A stretch of 64,000 bases of DNA. It comes from Muscardinus avellanarius. Its lineage: Eukaryota > Chordata > Mammalia > Rodentia > Gliridae. Shown piece by piece: positions 1 to 64,000 of the stretch. The notes beneath the pieces were generated by a model, which made no database searches, was not told where the DNA came from, and saw only the letters and a program-made list of their open reading frames with translations. The position numbers and the translations under genes were made by a program. Within the stretch, counting starts at the first letter, position 1; each line of letters starts with the position of its first letter. The stretch lies in assembly GCA_963383645.1 (NCBI GenBank), contig OY726574.1:58893394-58957393 (forward strand), read 5' to 3'.

Positions 1-128
1 GAGACAGGAAGATCGCAGGTTCACAGCAAGCCTCAACAACGTAGTGAGACTCTGTTTCAAGATAAAAGAATAAAATAGGAATACTTGTGTAGCTTGGAGC
101 ATAATGCCCCTGGGTTCTATACCCTGTA

Positions 129-130
<2 letters not shown>
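1..130 (+). mobile_element. B1-dID SINE, cut by the window start
   Basis: Starts mid left half (GAGACAGGAAGATCGCAGGT) and ends GGGTTCTATACCCTGTACC before a CA tail. Confidence 0.85.

Positions 131-177
<47 letters not shown>
130..177. repeat. (CA)n microsatellite, SINE tail
   Basis: About 24 uninterrupted AC units directly after the SINE right half. Confidence 0.98.
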
Positions 178-179
<2 letters not shown>

Positions 180-392
180 GATAGAGGATATTTTTATTGT
201 ATGTGGGGTTTTGTTTTGTTTTGTTAAACAATAGTAAGACTCTGACTTGCTCAATTTAAAAATAATTCTTCTCTTTGGAGAATGTTTGTAGTAGCACCAT
301 TTGTAATAGCCAAATTTGGAGTCAATTCTAATATTCCAAGGTAAAATGGGTGAATTAATAATCATACATTTATATAACAGAATACACAGCAA

Positions 393-600
393 ATAGCCAA
401 GCATGGTGGCACACGCCAGTACTCTTGGTGCATGAGAGGCTGAGGCAAGAGGACTGCAAGTTCAAGACCAGCCTCAGAAACAGTGAGACTTTCAGCAACC
501 TAGTAAGACCCTGTTTGAGAACAAAAAAAAATTAAAAAGCTATAGTTTGGAAGCAGAATACCCTTGGGTTCAACCTCCAGTAACACAAAAACAAACAACC
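393..600 (+). mobile_element. B1-dID SINE
   Basis: AGCCAAGCATGGTGGCACAC to GGTTCAACCTCCAGTAACAC; diverged but complete. Confidence 0.88.
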
Positions 601-1309
601 AAACAAAGACAGCATATAAAAATAATGCATTTTTTGCAAAAATGTGATGAAGTCTTTCACAAAATATTGAGGGGGGAAAATAAAAAGAGAGAGCACACCA
701 CATTGTTTGATTTATAGGAAGTTAAAAAATAAACAAAACTAATTTATTATTATATAGGCCAGGAAAAATAGTCACGCTTTCCTTAATTACTGTCGCAGGG
801 TCCATTTTAATGACAGTCAGATGATCCTGCCTCCATCACGGCCACCGCTCCCTTCTTCCTCTCATCCATCTTAATTTCTGCCACAACATTCACCTCTCTG
901 AGCCCAAGTTCTACACATGCCTTTCTAGCCAAACTGCAACCCTATAAAGTCTCTCCGGAAATTTTGTGTACGATTTGCTGAACTCAGGCATTAACATCCA
1001 TAATGCAGTCTGGATACTCTGATGTTCTGATATTTCCTCCACCAGCTAAATCATCCCATCATCTTTAAATTCTGTCTCACACATAGTTTCAGGACATGGG
1101 CAAATTGCTGAAAAGGTCTTTGTTGGAATATAATGTGTGTGGCTTCCACTTTCCTATGGAGTCCTCTTTGCCCTTTGAAATCTCCCGAGAACAGTCTCTG
1201 ATGGCCACCTTTCTAGCCACATTCTGGACTTTCCGACTTCAAAATTCACAAAACATGTGGTCAGACTTAGAAAGAGCAGTGACCCCTCTCCTCTGATACT
1301 CATTTCTGG
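601..1309. other. Unassigned sequence
   Basis: No exon-like reading frame and no repeat that I recognise. Confidence 0.4.
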
Positions 1310-1650
1310 CTCAGTCAACATTCTTACTGATGTATTCCAAAACAACTGACCACACAACTTAGAAAAAGGAACATATATTTTCTCACAGTTCTGGAGATGT
1401 AAAGATTCAATCCATGTCAGGCCAGGTCTGCAGAGCTCGGGTTATGATGGTGGTAAGAAGAAAGAAGAGCACAAGGGCTCTGTTCCACATATCACAGAGG
1501 ACAGAAGCAGAGAGAGAAAGAGCAGGGGAAGGTGAAGTCTTATATAGTCCCCAAGGCCACACCCTAGAGATCCCTTCTTAACAACCAAGATCTGCTCTCC
1601 ACATTGCTGCCTTGTTTCCCTGAGGCCTAGGGGAACATTTTAAATGCAAT
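1310..1650 (-). mobile_element. LTR-like repeat, antisense, MaLR-like
   Basis: Shares AGTCAACATTCTTACT, CAAAACAACTG, CTCACAGTT and CAAGGCCACACCC with the copy at 8163-8505. It also resembles antisense solo LTRs that contain CTCACAGTT followed by a purine-rich middle. No coding remnant. Confidence 0.55.
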
Positions 1651-2090
1651 CCATTACAACTCGTTCCCAAAACTTTCCCCAAACACTCAGTTTAAATAGG
1701 AAAGGTAATGGTGAAATTCAGCTTTGTTTTCTGTACATGAAGTCTCAGTTCTTGAGATTCATAAGTCATATGATCTGGCAATGGTCTCTGCCACTTTCTC
1801 TTAGCAGAACAGCAGCCAGAGCCTGTTTGTTATTTACATAAATGCAATTCCTATAGATTAGCCAACTTAGAAAATAGAACCAAAATAAATCAATCTCGAG
1901 ACAACCAAGATATCTGTAACAAAATTAAAACGCACAACACATCTGATTTCATAACCAACTCAGTCTATTATTTTGGGGTTTGTTTTGAGAGATAACCAGC
2001 GATGGCTTAATATCTGGCTGGGGCACATTGGCTCTGCAGAAAGTCTGGTCCGATTTTGCTGTAACAAGACATGAATCGTGAGTTATGGTT
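1651..2090. other. Unassigned sequence
   Basis: AT-rich; nothing recognised apart from short stop-interrupted frames. Confidence 0.4.
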
Positions 2091-2544
2091 TGGATCTGGA
2101 ACGTGTCCTGAAGGCTCACATGTGTTGAAGGCTTGGTCCCCAGTGTAGCAAAGTTCAACAATAGGGTTTTGGGGATGTCACTGAATCATCAAGGTTTTGA
2201 CCTCATCAATGGGTTAACCCACTAACTCATGGCTGAAGGGTCTGTGGGCGGGTGATGGAAACTGTGGGAAGTGGGGCATAGATGAAGGGAATGGGCCTTG
2301 AGGGTGTGCCCTTGGGGGCTATATTTTGTCCCCATTTCCTTTCTCCTCTCTGTCTGCTCCCTGACTGCCATGAGGTGAGCATCTTTGCTCTGCCAGGCCC
2401 TTCTGCCATGATGTCCTTCCTCACTGCCCAGCCAGAAACAGTAGAGCCAGCCTACCAGGGGCTGAAACTATGACCCAAAATAAACTTGTTTTCATCAGGC
2501 TGTTTTTCTTGAGTACTTCATCACAATGACACATCTGACTAACA
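2091..2544 (+). mobile_element. LTR, MaLR-like, sense
   Basis: GTTATGGTTTGGATCTGGAA at the start, CATGTGTTGAAGGCTTGGTC, then CTGCCATGAGGTGAGCATCT, CCAAAATAAACTTG (polyadenylation signal) and the terminus CATCTGACTAACA. Solo LTR architecture without internal genes. Confidence 0.7.
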
Positions 2545-3244
2545 TACTCCAAAACACCACAGAATCAGGTTGGATTCCACGAGAAGTAGATTCTGAGACA
2601 AGAACTTCAATCAAAGTGATTTGCTGAGAAGCCTGTCCATGTCCAAGGAAGCACCGACAGAGAGGTGGGGAAAGAAGAGAGAAGGAAGGGACCCATGCAC
2701 CTGGACTCCATCAGAGGCCACTGGTAGGGGTGGGAACGTGCCTCAGACCTGGCCCAGGGAGGAGCGAGAGGACGGCAGTACCTATCCCCCAGCTTTTTCA
2801 TCGTTGCTTGTTGATTCCAGCTAGCCCCTTACGTAGGCTGAGAACACAGCTCTGGTAGAAGACACACACAGGCAAAGAGTGAAGAATGCGCAGCGAGAAG
2901 CCATCTGTGCAGAGAGAAATGGCAAATGCTGAGGACATATGGGCAGAGGTGACCGCGTCAGCTCCTCTTGCTCCTCAGTGGAGCATTCCTGGGCGTGTGT
3001 GCAGCGCGAGTATCATCAAGTTGTGGCAGCAATGGCTAGTCAGTTAAATAAAAATTAGCCAAGACAACCTACCACACACCAGCAACTTGCTTTAACATTG
3101 AAAAGCACTGTAGGGATCAGTCATTCTTTCTTTTCTTATTTCTTAGGCTGTAGACCACCTATGACCCAAGTCGAATGATGAAAATCTTTTGTTTTTCTCA
3201 GGGGGAAAATCACTCTGAGTCTTCATATGCAGCCAGAGTCTTTT
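2545..3244. other. Unassigned sequence
   Basis: Mixed-composition sequence; no exon or repeat identified. Confidence 0.4.
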
Positions 3245-3247
3245 GGA

Positions 3248-3440
3248 AGCCAGGTGTAGTGGTACACACCTGTAATCCTAGTACTTGGGAGGCTGACACA
3301 GTAGGATCACAAGCTTGAGGACAATCTCCACAAATTAGAGTGACCTTCAGCAATGCAGCAAGACCTTGTTTCAAAGTGCTGGGAGTGTGGTTTGGAAGTA
3401 GAAAGCCCTTGAGTTTAGTCCCCAGTCTTACACACATGCA
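3248..3440 (+). mobile_element. B1-dID SINE
   Basis: CCAGGTGTAGTGGTACACAC to GAGTTTAGTCCCCAGTCTTA; diverged. Confidence 0.85.
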
Positions 3441-3532
3441 TGCACACACAGTCTTCCTGGTCAGCTTCAGCAGAATAATGAGAAAATAAGGAGTTATATA
3501 TGGTGTCAAGGTGTTCAGACACAGTTAGAAAA

Positions 3533-3534
<2 letters not shown>

Positions 3535-3579
<45 letters not shown>

Positions 3580-3605
3580 ACATGCCCACACACATATACA
3601 CACAC
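3535..3605. repeat. (CA)n microsatellite
   Basis: About 21 AC units, then a degenerate CACATATACACAC extension. Confidence 0.97.
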
Positions 3606-4100
3606 TTCTCTTTTAATTAAAAAAAAACTGATTGGAAACAAAGAGAATGCTAAACTTTAAATGACTCTATTATGAGGTGTTTATAATACATTACTTAAAG
3701 CAAGTAAAAACATTATGAAATCTAGTAAGATTCCTGATCTTTCTGAAATGGCACTCTTGGAGTTTATTAATTGGATATGCCCTCATTCTTTCAACAGATA
3801 TAGTCAGCATCATGTCATTTCCCTTGCCTGCCTCCTCCTCCTGGTTTTTGTTTATTATATTTCTCTGCTGTCAAGATACAAGAATTTATATTCTTCATTT
3901 GGGCCAGAATTTTTATAATTATGTAATTTCCTCTTTACACTGGTGTGAAGACATTGCTCTCCAGAGCTTGTGCTTCAACCTCTCTGTTCCTAAAGGATTA
4001 TTTTACATTCCTCTTTTACATGGCTTAAGCTCTTGCTTCAGCAGATTCTTTTTTTTTTACAAAGGGCACGTGAGTTTTGATAATTCTTAAGATTTTATTT
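3606..4100. other. Unassigned sequence
   Basis: AT-rich; no feature recognised. Confidence 0.4.
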
Positions 4101-4101
4101 T

Positions 4102-4295
4102 ATCCAGATGTCATAGTGCACAACTGTAATCTCAGTACTTGGGAGACTGAGGAGAATTGCGGGTTAGGGACCAGCTTCAGAAATTTAGCAAGACCCTATT
4201 TCAAAATAAAAAATAAAATAGGGCTGAAGGTGTAGCTCAGAAGTAGAATACCCCTGCATTTAGTCCCAGCACCACCATCCCCTACCCCCCCAAAA
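4102..4295 (+). mobile_element. B1-dID SINE
   Basis: TCCAGATGTCATAGTGCACA to TTTAGTCCCAGCACCACC. Confidence 0.85.
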
Positions 4296-4332
4296 AAGAT
4301 TTTTCTTTATGCTTGCTTTAATTCCTTTTGTG

Positions 4333-4490
4333 TGTATGTGGTACTGGAGATTGAACTCGGAGCATTCTACTTTTGATCTATACCCTCAGCATGATTTTAT
4401 TTATTTGGAAACAGTCTCAATACTTGCTGAGGCTGTTCTTGAACCTATAACTCTCCTATCCCAGCCTCTGAAGTACAGGGTAATATCCTC
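4333..4490 (-). mobile_element. B1-dID SINE, 5'-truncated, antisense
   Basis: GTACTGGAGATTGAACTCGG then a left-half remnant to CAGCCTCTGAAGTACAGGGT. Confidence 0.75.
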
Positions 4491-4995
4491 CCTTCCCACA
4501 CTCCTTCCTCCAGATCGCCTTTATAGCCTTATTGTCCTCATGTCAGGGCCCTGAAGCAGTCTGGTGTCAACCTGAGAACTGACCTTTATAAATGACTTGC
4601 TATCAGTCTAGAATTTTAAGATCGTTTTTTTCATTCTGGAAGTTTGCCGTTGAACACCTTGTATAGTTTCCTATAATATATGACCTAAACATTTCTTCCT
4701 TCCCTCTCCTCTCCCCACACCTTTTTCATATCTATGAGGGTTCCACTTTTACTTGAAAGGAGTCTCTTCTCTGAGTTCACCTATTTCTCCCCAAAGCCAT
4801 GTTTATTACTGTACAGCCTGAAAATAAAGGACAAAGTCACGCACTCTGTTCATCTTTCTTTGCACTAGTTCAGGAATCTGTGCACATACCAATATGGTTT
4901 CTGAGAAATGGAAGAAAAAGACATGGACATCCCATGCTTCACTGGGACCTTCATTTTGCTCCCTCGTGAGCTCCTTTTCTTTCCTTAGCTGCTAG
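4491..4995. other. Unassigned sequence
   Basis: Pyrimidine-rich; no exon or repeat recognised. Confidence 0.4.
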
Positions 4996-5362
4996 TATGA
5001 TTTGGGTGAGTCCTCCCTGAAGTCCATATGCTATAGGTTTGGTTCCCAGAGCGGCGTTACTGGGAGGCGATAACCTTTAGGAGGTGGGCCTTACAGGTGC
5101 TATTTGGGTCATTGGAGACACGCCTTTGAAGGCGGCGTGGGATGCCAGCCTGACTTCTTCTTGCTTCCTGGCTTATGATGTAAGTGGTCTGCTCCACCCC
5201 GTGCTCCAGAGAGGCTCGGCATCCTCAACAGAGGTCCAAAGCCATGGGCCCACCCAACTTTAGACTGGAGTTTTCATAACCATGAACAAAAATAAGTATT
5301 TTCTCTTTATGAATTCACTGTCTCAAGTATTTCCTCAGAGCGATGTGACACTGACTAATACA
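4996..5362 (+). mobile_element. LTR, MaLR-like
   Basis: Its form is typical of a solo mammalian LTR: start TATGATTTGGGTGAGTCC, a middle with GGAGGTGGGCCTTACAGGTG, and the terminus TGACACTGACTAATACA. The family assignment to ERVL-MaLR is from overall resemblance. Its 3' part (5174-5304) is copied in inverted form 244 bases downstream. It has no internal viral genes. Confidence 0.65.
5174..5304 (+). repeat. Source arm of the 131-bp inverted repeat
   Basis: LTR sequence containing GCTCCACCCCGTGCTCCAGA, present again in inverted orientation at 5549-5679. Confidence 0.96.
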
Positions 5363-5370
5363 GCTACCAG

Positions 5371-5714
5371 TTTTTTTTGTTGTTGTTTTTTGGGTTTTTT
5401 TGGTGGTACTGGGGTTCCTGGAAGCCCTTCTACCTCCGGGCTACACTCCCAGACCTATTTTTACATTTTTTATTTGGAAACAGGGTCTCCTAAGCCAGCG
5501 CGCGCGGCTGGCTTCAAACCTGCGCGATCCTCCTGTCTCTGCCTCCCAAGAAAATACTTATTTTCGTTCATGGTTATGAAAACTCCAGTCTAAAATTGGG
5601 TGGGCCCATGGCTTTGGACCTCTGTTGAGGATGCCGAGCCTCTCTGGAGCACGGGGTGGAGCAGACCACTTACATCATACGCGGGGATTACAAGCGTGTG
5701 CCACCACGCCCGGC
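5371..5714 (-). mobile_element. B1-dID SINE carrying a 131-bp templated insertion
   Basis: Antisense young-subfamily SINE flanked by the TSD TACAGCTACCAG (5359-5370 and 5715-5726). Its left half is split between CCTCCCAAG (ending 5550) and CGCGGGGATT (from 5680). The intervening bases are the reverse complement of the neighbouring LTR. Removing them restores an uninterrupted SINE. Confidence 0.93.
5549..5679 (-). repeat. Inverted copy of 5174-5304 inside the SINE
   Basis: 129 of 131 bases match the reverse complement of 5174-5304. The junctions show only two bases of microhomology (AG on the left, possibly GC on the right). The arms are separated by 244 bases and could form a long hairpin. 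Confidence 0.96.
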
Positions 5715-5984
5715 TACAGCTACCAGTTTTTTAAAGTTAATGGCAGTGAGCTCTTTCTCCTTTCCTTCTCCTCCTCCTTTTTCCTTCTTTATTAAGTAGG
5801 TTGTCATTTTATGCCATACTGAGACGCAGAGTGTTAGAAAAATACATGCACACAACTCTGGTTGCCTTCCCCACCGGGTCTCCCAACACACACAGAAAGT
5901 CTTTGACATTGGAATTGGCAATTTTGTAAACGTTCCTGGCATTATTTCTACTCTGCGTTCCTTATGACTTCATCTCCCTCTTTC

Positions 5985-8024
5985 CTTCCCTATCATTTTC
6001 AGACTCCCCTGGAGTCTCTGCTCATCTATCTGATGTCGCCCTTATTTTCAAATACCTCTCTAGCTTCCTCATATAAGAGAGAACATACATCTACTCATTC
6101 TTTGGGATTGGGTGAAACTCACTTAGTATAATATCCTCGAGTTTCATCCATTTTCCTACAAATGGTGTACTTTTGTTCTTCTTTATGGCTGAGTAAAATT
6201 CCACTATGTCTATATACCAAAATTTTGTGATCCGTACATCCATTGATGGCTCATTCGATAGTTTGTCTATTTTAAATTTTGCTGCTATGAGCATGAATAT
6301 GCAACTCTGATTATAGTATTTTTATTTCATTTTCTTTGGAAAGATGCCCAGCAGTGCTATCACTGGGTCGTGTGGCAGTTCCTGTTCCCATCTTCTGAGA
6401 AATCTCCATACTGATTTCCGAGGTGACTCTACTAGTTTGCAGTCCCACCAACAGTGTAATAGAGTTTCTATTTCCCCGCATCCTCACCAACATTTACTAT
6501 TATTATTCGTGTTCTTGACAGTTGCCATCCTAAGTGAAGTGAGCTGGAATCTCAGTGTACTTCTGATTGATTTGCATTTCTCTAATTGATAAAGATGATG
6601 AACATTTTTTCATCATATATTTGTTAGCCATTTGTAGTTCCTCTTTTTTCTTATTTTGAAAAGTGTCTATTCAGTTCATTGCCCGTTTTAATTGGGTTAT
6701 TTGTTTTTTGTGTTTAGTTTTTTAAGCTCTTTATGTATTCTAAATATTAGACCTTTGTCTACTGGGTAGTTCCCATTCTGTAGGCTTTCTCTGTAGATTC
6801 TTGATGGTTTCCTTTACTGTACAGAAGCTTTTTTATTTAATGCTACCCCATTATTTGATTCTTGTTTTGATTTCCTGAGCTTTCAGGATCTTATTGAGGA
6901 AGTTTCTATCTGAACCTATATGTTGAAGTGTTGGTCGTATACCCTTTTCTAGCAGTTTAAAAGTTTCTCGTCTAATTTCTATGTCTCTGAACCACCTTGA
7001 GTTGACTTTCGTGCAGGGTGAGAGGTTAGAGTTTAGTTTAATTTTTCTGCATATGTATAGCTAGTTTCCCAGTAGCATTTGTTTAAAATACTGTTCTTTC
7101 TCCAGTGTATGTCTTTGGCATCTTCATCAAAACTCAGCTGGTTATGGGGCTTTGTTTCTGAGTTTTCTATTCTATTCCATTGGTCTATGAGTCTCTTTTT
7201 GTGCAAATATGATGCTGTTTTTATTACTATCACTTTGTAATACAGTTTGAGGTCTGATACTGTGGTGCCTCTGGCATGGTCCTTATTTCTGAGAATTGCT
7301 TTGGCTATGCTGGGTGTTTTGTTTTTCTATGTGAATTTTATAACTGATTTCTCTAGATCTGTGAAAAATGACGATGGTATTTTGATAGGGATTCTGTTGA
7401 ATGTGTAGGTAGCTTTCGGTCAGATGGCCATTTTGGTTATATTTATTCTGCCTATACAAAAGCATGAGAGGTCTTTCCACCTTCTGATATTTTCTTCAAT
7501 TTCTTTCTTTAGTGATTTATAATTTTCATTATAGAGGTATTTGACCTCCTGATTACATTTATTTCTAAGCATTTTATCTTTTTGAGGTAATTGTGAATGT
7601 AATTACTTTCTGTATCTCTTTTTCAGTGGACTCATGATTGGTGTAAAGGAATGCTAATGATTTCCATAGGTTTATTTTGTATCCTGCTACTTTGCTGAAA
7701 CTATCACCTCTAGAAAATTTCTGGATGAGTTTATTGGATCTTTTGTGTAAAAGATCGTGTCATCCACAAAGATAGTTTCAGTTCTTCTTTCCCTATTTAT
7801 ATTCTTTTCATTCCTTTTTCCTATTTGATTGCTGAGGCTAGAGTTTTGAGTATTGTGTTGAATTGGAGTGGTGACAGTGTGCATCCTTGTCCTGTTCCTA
7901 ATCTTAAGGGAAATTCTGTCCATTTGCCCTCATTCATAGTGATGTGGGCTTTGGGTTTGTTGTATATAGCCTTTATGATGTCAAAGTAGGTTTCTTCTAT
8001 TCCTGATTTCCTCAGTGTTTTTAT
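5985..8024 (-). mobile_element. L1 fragment, antisense (ORF2 3' half and 3' UTR)
   Basis: The plus strand shows reverse-complement L1 landmarks: AAATTCCACTATGTCTATAT, GCAGTCCCACCAACAGTGTA, TTTGTCTACTGGGTAGTTCC and GTTGACTTTCGTGCAGGGTG. Broken minus-strand frames retain L1 ORF2 tail residues such as FYSAIKKNK and WMKLEDIILSE. No intact coding frame. Confidence 0.88.
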
Positions 8025-8162
8025 TTTTCATATTTTTTGTGCAGAGGATTGAAACCAGGGGCATTCTACCACTAAGCTCCATGCCCAGCACTGTTTTATT
8101 TTTATGTTAAAATGGGGGCTTGCTAAATTGCTGAGGGCCTCGCTGAGTTGCTGAGGCTGGTA
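8025..8162 (-). mobile_element. B1-dID SINE, first part, split by an LTR
   Basis: GATTGAAACCAGGGGCATTC to GTTGCTGAGGCTGGTATC, then broken; continues at 8506. Confidence 0.8.
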
Positions 8163-8505
8163 TCTTAGTCAACATTCTTACTAATATAATCCAAAACAAC
8201 TGGTCACACTACTTAGAGGGAGAAAGATTTATCTGCTCACAGTTTTCTGGAGATTCTGGGTTCAGTCTATATGCAAGCAGGGTCTGAATCTCAAGGCATG
8301 TTGGCATGAAGAGGAGAGAGAGCAGGCACAAAGCTCTCAGATCATGGAAACTGTAAGAAAGGGACAGGGGGAGGAGGAAGGATCTAGAATACCCAAGGCC
8401 ACACCCCCAGGGTCCCCTCTTTAGCAAACAAGCCCTGCTTCCAACACTGCTACCTTGTTTCTGTAAGGATTAAGAAGATGTTCTAAACCTAAACATTTTC
8501 AGCTG
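8163..8505 (-). mobile_element. LTR-like repeat, antisense, inserted in a SINE
   Basis: TTAGTCAACATTCTTACTAA to ACCTAAACATTTTCAG. Same family as 1310-1650. It separates two halves of one SINE, so it arrived later. Confidence 0.6.
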
Positions 8506-8580
8506 TCCTCAAACCTAAAATCCTCCTGTCTCAGCTTTTTAAGCACTGAGATTACAGGCATGCTCCACTGCACCTGGCTG
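8506..8580 (-). mobile_element. B1-dID SINE, second part
   Basis: CTGTCCTCAAACCTAAAATC to CATGCTCCACTGCACCTGGC completes the left half begun at 8025. Confidence 0.75.
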
Positions 8581-8699
8581 ACAGTGAGCTTTTTTCTATT
8601 GATGAATAGTTTTTTTCTGGTTTTGCTATTTGGGTTCTGTATTTGGAACATTTTTTCTGTAAGGAAGTTTTAGTCTTCTATTTTGAGATTTTTAAAATG

Positions 8700-9654
8700 T
8701 ATATTCTCAGGCTCCCTAGCTGATTTGCATACTCACAAAAGTTGAGACCAGTGATCCAAGCATTCTTGTGACCCCCAATACTCCCTTCTCTCTACCTAGT
8801 TTATATTTATCCTTCCTGAGACTTGGTGCAACCTCATCTGCTGAAGAAGAATATAATCTTCTCTGGCTACACACTATTGTGAGCTTGTGGCAAAAAGATA
8901 AATGAGGTAATGTGCACTGGCATCGTTTAGGAAACTTTCTCACACTCCAGGGGAAAGACACTATTGCTGTTTTCCATTTTCTCCTTACATGAATATTTAC
9001 ATCTGTGTATGAACTATGGTTGCAAAGCTAGCTTCCTTTGTCAGAAATTTCCTTCTCTACTGTATTTTACTAGAATTGATATTACAGCGGGTAAAATAAA
9101 AGGCACTCCCTTTTTATTGCTTTCTCATAAAGCCCTTAAAACAGCCTTGAAAACACCCAGGAGCTCATTTCGAGTGACATTAATTCGATGATTATTTTTA
9201 AATATTTGAGTCATTTATTTGTAACCTGGAATCCCACCACAGGGACAGAGTAGGGAGCTAAAAGCTTTCAAAAAGACAAAGAAGATGGGGGTAAAAATGA
9301 GAGCCAGGAGCCAGTAAGTTGCTTTGCATCTCTTTGTAGCACTGATTGCACTGGATCGATGATTACAGGAAAACAACGTGAAATAAAAGGATGTCTTTCA
9401 ATTCAGCTCTGGAGACAAGCAGAGCAAAAGGTGAAAAGCTGAACACATGGAGCCTGAAGCCTCATGTACACATTAGCTTGCACTCAGTCCAGGGGTAAAG
9501 GACAGCACATAAATGTCCCCGATAATCCAAACACTAAGAGTGTGTGCAGGCTTATGAGGATGGTCAAGTGGAAAGCACAGTAACCCCAAGCCAACTGAAG
9601 TCTATAATTCCCTTGTGAAATCCAATTACTTAATACTGGATACATTGAATTTTT
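8700..9654. other. Unassigned sequence
   Basis: No exon or named repeat recognised; composition is ordinary. Confidence 0.4.
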
Positions 9655-9850
9655 TGTTTTTTGGAGGTTTTTTTGGTACTGAGGATTGAACCCATGGGCA
9701 TTTTACCTCTGAGCTATACCTCAAGCCATTTTTATTTTTTTATTTTGAAACAAAACCTTGCAAAGTTTCTAAGGCTGGTTTTGAGCCTGCAATCTTTATA
9801 TCTTAGATTCTCAAGTACTAGGATTACAGGTGTGAGCCACCAGGCCTGGA
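9655..9850 (-). mobile_element. B1-dID SINE, antisense
   Basis: GGTACTGAGGATTGAACCCA to GGTGTGAGCCACCAGGCCTG. Confidence 0.88.
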
Positions 9851-10746
9851 TCAGATGCATTTATTTTTGTGATTGAGTTTTCTTAGGATTCGGCCAATAT
9901 GATGCCTACCAATTAAATGCTGGGTTTGCTTAACTTCCTTCTGTGCTCTCAAGAAATTATCAGTCTCAAAGAAATTGAAGAAAACCTTGAAAATGGAAAG
10001 ATCTCCCTTGCTCATGGATAGGCAGAATAAATATCATCAAAATGAACATTCTGCCAAAAGAAATCTACAGAATCAATGCAACTCCTATCAAAATACCAAT
10101 GACATTCTTCATAGACCTAGAAAAATAGTCATGAATTTCATATGAAGGAACAAAAGACCCAGAATATCCAAAGTAATTCTCAGCAATAGGAGCTAGTAAT
10201 TAAAACAGTATAGTGTTGGCACAAAAACAGGCACATAGACCAATGGAACAGAAAAGAAGATACAGAAACAAATCCACACAGTTATAATCTATTTATCTTT
10301 GACAAAGGGGCCAAACACATACGCTGGAGATAAGACAGCCTTTCCAACAAATGGTGCTGGGAGAACTGGCTATCCATTTGTTTTAAAAAAATGAAACTAA
10401 ATCCTTACCTCTCACCTTGAACAGGAATCAACTTGAGACAGATCAAAGACCAGGGAATCAGATCAGAGACTGTGAAGCTATCAGAGAAGGGCATGGGTTC
10501 AACACTCCAAAAGATATGAAGGCAGTAACTTCCTCAACAAGACCTCCAAAGCATAGGAAATTAAAACAAGAATCAATAAGTGGATGGCATCAAACTAAAA
10601 AGGTTTTGCTCATCAAAAGAAATCATCAATAATCTAAAGAGAAAGCCTTCAGAATGGGAGATCTTTACCAGCTATCCCTCTGATAGAGGGTTAATACACA
10701 GAATATATAAAGAACCTAAAAGACTTTACACTAGAAAAAAAATCAA

Positions 10747-10830
10747 GGCACCAAGCACAGTCTGAATGTGTGCTATTTTAATATGTTCCACATAAAAATA
10801 AAAAATAAATTAAAAAAGAAAAAGAAAAAG
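10747..10830 (+). mobile_element. Short A-tailed insertion within the L1
   Basis: About 84 bases (GGCACCAAGCACAGTCTGAA onward) ending in a long A/G-rich tail after AATAAA-like sequence, flanked by AAATCAA on each side. The L1 reads on outside. It looks like a tiny retrocopy; its source is not recognised. Confidence 0.4.
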
Positions 10831-11290
10831 AAATCAAAAATAGGTAACTGAATTAAATAGACACTTCACAAAAGAAGAGATACAAATGGCCAAAATAGAT
10901 ACATGAAGAAATGTTCAACATCATTAGCCATCAGGGAAATGCTATTCCAAACTACACTGACATTCCATCTAACCCCAATCAGAAAGGCAGGCATAAAGAA
11001 GTCAAATAACAATAAATGTTGGGGAAATAGGAACTCTTCTACACTTTTGGAGGGAGTGCAAACTAGTTCAGGAACTATGGAAATCAGCATGGAGATTATT
11101 GAGAGAACTCAGAATGGATCCACCGTATGATCTTGCTATACCATTCCTGGGTACTTTCCAAAGGGGCTGAAACCAAAGAACTACAGTAACATACGCACGC
11201 CCCTGTTCATAGCAGCACAATTCACCACAGCCAGACTACGGAACCAACCTAGGTGTCCATCAGCAGATGAATGGATTACAAAATTATGGG

Positions 11291-11478
11291 AGGCCGGGCG
11301 TGGTGGCGCACGCTTGTAATCCCCACGCTTGGGAGGCGGAAACAGGAGGATCGCGCAGGTTCGAAGCCAGCCGTGCTGGCGTAAGAGACCCTGTTTCAAA
11401 AAATATAAAATAGATCTGGGAGTGTAGCCCGGAGGAAGAAGGGCTTTCAGGAACCCCAGTACCACCAAAAAAAAAAAA
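11291..11478 (+). mobile_element. B1-dID SINE, young subfamily, inside L1
   Basis: GGCCGGGCGTGGTGGCGCAC to AACCCCAGTACCACC plus an A tail. The TSD AAATTATGGGA lies before (11280-11290) and after (11480-11490) it. Confidence 0.95.
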
Positions 11479-11925
11479 AAAATTATGGGAAATACACACA
11501 ATGGAATTCTACCCAGCAATAGAGAAGAACAAAAACACATCATTTGTAAAAAGATGGAAGGACCTGGAGAACATTGTGTTAAGTGAGATCAGCCAAGCAC
11601 ACAAAGAGAAGAGACATATTTTTTCTCTAGTATGCTCAAGCTAGGGAGCGTGTGGGATGCCAGGACTCCAGATAATGAGGGAGGTCCTCAGTGGAGCCAG
11701 GGAGGAAGGGTGGGGGTGGAGGGAGACAGGTTCGTTAATGGAAACGCTACCTGTGACTATGTGTACACATGTGAATATACCGTTGTCCACCTGGACACTC
11801 AGTATTGGGGGGAGGGAAATGGGGAGGGGAGGGAGGGGAGGGCACCAGGTGCTTTGTGCGTGTATCCATTGTCAACACAATCTACATTATGATGTGAGAC
11901 TGTACTGCACCAGTAAGAGCAAAAA

Positions 11926-12033
11926 AATTAACCTAGAATTTCAGACATCAGGTCTCAGATTTTGACTTGTGTCTATACTATATTATTATTATTCTACTGC
12001 CATTAAAATGAATTTATGCATTTAATTTGTAAA
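11926..12033 (+). other. 3' transduced flank of the 10-12 kb L1
   Basis: Non-L1 sequence lies between the L1 A-run and the second TSD. ATTAAA at 12002-12007 is about 24 bases before the terminal A-run (12031-12035). The L1's own signal position reads CCAGTAAGAG where other copies here read CCAATAAA, which would favour read-through. Confidence 0.65.
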
Positions 12034-12171
12034 AAGAAATTATCAATCTCTCTTTCCCTTGCTGTAGGCTTTCTGTATTGGAAAGATCATAATAGACTTT
12101 GGAACTTCCAGATCTGCTAACCCTTACTTCCTAGGATCAAGAGGCTATATCTTTAAAAAAAAAAAAAAAAA

Positions 12172-12293
12172 ACAGTCTTGCAGAGTTACTAAGGGCTTCA
12201 TTAAATTGCTGAGGCTTCAATCCTAAACCTAAAATCCTCCTGTCTCAGCCTTCCCCGTAATGGCATTACAAGCGTGTACCACCACATCCAGCT
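12172..12293 (-). mobile_element. B1-dID SINE left half, antisense
   Basis: CAGTCTTGCAGAGTTACTAA to CACCACATCCAGCT, preceded by an A-run instead of the usual right half. Confidence 0.75.
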
Positions 12294-12499
12294 CGGAGGC
12301 CACTTTTCAGTACACGTCCTCACCCATTCCTGTTCCACCGAAGGGCCCATTAAAGAAGCACTTCCACTGGCCAGGACATTTAGAGGTTTGAAGACAAGAC
12401 CCCATAGAATGTTTCCTGGTCTCATCTGCAGGTGAGACCTGCATATAAAATAAAGCTGTACAGTAGGGTGTAGAAGACTTTGGTTAAATTGATGACACA

Positions 12500-14353
12500 T
12501 TTCAAAGCTGAATATATTTTATTTATAAATAGCATTTGATACAGAGGTTAATAACATGTCCCCAAACATCCCCAGCTTTTCAGTACAGACACACCAGAGA
12601 GGAAAGAAAGCATGGCCGTATGTTCCCACCATTTAACAGCAAAAACTAACGCTGCTTATATTTAGACCTCCTAGTAGACATAGTGTCAGATAACTGGAAA
12701 CTGCAAGCCTGAGGCTTGTTTCTTATCTGTGGGCATGCCTGAAGAATTTCCCTGAACACTGTCGTTTCCACTATTTACGTGATATAATTATATCACATCA
12801 ATTATATAATGTTAGGTCAGTTTAATTTTATTCTTCAATTGTCATGAGTTCTACTAAAAATATTTATGGATAAACAACATTTAAATTTCAATACACTTTG
12901 CTTCCTCCAAACCCTTTCTCTCCCTGAATTAACTTAGTCCATCTGTGCTTGGTGGGAAATAGTCTAACACAGTTGACAAGAAATGTGTTTCCTTCGTCTA
13001 CTGTTATGCATGGTATCCATCAGGAAAATGTAACACGTTGGGATTTTAGACAAATATATTTAGACAGGTATATTAGCCACCTTTCCATACCAATACTTTG
13101 CTTTTTATAACAATTATCAAGACGTTGACATTCTGAAGCCTGAAGTTTTTCAACATAGGTCAGACTTTTCCAATAGCACCACCGGCTCAGTAACTTTTGT
13201 GAAGCACAGATGAGACTCTCACAGACCCCAGGAGGATGTGCACGCACACCGGAGAGGAGCGGAGGTCATCCCGCTGGACAGAGACGGTTCAGCTCACACA
13301 CACACACCTCCGTGGAGCCTTCGCACCTTGGCTTCTGCTTCCAACTCATTTCCATCCCTCTGAGGGTTGAAAAATCGGTTTCCCCTTTCTAGCCAGTATT
13401 CATTCTTGGCCCGTGGGATTGAATCTCAAAAAATAATTCTAATTTGTGCATGGGCAAAGGGAAGTTCCTAAATAAAGGGGGAATGCGATGCTTAGCCTAA
13501 TGATGGCTCGGGGTTGGTAAGACTCCGGGGATCCTTCCAAGGATGCTGCCCGCCCTAGTCAGACCAAAGGAGAAGTAGGTCCAGGTGGAGCAGCAGCGCA
13601 GGGGCTGATCTTCGCTGGGCCGATAAAGACTGAGCGGTCAGCAGCTCATGCATACGGGCTCACTTGTCTCGTTTTACTTGATCTTGAAATGGGAAAAGAA
13701 ACCCATAGTAATCCCAGCGGGCTTCTGCACAGAAGGCAAACAGAAACTATGAAACAATCCGGAGAACTGGGATTAAAATACTGAATTTTTTAAAAAGACT
13801 AAATTCCCCCATTTTTAAAAGTAGTAGAAACACAAGCGTTAGTAAGATCCCGGGGCGCCCAGTCTTAGAATTTGCCTTTGTTTCATCTGATCTTGGACCT
13901 GAACCCATTCCATGAAAGGGGCTAAGACTCCATTTCTTCACCTTCCTAGCACGTCTTTTTAAAATATGTATCAAAAACACAGAACTGTACTCAGTATTTC
14001 ATTTAAAAAAAAAAAAAGACGTCTGGTTGAGTTAACAGAAATAAATCATACAAGACAGAAGTAAATAAGACATAGAATTTTTTGAATAAAGAATTTTAAA
14101 AATAAGGAGTGCTGCAAAACTCCGCTTGCCCTTCCAGAGTCCTGTTAGGCCTGACCCTGCCTCCGAGGCCGGGCGCAGGGTGGAGGAATCGTCTGATGTC
14201 CGCTTTCCAAACCGCGCTGCTCGGCACAGGGCTGGTGTGACTTCGCTCTAGGGCTAGGCGTTCCAGGCGCTCTGGTTTGCTTGTTGGCGACGCACCCCAT
14301 ACTACCAGGGAGGCTGGAAACCCAGCCTGCGACGAGAGCCCACGCTGCCCGGG
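12500..14353 (-). other. Probable AKAIN1 3' UTR, mostly repeat-free
   Basis: This stretch follows the AKAIN1 stop codon on the minus strand and contains no SINE or L1 that I recognise, unlike most of the window. Minus-strand AATAAA signals lie at 12832-12827 and 12523-12518, so a 3' UTR of about 1.5 or 1.85 kb is possible. An A-run at 14008-14020 and a perfect 18-bp palindrome at 12779-12796 are the only local structures noticed. The 3' end is inferred; no transcript was available. Confidence 0.4.
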
Positions 14354-14720
14354 TTACTTCTTCTCCTGCTTCTTGGCCAACTCGCGCGCGCCGGGCGGGC
14401 AGCGGCCCCGGCCTTCGCCGCCCCGGCCTCCGCTGCTCTGGCCTCCGCTCGGCCTCCGCTCCCGCGACACCTGCTGCACCGCCCGCAGAATGGCGTTCTG
14501 CACGATCTGCCTGCCCGCCTTCTGCAGCCTGGCCTCCTCGGGCTCGCTCCCAGGCTTCTCGCCTAGCCAAAAATAGAGAAAGGAGTCCAAAGATAAGAAG
14601 CGCCCCTGTGGCAGAGAGGGCGGGGAGAGGAGTGGAAGGATGCGGCGCTGTAGGGGGCGCCCAGGGGCCCCGTTAACCCGAGGAGCCCCTGCGCGCACGT
14701 GCCATCTCCTCTCCTGAGAC
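14140..14720. promoter_or_regulatory. CpG-rich block over the AKAIN1 terminal exon
   Basis: GC-rich sequence with many CpG dinucleotides (for example CGCGCGCGCCGGGCGGGC within 14382-14400) covers the exon, its acceptor and the first 200 bases of the 3' UTR. It contrasts with AT-rich flanks. It may be only a GC-rich coding exon, or an intragenic CpG island with promoter activity. No TATA box or other start-site element was identified. Confidence 0.5.
14354..14562 (-). CDS. AKAIN1: AKAIN1 terminal coding exon (A-kinase anchor inhibitor 1)
   Basis: AKAIN1 is a very small protein that binds the regulatory (RII) subunits of protein kinase A through an amphipathic helix and competes with A-kinase anchoring proteins. 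Seen here: on the minus strand a splice acceptor (TTTTTGGCTAG, AG at 14564-14563) is followed by two bases of a split Gly codon, then EKPGSEPEEARLQ. The RII-binding helix QIVQNAILRAVQQV covers about residues 19-32 of the exon product. A Gly/Arg-rich stretch (about 38-60) and the C-terminal ELAKKQEKK come next, before TAA at 14356-14354. The exon supplies 68 complete codons plus the split Gly; the family is about 70 aa, so only a few N-terminal residues are missing. I searched higher coordinates for a short exon fitting Met-Val-Phe-Ala-Pro and found none. The Gly/Arg-rich middle differs from the version I remember and may be a lineage variant. Family identification is from memory of the helix and both ends. 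Confidence 0.85.
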
Positions 14721-14824
14721 TCAAAGACCCCCAGGTTGTTCACCCCAAGGTGCCCACGACAGTTTGAGAGTCTCTGGAAAACTTTTTCTCTTCCTTCCTT
14801 CCTTTCTTTATTTTTTTCTTTATA

Positions 14825-14908
14825 ATTTTGGTACTGGAAATTGAACCCAGGAGCATTCTACTTTCAGGCTACATTCCCACCCTTATTTATCTTTTATTTT
14901 GAAATCGC
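14825..14908 (-). mobile_element. B1-dID SINE right half, antisense
   Basis: TTTGGTACTGGAAATTGAAC to TTTATTTTGAAATCG, then unrelated sequence. Confidence 0.75.
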
Positions 14909-15268
14909 CCCCCCCCCAATTTGGCTTTTTGGACCCCCTCCTCTTTATGCTCCGAAGGCAGAGATGGTGCCTCTTGGGGCTCATCCATCTTCCAGTAGGT
15001 ATGGAAGGAATGTCACCATTAAGGATGTTGTTGGGGGGGGGGAGCCCTGTTTCCAAGGCCCCACGGAGCATCTGCCCAGCCCTGGACCTTGTATGTGATG
15101 CAAACAATTCATTTTTGTTCAGTGCACAAACTGTCAGTCAGATCAGCTGGGATATCACAGGCCCACGAAAACTCAAGGCAGCATAGGTTGGCAAAAGAAA
15201 GGATTATAGATTTGTTTTTAATTACCTCCATGCAAGGGCCACCGCTACATCGAAAGGGAAGGACACAG
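14909..15268. other. Unassigned sequence with a G-run
   Basis: Probable AKAIN1 intron on the minus strand. A run of nine G lies at about 15031-15042; nothing else recognised. Confidence 0.4.
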
Positions 15269-15269
15269 C

Positions 15270-15470
15270 CAGATATGGTGGCACATACCTATAATCTCAG
15301 TACTTGAGAGGCTGAGGCAGGAGGGTCACAGGTTCAAGGTCAGTCTCAGTAAATTAGAGAGACTATAAGCAACTTGGTGAGACCGTGTTTCAAAATTTAA
15401 AAATAAAATAAAATAGGGCTAGGGGTGTAGCTCAGAGGTAGAATGCCCCTGGTTCAACCCCCCCAGTGTC
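15270..15470 (+). mobile_element. B1-dID SINE
   Basis: GCCAGATATGGTGGCACATA to GGTTCAACCCCCCCAGTG. Confidence 0.9.
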
Positions 15471-15990
15471 AAAAAAGGGAGGGAAGGACATAGTTGCAGC
15501 AGGTCAAATCTAATAGTCAGGGTTCCCTATCGCAAACAATATTAAGTGTGTGAATAAACAGAACGCTCCCAAGATGCAGCTTGAACCAGGAATGAGCACC
15601 TGTCTGTCTACAGTGCATCAACTTTCAACTATTCCTACTGGAAAGCTTTTATTCTGTCTTTGGATGGAGGAAGGGAAGGGTCTAGGAATAATAGAACACT
15701 GAACCTTTACTAATAGAGCAAAAAGAATGCCTATTCTAAGTTTAGCTGTGACCTAATATATGAGCTACATTATCACGCCCTCATCTAACCATTATGAATC
15801 TAGGGGGATTATAAGGCCCAAGGCTGGCTGTACCAGGCTGCATCGTCAGACCCTGGGGTGACTGGGGGTTGATGCAACCCCCCCATTGTGTGATTACCCC
15901 CTCTGTCCTTGTCACTTTTGTATTCTGGGTCTCCCATCCAAGTGCACTGTGGGACAAACGCAGGAGAGATTAGTAGAAAAGACATCTGGA
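15471..15990. other. Unassigned sequence
   Basis: No exon or repeat recognised. Confidence 0.4.
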
Positions 15991-15991
15991 T

Positions 15992-16188
15992 GCCAGGCGT
16001 GGTGGCACATGCTTGTAACCCCAGCATTTGGGAGGCTGATACAGGATTGCAGTTTGGGGACAGCCTCAGCTACTTAGTGAGGCCTTTTGCAACTTAATGA
16101 GACCTTGTTTCAAAACAAAGAATTTAAAAATAGGGCTGGAAGTGTAGCTCGGAGGTAGAATGCCCCTGGGTTCCATCCCCAGCACTGA
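15992..16188 (+). mobile_element. B1-dID SINE
   Basis: GCCAGGCGTGGTGGCACATG to GGTTCCATCCCCAGCACTG; its tail has expanded into a purine array. Confidence 0.92.
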
Positions 16189-16189
16189 A

Positions 16190-16363
16190 GAAAGGAAGGA
16201 AGGAAGGAAGGAAGGAAGGAAGGAAGGAAGGAAGGAGAAAGGGAGAGAAAAGAAAAAGAAAGAAGAGAAGAGAGAGAAGGAAGAGAAGAGAAGAGAAGAG
16301 AAGGGAAGGGAAGGGAAGGGAAGGGAAGGGAAGGGAAGGGAAGGGAAGGGAAGGGAAGGGAAG
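16190..16363. repeat. (GGAA)n, (AGAAG)n and (AAGGG)n purine array
   Basis: About 170 bases of pure purine on the plus strand in three successive unit types, grown from the SINE tail. Frames read from it are spurious Lys/Glu repeats. Confidence 0.97.
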
Positions 16364-17449
16364 GCGTTTGGACACTTAGTAGCCAGTAGAAGCTAAACAG
16401 GCATGCGAGGCCCCGGTGCACATTCACGCGATAGGATAGGCTCGTGGGCCAGCCAGGAGTGGCTCTCTCTTCCCATCCTTAAGCTGTTCTGGAGGAAGGA
16501 CAGTGATCACAGGGCTATGTTGTCACAGCTGACTTCTTAGCCAAGCCTCAGCTTACAATTCAGAAATGGGCAAAGCCCAGCTTGTCTGCAGTCACGGCGT
16601 TACCTAGGGTGCCCTCTGCCCTGGGAAGCTCTCTATCTACTGCTGACTGACAGGCGCTCCTGATCTGTGTGGCCACTGTGACTCCTGGGCATTTCCTTAG
16701 TCTTGTTTCTGTTTGTTCTGACTGGTCATGCTTCACAATCTTACCTGCTACCCTGTCCCAGAGGGCATCACAGCTAGGCACTGTTTGCAACAAACTCAGC
16801 TTTGCCTGATCTTCAGCTAAACTCAGAGAAATCTCAGGGGCTTCAGCAGGTCTCCATCGTTACTGGACAGCTGCAATCTCAGGCCAGCTGTCTTAGACCG
16901 GCTGTAATTGAATACCTGTGGCTCCTCAGGACCCCATCAGCCATGGCCGCAGAGGTCAGATCCCAGGTGAGAACACAGCTCCTCAGGGGAAGGAGCCACC
17001 AGCCCCCTGCCTCTGCAAGTCCTGGGCAGAGCACGCCTTCGGGAGTTGGTCTTCGTCCAGTAGAACACCAGCTGGTGCGCCAAGCTTTAGCTTGAAAGGA
17101 CATGGAATCTAGGAAGGTCCTGGTGGGAACCCACCCTCAACATAAGCCCTGCTGGAAGAGGTGCGCCACAGCCCAACAGGGGCAGAGCCAGCCACGGGCA
17201 GCTGGGGTCTCACCATTCACTCACAGGCGTTGAACTTAAGCTCCGTGGAACAAATCGCCTACACGTGGAAGTTGCCTACTGCCTAGTTTTAAGTGATGTG
17301 GATGTCCTCTAGCCTAATTAGCATTTACATCATTTTCATATTTCACAAAAGATGAAAAATCGGTTTAATTAGCTTTCAGCTATAAATGCCTGATACAAAT
17401 ACACTGAAGTCAAGAATGTGATGTGATTAAATTTGTCTCCACTCTCTCT
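16364..17449. other. Unassigned sequence
   Basis: GC-moderate DNA without a recognised repeat or exon. The open frames near 16.8-17.1 kb have no features of a known protein. Confidence 0.4.
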
Positions 17450-17645
17450 TTTTTTTTTTTTTTTTGGTGGTGCTGGGGTTCCTGGAAACCCTTCTACCTC
17501 CGGGCTACACTCCCAGACCCATTTTTATACTTTTTTATTTGGAAACAGGGTCTCTTAAGCAGCGAGGCTGGCTTCAAACCTGCGTGATCCTCCTGTCTCC
17601 GCCTCCCAAGTGCGGGGATTACAAGCGTGTGCCACCATGCCCGGC
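17450..17645 (-). mobile_element. B1-dID SINE, young subfamily, antisense
   Basis: GGTGGTGCTGGGGTTCCTGG to GTGTGCCACCATGCCCGGC. Confidence 0.94.
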
Positions 17646-17917
17646 GTCTCCACTGTCTTTTGACTTGGCATTGTTACTCGCCATCCCCTCCCTGGGCACC
17701 CAGACAACTCTGCTTCTTGGGAGCCACCCAGGCAACCCTGAGGGAATCCAGTCTTACAGACCACCGGGGATCCTACAACCCCCCCAGCCCCTCGGAGCTC
17801 CCTGTTCTCACCCATCCTGTGGAAGATGTCTTAGGGACCCTGGCACAACATGACTAATAATTGGTCTTAATGCCTTTGTATAGACATTAAAATTGTGCTT
17901 CCAACTATAGGAAGATC

Positions 17918-18130
17918 CTTTTTTTATCTTTCTGGTACTGGGGATTGAACCCAGCGGCATTCTACCTCTGAACTACACCCCAGCACTTTTCAGATTTTAT
18001 TTGGAAACAGGGTCTCACCAAGTTGCTGAAGGTCTCGCTTAATTGCTGAGGCTGGCCTCGAACTTGACGATCCTCCTGTCTCAGCCTGCCAAGAACTGAG
18101 ATTAAAAGAGCGCACCATGACACCTGGCTA
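17918..18130 (-). mobile_element. B1-dID SINE, antisense
   Basis: GGTACTGGGGATTGAACCCA to GCGCACCATGACACCTGGC. Confidence 0.9.
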
Positions 18131-18139
18131 GAAAGAGCC

Positions 18140-18218
18140 TTTGAAACAAAAGAAAAATTAGGACTGGGGGTGTAGCTCGGGGGTCAAATGCCCCTGGGTT
18201 CCATCCCTAGTACTACAA

Positions 18219-18257
<39 letters not shown>

Positions 18258-18331
18258 GGAATAAAAAAATAGGGCTGGGAGTATAAGTTGGAGGTTGAAT
18301 GCCCCTGGGTTCTATCCCCAGTACTGCAAAA

Positions 18332-18378
<47 letters not shown>

Positions 18379-18470
18379 AAAATAGGGCTGAGTATGTAGC
18401 TCAGAGGTAGAATGCCCCTGGGTTCCATCCTCAGAACCACACACACACACACACACAAAAAAAAAAAAAA
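18140..18470 (+). repeat. Three tandem SINE right halves with AAAT linkers
   Basis: ID-like units begin at about 18160 (GGACTGGGGGTGTAGC), 18273 (GGGCTGGGAGTATAAG) and 18385 (GGGCTGAGTATGTAGC). Each ends in a CCCCTGGGTTC...CAGTAC-type box, and they are spaced about 112 bases apart by (AAAT)n arrays, with no left halves. The last ends in (CA)n. Confidence 0.88.
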
Positions 18471-19406
18471 TAGCCAAGGATCTCACCCAATTTGAATGTA
18501 CAACCAAGAGAGGAAGAGTCAGGTGTTAACTGAGTCATCAAACAGGTTATAACTTGAGCAGGGACACTCACTGTGGCAGGGGTCCAACATCAGATCTGCA
18601 GAGAACAGATCCAGTCTGGGGGTCAGGGAAAGAGGCCCAGCGGAAGGTCCCCAAGGTGTGTAAGAGCAGGGCCTGCCCAGAAGCCAAGCAGCCAAGAAGC
18701 CAGAGTGGTCCCCGCCGGGGGAGGCCAGCCCAGGTGACCCCAGTCCTGGGGGACCTGGGACCAATCTGTCTGTTTCAGAGAATAAAGCAGCCGTGTATCC
18801 TGCCATCTGTGCCACACGGTCTGGCTGGAGAAGACTGAGGAGAATGACACAGCAAGGTGGGGCTATGCAAGGTCTGTAGCAGGCCTAGAAAGACAGATGG
18901 AATTTAGGAAAGAAAAGGAATAACTTTGTCTTTCCTCGGAGGACAGGGCAAGCAATGTGGTTTATTAACTAATAGTTCTGGAAAGCTTTCGCTTTATGGA
19001 GCTACTGAATTATGTTAGAGCATAATTTAATTCACACGGTATAACTGAGTCGCAATGCCTTAGGCAAGCCAGAAGAATACTGCCAGTGAAACCTAAAAGG
19101 AAAAAGACAATTTTAATCTAGGATCCAAATTTGAGTATTCTGGCCAAGAGAAGCAAGGACAATAGTGAAAAGAACAAATAACTCAACAACTATCAATACC
19201 AGTTATAAATCTAGAGTACTAAAGAAATATTTATTTAAGAATGGAAAAAATGGACCAATAATAAAGCACAGTCCAGAAACAACCCAACAAACACATGTTC
19301 ATTTGATTTATGAAAACATGACATTGTCAATTCAGTGGGAATTGGAACATATTTTCCATCAGTGTAGCGGGGCCAAATAGAACTTTGAGCATTTCACACT
19401 TTACAT
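18471..19406. other. Unassigned sequence
   Basis: 18540-18850 is GC-rich with an AATAAA at about 18780 and might be an old LTR, but I could not assign it. No exon recognised. Confidence 0.35.
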
Positions 19407-19421
19407 AAAAAATTAGTTCCA

Positions 19422-19624
19422 GCTGGCCTGGTGGCACACACCTGTAAGTCCAGTACATGGGAGGCTCAGGCAAGAGGATCACGGGTTTGAAGCCAGTCTC
19501 AGCAACTTAGCAAGGTCCTCAGCAATTTAGCAAGATCCTATTTCAAAATTTAAAAAAAAATTAAAAGCCTAAGGGTGTAGCTCAGAGGTATAATGCTCCT
19601 GGGTTCAATCTCCATTACCGTCCC
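19422..19624 (+). mobile_element. B1-dID SINE with TSD
   Basis: GCTGGCCTGGTGGCACACAC to GGTTCAATCTCCATTACC. The TSD AAAAAATTAGTTCCA lies at 19407-19421 and 19625-19639. Confidence 0.94.
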
Positions 19625-19721
19625 AAAAAATTAGTTCCATACTTTATACTATTCATTTAAAAAAATAGTTCCAGGCAGATTTACTATCTATATTGGAAAA
19701 ATAAAATAATTTGGAGCACAG

Positions 19722-19928
19722 ATTTTTTTTTTTTTTTTTTTTTTTTTTGGTGGTACTAGGGGTGAAACCCGGAGGCTTTCTACCTCCGGGCTATACTCCC
19801 AGACCTATTTTATATTTTATTTGGAAACAGCGATTCACTAAGTAGCTGAGGCTGGCTTCGAACCTGTGTGATCCTCGTGTCTCAGCCTCCCAAGAGTGGG
19901 GATTGCAATGTGCACCACTATGTCCAGC
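19722..19928 (-). mobile_element. B1-dID SINE, antisense
   Basis: A long T-run, then GGTGGTACTAGGGGTGAAAC to GTGCACCACTATGTCCAGC. Confidence 0.93.
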
Positions 19929-20037
19929 AAGAGCATATATTTTTTTTAGGGCAGTGATTTTACTTCTTATGATACCATAAAAGTATACACACATATTTGT
20001 ATATTTGTTCAAACCCAATACCAAGAATTAACTCGGG

Positions 20038-20248
20038 CCTAAAATGTTGGTGCACACCTGTAATCCCTGTCATTGTGAGTCTGAGACAGGAGAATTGCAG
20101 GTTCAAAACCAGGCTCAACAACATAGTGAAATTCTCTGCAACATCTCAAGATCCTATTGCAAAACAAAAAATAAAATAGGGCTGGGAGTATATCTTGGAG
20201 GTAGAACATCCTTGGGTTCAAACCCCATTACACAATAAATAAATAAAC
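20038..20248 (+). mobile_element. B1-dID SINE
   Basis: AATGTTGGTGCACACCTGTA to GGTTCAAACCCCATTACAC. Confidence 0.88.
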
Positions 20249-21046
20249 TCAGATATGAGCTATAGACATTGGGTGATATGATGTGTCAGCATAGGCCCAC
20301 TGGTGCTCCCCTCTGTGGCGGGTGTGAATGATAGAGTCAGCTGTACATGTAGGGACAGAGAGGACATGGGAAATCCCTGCAGTGTTTGCTCAATTTTTCT
20401 GTGAACCCAAAACTTCTCTAAGAATACTAAACTCAAATTCTTTTTTTAAAAACACACTAGGGTGAGCCGGACATCTTGGAGGAAGGGGGGGGCAGCTGCT
20501 CACCTCAGGGCCAGTTGAAGCCAAGGCAGAAACAAAGGGTGGGGACTGGACAGACGTCTTCAAGATGAGCACCCATGACCTTTCACTGGGCTCCACCCAC
20601 CTCTGACCGTTGCCACCACAGCCCAAGGAGGTCGGTGGTGGCGCCCCTAAGTGTTGATAAACTGAGTCCTCAAGTTCCAGTTGCCTTCCTGAAAGACCAC
20701 CTGAAGTCACTGCGGGATTGAGTTGAAAACATTTTTTTAGATTTCATTGATTTTCTGCAGACGCTTGTGCCATCTGCAAGTAAAGACATCTCTTGCATTA
20801 CAATCCTGACTATGCTTTTCTTGCCTGGTCTCAGTGACTAGGACCTTCAGTACAATGTTGAATGAAAGCTGAAAAAAAAAAACATGGTTTTTGAAGAAAA
20901 TATGGAAGAACGTCTTGTGACCTGGGTGCAGACAAGGATTTCTTATAAGCAGGATGCATAAAGCAACCACCATAAGGAAAGAAAAATGAAAATTAGGTTA
21001 TCTTAAAACAAAGTCATTTGGGCCAGGGAAACAGACGCTACACTCT
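20249..21046. other. Unassigned sequence
   Basis: No exon or repeat recognised; one A-run at about 20871-20882. Confidence 0.4.
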
Positions 21047-21054
21047 TAGACACC

Positions 21055-21267
21055 TTTTTTTTTTTTTTTTTTTTTTTTTTTGGTGGTGGTGGTACTGGGG
21101 TTCCTGGAAGCCCTTCTCCCTCCGGGCTACACTCCCAGACCTATTTTATATTTTTTTATTTGGAAACAGGGTCTCTTAAGCCAGCGAGGCTGGCTCCGAA
21201 CCAACGCGATCCTCCTGTCTCTGCCTCCCAAGTGTGAGGATTACAAGCGTGCGCCACCACGCCCAGC
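21055..21267 (-). mobile_element. B1-dID SINE, young subfamily, antisense
   Basis: T-run, GGTACTGGGGTTCCTGGAAG to GCGCCACCACGCCCAGC. TAGACACCT occurs on both sides (21047-21055 and 21268-21276). Confidence 0.93.
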
Positions 21268-21276
21268 TAGACACCT

Positions 21277-21403
21277 ATTTTTTTATATTTTTATTTGGAA
21301 ACAGGGTCTCTGAAGCCAGCGAGACTGGCTTCGAACCCACGCCATCCTCCTGTCTCTGCCTCCCAAGCGCGGGGATTACAAGCGTGCGCCACCGCGCCCG
21401 GCA
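21277..21403 (-). mobile_element. Second SINE left half adjoining the first
   Basis: TTTTTATTTGGAAACAGGGT to GTGCGCCACCGCGCCCGGC. It has no right half of its own and begins at the linker just after the TSD of the previous SINE. Confidence 0.88.
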
Positions 21404-21679
21404 CCAGACTATAGTGGAGGTCAAGGCAGGGACGTGGTTGTGAGCAGATGCACCTCTGAGATGCTAAGAACCTCATGTTCTGAGCACTTGGATAGCGTGG
21501 AACCTGACCCAAACTGGGCTACGAGTTCAGCAAGCCCCAAAAGGCCTTCCTGAGAACAGTGCGGATTTCTGCCAAGTTTATCAGAAATTGGGGTTTTCCT
21601 CCTTTTGCCCCAAAATATTATCTCATCTCATCCCCTCCCCTTCTCCCCCCCCCTCTCTCCCCCTTTCGCTCCCTGTCCC

Positions 21680-21860
21680 CTTCTTGTGTTTCTAGGAATT
21701 GAACTGGGAGTGGGGTAATCTTTCTGAGCTATATCCCCAGCCCTATTTTGATTTGAAACAGGGTCTCGCTAAATGACCACACTCTGGCCTCGAACTCGAA
21801 CCTGTGATCCTCCCATCCTAGCCTCCCAGTACCTGGATTACAGGCATGCTCTACCTAGCC
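21680..21860 (-). mobile_element. B1-dID SINE, antisense
   Basis: TCTAGGAATTGAACTGGGAG to ACAGGCATGCTCTACCTAGC. Confidence 0.85.
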
Positions 21861-21862
21861 AG

Positions 21863-22083
21863 GGGGGAAGGGGAGGGGAGAAGGAAGGCTGAGGTTCATT
21901 AATGGAAATACTACCTGCGACTGTGTGTATACATGTGAATATAACATTGTTAACCTGGACACCTGGTATTGGAGGGAGGGAAATGGGAGTGTGTGGGGGG
22001 GGGGGGCAAGTGCTGTGAATATGTCATGTCATCATGATCTACATTAGGATGTGAAACTATAATGTACCAATAAATATATATGA
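21863..22083 (+). mobile_element. L1 3' end
   Basis: Matches the L1 tails at 11.7-11.9 kb: GTTCATTAATGGAAATACTA, a G-rich tract, then GTGAAACTATAATGTACCAATAAATATAT. 5'-truncated and non-coding. Confidence 0.85.
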
Positions 22084-22229
22084 TTTTAAAATATTAAGAA
22101 ATAAATAAACAAAAGTACCCTCATACTATTCTCCTTAAAACAAACTGCATAATCCCACATTCACTGTTTTCTGAGAAAGGAAGAATCAAGTTTCCAAATA
22201 TGGCGAATCCTCAGAAAACACAGTTCTAG

Positions 22230-22447
22230 CCAGGCGTGGTGGCGCACGCTTGTAATCCCCGCGCTAGGCAGGCAGAGACAGGAGGATCGCGCAGGTTCGA
22301 AGCCAGACGCGCGCGCTGGCTTAGGAGACCCTGTTTCCAAATAAAAATGTAAAAATAGGTCTGGGAGTGTAGCCCGGAGGTAGAAGGGCTTCCAGGAACC
22401 CCAGTACCACCAAAAAAAAAAAAAAAGAAAAGAAAAGAAAGAAAGAA
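22230..22447 (+). mobile_element. B1-dID SINE, young subfamily, with TSD
   Basis: CCAGGCGTGGTGGCGCACGC to GAACCCCAGTACCACC and an A/AAAG tail. The TSD AGAAAACACAGTTSTAG lies at 22213-22229 and 22448-22464, with one C/G difference. Confidence 0.95.
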
Positions 22448-22464
22448 AGAAAACACAGTTGTAG

Positions 22465-23174
22465 AACTCAATGCTAGAATCTCTCAGAAATCGTTCTTAG
22501 TCCCTGGAGGAAAAGAGTCCCGAGGAAGGTGAGCCCGAGGGAGATCACAGAACAAAAGCCCTCTGCCCTCCTTGAGGAAGCTGGCGTCAACGTTTTGAAG
22601 AAGATTCCTTTATAGAGTCAAAATATCTCACGCATCCCTGAGTGACGCAAGGTCAAAAAGAAGCCAGGCTCTCAGTAACGCTTTTAAATAAATTTGAGTT
22701 TTCCCAATCACTACGGGCTCTACATGCATTTGAAAAATTGCACGAGTTGGGTGCAACTGTGCATTTTAACTGCAAAAGATTCGCCATGCAAGCGTGGCCT
22801 TCCTGTCCCGTCAAACAGCTCCATGGCTCAGGGTGTCGCTTCCCTGCCAGGCTTGCAGCGTTAGAAGCAGAAATTAAAAAAAAAAAAAAATTACAAGACA
22901 TATGTTGCAAACTAATTCCTCAGGGTGAATTTGCAAAACCATAATGGGGGAGGGGCATGTATGGTGGGGACAGGAGGGGCACAGATGTCACCAGCTGTCC
23001 TCAATTTCTGGTCCCTCCTCAATAATGACTCGTGCAACATTCATTAAATTTCCAACTCTTTCAGGCTTGCCCAAGGCAGGCTGAGAGTTTTACCTTCAAG
23101 AACAATGTATTGGCTAAGATTGCTCAGTTTTTAAGTACCACTAACTAGCTTAAGATCCAAAAGAAAAGAGTCAA
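22465..23174. other. Unassigned sequence with an A-run
   Basis: A run of about 15 A at 22876-22891 follows sequence not recognised; a processed copy of something unknown is possible but unsupported. Confidence 0.35.
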
Positions 23175-23186
23175 TTCTTTTCTTTC

Positions 23187-23249
<63 letters not shown>

Positions 23250-23250
23250 C
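23175..23250. repeat. (TTTC)n microsatellite
   Basis: About 17 TTTC units; minus-strand Lys/Glu frames here are artefacts. Confidence 0.98.
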
Positions 23251-23274
23251 TTGTCTAATTGCTCCTGATAAAAC

Positions 23275-23850
23275 ATTTAGTGCTATATTGAATAAGCATG
23301 GTAAGCTCGAACACCCTTGACATGTCCCTGATCCTAGAGAAAATACTTCCAGCTCCTCCCCATTCACCATTCTATTGCCTAGAGATCACAGCGAGCTCTT
23401 ATTTGTGGAGGTAGCTTCTTTCTATACCTAATTTGTTCTTTTTACATGAAAAAGATGTTGAATTCTACCAAATGTTCTTTCTACATCTACTGAGATGATC
23501 ATGTGGTTTTATCCTTTATTCTATTGATGTGATATGTTTACTGACTTACATATATTGCACCAGCTCTTTTTTTTTTTTTTTCCTGGAATCAAAAACCTAC
23601 TTGATCATCAAGAATAACCTTTTTCATGTGCTGTTGAATTCACGTTGCTAGTATTTTGTTGAGGATTTCTGTATCTATGTCCTGGCGAACATTCCGGGTC
23701 TCTGGCTGTCTTTTCTTGTTTGGTTTTGGCAACAGGATGGTACTGGCCTCACAGCATGAGCTTGGAAAGGCTCCCTCCCCTTCCGCTCTTTGGATTCATT
23801 TGAGAAGAACTGGCATTGGTTCTTTAAAGGTTTGGTAAAGCTGAGCAGGG
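23275..23850 (-). mobile_element. L1 ORF2 fragment, antisense
   Basis: GATGTTGAATTCTACCAAAT, CATCTACTGAGATGATCATG and TTTTGTTGAGGATTTCTGTA are reverse-complement L1 ORF2 landmarks. Diverged, no open frame. Confidence 0.85.
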
Positions 23851-24169
23851 AAGCCATCTGGTGGGAAAACAGATGCACAGAAAAAGGGTTTGGATCCCTG
23901 GCTTGATGTCCACTCTGGTAAGCCCCAGAGCAGGGGCTCGAAGTGTGTGTTCCAGGCCCTTGGCTGGACGCCTCGCAGCTGCTGGCTGCTCTTCAGGATG
24001 AGGAAGGAAAGCAGGACTCCAGCAGCGAGCAACGGAGCACGAAAGAAGACCATGAACACACCCCACACACTGGCTTCCTGGCACCCCCATACCAGGCGCC
24101 TTCTTGTTATTAGTACTTCTGTTGCTTCCTGGTCTCTAACAGCGGCCACTGCACTCTTTTAAAAATGTA

Positions 24170-24290
24170 AATGCAGCTGTGTAGAGGCGCAGGCCTGTAA
24201 TCCCAGTACTTGGGAGGCTGAGACAGAAGGATCACAGATTTGAGGCCAGCCTCAGTTCACTTAGCAAGACCTTGTTTCGAAAATAAAAAG
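24170..24290 (+). mobile_element. B1-dID left half, host of a nested SINE
   Basis: GCGCAGGCCTGTAATCCCAG to TTGTTTCGAAAATAAAAAG, stopping where the next SINE begins. Confidence 0.8.
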
Positions 24291-24520
24291 GGCCCGGTAT
24301 GGTGGCGCACGCTTATAATCCCATGCTTATAATGAGACGGGGGCGGGGGGGGGAATCTCAGTTCACAGGCAGCCTCAGCTACTTAGTGAGGCCCTCCGCA
24401 ACTTAGTTAGACCCTGTTTCAAAATAAAGAATAAAAAATAGGGCTGGGGGTGGAGCTTGGAGGTAGAATGTCTGGGTTCCATCCCCAGCAACACACAATA
24501 AATAAATAAATAAATAAATA
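24291..24520 (+). mobile_element. B1-dID SINE nested in the previous copy
   Basis: GCCCGGTATGGTGGCGCACG to GTTCCATCCCCAGCAACAC with an AAAT tail; it holds a G-rich change at about 24340-24353. Confidence 0.85.
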
Positions 24521-24600
24521 AATAAGGCTAGAGGTGTAGCTCAGAGGTAGAATTCCCTTGGGTTCTACCCCCAGTACAATAAAAAAATAAATAAATAAAT
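24521..24600 (+). mobile_element. B1-dID right half, completing 24170-24290
   Basis: AAGGCTAGAGGTGTAGCTCA to GTTCTACCCCCAGTAC and an A-rich tail. Confidence 0.8.
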
Positions 24601-24784
24601 CCAGTGTGTCACTCGCCTGCTCAAAACACCGCTACACTTGGGATGCCAGCCCAGCCCTCTCCCCCGACTACCAGGACCTGCATCTCCAGCCCCGTCTCCC
24701 ATCCAGCCCCATACCCTCAGCCCTTCTCTCCCTCGGCTGATGGGGACTTTTCTGTGGCTTTCAGCTCCATTCATCACAGAGGTC

Positions 24785-24848
24785 TGGTTCTGGATGAATA
24801 GCAGTGAGCACCTACAGTGAGACCTTAGCAAGCGCATGTTCTCATCTA
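24785..24848 (-). mobile_element. MIR-like fragment
   Basis: The short stretch ending CTCATCTAATAAAATGGG resembles the end of a mammalian-wide interspersed repeat and leads into the 23-bp tandem repeat. Confidence 0.4.
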
Positions 24849-24940
24849 ATAAAATGGGTACAGTTGTGCCAATAAAATGGGTACAGTCGTGCCAATAAAA
24901 TGGGTACAGTCGTGCCAATAAAATGGGTACAGTCGTGCCA
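24849..24940. repeat. Four tandem copies of a 23-bp unit
   Basis: The unit starts ATAAAATGGGTACAG and ends GTGCCA, repeated four times with one base different in the first copy. The unit resembles a MIR end, so it may have grown by slippage from that element. Confidence 0.97.
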
Positions 24941-25058
24941 CACCCTCTTGGGACAACAATGCCCTGTGTATGTTGCCCATCTCGCTGCACTAGGGAATCC
25001 AGGCCCCAGGGCGTGACCCTGCCCTGTCTTGCTGGCCATTGCTCAGTACATGCAGTGA

Positions 25059-25082
25059 GTCTCTTTGGTTTGTTTGTTTGTT

Positions 25083-25121
<39 letters not shown>
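25059..25121. repeat. (GTTT)n followed by (GT)n
   Basis: About six GTTT units, then about 16 GT units, adjoining the antisense SINE that starts at 25122. Confidence 0.95.
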
Positions 25122-25123
<2 letters not shown>

Positions 25124-25302
25124 TGCTAGGGATGGAACCCAGGGGCCTTCTACCTCCAGGCTATACTCTCAGACCTACTTTTTATTTTATTTGGAAACAG
25201 GGTCTCACTAAGTAGCTGAGGCTGGCTTTGAACCTGTGAGATCCTCCTGCCTCAGCCTCCCCAGCGCTGGGATTACAAGCGTGCCCCCGCACATCCAGCT
25301 CT
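25122..25302 (-). mobile_element. B1-dID SINE, antisense
   Basis: GTGCTAGGGATGGAACCCAG to GTGCCCCCGCACATCCAGC. Confidence 0.92.
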
Positions 25303-26454
25303 GCGGTGGTTCTGTTTCCCAGTCTGTTCTGTGTTTCTTCCCTGCTCTCTGGACTCCCGTTCAGTTTCTGCCCTTGGTCTCTGCTGTTCTCTGCTGCTTT
25401 GTTGCAGAGAGTTAAAGTGCAGGAGGAGACCACTGAGGCGGTGCTCAGTGGGTACCGGCTCAGCCCTCTGCGTGCCAACAAGTGGGGGACGCGCCTGGAG
25501 TGAGGCTGTGGGGAAGGAGGCCCCCAACTGCAGATGACACATGGAGGGAATTTTGAGATTTACACCAAGTTCCTGCTTCTTGTCTTCTCCACCCTCCTCC
25601 TCCCTGGGCATCTCTATAAGCCCCTCTCAGGAGCTAATTATCCTTCTCAGACCCTTCCATTTGGTTGCAAGCACTTTGCAGATCAAGGCGGTATGAGAAC
25701 CCGTTTACTCCCTCCAGCTGGGCCAGTGCCCTCCCCGGATGACTCTGTTCCTATTGGCCGAAGGCTTGGCAGGAAAAGATTCTCCACAAGGTCCCAAGTC
25801 CCCAAACCACACCCATGCCGGTGTGTAATGGGTCCGGTCCTGCCAGCTTCTGAGATCCTGTAGCTCCCTATCTGCTGAGGAAGCCCTGGTCCTGCAGGTG
25901 TTGAATCTGAGTTCTATTTTGGGGCCTTTTGAGTTCACTTGAATAGGGGGGGGGGGTTGTAGTTAAATCACATAATACAGGTGAAAACACTGGATTAATT
26001 TTTGAAGTGGAAGAATCAAAAGACAAGACACCATGGCTTCATCTCCAAATTGGACCAAAGAAATACAAAAATTCTGCCCCAAGCATGAGGTTCCCTTAGG
26101 AGAAATTCTCATCTACAGCTCTTTTCTTTGATTGTACCTTTTTTTCCTCTAGCCATGAGAATCTTGGCTCTTTTTCCTGTGTTGGGGTTAATTAGAAAAA
26201 GAGAACAGGTGGCTAGGAATAGAAAAGGAAGCGAAGAATGAGATCAGATGTTTTATGACTTTTTTCCCCTCAGTGATATTTCCAAAGAAAAGTGAAGCTG
26301 AAGAAAAAAGTGAGCCGAGGTTTCAGAGTGTGTGTCAGAGTCACGGCGGGGCTGGGGTGCGCTTCACCTGGGGCTCAGCAGCCTCGGCTGCCGGGTCACA
26401 GGCTCCAAGTCAAAGGCGCTGAGCTTTTGGTCTGAGAAGCAGATATAAAACCAA
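25303..26454. other. Unassigned sequence
   Basis: Includes GC-rich parts (25300-25550) and a run of 10 G at about 25947-25956. The open frames show no recognisable domains. Confidence 0.4.
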
Positions 26455-26459
26455 AAGAG

Positions 26460-26541
<82 letters not shown>

Positions 26542-26590
26542 GAAGGAAGGAAGAAAGGAAGGGAAGGAAGGAAGGGAAGGAAGGAAGGGG
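26455..26590. repeat. (GAAA)n and (GGAA)n array
   Basis: About 20 GAAA units, then GGAA/GGGAA units. Minus-strand Ser/Phe/Leu frames are artefacts. Confidence 0.98.
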
Positions 26591-26592
26591 AG

Positions 26593-26800
26593 AGCAGGGT
26601 GTGGTGGTGCACACTTGTAATCCCAGTACCTGGGAGGCTGAGACAGGAGGATCAAAGGTTTGTGGCCAGCCTCAGCTACTTAGTGAGGACCGCTGCAACT
26701 TGGTGAGACCTTGTTTCAAAATTAAAATTAAAATAGGTCTGGCAGTGTAGCTCAGAGCTCAGAGGTAGAATGCCCCTGAATTCAATCCCCAGTACAAAAG
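26593..26800 (+). mobile_element. B1-dID SINE between two purine arrays
   Basis: GCAGGGTGTGGTGGTGCACA to ATTCAATCCCCAGTAC. Confidence 0.92.
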
Positions 26801-26962
26801 AGAGAGGGGGAGGGAGGGGAAAAGAGAGGGAAGGAGGGAGAAAGGGAAAGAGGGAGGGAGGAAGGGAGGGAGGGAAGGAGGGAGAGAGGGAGGGAGGGAG
26901 GGAGGGAGGAAGGAAGGAAGGAAGGAGGGAAGGAAGGAAGGAAGGAGGGAAGGAAGGAAGGA
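26801..26962. repeat. (GGGA)n and (GGAA)n array
   Basis: Purine-only tract following the SINE tail; contains repeated GGGAGGGAGG with potential G-quadruplex. Confidence 0.97.
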
Positions 26963-27479
26963 CTGGAAGAAAAGAGAAACCACATCTCTAAAGATACAAA
27001 TTAGCTATCCCCCAAATAAAACTAAATTGCATGCATTAAATTGCAATTGCAGATAGTACCTTAAAAGCTTCTAGCAACTAAACTGAGGGAAAGAGAAATT
27101 AATTATCTGAAGCACAATAACCAACTAGCCAGTTTAAAATGCAAGAGCTTAAAAGGAAACATTTTACCCACTGCAACTTTTGCTTTATTCAGTAAAAAAA
27201 TAGAGTATTTGTGTATTTTATTTTCATTTTACTTTTTCCTAAACTATCAAGCTCCTTGGCCACAAATTATTCTAGCATATTCTGATAGTTGTTTGGCTTG
27301 TTAAGCCATCACTTCGTATAATACGTAGACAGTGGAGACAGGAAAGCCCTGTCAACACCAAATGCCCTCTTCTCACAAAAGCTAGACTGTCCTGAATTCT
27401 CTCAGAATTACCGCCCCACTTTGCTTTAATATTTCGCCACAAGTTCACATCATTGTCTTTAGCCATATCTTGGTTATTT
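26963..27479. other. Unassigned sequence
   Basis: AT-rich, nothing recognised. Confidence 0.4.
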
Positions 27480-27729
27480 TCACTAGATCGTGTCCCATTT
27501 AGTGAATAGATCTGAGTGTTTGATCCATTCTACTATTAATAGAATTTGGCTTGATTCCAGTTTTCGCTATTTGGAATGATTCCATGGCAAACATCCTTGG
27601 CCTTGGCGACATGCATGCAGGAGTTTCCAAATTCCAGAAGTAGGAATAGACATCAGAGCTGTAGAGAATAAGTATGAGCATCTTCACTGAGCATCGACAA
27701 TTTGCCATCCGAAAGAAATGTGCAAATTT

Positions 27730-27793
<64 letters not shown>
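27730..27793. repeat. (CT)n microsatellite
   Basis: About 32 CT units. Confidence 0.98.
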
Positions 27794-27797
<4 letters not shown>

Positions 27798-27804
27798 CTC
27801 TTGT

Positions 27805-27998
27805 TTTGTCCTACTGAGTACTGAGTCCATTCTACCTCCAAGCTACATCCCCAGCTTTTTCTTTTTTGTCTTGATATAAGATCTTGCTGAATTTCTGACA
27901 GTCTCAGGAAGTTTCTGAGGCTGATCTTTAACCTGTCATCCTCCTGCCTCAGCCTCCCAAGTACTGGAGTTACAGGTGTGCACCATCACACCCAGCTG
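27805..27998 (-). mobile_element. B1-dID SINE, antisense
   Basis: GAGTACTGAGTCCATTCTAC to GTGCACCATCACACCCAGC. Confidence 0.88.
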
Positions 27999-28207
27999 AA
28001 TAAATCTGCACTCTTGACATCAACGGAGCGTATCCGCTATTCAAAATCTTAGTCCATGACTACTATGGATAATATTTTTTATTTTTTTCTACCTGGTAAA
28101 AGTGATTATATCTCATGGATTTAATTTACATTTCCCAGATAACTAATGAGGTGAAATCTTTTAGGAGATTTATTTGTTCTTATGTGTTTCTTTTTTATGA
28201 AGCATCT

Positions 28208-28208
28208 G

Positions 28209-28254
<46 letters not shown>
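28208..28254. repeat. (GT)n microsatellite
   Basis: About 22 GT units, at the tail of the antisense SINE. Confidence 0.98.
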
Positions 28255-28256
<2 letters not shown>

Positions 28257-28446
28257 TACTTGGAGTGTAACCCAGGGGCTTTTCTTCCTCCAAGATATAC
28301 TCCCAGACCTATTTTATATTTTATTTGGTCTCACTAAGTTGCTGAGAGCCTCACTAAATATCTGGGTCTGGCTTCAAACCTATGTGATCCTCCTGTCTCA
28401 GCCTCCCAAGCACTGGGATTACAAGCGTGCGCCACCACGCCCGGCT
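28255..28446 (-). mobile_element. B1-dID SINE, antisense
   Basis: TTACTTGGAGTGTAACCCAG to GCGCCACCACGCCCGGC. Confidence 0.92.
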
Positions 28447-28544
28447 GGAAGCACCTGTGTAAATAAATGACTTGGAGAACACCAGTTATCTGTCACTTTC
28501 AATTCTGAAGAATATCCCTGCTGGGTATAGTAATCTTGGTTGGC

Positions 28545-28547
<3 letters not shown>

Positions 28548-28588
<41 letters not shown>
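28548..28588. repeat. (CA)n microsatellite
   Basis: About 20 CA units within L1 sequence. Confidence 0.98.
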
Positions 28589-28590
<2 letters not shown>

Positions 28591-29419
28591 TTCAGGCCTA
28601 AGATACACTCATTCAATGGCCTTACCATTTCTTATGAGAAATCTATTAGTCTAATGGGGTTTTCCTTAAGTGTGACCTGGTGTTTTTCTCTTGCATATTT
28701 TAAAATTCCCTCTTTGTTCTGGACTTTTGACACTTTGATTATCATATGTCATGGTGAGGATGTTTTATAGTCTCTATTTGGGGTACAGGTCCTCCTATAC
28801 TTGGAAGTGCATGTCTTCCCCAAGATTAGGGAACTTTTCTTCTATTGTTTCATTGAATAGGCTTCTAGGCATTAACCTGTATTTCTTCCCTACCATTATG
28901 CTGATGAGCTAGACACAGTGATCCGAAGACCTATTCAGTCTTTACTCTTCCTTGTGTATTTTGTCTTTATTTCCTCTTTGTTCGTTATGGATGCAGAAAG
29001 CTCTTTACATACTTCTTTGTAACTTTAAAAAATCTGTGGCTCTCAGTGAACAGAGTTATGTTATGTACTCAAATGTATTAATTGTCTCATTTCCAGTTAC
29101 TAATCTGCAGTGATCTTGAGCTCTCTGTCCTGAGCTGATAAAGTTTGTCTCTTCTGCTGTCTTTAAAAACATGACAGTTTTGCTTTTATATCTAAGCCTT
29201 TCATCCACTTTGATTTCTATGCATGGTTTGAGGTAAGGATGTGGCTTTCTGGATTTTTTAAGTCTGGCTTTTCCAGGGCACTTTTATGAGTCAAACATCC
29301 ACATATGTGTGGGCCTGCTTTTAATGATCTATTCTCTTCTACTGAACCATTCGACTAGCACCCAGTTCTTTGTTTAAAACTACTTTATCATAAGGCTTAG
29401 GGTCGGGAACAGCAAATCA

Positions 29420-29628
29420 TTCCCTTTTTTCTTTTTTGTGGAGGGCTACTGGGAATGGAACCCAGGGGCATTATACCTCCAAGCTACACCCCCAGCCCTG
29501 TTTTTTTTTTTTAATTCTTCATTTTGAAACAGGGTCTCACTGAATTGCAAAGAACCTCACTAAATGGCTAAGACTGTCCATGAACCATGACCCTCCTGTC
29601 TCCGCCTCCCAAATGCTACCACGATGCC
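29420..29628 (-). mobile_element. B1-dID SINE, antisense
   Basis: GGCTACTGGGAATGGAACCC to GCCTCCCAAATGCTACCACG; the terminal part is shortened. Confidence 0.88.
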
Positions 29629-29660
29629 CTTTTATTGTTTTTTTAAAAATAATGTTTTAG

Positions 29661-29872
29661 CCGGGTATGGTGGCACATGCTTGTAATCCCCACACTTGGG
29701 AAGCTGAGACAGGAGGATCGCGCGGGTTCAAAGCCAGCCTCAGCTACTCAGTGAGGCTCTCAGCAACTTAGTGAGACCCTGTTTCCAAATAAAATATAAA
29801 AAAGGTCTGGAAGTATAGCCTGGAGGTAGAAAGCCTCAGGGTTCCACCCCCAGTACCACCAAAAAGTAAAAT
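29661..29872 (+). mobile_element. B1-dID SINE with TSD
   Basis: CCGGGTATGGTGGCACATGC to GTTCCACCCCCAGTACCACC. TSDs AAAATAATGTTTTAG (29646-29660) and AAAATAATGTTATAG (29873-29887). Confidence 0.94.
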
Positions 29873-29945
29873 AAAATAATGTTATAGCTAATATTGACCC
29901 TTTGAATTCCTTTGTAACTTTGCCAATCCAAAATAATAGGTTTTA

Positions 29946-30189
29946 TTTTTTATTTATTTTTATTTATTTATTTATTTATTATTTTTTGGTGGTACTGGGG
30001 GTGGAACCCTGAGGCTTTCTACCTCCGGGCTATACTCCCAGGCCTTTTTTATATTTTATTTGGAAACAGGGTCTCACTAAGTTGCTGAGAGCCTCACTGA
30101 GTAGCTGAGGCTGGCTTTGAACCCGTGCGATCCTCCGGTCTCAGCCTCCCAAGCACGGGGATTACAAGCACGCGCCACCATGCCCGACC
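29946..30189 (-). mobile_element. B1-dID SINE, antisense, with degenerate TSD
   Basis: (TTTA)n-type tail, then GGTGGTACTGGGGGTGGAAC to CGCCACCATGCCCGACC. AAATAATAGGTTTTA upstream resembles AAATAACAGATTTTA downstream. Confidence 0.92.
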
Positions 30190-30496
30190 AAATAACAGAT
30201 TTTAAAAGGCGAAAGGCCTGTTGGAGTTTCAGTGGGAACTGACTCCATAGGTCCACTTGGAGAGATTTAAATATTCACAAATGTCAATTTTCCAGAGCAT
30301 CTCTCCATTTATTTAGGTCTCTTGTTTTTACATTTTCCATAAGTTTGAAAAGTTATTGTACCTCTCAAATAACTTTATTCCAAGGTATTTTACATCACAG
30401 CAAATGGAATTTTACCTTTAAATTTTATTTTCTAAGTGTCTGTTGTTAGTATATGAAAATTAAATAGATCTTTTAGTGTTAACTATTGATTGAGAA

Positions 30497-30667
30497 TACT
30501 GGGGATTGAATCCAGGGGTGCTCTATTACTGAGCTACACCCCCAACCCTATTTTAATTTTTTTTAAAATACAAATTCACTAAATTACCACACACTGGCCT
30601 CAAACCTGTCATCCTCCTACTTCAGTCTCTCAAGTACTAAATTACAGGCATAGGCCACCATGCCTTC
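30497..30667 (-). mobile_element. B1-dID SINE, antisense
   Basis: TACTGGGGATTGAATCCAGG to GCATAGGCCACCATGCCTT. Confidence 0.9.
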
Positions 30668-31550
30668 CTAATTGGCTTTTAAATTCAGAAAATTCACCAA
30701 CTTCTGTTAATTCTAAGAGTTGATCTGTGGATTCTCTGTACACAAGAGTGGCACCACCCGATGACGACAAGTTGTCTTTCCTAGAAATCCTCCCGCCTTC
30801 TCTTTATTTACTTACTTATTTACTGCTCTGTGATGGTCGGAGACTCCAGTCCAAGGCTGAATGCAAGTGGTGATGCCTGTATTCCTCCCAATATCAAGGG
30901 GGAAGATTTCCCTGTCCCAACTTTAAGTAGGATATATGCTGGACCTTCTTGTTGACCAATGGAAAGAATTTATCTTTTATTTCTAGCTGGCTAAGAAGTT
31001 TTCATCAGTAGTACCTGTCAAATTTTGTCAAACATTTTCTCACATCAATTGAAATAAACATATTTAATCTTATTGAATGTACTACAAATTAAATACTACA
31101 ATGTGCATTGACCAGTTTTCTCATGGCGACTGATTGTTCATACTTCATATAAACCCACTCAGTTGAGACTTATTGCATGTTGAATACGGTGCTGAGTTTG
31201 TTTGCTCATGTCTGGTTTAGAACTTGACACCTGCGTATCTGATGACGTGTGCCCTGCAACTTCCTTCCTCACGCAGTCCTTGACAGATCCTGGCAGTCTC
31301 ACTAAGTGGGCTTCTGACCACTCCCTCTGTTTTGCTTTTCTACAGGAGTTAGTAAAAACTTGATCTTATGTATACCTTGAATACTTACAAGAACTCACTG
31401 GGTATGGAGTCTGTTTCATGTGTGTGGCTGGGAAGGGTTTTTGTTCATAAGTCATTGTGATAGGTTATCCATTTGCTAAATCATATATTAATTTGTCCAT
31501 TTGACTTAAATTTTCAAAAATTTTGCTATAAAGTTCTTCATAGTGTTCTG

Positions 31551-31727
31551 GTTTTGTACTGGGGATTGAACCCAGGGGCTTTCTACCTCAGAGCTACATC
31601 TCCAGCTTTTTTATTTTGAAACAAGGAGGGTCTCACTAAATTGTTAAAGTTGGACTCTAATCTGCAGTCTTCCTATCTCGGCCGCCCCCAAGTGCTGGGA
31701 CTACAGGCGTGCACCACCATGTCTGGA
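31551..31727 (-). mobile_element. B1-dID SINE, antisense
   Basis: TTGTACTGGGGATTGAACCC to GTGCACCACCATGTCTGG. Confidence 0.9.
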
Positions 31728-31865
31728 AAAGTTTGTTTTGAATTTTTAAGCATCTGCAATTAGGTAACTTTTTATTTTTGATAGTATAGGCTTTCTATCT
31801 TTTTTCTATATCAATATTATTAGTCTGTTCAAAAATTCAATTTCTACTTTTGATAATTTGGGAGA

Positions 31866-32059
31866 GAGGTCCTGGGGATTGAACTTGAGGGCATTCTATG
31901 CCTACACTGTATCCCAGCCCTTTTTATTTTTACTTTGAAACAGGGTCTCATTAATTTGCTGAGGGTTTGACTGAGTTGTTGAGACTGGCCTTGAACCTGC
32001 AATCTTCCTGTCTCAGACTCTCAAATACTGGGGTTACATGTATATGCCACTACACCTGG
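31866..32059 (-). mobile_element. B1-dID SINE, antisense
   Basis: GTCCTGGGGATTGAACTTGA to ATATGCCACTACACCTGG. Confidence 0.88.
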
Positions 32060-32178
32060 TATTTGAAGATCTTATTTTAAGTTTGCTGTTCTATTGTACT
32101 TTATTATTTCTTTCTTTATACCCTCTTTGGATTAATTTTTCTTTTCTTCCTAGCTTCTGAAGAAAGATACCAGTCTCA

Positions 32179-32180
32179 AT

Positions 32181-32219
<39 letters not shown>

Positions 32220-32385
32220 TTGGACCCAGAGGCATTCTACCACTGAGCTATAACCTCCCCAGCCCTCTTTTTGTTTTTTCCTTTTATTTTGAAACAGGGT
32301 CTCACTAAGTCATCGTGCATTGACCTCAAACCTGCAATCCTCCTATCTCAGCTTCCTCAGTTCTGAGATTACAGGTTTGTACCCT
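32179..32385 (-). mobile_element. B1-dID SINE, antisense, with (GT)n(GA)n tail
   Basis: The dinucleotide tail (32179-32218) is followed by TTGGACCCAGAGGCATTCTA and a left half that ends near AGGTTTGTACC. Confidence 0.85.
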
Positions 32386-32946
32386 GGAGATTAGCTGTTT
32401 TTCTCATTTTTTAATAAAAACATTTAAAGCTGTACATATCCCTCTAAGTGCTATTTTTTCTATATGCCTTGAGTTTTTTATATTTTATTATGGTTCGTCT
32501 CATAGGTTACTTAAAAGAATATATCTACATTTTCAATATATGGTAGTTTTAAAGTTTTGTTTTACTTTCATCACAAAAAAGTATGTATAGTTTCAATGTT
32601 TTGAAATTTTTATGGCATATATGGTCAATTTTTTAAGTATACCAGGTATTCCTGTAAATAATTCATTTTCTGAGTTTCTAAAGCAATTTTTCTAGATTGG
32701 CTAAATTACTTCCATCTTGTTTTAGATATTCTGAATCTTTACTAGGAAATATTAGTCTACTTGTTCTAGTCACCCATATGGGGTTTCGGAAATGTGTTCA
32801 TCATGGCTAAAAGGTAATTAGCTATACTGAACCTAATTCATATAATCATTGTAAAGGTCAAATTAAAAATAAGTATACATGCATATTAATATATAAAATA
32901 TTTAATAGTGTCTAATGCTTAGTAAAAGGTCAACACTTTAACAAAA

Positions 32947-33160
32947 AAAAGTTTTTTGTGGTACCGGAGATGGAACCCAGGGGGATTCTACCTCCAAGAT
33001 ACATCCCCAGCCCTATTTTTGTATTCTTTTATTTTGAAATAGGGTCTCACTGAGTTGCAAAGGTCCTCACTAAGTAGCTAAAGCTGTCCGAGAACCGCGA
33101 TCTTCCTGTCTCAGCCCCCCAAATACTGGGATTACAAACCTGCACCACCACACCCGGCTT
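32947..33160 (-). mobile_element. B1-dID SINE, antisense, with TSD
   Basis: GGTACCGGAGATGGAACCCA to GCACCACCACACCCGGC. The TSD ACTTTAACAAAA lies at 32935-32946 and 33161-33172. Confidence 0.94.
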
Positions 33161-33274
33161 ACTTTAACAAAATTTTAACCTTTCCACAATAAGGGCAACT
33201 TACTTATTACAGAGTTAGCAGAATTTAGAACAGTAAATATGTCTCATTTTATGTTTTAAACTTCTTAATTTTTT

Positions 33275-33345
33275 TTTGCAGTGCTGAAAATTGAACCAAG
33301 GGCTTTGCACACACTAGATAAGCATTTTACCATAGCCCTGTGTCT
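33275..33345 (-). mobile_element. ID-like SINE fragment, antisense
   Basis: GTGCTGAAAATTGAACCAAG and TTTGCACACACTAGATAAGC resemble the tRNA-Ala-type ID SINE monomer, not the dimer. Confidence 0.6.
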
Positions 33346-35417
33346 TCTTTTAGCTTGTTGAGATAAGAGAAATAAAAACGACTCTATTCTAATTGTATGA
33401 AGCTGCTCCATTCTAATTCCTTGTTTTATAAGGGTCTTGAGGCCCAAAAAGGCAATGATTTCGTAAGGTAACATCTGTGTTGTGTCAGGAGCTCAGATGT
33501 TCTCCTTGCCAGAGGCCATCCTTTCTCTTACGGTCAAATCCGAGCATTTGGGGCTTGGTGGACAAGATGAGTGCAGTTTTCGGCAGAGAGGACAAAGTTA
33601 TCTTGGTCAAGGGGAGCATAAATGAGAAGCCAGGGAGTTTGTAAAAGTAAGTTTTGATGATTGCATTAAAAAGAAAGCCTAAGAATTTCACTCTTGTTAC
33701 TTTGGGGTAGATATGCTAGCCAGAGCTCAGTTCTGTAATACAGAATAAAGAAAGGGATCAGAAGTAAAGTATAGAGAACTTACGCAGTCCACTTGCATCT
33801 GGAAAAAGGAGCCAGACTTGGCTGGAAAAAAATGAAACAGGGTAAGAAAGAAGAAGACTGTGGACTGGTTGATCCTCTTTAACCATACAGTGACAGCAGC
33901 AGGGATCGCACAAAATAGGCTCCACGCAAAGAATGAAGAGCAGATTGCACTCAAGGGCACTGATGGCTGCCTCAGCTACGGGACCTCAGTTTATTATGGG
34001 GATGGTCACATGCAGATGAAGGAAACAGTAATGAGAGGTGGAGGAGTTGAAGAAAATGCTGATGAGATGGAGCTCTACAAAATCTAAAGAGGCCGGGAGG
34101 GATTTATACAACAAGCAAGCATACAGAAATGATATTCTAACTGATAAGAGAAGGATTTGTATTCTAACTGATAAGAGAAGGATTTGTATTCTAACTGATA
34201 AGAGGATTGTTGCTTCCTCTACACTCTCTCCAGGTATCAAATCAGAGTTTATAGATATTACTATCACTTTGAAGTTGTCCTCTTCAATTATAGTTAAATT
34301 TATCAAAATTCCTCTTTAATTATAGTTAAATTTGTCAAAATATAAGAAGCAACCTCTTGTTGAGGGAAAACTGAACTCTTTCTGTGATAATTTTTGGATC
34401 ACTGATAGAAATAAATCAAGTGGAAAATAATCAGATTCTTCTTTGTCTTAAAGCCAAAGGCATTACTGGCCAGAAATCCCTTCAAATTATCTATGGAAAT
34501 TTTCCCTCTTTTACATAAGCTTTGAATTCTTTGTACATTAAAGATATGTTTGTCTTCTTGCCAGTCTTCAAGCCATTTATTTCAATACTTGGTTGAAGAC
34601 AATAGGAATGAATTAAGATGGCTTCCAAAAAGTAAGAAAATTAGAAGACACACTCCCACACCCCATGAAGCAGTAACAGGTGAACCAATATAGAGCATTT
34701 GCAAATGATATGAAAGAAACGCTGGCAGATAATGTTATCAACATGTGTGTTCAGAAGCTGAACAATAGGACTCGGAGTCTTCCGGATCCATCTGGTATGC
34801 TTATGTGACTCACGTAATGTACGGGACAGTGTGTTTTAAAAATCCGGTAGCACGGCAAGTATGCCTTCTTAGAAACCTGAGGAAAGGATGTAATTTTAAC
34901 TATTAGATGAAGAGAAACGTCTATTACATCTTTGCATATGTTTTATAGGCAGATATCACACCCGTGTTTGGAACATAATCTCTAATCATGTACAAAAAAT
35001 CTAGAGCAACATAAAACAAAGATGGTTAAAAACAACTCAGATTTGAGTATAAATTGCACATAGAAAAATTTTATGCCAAGTAATATTATCTTAGGGAATA
35101 GATAAATTAGCTCATAGCAAGATGATAAAAATTAAGACAAAAACTTGGGGAGTGGTGAGTTGGCCCCGGGCCACTCTTCCCCCACCCATGCCATTTTGAC
35201 TTGGGGCTGTATTTCTATTTTCTGTTTTTCTATCTTTTTAATAAACTTCTTTAAATCTTCAAAACAAAAAGACAAAAACTTACTAGTGATTACACTTATT
35301 ATAAAGTTCATCTACCCACCCAAGCAGGCAAAGTAGATGAGTCAGGGACCCCTTTCTTGTAATTTAAGGTAAGGTTAACCCAATTTAGAGCCATAGTTGG
35401 ATTGTAAATATATGATC
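33346..35417. other. Unassigned stretch with a 27-bp tandem repeat
   Basis: No SINE, L1 or exon recognised over 2 kb, apart from the tandem repeat at 34134-34204. The frame at 33860-34087 has no domain signature. Confidence 0.4.
34134..34204. repeat. 27-bp tandem repeat, about 2.6 copies
   Basis: The unit starts ATTCTAACTGATAAGAG; copies at 34134, 34161 and 34188 (partial) are identical over their shared length. Confidence 0.95.
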
Positions 35418-35420
35418 ATT

Positions 35421-35451
<31 letters not shown>

Positions 35452-35565
35452 TGGTACTGGGGATGGGACCCAGGGGCGTTATCCCCCCAAGCTACACCCC
35501 TAGTCCTATTTCTTATTTTTACTTTGAACCAGGGTCTCACCAAGTTGCAGAGGGCCTCATTGTAT
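35418..35565 (-). mobile_element. B1-dID SINE, truncated, antisense, (TTTA)n tail
   Basis: (TTTA)8 then GTACTGGGGATGGGACCCAG to GTTGCAGAGGGCCTCATTG; the rest of the left half is missing. Confidence 0.85.
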
Positions 35566-35970
35566 TTAAGAGTAGAATTTTCCATTTACTGAAAAAAAAA
35601 AATCATCTCTGGAAAAGCAAGTTAAAAAATGTGTTAACATTTACTTCATTATCTCTGACCCAGTTAACTCAGCTGTTTTTATAGGACTAAAGACAAGGTC
35701 ATACCTATAATTGGAATAAGCTAGACATCTGAGTCCCTTTCAGCAACACAGATAGTGTCTCTCAGTGGATTAAGCTGTCCTGAGCGGTCCCCAGTGGTCA
35801 TGGGAGAATGGATGGCTGGAAAGGAGTAGCTCATCAAAATGTTATCACAATATCTAAAAACATTTATGGCACCTGCCTTATTAGTAATACATAAGAATAT
35901 CTGTGTTGTTCTCTATAGAAAGGGCAGCTCATAACATGTATATCATCACATATAACAAAAATAAACTGGG
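35566..35970. other. Unassigned sequence
   Basis: No exon or repeat recognised. Confidence 0.4.
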
Positions 35971-35981
35971 ACAGATAATAC

Positions 35982-36183
35982 TTTTTTTTGTGTGTGGTAC
36001 TGGGTTCCTGGAAACCCTTCTACCTCCAGGCCACACTCCCAGACCTATTTTATACTTTTTTATTTGGAAACAGGGTCTCTTAAGCCAGCGTGGCTGGCAG
36101 CGTGGCTGGCTTCGAACCTTCACGACCCGTCTGTCTCCACCTCCCAAGCGCAGGGATTACAAGCGTGCGCCACCACGCCCGGC
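35982..36183 (-). mobile_element. B1-dID SINE, young subfamily, antisense, with TSD
   Basis: GTGTGTGGTACTGGGTTCCT to GCGCCACCACGCCCGGC. The TSD CAGATAATAC lies at 35972-35981 and 36184-36193. The small palindrome region is extended by a duplicated GCGTGGCTGGC. Confidence 0.94.
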
Positions 36184-36267
36184 CAGATAATACATTCTTA
36201 ATGATGTTGAAAAACACTGTCACATCACTGGTGTATCTTAATTGATATTAAAAAGCTGGAAATACTG

Positions 36268-36475
36268 AGCGGGACGTGGTGGCGCATGCTTGTAATCCCC
36301 ATGCATGGGAGGCTGAGACAGGAGGATCGAATCCAGCGTCAGGTACTTAGGTAGGCTCTCAACAACTTAGTGAGACCCTGTTTCCAAATAAAATATAATA
36401 AAAAGGTCTGGGAGTGTAGCCTGGAGGTAGAAAGCCCCTGGTTCCACACCCAGTACCACCAAAAATAATAATAAT
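36268..36475 (+). mobile_element. B1-dID SINE with TSD
   Basis: AGCGGGACGTGGTGGCGCAT to CACACCCAGTACCACC. TSDs AAGCTGGAAATACTG (36253-36267) and AAGCTGGGAATACTG (36476-36490). Confidence 0.94.
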
Positions 36476-36490
36476 AAGCTGGGAATACTG

Positions 36491-38580
36491 CCACTAATTT
36501 TCATTCAATTATATCTAAACGTAAGAAAATGTGTAAGTGATATTGTCCTCTAGGACTTGAATTCACATCTACCTTTGTAGTCTATTGATTGAATACTGGT
36601 TAACTCTTTTCAGCTCCTGCTGGATATAGCTGTTGCCTGTCCTGTATTTATGCCAACATGCCAGCCAGACAAATAGAACATGAGCCCTAACTGAGGAAAG
36701 TGGATCAGTACAAGAGCTTATCGAAAGAGAAGGACAAACTTTGAAAATGTGCTATTGGAACATTTCAACTGATGTGCTCTGCTTATCACAGGGAGATGTG
36801 GTCCAAGACTTTAATTAGCAGCTAGCCAAAGCAGATAAAATGGTCCTTTAGCCACTGGCTGTACCTCATGCTCTGCTAAAGCATGGAAAATGGGGGGAGG
36901 TCTGCCTGGCAGGTGTCTGTCCAAGCTCCAAGGGTGGCAGGAAGTGAGGACTAAGGCAGGAGAGAGGGCAGCAGCAGCAACACATCACTTAAGATGAACA
37001 AAACCCCTGAAAGTCAGCAGAATAACAATACTATATGCCACACCCAGGAAAGCACAGATAAGGATTTTCAAAGATAGGCTGGCAAGGATTTTGATCCGAG
37101 CATTTGCTCTACTTCCGGGTCACATCCTAAAATCAGTTACCAGGGAGCTTCACCTACACATCCAATGTAACCTCACTGGATTCCTTCATCGACACACTAA
37201 AGATATCTATAATCTGGTGTCTTGAAATAAAGCAAAGATATAACAGTGGAATAGCACACGTGGGCCTCGTGTATTACCACTCTCTTTCTAAGGCGGGTAC
37301 TGCTAGCCCAATGCGTAGCTTAAATAAGAGCTGGGCTGCATCCTCAGGACCCTACTCATCCAGTGCTCTCAGTGGCCTCGGCCCAGTGGTCCTTGTGGAA
37401 AGCTGTCCACAGCTGCTTGTTTGATGGAACCTGGTCCGGGGTAAGAATATAGGCCTGGATTTGCAGGTAGCTTCCAAGTTAATCCACTGAGTGTCTTCTG
37501 CAGTCCACTCACTGTGTCTAGGTTCAAGTGTTCTTTCCTAGAAAAAAAAATCCCTCTAATGCTCAGTGCATTGAAAATACGCTGTGCAATTATTATGAGG
37601 AGCTATTATTTTCATGACTTTTAAACTTTCTAATTTCTAACAAATTAAAACACAGCCAGTGTCCAGGAAGATTATAAGCATATATTGGTGAGAAGATTGT
37701 CTGAAATGAATGTCAAGTCTACGGCCATGCCACCCTGAATGTGCCTGACCTCGTCTGAAGTGAGTATCAAGATATCCAGTGTCATGTCATCATTTACATA
37801 TAAGCCTCCCTCCCATTCCTGTACTGCTGATTATTGGTAGGAATGAAGATGTTCAGGTCCGATGGCAATGCATTCACTTTTTACTATTTTGAAAACAACG
37901 TAAATGCTAGAGTTTTCATTTTTCTGAATTAGTAACTTTGACGCTCCAGGCACTAGTGGTTGCCAGTTTCTTCCTTCTGGTTTTTGCCCCAGGAGGCATA
38001 GAAAACTTCTTTGCATGTTCGTTCCCCCCCTTCCTTTCCTCCTCCACATGAGATGCCTAGGACCAGTATGCAGTGCTATTTCACAAAGCAAGGCACGGTT
38101 TTTCATCTAAAAGAAGAGCTGCCATATTAACACTTATTTCATTGGAATAAGAACCATATTTGAACCACATCTCAATGATCAACATCTGAAAAACATCAAA
38201 TGAGTTCATAAAAATCAAATATGAGACTTTGCTTAACAAAGGAAAAGGAAGGTAAAAAAAAAAAGATTTAGTTCTTGGTTATTTCACTGTTGCTCAAAAC
38301 AACAGCTGTTTGGAAGTGTTTCCTTAGAAGTGGACTAGAAGTGGACAGGTTGCAAGGATGTTAGTCACGGCGAGCGTCTCAGTGAAGCCAAACCAGAGTC
38401 CACGAAAGCACGTGATCATCTGTTTCTTAAACCATGCCCCTGCTCCTCCAGTTACATCTTCCGTCACATTTTCACCATCTGCAAAATGTTGTGTGTGGCT
38501 GGCTCAGATGATGGTGACTAGCAATGGGCTTTGCCAACGTGCAGAGATGTGCTAATTGTTAAGAGACTCAAAGACACATA
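36491..38580. other. Unassigned, repeat-poor stretch
   Basis: About 2 kb with no SINE or L1 recognised. No convincing exon: frames are short and lack domain features. It is a candidate for conserved non-coding DNA. Confidence 0.4.
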
Positions 38581-39101
38581 GGAAAACACGTGCTTTTTTT
38601 CTCCCATTCTAGGACATTTTTAGATATAATAATTAAAGCAGTATGATGCTAGCACCCAGACAGACATAGAGATAAATGGAACAGGTTTGAAGTCTTGTAG
38701 TTGACATAAAGATGGCAGTTCAAATGATCAGGAAATGATAATGAAAATTGGATAAATATGATTTTTATTAATTTTTAAATCTCTATCTCCAAACTGTGGG
38801 AGGGAGGGTGAAATCTGAAGTGCCCCCCCTATACACACATCAATGTCTAGTATGTACATGATATCAACGGTGCAGAAATGCCAGGCAATATCATCCTTTT
38901 GAGAGTTTTAAACAATCATATTTATAACAGAGGTGATTTTTAACTAAACATATTGAAGAAGCTGGTTTCCTCTTCATATATATGCTTTTATGAGTGCATT
39001 GCAACTATATGCCATAGTGAGGTTTAATGTGATACAAACATACATGCATCTAACTCCCTGATATTTTTCCAAAGGAATTAAAGTTAGACTACTCCAGTGA
39101 T

Positions 39102-39299
39102 GCCGGGCGTGGTGGCGCACGCTTGTGATCCCCACGCTTGGGGGGGCAGAGACAGGAGGATCGCGCAGGTTCGAAGCCAGCCGCGCATGCTGGCTTAGGA
39201 GACCCTGTTTCCAAATAAAAAAAATATAAAAATAGGTCTGGGAGTGTAGCCCAGAGGTAGAAGGGCTTCCAGGAACCCCAGTACCACACACACAAAAAA
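39102..39299 (+). mobile_element. B1-dID SINE, young subfamily, with TSD
   Basis: GCCGGGCGTGGTGGCGCACG to GAACCCCAGTACCAC. The TSD TACTCCAGTGAT lies at 39090-39101 and 39300-39311. Confidence 0.95.
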
Positions 39300-39439
39300 T
39301 ACTCCAGTGATATGTATATACTCATATTTACAGCAGTATAATTCATAATAGTCAAATTATGGAACTAACCCAGGTGTCCCTCAACAGATGAATAGATAAA
39401 GAAAATGTGGTCCATAGATACAATTAAATTCCACTCAGC

Positions 39440-39651
39440 TGAGCCGGGTGTGGCGGTACACACCTTGCAATCCCAGCATTTGGGAGGCTAAGACAGGAGG
39501 ATCATGGTTCGCTGACAGCCTCAGCTACTTAGTGAGGCCCTTTGCAACTCAGTGAGACCATTTCAAAATAAAGAATAAAAAATAGGGCTGGGGAATAGCT
39601 CAGACATAGAATGTCCCCAGGTTCCATCCCCAGTACCACAAAAAATAATCT
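39440..39651 (+). mobile_element. B1-dID SINE inserted in L1
   Basis: GAGCCGGGTGTGGCGGTACA to GTTCCATCCCCAGTACCAC. ACTCAGC, an L1 sequence, is duplicated at 39433-39439 and 39652-39658. Confidence 0.9.
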
Positions 39652-40027
39652 ACTCAGCCATAAAGAAGAAAAAAACTATGTCAGGAAAAATAAATAGATA
39701 AAACTAGAGAATATTATACAATAAATGTTGAGAAAGACCAATAAAATAGGGAAGAAGAGAGAGAGAGTAAAAGAGAACTGAAGAAGGAAAATGTTTAAAT
39801 AATGCTTTCACAGAGAGGATGTTTTGAGGCGCAGATTCTCATCCGCCTTTACCCAATGGTGATAATGTTATCTGCATATCACTGCTTTGAGTCTAATGAC
39901 ACTGTCTTGGCCACACCTTAAACGTTTTATTTTTTACTTGTCCCCAGTTTAAACTTTCTTCTGCAGTCTAGCTGGTGCCAGAACGCATATCACATTCATC
40001 CTCCCTTACAGCCTTCTTCCAGACTTT

Positions 40028-40052
40028 GAGTGTGTGTGTGTGTGTGTGTGTG

Positions 40053-40090
<38 letters not shown>
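40028..40090. repeat. (GT)n microsatellite
   Basis: About 30 GT units interrupted once by GGGG. Confidence 0.97.
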
Positions 40091-40094
<4 letters not shown>

Positions 40095-40284
40095 GGGGTT
40101 GGATCCCTGGGCATTCTACCTCCGAGCTACACCCTAAGTCCTATTTTTTATTCTTTATCTTGAAACTGGGTCTCACTGAGCTACAAAGGGCCTCACTGAG
40201 TAGTTGAAGCTGGCCGCGAACCATGATCCTCCTGTCTCAGCCTCCTGAATTCTGGGATTACAGCGTGCGCCACCACGCCCGGCT
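40091..40284 (-). mobile_element. B1-dID SINE, antisense
   Basis: TACTGGGGTTGGATCCCTGG to GCGCCACCACGCCCGGC. Confidence 0.92.
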
Positions 40285-40309
40285 TCTCACTTTCACTTCT
40301 ATCTTTGCA

Positions 40310-40357
40310 ATAAAATTCCCGCCACCCCTGCTGCCATAGGGGTGGCGGGAATTTTAT
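40310..40357. repeat. Perfect hairpin, 20-bp arms, 8-base loop
   Basis: ATAAAATTCCCGCCACCCCT (40310-40329) and its exact reverse complement (40338-40357) surround GCTGCCAT. It lies 25 bases beyond a SINE and has no T-tract like a bacterial terminator. Confidence 0.96.
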
Positions 40358-40739
40358 CATTAACAAATCATCCCGTTTCCTGTAACAGCCTTGTGAATTA
40401 ATGCTGTTCTCCCTCCACGCAGGCAGGGAGGCCCACACACATGGACTGACTGTGGGAGGAAACATGATTTCATTTACCTGACCTCAGATCTACCAGAACA
40501 CAACTTGCCCTGCATCATTCTGGTTAATAACACCAGAACTTTGGCTTATTCTCCACGCCCCGCATCACAGATCTTGGACGCAAATGAAAAGTTGGCAAAC
40601 GGGGTGAAGTAGACGCAGGAGAGAGAGAAGCAATAAATAAACACACAGAACTTCCTTACTTGGCCCTTGCTCCAACGCAACCTTTCTTAATACTCAAACA
40701 CACAGCAGAGACACCATTGATGGAGCTCTCGCATTATCC

Positions 40740-40905
40740 ACCACCTGCCAAAAGATGGGGATTATTTCCAGCGTTGCAGATGAGGAAAGCTGGTAGAAAG
40801 GTTAAACAATTTCTGAAGGCCACACGACTGGCAAAGTGCAGGTCACAGTTGAGACTCAAGCGGCCCAATTCCAAACCTCACGCCCGTGCCTTCTCGTGAC
40901 CACAC
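40740..40905 (+). mobile_element. MIR fragment
   Basis: GTTGCAGATGAGGAAAGCTG, GGTTAAACAATTTCTGAAGG and CACACGACTGGCAAAG follow the conserved core of mammalian-wide interspersed repeats. Confidence 0.75.
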
Positions 40906-40955
40906 TGCCTCCATATCTTTTTTGTCTTCTACAGCTTAAAAATGTCACTTGAACC

Positions 40956-41172
40956 TGGGCGTGTGGTGGTGCACGCTTGTAATCCCACTACTTGGGAGGC
41001 TGAGACAGGAGGACTGCACATTCTCAGCCAGCTTCAGCTACTGAGACCCTGTTTCAAAATAAAGAATAAAAAATAGGGCTGGTGGTGGTGAGGGGGGATG
41101 TATCTCAGAGGTAGAATGCCCCTGGGTTCAATCCCCAGTACTGCAAAAACTTAATAAATAAATAAATAATAA
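40956..41172 (+). mobile_element. B1-dID SINE
   Basis: TGGGCGTGTGGTGGTGCACG to GGTTCAATCCCCAGTACTGC; internal linker shortened. Confidence 0.9.
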
Positions 41173-41224
41173 AAAATGCTACTTGATCTGGAAAACTATT
41201 AGCTCTCCACCATTAAAACAAAAT

Positions 41225-41545
41225 ACTTAAAGAGTAATCAAATTACGAGAGTTACTTTGGCTCACAGTTGCGGAGGTTTCAGGCCATGATCAGTTGCTTG
41301 CTTGAGCCTGTGGTGAGGCAGCAAGGCGTGGTAAGAGCACATGTGGCTGTGCAAAACCACACTCATGACCTCCAAGAAGTAAAAGAAAGAGAGTGGGGCC
41401 AGGATCTCACAATCCTTTTCAAGGGCACACGCCCAGTGATCAAGACCTCCCACCAGATTCCTCCTCTTAAAGGTTCCATGCCTCCAAAAGTTCCATCCTG
41501 TGGACCAAGCCGCTAACACACGGGCCTTCGGGGAACATTTGTGAT
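41225..41545 (-). mobile_element. LTR-like repeat, antisense, MaLR-like
   Basis: TTGGCTCACAGTTGCGGAGG, AAGACCTCCCACCAGATTCC and AACACACGGGCCTTCGGGGA match the antisense pattern of a mammalian solo LTR. Confidence 0.6.
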
Positions 41546-41727
41546 GTAAAGCACATTATCTATTTGTGTGTCTTTGTCTTTGTGTAAAGTTGTCCATGTG
41601 GATCTTGCCTCAAACTTAGACTTCCCAGAAGTATGGCACTTGGATGACATGCATAATAAAATAGGTGCTTGTCTCCTCACAAGGTAGTATTCTTTTTAAA
41701 AGATGGGGAGGAGGAACTAAAGGGGGG

Positions 41728-41913
41728 AGCCAGGCATGGTTCATACCAAGCTCATACTTGGTATGAGCTTCATACCAAGCTCATTTTCATTTTTTTTCAT
41801 TTTTATTTTGAAACAGAGTCTTGGTAAGTTGCAGATGCTGGCCTTGAACTTGAAAGACTTCTATCTCAGCCTCCCAAGTGCTGAGATTGTAGATGTGCAC
41901 CAACATGTCCAGC
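41728..41913 (-). mobile_element. SINE left half with a fold-back at its end
   Basis: 41788-41913 is an antisense SINE left half (TTTATTTTGAAACAGAGTCT to CAACATGTCCAGC). Before it, a sense SINE head (GAGCCAGGCATGG) is joined through a fold-back in which TTCATACCAAGCTCAT occurs twice around an inverted copy. Confidence 0.7.
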
Positions 41914-42940
41914 ACATATTCTGATTTTAAATAAACATACTGTCTATTATGCATTATGTGGCAAAAATATATGGTACTAGTAGTTTTGGCAGAAAATCAT
42001 CTGATCCTATCAATCACAAAATAAATGCCAAAAAAAAAAAACGTTTGCAACTGAACACAAATATACTCCGAGTTAAAGGAAAGACCTATTCATTTATACT
42101 CGGGCCTATGTTCAGTCAGTTTCTAAGGGTCTCTAGAGACAGAGCATTCATGACTTGCCTTAATTAAATATGTAGATGTCTATTTCTGTGGTTGCTAACT
42201 TTACAGTTCTCTACTCCATCATCTGACCTGGGATTGTACTCAGGACTCCGCACCAGATAGCTGAGCTAGTTAACCTGCGGGCTTCCATTTTCTCCTGGTT
42301 AAATAAGGGAGCCTGGACTGGCAGCCCTAAAACTCTGGGTCTCTGCAAGTCAAAGGGCTTTGTGTAGTATATCTAGCACATGTCGCATGCCCCGTAATAA
42401 CAATAGCACATGCATACTTACTGCTTACTCTGTGTAGGTGTTCTCTATATGAATTGACTCATTTAATTCACATGAAAGTTCCATTAAATGAGAAGGAGAC
42501 TGTATTTTCTAAAAGCGATCACAGCAGTTTCTCTGGCTCCACCAAGTTCCTCGGAACCTTTCCGTTCCTCAACCAGAGACGGGGTCTCTCCTCCCCCTAC
42601 TGAACTTGCCTCATCAATAGAACATACTAGAAGGGACATACAGGACTTCCCAAGGTTGACACCTGGCTTTTCCCCTCTGGTGCTCACCTCATTACCCAGG
42701 CCCGTGATGTAAGAAGACGCAGACCATGTGAAGAGGCCACACAGAAAGGTTCCAACCTTAGCACCCGGCTAAGGTCTTAGCTGATGGGTGGTATCAACCA
42801 GCATCATTGGAGTGAAGGAGCCCTTAACTTAGAGGAAATCCTGCTGATGCCAAACAGAAGACCCGAGCTTCTCCTGCAGAGCCCATCCTCCAAACTAAAG
42901 ATTCACAACCACAATGAGTGCTTTTAAGCCACTAAGTTTT
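41914..42940. other. Mostly unassigned; possible MIR at 42400-42490
   Basis: ATATGAATTGACTCATTTAA with AAATGAGAAGGAGAC is MIR-like. The rest was not recognised. Confidence 0.35.
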
Positions 42941-42944
42941 GTGG

Positions 42945-43143
42945 AGGAAGGTGATACTGGGATTAAACCCAAGAGCATTCTATCTCTGAGTGGCACCCCC
43001 AGCTCTTTAATATTTTTAATTTTGAAATAGGGTCTCATTAAGTTGCTGAGGGTCTAAGTTTCAGAAGCTGGCCTTGAACCAGTGATCATGCTACCTCGGC
43101 CTCCTGAGTACTGGGACTATAGGCATGTGTCACTGGGCGCAGC
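42945..43143 (-). mobile_element. B1-dID SINE, antisense
   Basis: GATACTGGGATTAAACCCAA to GCATGTGTCACTGGGCGCAG. Confidence 0.88.
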
Positions 43144-43261
43144 AGGCCCATAGTGTCTTCCCTTCATTTTACACATGAAAAAAACTGCTGGTTCCTTCAG
43201 CTCTATGTTACTCTTTCAGTTAATTATTGAAAAGATGATTAGTCACTGGTGCACAGACATA

Positions 43262-43800
43262 TATTTTTTTAATTTTTTTAAATTTGTTATTGGTGCGTTA
43301 TATTCATACAACATATTGGGGTAAAAAATTTGTGTGGACATACATGTACCTATCACCCATTTAACCCCTACCCAATTTCCACCCCATTCTGTTCCCATCC
43401 CTCCTTCTCTTGCTTGGTTTAGTGGTTGACTTTGATATATTTAAGTACATTGTATGCTTTAGAGAATTTCCTTCTTCCCCCCTCCCATCCCCTCATTTAG
43501 GTTGTCTTGTTTGCTCCTCTATAGGATTTCCTTTTTCATCTAGAGTTCCTCCTATGACCCATTTCTCCTTGGCTTTCACATATTAGGGAAAGCATCTGCT
43601 TTCTTATTTTTTTTTTGTGACTGACTAATCTTACTTAGCATAATGTCCTCTAGTTCCATCCATTTCCCTGAAAATGATGTAATTGAGTTTTTTTTAATGG
43701 ATGAGTAAAATTCCATTGTGTACATATCCCACAGTTTTGTAATCCATTCATCTGTTGATGGACATCTTGGCTGGTTCCATGGTTTGGCCATGGTCATATT
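43262..43800 (-). mobile_element. L1 3' end, antisense
   Basis: A T-rich start, then GTTATTGGTGCGTTATATTC (L1 tail), and the ORF2 end with broken residues FYSSIKKN and GKWMELEDIMLS on the minus strand. Confidence 0.88.
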
Positions 43801-44310
43801 TATTTTTATGATACTTCATGAAGCATTTAATTTAACCAAATTATTTAACATAGTATACATTTTAACATAATTTTTATATAATTACATATATTTCTTCCCC
43901 CAAAAAACCATGTTTCAAAAGGCTAAGGTAAGAATATTCTAGAAAAATAAAACAAAAAAGAGTTTGTTCCTTGGCCTTTTCTATTTATACTTACCGAGAA
44001 TATAAAAATTGAAATTGTACTGTTGGAGGAAGCAATTTTTTAGGAGCCTAACTCAATTCTTTTATACCATATCTATAAAATCCTCTTTGAAGAATAGAAT
44101 ATATTAAGACTGAGAGTCAAACTCCTACCAATAAAAGAAAAAAGAGTTCGGATAGAGGAAAATAGGAATGGCACCTGATTTTTACTTTTCTTTTAAAGTT
44201 TACACCATAATTATATACCTTGAAGCAAGAAAAACGAGTTGGTGAAAAGGCCTTACTTAAACATTCTGTGAGTTATATTGTGTGAGAAATGGCTTATTTT
44301 ACAATTGCTT
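43801..44310. other. Unassigned sequence
   Basis: AT-rich, nothing recognised. Confidence 0.4.
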
Positions 44311-44326
44311 GAAAATGACTTAATCA

Positions 44327-44519
44327 GCCGAGTGTGGTGGCGCACGATTGTAATCCCCGTGCTTAGAAGGCGGAGACAGGAGGATTGCACAGGTTCGAAG
44401 CCAGCCGCGCTGGCTTAAGAGACCCTGTTTCAAAAAAAAAAAAAAAATAGGTCTGGGAGTGTAGCCCGGAGGTAGAAGGACTTCCAGGAACCCCAGTGCC
44501 ACCAAAAAAAAAGAAAAAA
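44327..44519 (+). mobile_element. B1-dID SINE, young subfamily, with TSD
   Basis: GCCGAGTGTGGTGGCGCACG to GAACCCCAGTGCCACC. TSDs GAAAATGACTTAATCA (44311-44326) and GAAAATGGCTTAATCA (44520-44535). Confidence 0.95.
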
Positions 44520-44536
44520 GAAAATGGCTTAATCAA

Positions 44537-44710
44537 ATTGGGCATGGTGGTGCATGTGTGTGATCCCAGTACTTGGGAGGCTGAGACAGGAGTATCTCAG
44601 GTTCAATCTCAGAAACTTGGTGAGATACTGTTTCAAAATACAAAATAAAAATGACTTGGGGGCATGGTTCAGAGATAGAATGCCCCAGGGTTCAATCAAT
44701 ACCAAAAAAG
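44537..44710 (+). mobile_element. B1-dID SINE
   Basis: TTGGGCATGGTGGTGCATGT to CCCCAGGGTTCAATCAATAC, directly after the downstream TSD of the previous copy. Confidence 0.88.
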
Positions 44711-44943
44711 ATTATTTAATCATTAAAACACCACCACTTGTTATTATAATATGCAAAATAAAGAGTTTAGCAGACCATTCTAACTACTTCTAGCCGTGCA
44801 AATGTTCAGCGTCTTTCCTGGGAACCAGCTTGCTCTACCAATCCTCGTATGACTGCATAATGCACACAGACTTCTTTGGAACTAAGCTAACGTACTTGTC
44901 GAAGGCCTTTTAGTAGAATTAGAACTTTTAAAATACAAATCGG

Positions 44944-45140
44944 GGCTGGGTGGTGGTGCACAGCTTGTAATTCTAGTCCTTGGGAGGCTGAGACAGGAGG
45001 ATCGGGGTTCGTGACCAGCCTCAGCTTCTTAGTGAGGCCCTCCGCAGCTTAGTGAGACCCTGTTTCAAAATAAAGAATAAAATCAGGCTGGTGGTGTAGC
45101 TCAGAGGTTCAATCTTCATTGCCACAAAAACAAAAAAATT
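44944..45140 (+). mobile_element. B1-dID SINE with TSD
   Basis: GCTGGGTGGTGGTGCACAGC to GTTCAATCTTCATTGCCAC. AAATACAAATCGGG before it and AAATATCAAATCGGG after it form the duplication. Confidence 0.9.
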
Positions 45141-45989
45141 AAAATATCAAATCGGGAACCATTATGGGTGTTTATTTCATGTGTGTTGGGTTATATTTTG
45201 TAGCTTTGGTTTTTCCCACGTCCAAAAAGAACAGCCGTCAGTGAGTTGAAGCCCTAACAGAGGCAGCTGTCAGCTCCCCTGGGAGCCAAAACAGAAGGGA
45301 GGAGCTGAGTCCAGTGACATTATAGTTAGAATAAAATAATAATGTGTTTTCCTAGCAGGAGAACGCTGATCGAGACGACCAGTGAGGGGTGTTGGCTCTG
45401 TGTCTAGGCACTCCAAGTTCTCCAAGGGCAGGGGGCCCTTGAGGGCCGGGATGTGGTGAGCCTGAGCCCAGATCTGGCACACAATGTTTGCCTAATAAAG
45501 ACTTCATTAATAGGCATCGAGGTCTATTTCGGATTCCGGAAACTCAGAGATAAGTTTCAGAGAATCACCCTGACCTCTAGGAGTGCAGACCGTCGTGGGG
45601 GCTGCTCCCTGAGTGTGTAGGGCTGCTGAAAAGCTTGCCCACCCCCTGCCTGGGCCTCTTTGGCATCATCCTCGCCTGGCCATCTGCTGTGCGTGGTTAG
45701 AGACCTGGACATGGAACTGTAGCCAGACCAAGGGGGTGGGGAACTGACGCTGGGTCGTCTGGGATCTTAGCTCAAGCCATCCCAGCATCTTTCTGACACA
45801 GAAAGACAAAAGCTCAAGGAAGGCCAAATCACATTACGCACAGACAAATATGTGACCATGAGCCCCACTGCTATGTAGAGTCATAATGCACTAATTAAAA
45901 GAAGGTGCAAAGATCAAATTATCTTATGTGCATGTACAAATGTGGAACAACAAACACCACCATTTATAATCATAACACACCAATAAAAA
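45141..45989. other. Unassigned sequence
   Basis: GC-moderate; no exon or repeat recognised. Confidence 0.4.
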
Positions 45990-46156
45990 ATCCCAGTGCT
46001 TGGGAGGCTGAGACAGGATGGGCAGGTCCGTGGCCAGCCTCAGCTGCTCAGTGCGGCCCTCTGCAACTTTGTGAGACCCTGTTTCAAAATAAAAAATAAA
46101 ATAGGACTGGGGTGCAGCTCAGGGGTCTAATGCCCCTGGGGTTCAATCCCAGTACT

Positions 46157-46160
<4 letters not shown>
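45990..46160 (+). mobile_element. B1-dID SINE, 5'-truncated
   Basis: TCCCAGTGCTTGGGAGGCTG to GGTTCAATCCCAGTACTATAG, running into GATA repeats. Confidence 0.9.
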
Positions 46161-46194
<34 letters not shown>

Positions 46195-46392
46195 GATGGA
46201 CAAATATAGATGATACATAGATAGAGATGATACATAGATAGAGATGCTGGAGATGACAGATAGATAGATAGATAATGGATAGATATAGATGATACATAGC
46301 TATAGATACATAGCTATAGATACATAGCTATAGATGATAAAGATGATAGATGATAGATAGATATGATAGATATAGATGATAGATGGAGAGAC

Positions 46393-46445
<53 letters not shown>
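46157..46445. repeat. (GATA)n arrays with GATACATA variants
   Basis: Nine GATA units at 46157-46193, a degenerate middle, and about 13 units at 46394-46445. The minus-strand frame here (Tyr/Leu/Ser repeats) is an artefact. Confidence 0.97.
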
Positions 46446-46446
<1 letters not shown>

Positions 46447-46898
46447 AGAGTGCACACAAGAGGCCTGAGCACTGGCCCTGGAGTCTTCCTTCCACAGTCC
46501 TTTCCTACCTGTTCTTTGCTCGCTGCCCTCAGTTTTCTGGCCGCCAAAACCAGCTTTTCTCCCATGAACATTTTGTTTAACTTGAGGGAAGTTGTAGTGG
46601 TGCCAGGGACTCTGATGTAGACATTCCCACCTGGGTTAGAGAACCTGGAGGAGTTGGAAGTCTTGAGGCCCTCCCTTCCCAGCGTCCTGCGCTGAGGGAG
46701 AGGCAATGCTCGTGAGAAGCCCCTCGGAGGGGACATGGCTGAAGGAGGCTCAGAGGCCCACTTGCCCCAGCAGGGGCAGTCAGGTGAACCTCAGAAAGCG
46801 GGGTCTCCTTGGCCGGGCTTATCAACAAACAGCAAAGGGCAGTGAGCTAAAGGAGGGCAGAGGAGCCCGGCCATTCCAAGACCCCAAAAGCAGAAGGC
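46446..46898. other. Unassigned sequence
   Basis: GC-rich, with short open frames lacking domain features. No exon claimed. Confidence 0.4.
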
Positions 46899-47100
46899 AG
46901 CCAGGTGTGGTGGCCCATGCCTGTGATCCCACTACTTGGGAGGCTGAGACAAGAGGGTCCCAGGTTTGAGGCCAGCCTCGGCAGCTTACCAAGACCCTCA
47001 GCAACTTAGTGAGACCCTGTTCCAAAATAAAAATAATAAGGGCTGGAGTATAGCTCAGAGGTAGAATACCCCAGGGTCCAATCTCCAGTACAAAAAAAAA
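46899..47100 (+). mobile_element. B1-dID SINE
   Basis: GCCAGGTGTGGTGGCCCATG to GGTCCAATCTCCAGTAC and an A-rich tail, just before the source of mosaic block 2. Confidence 0.92.
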
Positions 47101-47130
47101 GAAAAAAGAAAGAAAGAAAGAAGCTGATGG

Positions 47131-47330
47131 CATTCTGAGAAACACGAATGACCAACAGTCGCTATCATAGTTCTTCTCGCTCTCGTTTCTTCTCTGTACG
47201 AGCCATGGCTTTCAGGGAAGAGGAACGGGACTGCAGTTCCTTTTCCTCCAGCCCTTCCTGGCTCATCAGTAAGTGGAAGGTAGAAAAAGTTGATAGAACA
47301 TATGCAAATCAAGATGAGAAGTAAACACAG
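47131..47330 (+). repeat. Source of mosaic block 2 and of the 25-bp node
   Basis: The segment at 47131-47219 and the 25-mer at 47306-47330 are both reproduced at 51.9-52.1 kb. It contains an octamer-like ATGCAAAT at 47302-47309. No gene was recognised. Confidence 0.75.
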
Positions 47331-47460
47331 GTCGGTGAGTGTGGGTAGCTTCCCCACTGTTCTGCTAAGAAATACAAATGCCTGCGTGAGCCATAAAAGT
47401 CAAATTGCACGACTCTGTTGTTTCATCATATGACCTACGTTATCATTTATAACTAGTATT

Positions 47461-47602
47461 GGGTGGGGCGTAGTGGCGTATTCCTGTGATCCAAGTACTT
47501 GGGAGGCTAAGGTAGGAGGATGCCAGGTGCAGAACCAGCCTCAGAAACTTAGTGAAACTCTCAGCAACTTAACAAGATCCTGATTCCAAATAAAAATAAA
47601 AT
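47461..47602 (+). mobile_element. SINE A (B1-dID) left half, outermost host of the nest
   Basis: The 7SL-like left half (GGGGCGTAGTGGCGTATTCC through CAAATAAAAATAAAATGG) stops in the A-rich linker where SINE B starts. Its right half appears to resume at 50903-50975. Confidence 0.7.
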
Positions 47603-47660
47603 GGGAGCCAAGCATGGTGGCGCACGCTTGTAATCCCACGACTTAAGAGGCTGAAACAGG
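47603..47660 (+). mobile_element. SINE B (B1-dID), 5' part, interrupted by the half-L1
   Basis: GAGCCAAGCATGGTGGCGCA begins a B1-dID copy that continues at 50711 beyond the L1-derived insertion. The last 16 bases are the duplicated target. Confidence 0.85.
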
Positions 47661-48455
47661 GGAGACTTCAGGGAAGATGGCGACCGAGAAAAGCGGGGCT
47701 TAAGAGCCCTGCTAACAACCAATCTCCATTACCACAAAATCAGCGCCTTTCATAGCCAGAAAACACCATCAGCAGAGAAACAAAAAAATCACCAGGCTCC
47801 AGAGTGAAAGCGGACTGAGAACAGAGCTCAGAGCCACAGAGGAGATACACCGGCCTCACGCCCGAGGACGCGGCAGCAGCGCCATACTGCCGGCGGCAGC
47901 GGTGACTTCACCGGACGGCTACAGCAAGCCGAGGTGAGCCGCCGCGGAACAGCCAGGGGGGATCTTTCGGCAAAGGGAGCATCTAAAGCTCCCAGTGGCT
48001 GAGCTCAGCACACGCTGCAAGGACTCAGAGTGGAATTCAAAACCAAGAAGAAATAAGCCAACCTCACGGCCGAGGGCGTAGCAGCAGCGCCATATTGCCA
48101 CCGGCGGCAGCAGCAGCGAACTCAATGAGTCCAGTACAGCTACATCTGCGTACTCAAGAACAGTGAGTCAAATTGCGGGCCACAGAGGAGAAATCCCAGT
48201 ACTGTACTCCCTGGGACTTGACCCAGTGGGGGAGGGGCGGTGGCAGAGATATCACACCATAGGAGAACGTGCAACCTGGCACACCCAACAGTCTAAAGCA
48301 GCCTCTATCGACTCCCTGGGTCGAAGACTCTGTGATACAACCCAGTAAAGGAGTAGTGGGGTCTGAGATACTACAGACTCGAGATCCAGAACACCTTAAG
48401 GGAAGTCATAGTGACCCAAGGGAAGAACCCAGAGAAGGCACAAACTTCCGAAATC
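47661..48455 (+). promoter_or_regulatory. L1 5' UTR / internal promoter region with a duplicated block
   Basis: The region starts at the apparent full-length 5' end. AAGATGGCG at 47674-47682 matches the YY1-type site near position +12 of many mammalian L1s. A block beginning CCTCACG and containing GCAGCAGCGCCATA recurs at 47854-47902 and 48062-48111, a 208-bp period, so the UTR may hold two degenerate monomers. GC and CpG content are high at 47850-47960 and 48060-48120. Promoter activity is inferred from position and family knowledge. Confidence 0.6.
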
Positions 48456-49373
48456 ATGGGAAAGAGGAATAACACTGGAGCAATGAATGCCCACAACCCC
48501 ACAACATCAGAACCCGATAAAACTGAAAATCAGAGATTTCTAGAAGATCAAATCAGGAAAATAACTGTAGAAATAATAGAGGTGCTTCGAAAAGAACTCA
48601 GAGAGAGCCAAAAAGAGATAAAGGATGCAATTAATGAAGTAAAGGCCTCAATTCAAAGCACAAACAACCAATTAGAACACATGGAGAACAGAATCTCGCT
48701 CTTAGAAGATGATCATTCCAAAAATGAACGCATAGTTTCTAATCTAGAAAAAAATATCCAACAGCAGGAATCTGACATTGAAGAAATATGGGCCCATTTT
48801 AAGAGAGCTAACCTAAGAATAATTGGAATAGAGGAGGGAAAAGAAAGTGATACCAAAGGGATCAACAATCTCTTCAAGGAAGTAATAGCAGAAAATTTTC
48901 CAAACATAGAGCAAGAGGTCGATACACAGGTCCAGGAAACTTATAGAACTCCCTTTAGACAGGATTGGAGAAGAGGATCCCCACGCCACATAACTGTCAA
49001 AATGACCAATGTGGAAGCCAAGCAGAGAATCTTAAAGGCAACAAAAACAAAGGGCCAAGTGACATTCAGAGGCAAACCAATTAGAATCACTCCAGACTTC
49101 CCAAACCAAGTCATGAGAGCCAGAAGGGCTTGGAGTAACATATTCCAAACTCTGAAAGAAAACAACTTCCAGCCAAAAATTTCCTACCCAGCAAAACTTT
49201 CTATCAAATTAGATGGAGAAATAAGAAGCTTCCATGACAAACAGAAACTGAAGGAATTTATGTCTTCAAAACCAGCACTAGAGAAAATACTCAAAGAGAT
49301 TAACTACAAAGAAGAAATAGGTAACACACACCAGAACCAGAGAAACAAGAGTTTCCATCCAACAGACAATTAA
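48456..49373 (+). CDS. LINE-1 ORF1p, intact, 305 aa
   Basis: ORF1p is the L1 RNA-binding and nucleic-acid chaperone protein. It trimerises through a coiled coil and coats L1 RNA in the cytoplasmic ribonucleoprotein. The frame is open further upstream to a GTG at 48411, but the first ATG is at 48456 in good context (A at -3, G at +4), giving MGKRNN, the usual L1 ORF1p type of start. Residues about 30-110 form a heptad-rich coiled coil. NLRIIGI at 119-125 opens the RRM, which runs to about 212. The C-terminal domain includes ARRAW and FQPKISYPAKLS at about 222-249. No stop or frameshift interrupts it, and the length is near the usual 300-340 aa. The partner ORF2 is absent downstream. Expression and function are unknown. 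Confidence 0.93.
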   Translation: MGKRNNTGAMNAHNPTTSEPDKTENQRFLEDQIRKITVEIIEVLRKELRESQKEIKDAINEVKASIQSTNNQLEHMENRISLLEDDHSKNERIVSNLEKNIQQQESDIEEIWAHFKRANLRIIGIEEGKESDTKGINNLFKEVIAENFPNIEQEVDTQVQETYRTPFRQDWRRGSPRHITVKMTNVEAKQRILKATKTKGQVTFRGKPIRITPDFPNQVMRARRAWSNIFQTLKENNFQPKISYPAKLSIKLDGEIRSFHDKQKLKEFMSSKPALEKILKEINYKEEIGNTHQNQRNKSFHPTDN

Positions 49374-49569
49374 GATTGGTTATCTGTGGAGATTCATTAT
49401 TTATGTTAGTCTTTTACCTATCTCTAAATTGTATTGTTTGCCTTTATTGTTGTTAATTTTTAGGATTTCTAGTTGGAATATTAATATACCTTCAGATATA
49501 GCATTTGGAAATATTTTATCCAATTCTATTAGTAACTGTTAACTCTGTTTACATTGTCTTTGGATATAC

Positions 49570-50090
49570 AATATGTTTTTTATTTTTTAGGGAGTTTGTA
49601 TACTCTTCTGTTGCCTGTGCCATTGAAATCATATCCAAGATATCACTGCCAGTTTCAATGTTGTGAGGTTTTATGACCCAGATTTTCTTCTAAAAGTTTA
49701 TAGTCTTAAGATTTATATTTAGGTCTTTTATCTATTTTGAGTTAATATTTGTATATGGGATTAGGTAAGGGTCCAATTTTATTCTTTTCCATGTAATTAT
49801 TATTTTTCAACAATATTTAGTTAAAAGATTATTATTTCCACCACCAAATGTTCTTGGAAACCTTGTCAAAAATAACTTGCTAATATAGGGAAGAATTTAG
49901 CTCTAGGCTTTTACTTAACTCCAATGGTTTATATATCTGCCTTTAGAACAGTACTATACTGTCTCAATTATTGTAGCTCTATATGGTTTGAAATCAGAAA
50001 TATATATCTTCTAGCTTTGTTCTTTTTCAAGATCATTTTGGGTATCTAGAGTCCATATTCCATATTAGGATAGATTTTTTTCTGAAAAAT
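49570..50090 (-). mobile_element. Older L1 ORF2-region fragment, antisense inside the half-element
   Basis: The plus strand reads as reverse-complemented L1 ORF2, recognisable by landmarks such as GTTGCCTGTGCCATTGAAAT, TTTTGAGTTAATATTTGTAT and GAAATCAGAAATATATATCT. It is diverged and has no open frame. It begins in mid ORF2 with no poly-T, no 3' UTR and no evident target-site duplication. It is therefore unlikely to be a separate later insertion and was more probably captured by the element that carries ORF1. Confidence 0.75.
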
Positions 50091-50446
50091 AAATATATAA
50101 ATATATGATAGTTTCACCTAAAAAAAATAGAAAAAAAATATTCTCTGGTAAGAAAGAATGCAAAAAGAAATATTGAAATGTTATCTTTAAGTCATCAAAA
50201 GCTTGGTATCAGACAAATGAAACTGTTATGTGAGATTATCATTTTTAATTTTGGATAAATTGCTATAATACTAGATATCAACCACTAAGCCAAGCATGGG
50301 AAGCAGGGATGGGGAGGGAATGGGGTGGGGATCGGGTGGGGGCTGACTGGGCGATGTGTGCATGTATGTCTACAAAAGTTTGTATCCCACTATGATGTAT
50401 GAATACAGTGCACCAATAAAAAAATAAATAAAAATAAAGTACAAAT

Positions 50447-50704
50447 ATAATACCCAACATGCTGGTATAATTCTTATCCAGTTTACCCAGTTGTTCGCAC
50501 CATATGTGATGGCAGTAGATTTGTAAAATCAAGAAACCAAAATAAAAGGTGGGCATCGTGTTATATGAACCTGTAATCCTACTACTTAGAAGGCTGAGAC
50601 AGAAGGATAACCTCAGCAACTTAGCGATACTCTCAGTAACCTAGTGAGACCCTATTTCAAAATAAAAAATAAATAAATAAAAAGGGCTGGGGGAGTAAAC
50701 TGAG
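50447..50704 (+). other. 3' transduced flank of the half-L1
   Basis: After the L1 tail (CACCAATAAAAAAATAAAT) come 258 bases of unrelated sequence, including a partial SINE (about 50545-50700). They end in AAAAAAAA directly before the downstream target-site duplication. AATAAATAAATAAA at about 50668-50681 lies some 25 bases before that A-run, the spacing of a used polyadenylation signal. This is the expected form of read-through transcription followed by retrotransposition. Confidence 0.75.
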
Positions 50705-50710
50705 AAAAAA

Positions 50711-50902
50711 AAGAGGCTGAGACAGGAGGATCGCACAGGTTCGAAGCCAGCCTCAGCTACTTAGTGAGCCTCTCAGAAACTTAGTGAGACCCTGTTTCCA
50801 AATAAAATAGAAAATATGAAATAGGTCTGGGAGTGTATCCCAGAAATGGAAAGCTGGGACTGGTTCCATCCCCAGTACCACAAAACAAATAAAAAATTAA
50901 AA
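50711..50902 (+). mobile_element. SINE B (B1-dID), 3' part
   Basis: The copy resumes with AAGAGGCTGAGACAGG and continues through GATCGCACAGGTTCGAAGCC to a right half ending TTCCATCCCCAGTACC and an A-rich tail. Joined to 47603-47660 it makes one complete SINE. Confidence 0.85.
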
Positions 50903-50975
50903 AAACACAATAAAATAGGGCTGGGGGTATAGGTCAGAGGTAAAATGTCCCTGGGTTCAAACTCCATCCCCACAA
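50903..50975 (+). mobile_element. SINE A right half
   Basis: An ID-like right half without its own left half (AATAGGGCTGGGGGTATAGG to CAAACTCCATCCCC). Its linker matches the linker where SINE A stops at 47602, so the two are probably one disrupted copy. Confidence 0.65.
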
Positions 50976-51010
50976 ACAAAATTTTAATTAATTTAAAAAT
51001 GAAACTAATA

Positions 51011-51196
51011 CTGCCAGGCGTGGTGGCACATGCTTGTAATCCCCGCACTTGGGAGGCAGATACAGGAGGATCGCGCAGGTTCGAAGTCAGCCATGCTGGC
51101 TTAAGAGACCCTGTTTCCAAATTAAAAAATATAAAAATAGGTGTCTGGGAGTGAAGCCTGGAGGTAGAAGGGCTTCCAGGAACCCCAGTACCACAA

Positions 51197-51227
<31 letters not shown>

Positions 51228-51236
51228 AAATTTTTT
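51011..51236 (+). mobile_element. B1-dID SINE, young subfamily, with TSD
   Basis: Complete copy (GCCAGGCGTGGTGGCACATG to CTTCCAGGAACCCCAGTACC) with an AAAT-rich tail. AAAATGAAACTAATA flanks it on both sides (50996-51010 and 51237-51251). Confidence 0.93.
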
Positions 51237-51740
51237 AAAATGAAACTAATATTCTACAGCATTAAGATGAATGATAAAATTCATGCTAATAATATAAAAT
51301 TAAAAGTTTTATTTACTTAGAAAAATATTAGCTAGTAAGCTTCAAATATCATCATAAGTCAAGAGAGGAGACCAACACCAGAAAAGAGACAGTCTTCTCT
51401 GTAGGACCTCTCGTGACCTCTGCCCGGCGTTTTGAACGGGACCACACATTTCCATTTTGCACTGGACTCTGTAAAGTACAGCTGCCCTGCCAGTAGCACC
51501 CTCAGTTGTGACAGGCATCAGCGTCTCCAGACTTTGCCAGATGCCTCTGGGGAGGCGAGGGTGTCGGACAGACTGAACCACCTCCGGTTGAGAACGACTG
51601 CCCTGGACAGTGTGAAGACGGCCACGACCTCAAAGTACCGTGGCTCTGCAAGGTCCGACAGCGTGACAGGATACTAAGACTTGAGATCTTTTCTTGAGAG
51701 CCTGTGCCCCCACCCCAGGTTTCCACGCAGGGAAAGAGCT
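51237..51740. other. Unassigned sequence
   Basis: No recognised exon or repeat between the SINE and the mosaic. Confidence 0.4.
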
Positions 51741-51890
51741 AAATATAGTGTCTTTACATCTCTTAAAATAGAATTCAAAGTCAATATACTAATTATGGAT
51801 TGGACTCAGAAACTTATATTTAAATTATTATTATTATTTGGGGCTGGTACCAGGGATTGAGCCTATGTGTATTCTATGTCTAAGTTATAC
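51741..51890 (-). repeat. Mosaic block 1: inverted copy of 53199-53348
   Basis: These 150 bases are the reverse complement of 53199-53348 with about seven differences. The copied interval includes a SINE right-half end plus its non-repeat flank, so it is a specific copy and not just two members of a repeat family. Confidence 0.92.
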
Positions 51891-51912
51891 TTATATAAAC
51901 TTATATAAAGAA

Positions 51913-51937
51913 CTGTGTTTACTTCTCATCTTGATTT
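51913..51937 (-). repeat. Mosaic node: 25-bp inverted copy of 47306-47330
   Basis: The reverse complement matches 25/25 bases, including GATGAGAAGTAAACACAG. The same segment occurs in direct orientation at 52038-52060 and in part as a fold-back at 52184-52211. Confidence 0.88.
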
Positions 51938-51939
51938 CT

Positions 51940-52028
51940 CATTCTGAGAAACACGAATGACCAACAGTCACTATCATAGCTCTTCTCGCTCCCGCTTCTT
52001 CTCTGTACGAGCCATGGCTTTCAGTGAA
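51940..52028 (+). repeat. Mosaic block 2: direct copy of 47131-47219
   Basis: 84 of 89 bases match, starting CATTCTGAGAAACACGAATG. Three of the five differences are C in this copy where the upstream copy has T. An undescribed dispersed repeat could also explain two copies; a genome search would decide. Confidence 0.85.
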
Positions 52029-52037
52029 CGGAAAGGG

Positions 52038-52060
52038 ATCAAGATGAGAAGTAAACACAG
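52038..52060 (+). repeat. Mosaic node: direct copy of 47308-47330
   Basis: 23 bases match exactly. About 88 bases that separate the two parts in the upstream copy (47220-47307) are reduced to 9 here. Confidence 0.88.
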
Positions 52061-52067
52061 CTTATAG

Positions 52068-52183
52068 TGGCAGAATGGCCACTCTTCGGACACCAGGAGT
52101 GGTTTCATCCCATTTCTTCATATTGAAGTCTCAGTCATTCAGTCGTCATAGAACTCACAACCAGAACCACACAAAAGGGCTGG
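52068..52183 (-). repeat. Mosaic block 3: inverted copy of 54225-54340, 116/116 identical
   Basis: The reverse complement of 54225-54340 matches at every base (TGGCAGAATGGCCACTCTTC to CACACAAAAGGGCTGG). Homology ends abruptly on both sides. Confidence 0.97.
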
Positions 52184-52250
52184 TTACTTCTCATATGAGA
52201 AGTAAAAACAGCCATTATATAAGTCATACTTATATAAACTTATATATAAG
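52184..52250. repeat. Mosaic fold-back and direct copy of 51882-51909
   Basis: 52184-52205 is a perfect 22-bp palindrome centred on CATATG. Each half is part of the 25-bp node. 52221-52248 then repeats 51882-51909 (CATACTTATATAAACTTATA) with one or two changes and runs into the AT array. Confidence 0.8.
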
Positions 52251-52440
52251 ATATATATATCTTAAATTATTATATATATATCTTATTATTATTACTTATA
52301 ATAATATATTATATATATTATATATAAAATATATATAATATAATATATATAATATATGTTTTTATATATAATATATAATATATAATATATAATATATAAT
52401 ATATAATAATATATATATCTTATTATATATATATATCTTT
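52206..52440. repeat. AT-rich (TA)n array with TATATCTTAT variants
   Basis: A run of TATATA, ATATAATATA and TATATATCTTATTAT units immediately downstream of the mosaic. It is strongly self-complementary and is a plausible site of replication stalling. Confidence 0.95.
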
Positions 52441-53050
52441 TTTTCTTTCATGAAAAAAGAAGAGGGCAATTATGAAAAGTGGTAACTAGACCTAAAAAAC
52501 TGTGGATGTTTTCCCAAGCAAATCCATTTTTTAGAAGTACCTATATTTAAAAGAATAGCAGAGAAACTAATTCCCTTAAAACCTGGCAACTAGATATGAC
52601 TCGGAAATTCTTCCACAGACACAGTTCAGTTCGGACATGGACTGTGGTTTCAGGGTGGATGGTCTCCGAGACACAGTGATATGGAGACATCTCAACACCA
52701 GCCCCCACCATGCAGGAGGAGCCCCACCTGCTCAGTGATAGCCGGGGCTCTGATAAAGGGCTGGGAAGAATGCCTAAAAATACCCCGGGATTGTTTTTCT
52801 GATAGATTTATGTACAATGACTCTTTGATTGGTATTTAAAAACCGATGTGGATAACTTGAATTTATACGTAGTGTATAGTCCATTAAGCACATTTTATAA
52901 TAAGCTTCTCTTTGAATCATGATTGCAACTCTATAAGAAAAATTATTATTACTCCTCCATAATTACTAGATGGAGACTCAGAGAGCCTAAGTAATTCTTC
53001 TCAATCAAATATCAGGTGATTAGAAAAAACTTTTTATTAAATATTAGTTT
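52441..53050. other. Unassigned; MIR-like segment at 52870-53010
   Basis: GATGGAGACTCAGAGAGCCT and CTAAGTAATTCTTCTCAATC resemble a MIR core. The rest was not recognised. Confidence 0.4.
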
Positions 53051-53052
53051 CT

Positions 53053-53265
53053 AGCTGGGTATAGTGGCATCCATCTGTAATCTCAGAACTTGGAAGGCTT
53101 AGAGAAGAAAATCACAGGTTCAAGACCAGTCTCAGTAACCCAATAAGATTCTCAGCAACTAAACAAGATCCGGTTTCAAAAATAAAAAATAGCTGGGGGT
53201 ATAACTTAGACATAGAATACGCATAGGCTCAATCCCTGGTACCAGCCAAAAATAATAATAATAAT
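53053..53265 (+). mobile_element. B1-dID SINE; 3' end copied into the mosaic
   Basis: GCTGGGTATAGTGGCATCCA to GCTCAATCCCTGGTACC. Its terminal 50 bases and the following flank (to 53348) recur in inverted form at 51741-51890. Confidence 0.9.
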
Positions 53266-53370
53266 TTAAATATAAATTTCTGAGTCCAATCCATAATTAA
53301 TATATTGACTTTGAATTATATTTTAAGAGATGTAAAGACACTATATTTTACTTCATATATATACATATAT

Positions 53371-53400
53371 GAGTGTGTGTGTGTGTGTGTGTGTGTGTTT
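53371..53400. repeat. (GT)n microsatellite
   Basis: About 14 GT units. Confidence 0.95.
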
Positions 53401-53543
53401 ATAGCAGTATAAAAAACTTTTGGGCAGTTCAGTTCCAGGATTCTTAAAATAAAATGAGACACTTAATATATTAAGTAATACTAAATATTTATTTTCAGAC
53501 TGATGCATGATATAAATACTCAATAAATAATAAATATGCTCTT

Positions 53544-53730
53544 ATTTTGTTTTGCAGTACTGAGGATGGAACCCAGGAGCATTCTTCCTCTGAGCTCACC
53601 CCCAGCCCTATTTTTTATCCTTTATTTTGAAACAAGGTCTCATTAAGTTGCGGAGGGCTGAGAACCCATGACCCTCCTGTCCCACTCTCCCAAGTACTGA
53701 GGTTACAAGCATGCACCACCATGCCCAGCT
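53544..53730 (-). mobile_element. B1-dID SINE, antisense, with TSD
   Basis: GTACTGAGGATGGAACCCAG to GCACCACCATGCCCAGC. The TSD TAAATATGCTCTT lies at 53531-53543 and 53731-53743. Confidence 0.94.
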
Positions 53731-53743
53731 TAAATATGCTCTT

Positions 53744-54677
53744 TTTATTTTACCATATACAAAATGCTTCTAAGTCATATTATAAAAATACAAGCCTTGA
53801 GCCAAAACGAAAATTGATTCCATAATATACTTGCCTTGATTCTTTTCCTTCTGTCTTTGAAATGTGTAACAATACAGCTTTCCAAAAGGTGGAACCAAGA
53901 CAGTTGTTGCTGTTTCTCCATTTGACCCAGATGGCTAGAGGACACCCAGCCCCCTGAGCACGTCTTTGGAGGGGGCGGCCCTGCATGCCTGTGTTGTGTT
54001 TTCTGCCTCATTCCTTCTTCAACCTTGACTTCTCGTCCACATAAGAGCCGTGCTCATGAGCAAACTCCAGGCAGGGGAACGTAGCTCCTTGGGTCCTCAG
54101 TGCAGATCCGTGGAGGAGAGGGGGCTCAGAGGTGTGAGTCTGCCTTCTGCCCTGTTTTGGAGGGTTCTGCCAGCTCGTCCATCCCGCCTACCTACCACAG
54201 CAGGGCTCATCTGCCTAAGGTTAGCCAGCCCTTTTGTGTGGTTCTGGTTGTGAGTTCTATGACGACTGAATGACTGAGACTTCAATATGAAGAAATGGGA
54301 TGAAACCACTCCTGGTGTCCGAAGAGTGGCCATTCTGCCAAGCTGTCAATGACAGAAGGTATATTCTTCTAGACAGGGTATGCTCTAACCTGGGCGCCAG
54401 GGCCCCAGGTAGGCAGCAGGATTAGAATTGCCTCTTGGTTTTTTATTTTAATGGGATAACTAGAAGGTAAAAAATAAAGATGGCCAGTGTTCATTCATTC
54501 ATTTTTTTCATTCATACATGTGCTAACCATTTGTAAGTACCAAGAGGACGAACACCAGGGCAGGAGTGTGAAGAAGTGAGCATGCTGCCTGCCTGCTGCG
54601 CCTGCTCTTTGAAGTTCAGTCAGTACTGCTCAGCTCAACAGCACACAGAAGCGAGAGAGAAATTTGGGGGGGGGGGT
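53744..54677. other. Unassigned; includes the source of mosaic block 3
   Basis: No exon recognised. The open frames at 53.8-54.3 kb lack domain features. Confidence 0.4.
54225..54340 (+). repeat. Source of mosaic block 3
   Basis: Non-repetitive sequence present in inverted form at 52068-52183 without a mismatch. No coding exon was recognised here. Confidence 0.9.
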
Positions 54678-54887
54678 TAATGGGGATCAATCCCAGTGGT
54701 ATTCAATCTCTGAGCTAGACCCCTGGCTCTATTTTTTATTTGTATATATCTATTTACTTATTTTAATATGTTTTCACTAAGTTGCGGGGGATCTCAACAA
54801 GTTGCTAAACTTGGCTTCCAATCTGCAATCCTCTTGTCTTAGCCTCCCGAGTACTGAAATTACAGGCTTGCACCACCATACCCTGCT
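54678..54887 (-). mobile_element. B1-dID SINE, antisense
   Basis: AATGGGGATCAATCCCAGTG to GCACCACCATACCCTGC. Confidence 0.9.
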
Positions 54888-54919
54888 CCTGAAAAAAAAT
54901 TTAAAAATAGTTATTCTTA

Positions 54920-55115
54920 AACTGGGCGTGGTGGCACATGCTTGTAATCCCAGCATTTGGGAGCTGAGACAGGAGAGTTGTGGGTTCTCAGACAGCCTCA
55001 GTTACTTAGCGAGGCCCTGTTTCAAAATAAAGAACAAAAAATAGGGCTGGGGGTGTAGCTTGAAGGTAGAATGCCCCTATGTTCCTTCCCCAGTAATATA
55101 CACACACAAAAAAGT
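54920..55115 (+). mobile_element. B1-dID SINE
   Basis: CTGGGCGTGGTGGCACATGC to GTTCCTTCCCCAGTAATA with a CA tail. Confidence 0.92.
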
Positions 55116-55664
55116 CCATCTTCATTATACATAGAGAAATTAAGGGAAGTTTGTCTCCCCACGCTGGAGGCAACTCTTTCAGAGGAGCCGAGCTCACCCT
55201 TGTCCTGACCGGTGGTCCCCACGGTCACTAAATGGAGAAGACCTCAAGCAGGAGCCAGAGCAGGGCCAGGCCAAGGCGCCTGCCCCTGTGGGCAGCCTCC
55301 TCTCAGATCTGTGCTAAGGCCCTTCCCTGAGCGCAGCTTTACTGTCCCTCAAGGGTCTTCCAGCCCACTGCTTTGCAAGGTGCACTCGCGTACCTAAAGG
55401 AAATAAGAAAATAAGCTCTCTCCCCTGGAAGTCCCCGTCTCCCCGTCCCGCACCCCAGCACTTGTGAACAGGGCCCTCCCCTGTGGCTTGGCAGTGCTAA
55501 GGGGCTGTCTGTGGAAGAGTGTCTCTACAGGAGCAAGGCCGCCTCCATCCCCCAGCTTGGGCTTCTGGAGCTGAGGAATCAGACTAAATATGAGACAGTA
55601 ACTTCCTCCTGACAGAAACCATACATTCTCCTCCTCATCCCTCCCCCCCCCTTTTTTTTTTTGC
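55116..55664. other. Unassigned, GC-moderate sequence
   Basis: Open frames on both strands without domain features; no exon claimed. Confidence 0.4.
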
Positions 55665-55725
55665 CAGGGGCATTTACTGGAGATTGAACCCAGGAGTATT
55701 CTACCTCTGACCTTCACTACCAATC
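55665..55725 (-). mobile_element. Outer B1-dID SINE, right half, antisense
   Basis: TTACTGGAGATTGAACCCAG to TACCAATCCTATT, then interrupted by another SINE; continues at 55972. Confidence 0.82.
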
Positions 55726-55729
55726 CTAT

Positions 55730-55768
<39 letters not shown>

Positions 55769-55971
55769 TAGTACTGGGGATGGAACTCAGGGGCTTTCTA
55801 CCTCCAAGCTATCCTCCCAGACAAATTTTTTATATTTTATTTGGAAACAGGGTCTCACTACATTGCTGAAAGCCTCGCTAAATAGCTGAGGCTGGCTTTG
55901 AACCTGTACAATCCTCCCGTCTCGGCCTCCCAAGCACGGGGATTACAGGTGTGCCCCAGCACACCCGACCT
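55726..55971 (-). mobile_element. Nested B1-dID SINE, antisense, with (TTTA)n tail
   Basis: (TTTA)11, GTACTGGGGATGGAACTCAG to GTGCCCCAGCACACCCGACC, lying within the outer copy's linker. Confidence 0.9.
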
Positions 55972-56112
55972 TTTATTTATTTATTTTGAAACAGAGTCTC
56001 ACCAAACTGCTAAGGGTCTCAGTAAGTTGTTGAAGCTGACCTCAAACCTGTGATCCTCCTACCTTGGCCTCCCAAGTACTGGGATTACAGATATACGCCA
56101 TTACACCCGGCT
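55972..56112 (-). mobile_element. Outer B1-dID SINE, left half, antisense
   Basis: TTTATTTTGAAACAGAGTCT to CGCCATTACACCCGGCT. Confidence 0.88.
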
Positions 56113-57055
56113 CCCTGCACTGTCTTTTATCCTTTACCCTCCAATCACAAAACTCTTAATTCTTTAATGGTCTTCCTATTAAAATCTTGGCACTGGCTCC
56201 TTAGTTGAGTGTATGAGTCACAGAAGACAGGCAATGCATTTGCTGAATTAATTAATTAATTAATTAAGTCACTCGTGTGTTTACCCTGCCCCCACCATGC
56301 CACTCTCCTATGAATGGCCTTACCTGATATCCCCAGCTCCAGTGGTTCCCACCAAGGCAACCATTCCCTCTGGCCCCAGGCCAGATGTGCGTGACCTTCG
56401 CTAGATGTGGCCCTGTCTGGGATGGGAGGGTGGGCAGGTGGAGATGTGGCCACACTCGTTCTCTTTACTGAGGTCCATTCTAATGGCCGGCAGCTCCATG
56501 CAACCAGTATGGGTCCGTAGGAAAAATGTCAAGACAAGTAAAGCTCGTTCTTCCTGACATTCGTCATTTTGGGAGCCAAATAACTATTATTTATTGACTT
56601 GCATAACATGGCCTGATCATGCGGTGAAATAATCTATCTGCAGCATGAGTCAGATTGCAATTAAAGCTACAGGGAACTTCAGTCTTAACTCTCCGGTTAG
56701 GGGGGGTTAAGATCTCATCTACGGAACTGCAATAAACACATCATTTCATTTTTTCCTGAAAAAATATAAAATTAAAATGGAAAGGCAGAAATAAGCACAC
56801 AAAAATGCTAGACATAAATTCCATGGAGACAAAAATTAGCAACTTCTCTCAGGCAACACAAAATGTGGATCCCACAGAGGTCCCTGGCCAAACACCAGAT
56901 AGGGCCATCATGGCTGTCCAGAACAGAGATATTGCATTCGTAATTCAAGTGCACTTCTTGACTATCACAAGGACTACTTCTGTAACTTTAGAAAAATACA
57001 TTCATAGGGGACTAGAAAGCTAAAAGTAATTTTAAGGGAATAGAAGGCATTTTAC
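56113..57055. other. Unassigned sequence
   Basis: No exon or repeat recognised, apart from a short TTAA tandem near 56248-56265. Confidence 0.4.
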
Positions 57056-57290
57056 TCTGTGTGTGTGTGCGTGCGTGCGTGCGTGTGTGTGTGTATGTGT
57101 TACTGGGGATTGAATCCAAGAACATTACACCTCTGAGCTATACCCCTAGCCCTATTTTACTTTGAAGCAAACATCTCACTAAGTTTCTGCGGGCTTCACT
57201 AAATGCTGAGGCTGGCCTCACGCCTTCAATCCTGTCTCAGCCTTCCACATACTGTGATTACAGGTGTGTGCCGCCATGCATATCTGGCTG
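57056..57290 (-). mobile_element. B1-dID SINE, antisense, with (GT/GC)n tail
   Basis: A GTGTGCGTGCGTGC-type tail, then TTACTGGGGATTGAATCCAA to GTGCCGCCATGCATATCTGG. Confidence 0.88.
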
Positions 57291-57549
57291 GCATTTCACT
57301 TTTTTCTCCTTATTTCAGTTAAGAGATCAGAACACAGAACAGCATTTTAGCTACACGTTAAAGAAAGAGGATTCTAGGGTGTCATTCGTGTGGTAAAGTT
57401 GTTCCTTGCTGGAAAAAAAAATGCAGGTAACACAACTGGCACATAGTAGGTCTTCTATAAATAAAAGCTACCCTACATTTTGACTTTGAACATGATTGGA
57501 AGAGGCAGACACAGGGGCACACAACAAGTTTATATTCTTTTTTGTTGTT

Positions 57550-57738
57550 ATTTTGGTACTAGGGATGGCAGAGGCATTCTACCTTCAAACTACGTTCTCA
57601 GTCCTTTTTCTATTTATTGTGTTGGTCTACTGGACTGCTGAGAATCTTACTACACTGCTGAGGCTGTCCTGAAACCTGCCATCCTCCTGGGTGAGCCTCC
57701 CAAATACTGGGGTTACAGGCTTGGGCCGCCAAGTGGGC
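57550..57738 (-). mobile_element. B1-dID SINE, antisense
   Basis: TTTGGTACTAGGGATGGCAG to GGCTTGGGCCGCCAAGTGGG. Confidence 0.82.
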
Positions 57739-58449
57739 GTTCTCAAAGGTAAACTCCACCCCTTCTCTTAATTCCTAGCTAGTGTGCTGTGGTTGCACCA
57801 AGAGCCTGTGTCTTTCTTCCTAAGAACGTCCACATTAGACCAAAGATAATGTCCTAGAATGTGTGCTCTACATAGAGACCACAGAATGGAAAATTAGGTC
57901 CCGAAAGATTTAAAGGGATATTGAACGTGAAACAATGCCTCAAAATACAAACGTACCCCTCCCGACTGCACAGTTAAGTGTGGTACACAATGCACCCGGC
58001 CCTCCCCAGAAGCACAGTCCAGGGCTGCTAGCTGTTCTCAGGCCTCATACCTAATGTACTCAGTCTTTAAATTTAGGCATGATCAGTATTATTCAGATCA
58101 GCAAGATGGCCATCTGCTTTCAGGCATGCAGCTGCTAGCCTTTACACGGCAGCTTTCTGTGACTCATAACTTATTCATCCCAGGATGGGCTCAGACATCT
58201 GCTTTATCATCAATTCAGCTTGTCACAGTGTTTCGCTTTAAAGTTTCATAGCCTCTATCCGGGTGACATAGTGAGCCAAGAACTCATCCTTCCACAGAGT
58301 GAAATGGACCACTCCCAAGACTGATGCCCAGTCTTGAGATCACGGATGTGCATTTGCACGGAAAATACACAATATTCGACATTCCCCTTAAAACAACAGT
58401 GACATCAGTAACAGCTACCATTTAGTCCACTGTGGCCCAGGTACTTATC
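57739..58449. other. Unassigned sequence
   Basis: No exon or repeat recognised. Confidence 0.4.
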
Positions 58450-59000
58450 TTTTTCTCTCACTTTTTAATTGTTTCGTTAACATGTATTCACTTCACATAT
58501 TAATAGGGTGCAGTGTGATATTTCAACACATTCATATAGGAAAATGTACCCGGTCAAGGCAGTTAGCGTTCTTGTGTCCTTATCATTTCTTTACATTTGA
58601 GCCTTTGAGTACCTGTCTTCTAAATCGTGGTGAAATGTGCAGTAAGCTACATGAACTATAGTCATCCTACTGTGGTGGGGAGCACCAGAATTTATTTCCT
58701 CTATCTACTTATTCCCTTTAGCCACCCACCCCACCCATCATCCAGTAATCAATATTCTACACTCAGGCCAAGTTTATTTTAGTTTGCACAAATTAGAAAG
58801 AACATGTAGTTTCTGTGTCTGGCTTATTTCATATAATGCCTTCCAGTTCCATCCATTTTGCTGCAAATGTCAGGATTGGCTTCTTTTATAATTGAATACT
58901 ATTATATGTATATACGCATATTATTTTTTTTCTTAACACATTCATCCATTGATGGGCACCTAAGGTTGATTCCGTATCTTTGCCATAGGGGATAATTAAA
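58450..59000 (-). mobile_element. L1 3' end, antisense
   Basis: GGGTGCAGTGTGATATTTCA (old L1 3' UTR), CTTCCAGTTCCATCCATTTT and TTCATCCATTGATGGGCACC are in reverse-complement L1 order. Non-coding. Confidence 0.85.
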
Positions 59001-59029
59001 CATCTTCATTATGACTCCAGAAAATACAT

Positions 59030-59150
59030 ATTATGATCTTCATTTTCCAAATCAAATGAGCAAATCAACAAGACCAGATAATGTGCCCGATGCTGTTAAG
59101 TGTAGGATTGGCAGAAATGATTTGCTTGAACCCAGACCTATTTGTTCCCC
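59030..59150 (+). mobile_element. MIR fragment
   Basis: ATTTTCCAAATCAAATGAGC, a middle with GCTGTTAAGTGTAGGATTGG, and TTGCTTGAACCCAGACCTA follow the MIR core order. The open frame over it is coincidental. Confidence 0.55.
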
Positions 59151-59685
59151 GACCAAAATGACTGCAACAGCCAACTTTGTTCGATATTTGACTATCTATG
59201 GAACAACCAGAGTATCTCATCACGTTTATAGAGAAGGAGATTCTACCTAGCCTTCTGCCATTTATCCTCAACCCAAGGACGTTCTCACATGTGGCACTTA
59301 ATTAACGTAAGCACCTTGTAAACTATAAAGCACTTTGTACACTCACTGAATCTTTCTGTTCTGCTGGGACAACTTTTGGCAATCTTGGCAATCCATTACT
59401 CCATCACTAAGGGGCATCCTGGGCCAGACAGAGAATCCAGAAGAGGAGAGTCCAGCTCTCTTTGGTCTGAGAAAATAGCACTTTTATATTCTAACACAGA
59501 AGACGTTTGTAATATATAGAAAATCTTCTCCAAAGGAGACTAGTTTTATCAAGTATATATTTTTTGCATCAAAATTGTTTCCTACAAATTGAATGTTGAT
59601 TCCTATTATTTATTATGTCATGTACAGGAAGTAAGTAGGCCCAGTTTAAACTTTTGGTTCTGTGACCTAAAATTGATCAGGTTTC
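59151..59685. other. Unassigned sequence
   Basis: Nothing recognised. Confidence 0.4.
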
Positions 59686-59700
59686 TGAGTCTCACTTTTA

Positions 59701-59938
59701 TTTTATTTTATTTTATTTTATTTTATTTTATTTTGGGGGGGTACTGGGGATGAAACCCAGAGGCATTCTACCTCCAAGCTACACCCCTGTCCTATTTTTT
59801 TTTATTCTTTATTCTGAAACAGGGTCTTGCTAAGTTGCAAAGGACCTCACTAAGTAGCTGAGGCTGTCCTTGAACCACAATCCTCTGGTCTCATCCTCCC
59901 AAATGCTGGGATTACAAGCGTGCACCACCACGCCTGGC
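59701..59938 (-). mobile_element. B1-dID SINE, antisense, (TTTTA)n tail, with TSD
   Basis: Seven TTTTA units, then GTACTGGGGATGAAACCCAG to GCACCACCACGCCTGGC. TGAGTCTCACTTTTA (59686-59700) matches TGAATCTCACTCTTA (59939-59953). Confidence 0.93.
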
Positions 59939-60123
59939 TGAATCTCACTCTTATTATTTGGAAAAAAAAGAAAATAGTAACACCTTTTGCTCTGTTTTTT
60001 GTTTAATATTATGTGTAGAAGGCAACTAAATGGCATGAAAAGATGATAATGGTAAATTATGTAAACAATCACATCAAATAAGTAGGCATGTCAGAATAAC
60101 GTCTTGTTTATTTTAATTTTTTA

Positions 60124-60331
60124 TTTTTTTGGTGGTACTGGGGGTGGAACCCAGAGGCTTTCTACCTCCGGGCTATACTCCCAGACCCATTTACATTTTA
60201 TTTTGGAAACAGGGTCTCACTAAGTTGCTGAGAGCCTGACTAAGTAGCTGAGGCTGGCTTCGAACCTGCGCAATCCTCCTGTCTCAGCCTCCCAAGTGCG
60301 GGGATTACAAGCATGCGCCACCACGCCCGGC
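60124..60331 (-). mobile_element. B1-dID SINE, antisense
   Basis: GGTGGTACTGGGGGTGGAAC to GCGCCACCACGCCCGGC. Confidence 0.94.
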
Positions 60332-61043
60332 TTTGTATAAAAGGGAGGGGATATATATTCATAGAGACAAAGACTTGAAAGTTATATATAAAATAACATT
60401 GCTGCTGGATGGTGGTATAAGTTATTTCTTTTTGATTGTCTGTGCTTTCTAAAAGTTCTAAAACTATAACAAATGCAATATTTCAAATGAAATGATATAA
60501 TTAATTGTAAGTGATAACAGGGAATTAGAAAATAGAGTTATTATAAAAGAAAGATATTTAAGCAGTGAGTAATTTAAATCATTTTAAAACTCTACATTTG
60601 ATTAAAAACAAGACTCAATAGTATGCTGTCTACAAGATACCTACATTGCATATAGTGATGAAGCTTAAAAGTAAAAGGATGATCAGATGTTACACAGTTG
60701 GTTGCCAATATTCACATGAAGTGTCTTCTGCAAAGCTGGTGTGAACAGTACATCACCAATGTGGAGCCACTGCTCCTAGGGGGAATACAGTTACATCCGG
60801 TAGCCTTTGTTACAACACTTTTATCAATGAAGAAACATATGGCTTTATTTTATGTGTGTTTTTATTTTTAAAATATGCGTATTTCTGTTTACTATCTGTT
60901 CATTTATATTGGACTCCCAGCCAGTAGCACTGTAATTCAGGCCCAAATGGAGCTTCTCTAGCACATACATTTTCTCACTAGGTACATCACAGCCTTCTCA
61001 CACTTGGGAATGCCAGACAGCCTCTGAGCCTAATGCTTAAGGG

Positions 61044-61083
<40 letters not shown>

Positions 61084-61263
61084 ACGCACGCGCTTGCACA
61101 CATGAGCACATGCACAGCATTGGGAATGCAACCCATAGGCGTCCTGCCTCTAGGTAAAGTCTTCTACCTCTAGGTAGGTCTCACTGCTGAGGACCTCACC
61201 TGTGGTCCTCCTATCTCAGCCTCTCAAGTACTGGGATTAAAAGTATGCATTGCATTGCCTGGC
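61044..61263 (-). mobile_element. B1-dID SINE, antisense, with (GT)n tail
   Basis: About 19 GT units at 61044-61082, then CATTGGGAATGCAACCCATA to a left half ending GCATTGCATTGCCTGGC. Confidence 0.82.
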
Positions 61264-61752
61264 TTAAGAGCCATTTTAAATAGTGAAATCACCACCAAAA
61301 AGTATGAAAAGGTGAAAAATGTAGCACTAATTCTGCACGAGAAGCAGCCCTGCTTCCAGTATCAGAGCAGAGACGAGCAGAGACAGCGCACAACCTCAGC
61401 TGGTAAGGTACTATGTTGAGTGATACAAAGTGTCTGCCCCTCCTCGCTTATCTGAGAGTACCAGCAGAAGAGCTGCATGAATTTTCAAAATACAAATACA
61501 TTTTAGTGAATAGGCAAATTCACAAATGTGGAGTTCACAAATAATGAAATTTCACTGTATCATGCAACCACTAAACAAAAGAAACCTGGGATTCTTATCA
61601 GTCAAAATTAGACTTTAGAACAAAGTTAAGCTGAAATAAAGAGGAAAAGTAACTTCTACATTTTATATGGAACTATAAAATATCCTGAAGAGCCAAAGAA
61701 ATTCTGAGCAAATAGAACAGGTCTCACAGTACCTAACTTCTAAACATATTAC

Positions 61753-61955
61753 AGCTGGGTGTGATGGCTCATGCTTGTAATCCCAGTTCTTGAGAGGCTG
61801 AGAAAGAAGGATTATAGGTTTGCAACTAGACTCAGCTACTAAGTGAGGCCCTCCACAACTTAGCAAGGCCCTGTTTCAAAATAAAAAAAAATAAAAAATA
61901 GTTCTGGGAGTATATCTCAAAGTTAGAATGCCTCTGGGTTCAATTTCCAGTCACA
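61753..61955 (+). mobile_element. B1-dID SINE inserted in L1
   Basis: CAGCTGGGTGTGATGGCTCA to GGTTCAATTTCCAGTCACAC. Confidence 0.9.
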
Positions 61956-62049
61956 CAGACACAAACAGACACACACACACACACACAAGCATACACACAC
62001 TATATATGTATGTTTATCTATCTATATATGTACACTATATATATATATA

Positions 62050-62085
<36 letters not shown>

Positions 62086-62103
62086 TATATATATATATAT
62101 ATA
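61956..62103. repeat. (CA)n and (TA)n microsatellite
   Basis: CA units from the SINE tail, then two blocks of TATATA. Strongly self-complementary. Confidence 0.97.
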
Positions 62104-62675
62104 TTAAGGCTATAGTAATTAGAATTGCATAGTACTGGTATAAAAACATACATGTAGACCAAACAAAAAACAGACATCCCAGAAATAAATTTACATACTT
62201 ATAAAATTGAATTTTTACAAAGACTCCATACATTGGGGAAGAAAACTTTTTTCAATAAATAGTACTGAAAAAGTTGAATGTCCATATGTAGAGAAATAAA
62301 AATATGCTCTATCTCTCAGCATCAAAATAAAAAATAGATCAAAGACTTGGATGGAAGACTCAGAACTACGAAATTCTAGAACAAAAGATAGAAAAGTGAC
62401 CCCAAAAACTTACACAGATAGAGAAAAATTTGACAAATGAGATTGTGTCAGCTAAAAAGCTTCACAGCATAGGAAATAAAGAACAGAATGAAGTTACAAC
62501 TTACAGAATAAAGTTACAACCTACAGAATGGAAGAAAAAAATTTAAAACATTCACCTGGCCAGAGATTAATATCCAAAATATATAAGATACTTTAAAAAC
62601 ACAGAGACAAATAATTCAAATTTAAAGTAGAAAAATGATCTGAAAAGACATTTTTCCAAAAAAAAAGACATACAA

Positions 62676-62862
62676 ACTGGGTGTGGTGCTGCATGCCTCT
62701 AATCTCAGTCTTTATGAGGCTGAGAGAAGAGAATTGCAGGTGCAAGGACAGCCTGAGCACAGTAGTGAGACTCTCAACAACTTAGTGAAACCCTATTTCA
62801 AAAGAAAAAGGGCTGGGGTATAGCTTGGAGGTAGAATGCTCCAGTTTCAATCCCCAGTACCA
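62676..62862 (+). mobile_element. B1-dID SINE inserted in L1
   Basis: AAACTGGGTGTGGTGCTGCA to GTTTCAATCCCCAGTACC. Confidence 0.9.
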
Positions 62863-63799
62863 GAAGATGAAGAGAAGAAGATGGAGGAGGAGAAGACAAA
62901 TATATGAGAAATATTTTTTATGATTAACCACCACCAGCGCAATGCAAACCAAGACCACCATGAGATGTCATCTCACCCCAGTTAAAGTGGCAATTATGAA
63001 AAAGACAAAAAAATAACAAATGATGCCATAAATGTAGAGAAAAGTGATGCTTTTACACTGTCGGTAGGAATATCAATTAGTAAACCCATTATAGAGAAAA
63101 ATATGGAGGTTCAAAAAAAAAAAAAACACGCACAACTGAAATAGACCTGCCAGTTGACTGCACTCCTTCTTTTCAAAGAAAATGAAAATGGCATATCAAA
63201 GAGATGCCTACATCCCCATGTTTATTAAGGCACTATTCATTATTGCTAAGATATCAAATTCATCTAGGTGTCCATCACAGGTTGAATGGATAAATATAAT
63301 ATGGCATAAATACACAATAGAATATTATTCATCCATAAAAAGAACAAAATCCTGTCATTTACAGCAAAATGGATGAAACGAGAAGAAGCCATGTTAAGTG
63401 AAATAAACTGGACACAGAAAAAAATGCTACATGTTCTCTCTCATATGTGGAAGCGAAAAAATACTCAGTCTGAATGTAGGGTAGTGATGACGAGAGGCTG
63501 AGATGGATGGAGAAGGAGGCGAGAGAGGGAGGCTGGACAGTGGATACCAAAACACATCTGGATGGACGCAAGAAGTTCTAGTGTTCACAGCACAATGGGG
63601 TAACGATGGCATAGTAACCTTATTTTATATTTTATGAAGAATTACAAGAGGGGAGCTCAAGTTTCTAAACAATGAAATGTTAAGAAGAAGGATATGCTAA
63701 CTATCTTGATTTGATCAGTACATGTTGTACACATGTGGAGAAATATCACACTGTGTCCTACAGACACGTATGTTAACAAAAATAAATTAAGAGTCACTT

Positions 63800-64000
63800 C
63801 AAAATGGATCATAGACCTGCATGTAAATTTATAAAACTTTGGGGGGGGGAATCTTTAGGACCTTGGATTAAGCAAAAGTTCTTAGATATATCATCGAAAG
63901 TATAATCTACTAAAATTAAAAACTTTTACTCTGAAAAATAAAAAATAGTGTTAAAACATGAAAAAACTAACAGCAAACTGGGAAAAAATGTTTGCAAATC
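63800..64000 (+). mobile_element. L1 ORF2 fragment, cut by the window end
   Basis: TGGATCATAGACCTGCATGT and AACAGCAAACTGGGAAAAAA are ORF2-type L1 sequence, restarting after the 3' end of the previous copy, so it is a second element. Confidence 0.75.

Follow-up and report, generated by a model that had tools for sequence, protein, structure and literature searches.

A patchwork of nearby copies in both orientations: a probable scar of serial template switching beside AT-rich DNA

Most descriptions of multi-template scars come from disease alleles, tumors, and cultured cells. In people, germline insertions drawn from up to five templates are known, with at least 1 bp of microhomology reported at 138 of 155 and 135 of 148 resolvable junctions (PMC8421209). 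The MM-BIR insertions described from human cells have median sizes of 155–234 bp, return frequently to one template, and switch at inverted repeats; their junctions comprise overlaps (50.9%), blunt joins (11.4%), and insertions or gaps (37.7%) (PMC13065848). The template switches catalogued in great apes are enriched in AT-rich motifs (PMC7954356).

We analyzed a patch of this kind in a window of 64,000 nucleotides (the whole stretch of DNA under study) from a mammal-like genome. The patch exemplifies a known kind of mutation in an unusually elaborate and readable form. It is old enough to carry substitutions and its templates are still adjacent, so that orientations, junctions, and some of the order remain legible. 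A literature search found no report of this locus among the matches listed, an absence that is not proof.

A mosaic of local copies in both orientations

Sequence comparison confirmed that the ~470-bp stretch from 51741 to 52211 is a mosaic of nearby copies, in both orientations, from ~1.3–4.8 kb away (Table 1). An earlier note on this DNA had listed the blocks with their coordinates, and the list held to within a few bases; it had also placed a 25-bp node at the block borders, and the node indeed recurs there in the orientations minus, plus, minus, plus. Two bases stand between blocks 2 and 3, and beyond its core the block 3 match continues from 47219 to 47228 with denser differences. Blocks 3 and 4 had been described as separate copies. 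Both matches are present, but their 47.1-kb and 47.3-kb sources are co-linear, and a gapped alignment runs from 47131 to ~47228, skips ~79 bp, and continues to 47330. Block 4 may thus be block 3 continued past the skip, or another visit to the node. Positions 51913–51935 and 52038–52060 form an inverted repeat (23/23, 102 bp apart), and the outer ends of the patch (51864–51929 and 52195–52259) form an imperfect one (46/66). The last segment had been read as a direct copy of 51882–51909; a match does exist (26/27, to 51881–51907), but 52220–52246 may be the template and not the copy.

Table 1. Coordinates of the patch, its templates, and the second templated insertion (positions within the window)
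Feature	Position	Strand	Description
Block 1	51741–51890	−	Inverted 53199–53348, 144/150; 3' part of the SINE at ~53.05–53.26 kb plus its own 3' flank
Filler F	51887–51909	+	22/23 to 52226–52248; ATAC shared with the end of block 1; either copied from the right flank or its template
Block 2 (node)	51910–51937	−	Inverted 47306–47333, 27/28; core 51913–51937 = 47306–47330, 25/25
Block 3	51940–52037	+	Direct 47131–47228, 89/98; core 51940–52028 = 47131–47219, 84/89
Block 4 (node)	52038–52060	+	Direct 47308–47330, 23/23
Junction bases, blocks 4/5	52061–52067		CTT may come from the block 5 template (ACAGCTT), plus 5 inserted bases
Block 5	52068–52183	−	Inverted 54225–54340, 116/116
Palindrome, 22 bp, perfect	52184–52205		Arms are node letters: node minus 52184–52194 (11/11), node plus 52195–52211 (16/17)
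27-bp near-repeat of 51881–51907	52220–52246	+	26/27; at the AT-array edge; either a copy or the original flank
(TA)n-rich array adjoining the patch	52241–52436
Template site of blocks 2, 3, 4 and the node	47131–47333	+
Template of block 1	53199–53348	+
Template of block 5	54225–54340	+
Second templated insertion	5549–5679	−	Inverted copy (129/131) of 5174–5304 inside a SINE; from the all-against-all scan

We scored the patch with a parse in which it is copied from either strand of its neighborhood and each switch is penalized, expressed as log-odds over 51700–52260. The parse gave eight templated segments in the patch, four per strand; this count excludes an 11-nt segment (51730–51740, 10/11) that arises because the true flank was barred as a template. 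With templates within 4.5 kb, the log-odds of the patch was 334.8, versus 0.0–210.0 in 41 control segments of equal length placed every 1.5 kb (the start at 52000 was omitted because it overlaps the patch). Eight of the 41 controls scored 0, and the highest were SINE-rich; the control starting at 5500, which scored 157.9, holds the second templated insertion. With templates within 5 kb, the patch scored 409.7 versus at most 0.8 in 60 Markov shuffles. The all-against-all scan of the window returned 512 pairs at least 88% identical, simple sequence excluded, 22 of them low-copy on both sides; the patch accounts for seven of the 22, among them three of the best four. An inverted SINE pair (29662–29869 and 29979–30186, ~110 bp apart, 195/208 identical) scored highest in the scan and may reflect either homogenization or a recent pair of insertions.

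BLAST E-values inside the window were 6e-59 for block 1, 5e-49 for block 5, 2e-31 for block 3, 6e-6 for block 2, and 2e-4 for block 4. Further matches of blocks 2–5 below E = 1 were absent from the 64-kb window, versus 44 alignment rows from one query of the local SINE family; block 1 matched elsewhere in the window only via its SINE end, and weakly. This evidence from inside the window weakens the dispersed-repeat reading, which we set aside, and the misassembly reading is likewise weakened.

The seven internal junctions are of mixed type. One has four exact bases of microhomology (9/10 with a mismatch), two are blunt, and four carry 2, 5, 7, and 13 inserted bases supplied by neither template; microhomology of at least 4 arises at ~2% of random joins. 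At the block 4/5 junction, ACAGCTT directly precedes the block in the block 5 template, and the patch has ACAGCTT with five inserted bases. A fit of this type was equalled by 20 of 20,000 random templates. Given this match, we dropped a reading by eye of 52061–52067 as a copy of filler F.

Template and copy are both still present for every block, the templates having been retained. Block 1 joins the 3' part of a SINE to the 3' flank of that same SINE copy, and the SINE is continuous at 53 kb; the patch is therefore the copy. For blocks 2–5 the patch is presumably the copy as well: the templates lie in uninterrupted stretches, and the copies are pieces. If the right flank is original, filler F is templated and its microhomology to block 1 amounts to the four exact bases. 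If the left is original, or if 51908–52219 is a later insert with a 27-bp duplication, it is instead the 10 bases common with block 1 that are explained. A polarity rule, by which templates on the right are inverted and those on the left direct, was rejected: it fits the three long blocks and fails for block 2, and the blocks are too few for it to mean much. The template of block 3 starts (47131) within ~2 bp of where a possible target-site duplication, AAGCAGAAGGCA / AAGCTGATGGCA (47120–47131, by eye), ends; the duplication would belong to the SINE that starts at ~46899.

Surroundings of the patch and a second insertion

The patch is strongly self-complementary (51910–52059, z = −6.50; 52184–52260, z = −6.46). 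At the flank edge (52212–52260), a 10-bp hairpin with a 3-base loop is predicted (z = −3.65; 1 of 200 shuffles was as good). The TA array (52270–52410) folded like its shuffles (z = 0.38), and the left flank gave z = −0.25. The neighboring (TA)n array, which the earlier note had counted toward template switching, is thus unremarkable in its folding; it is the sequence immediately before the array that folds well. Of the six template edges, all but those at 47131 and 53199 were folded (47.3, 53.3, 54.3, and 54.2 kb), and none of these four was unusual (z = −0.33, −0.58, −0.64, and −0.39, respectively), so that we abandoned structure as the reason for template choice. Because the flank edge folds well and the folded template edges do not, the insertion site, rather than the templates, appears to have a fragile look in these predictions, which concern the present-day sequence only.

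The left flank at 51440–51610 resembles, on the minus strand, an aged hAT fragment of the MER5A type. An L1 lies at 47661–50710 and contains an open frame of 338 codons (48357–49373) with the Pfam domains Transposase_22 and Tnp_22_dsRBD. Among the open reading frames, none of ORF2 size lies downstream of it, and the kilobase after it is presumably L1 sequence on the reverse strand. The L1 is bracketed by AAGAGGCTGARACAGG (47645–47660 and 50711–50726), which is also SINE consensus. Its boundaries are therefore uncertain, and for this reason the L1 (47.7–50.7 kb) was dropped as a dating marker. The earlier note had taken the host for a sciurid; the SINE type would be in keeping with squirrel repeats, and the L1 ORF1 tells no more than that the genome contains L1s. 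No Rfam family reached its gathering score anywhere in the window.

The SINE that hosts the second templated insertion is on the minus strand and has an 18-bp target-site duplication (5359–5376 and 5715–5732); the insertion lies 35 bp from its 5' end. Twenty-one copies in the window (query included) align through the site without the insert; since they were chosen as unbroken alignments, they establish the uninterrupted form and do not count the rarity of inserts. Compared to the SINE copy at 21402–21280, in which CCCCGCG is followed directly by CTTGGGAGG, the insertion removes nothing. CT provides a 2-bp microhomology on one side, and there is none on the other. The insertion is a simple case of the same kind of event as the patch, relatively dated in that it is younger than its host SINE. 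Thus, the patch is not the only place where pieces of 100–150 bp were copied. SINE copies can serve as ready-made references for the empty site and so provide a way to count such events genome-wide without an outgroup.

Mechanism and number of episodes

The copies, their orientations, the letters at the junctions, and the retained templates are all read directly from the DNA. The patch is most likely a mutation scar and not a functional element, and its presence in the assembly, together with the substitutions since, suggests a germline origin. Probably, it is the scar of serial template switching in copying repair or replication beside AT-rich DNA (MMBIR or Pol-theta-like). The event would have started with a break or a stalled fork beside the hairpin-forming AT-rich sequence (from ~52212). 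A 3' DNA end would have been extended on successive nearby templates, at 53.2 kb, in the local AT flank, and at 47.3, 47.1, and 54.3 kb, with returns to the 25-bp node, either at 47.3 kb or in newly made copies. The end would finally have been joined to the other side, adding ~470 bp of new sequence and leaving the templates in place. We infer the order of the switches, that the pieces were copied and not captured as fragments, that one or two episodes made most of the switches, and that the enzymes were those of BIR-type synthesis, Pol theta, or both of these.

Template switching is best supported because the pieces are all local and copied, lie in both orientations, and revisit the node, and because the junction mix is like that of MM-BIR in human cells. 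The second, simple case in the window, for which the uninterrupted site is known and no loss of target is visible, also speaks for it. Against it, microhomology is clear at only one of the seven internal junctions and the folded template edges (4/6) are not unusual. Of the MMBIR/FoSTeS-type reading that the earlier note had proposed, template switching coupled to replication or repair thus stands as the best explanation of the patch, but the microhomology expected under MMBIR/FoSTeS is clear at that one junction only.

End-joining capture of short fragments at a double-strand break, the fragments being flaps or extrachromosomal single strands of which some had previously folded back, would account for junctions that are blunt or bear inserts. 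In yeast, captured replication intermediates or transformed single strands are reported to give two opposite-orientation inserts from one locus (PMC11724301). We nevertheless regard capture as unlikely: the distant inserts described in yeast are genome-wide in origin (PMC11724301), whereas the templates here lie within ~5 kb and are retained, and the co-linearity of blocks 3 and 4 and the palindrome point to synthesis, although fold-back synthesis on a captured strand would also yield a palindrome. The size of the blocks makes Pol-theta end joining alone distinctly doubtful. It would explain the 11–28-nt pieces, the inserted bases of unknown origin, and the fold-back palindrome, and comparable molecular patchworks have been described (PMC12426944). 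However, its templated insertions, which derive from the flanks of the break, are given there as generally <25 bp (PMC12426944), whereas three blocks of the patch measure 98, 116, and 150 bp and originate 1.3–4.8 kb away. By size, the fit is limited to the node pieces and filler F, and Pol-theta end joining may have made the short node pieces.

The perfect 23-bp inverted repeat (51913–51935 and 52038–52060) could be taken for the terminal inverted repeats of a transposable or foldback element, such as an inverted-repeat DNA transposon or MITE, a reading that the imperfect outer repeat (46/66) would also suit. Such an element is scarcely credible: it has no further copy within 64 kb, the copy at 47131–47330 has one terminus only, a target-site duplication was not seen by eye beside 51913 and 52060, and blocks 1 and 5 derive from local DNA on the other side. 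An assembly artefact might be suspected from the 116/116 block and the adjoining (TA)n array, but is very unlikely given that blocks 1 and 3 carry 6 and 5 substitutions relative to their templates and that four junctions hold bases from neither template, unlike a simple mis-join. We also rejected a spliced retrocopy, since by eye the ~79-bp skip is without GT-AG ends and poly(A) is absent.

The unequal identities of the blocks had been taken as a sign of more than one event. Without trimming, blocks 1, 3, and 5 differ from their templates at 6/150, 5/89, and 1/119 positions (three-block permutation, p = 0.161); with the junction bases trimmed, they differ at 6/146, 4/85, and 0/116 (p = 0.069), a total of 10 differences in 347 bases. 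Against a single event, block 5 shows less divergence than do blocks 1 and 3 together (10 in 231), and uncorrected pairwise Fisher tests on the trimmed blocks gave p = 0.036 for block 5 versus block 1 and p = 0.031 versus block 3, but the permutation values leave this evidence weak. The identity differences hint, at most, at two episodes.

More than one episode, a variant that overlaps with serial template switching as set out above, is quite possible, if short of probable. Block 1 would have come first, as a simple inverted insertion beside the AT array, and a 312-bp composite (51908–52219) would later have entered that junction, duplicating 27 bp (51881–51907 and 52220–52246). The 27-bp direct repeat (26/27) brackets exactly 51908–52219, including 10 bp of block 1, and filler F would thus be explained without a separate jump. 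The block identities are somewhat unequal, and at 5.5 kb there is a simple insertion that resembles block 1 in type. However, inside the supposed second insert, block 3 and block 5 are as unequal as block 1 and block 5; divergence therefore fails to sort the blocks into this order, and the untrimmed differences are not significant.

An improbable version of template switching compresses everything into one chromoanasynthesis-like germline episode, with seven or more switches between four template sites within a few kb. The 25-bp node would be its hub, visited four times in strictly alternating orientation, with the growing end tethered to one site and snapping between strands. If this were true, then together with the second inverted insertion 46 kb away it would make kilobase-range template switching of 100–150 bp much commoner in this lineage than the great-ape median of 12 bp implies.

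Comparison with described systems

The patch combines retained templates with several switches, nearby templates, and mixed orientation, as in MMBIR/FoSTeS, whose other marks include a need for POLD3, PIF1, and similar BIR factors. For class 1 templated sequence insertion polymorphisms (TSIPs) or L1-mediated insertion, we found no poly(A) in the patch by eye, and the flanking repeat (26/27) encloses 51908–52219 and not the whole patch. Class 2 TSIPs, as described, resemble the patch in having no poly(A) or target-site duplication and in their NHEJ-like junctions (PMC5110952). Their template is distant and a cDNA origin has been proposed for them (PMC5110952), whereas the patch has several local templates, all within ~5 kb, and no sign of splicing or poly(A), the ~79-bp skip being without GT-AG ends by eye.

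The foldback and distant inverted insertions reported in yeast are alike in that the inserts are inverted and templated and that one locus is used twice in opposite orientation. Among them, the local foldbacks are mostly <14 bp (2 to about 150) and the distant ones are genome-wide (PMC11724301), whereas the patch templates are local. The short-range template switches of great apes (Walker et al. 2021, PMC7954356) share the local copies and the AT-rich surroundings. In the gold-standard set described there, the copied length has a median of 12 and a maximum of 128, whereas the patch has eight segments, the longest of 150 bp; the 131-bp insertion at 5.5 kb just exceeds that maximum.

Complex germline microhomology-mediated templated insertions (MMB-TIs; Osia et al. 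2021, PMC8421209) are alike in their several templates, both orientations, and retained templates. As reported, the tool used there calls inverted copies with a template within 100 bp and most junctions have microhomology (PMC8421209), whereas the patch draws on 1.3–4.8 kb, mostly without microhomology. The patches of mitotic MM-BIR and chromoanasynthesis were described in cultured cells, where they arose at fused telomeres and at subtelomeric breaks that had been induced, and their inserts were drawn from every chromosome (PMC13065848); here the templates are local and the scar lies in a genome assembly. Yet in insert sizes, junction mix, template revisits, and switching at inverted repeats, these patches and ours are alike (PMC13065848).
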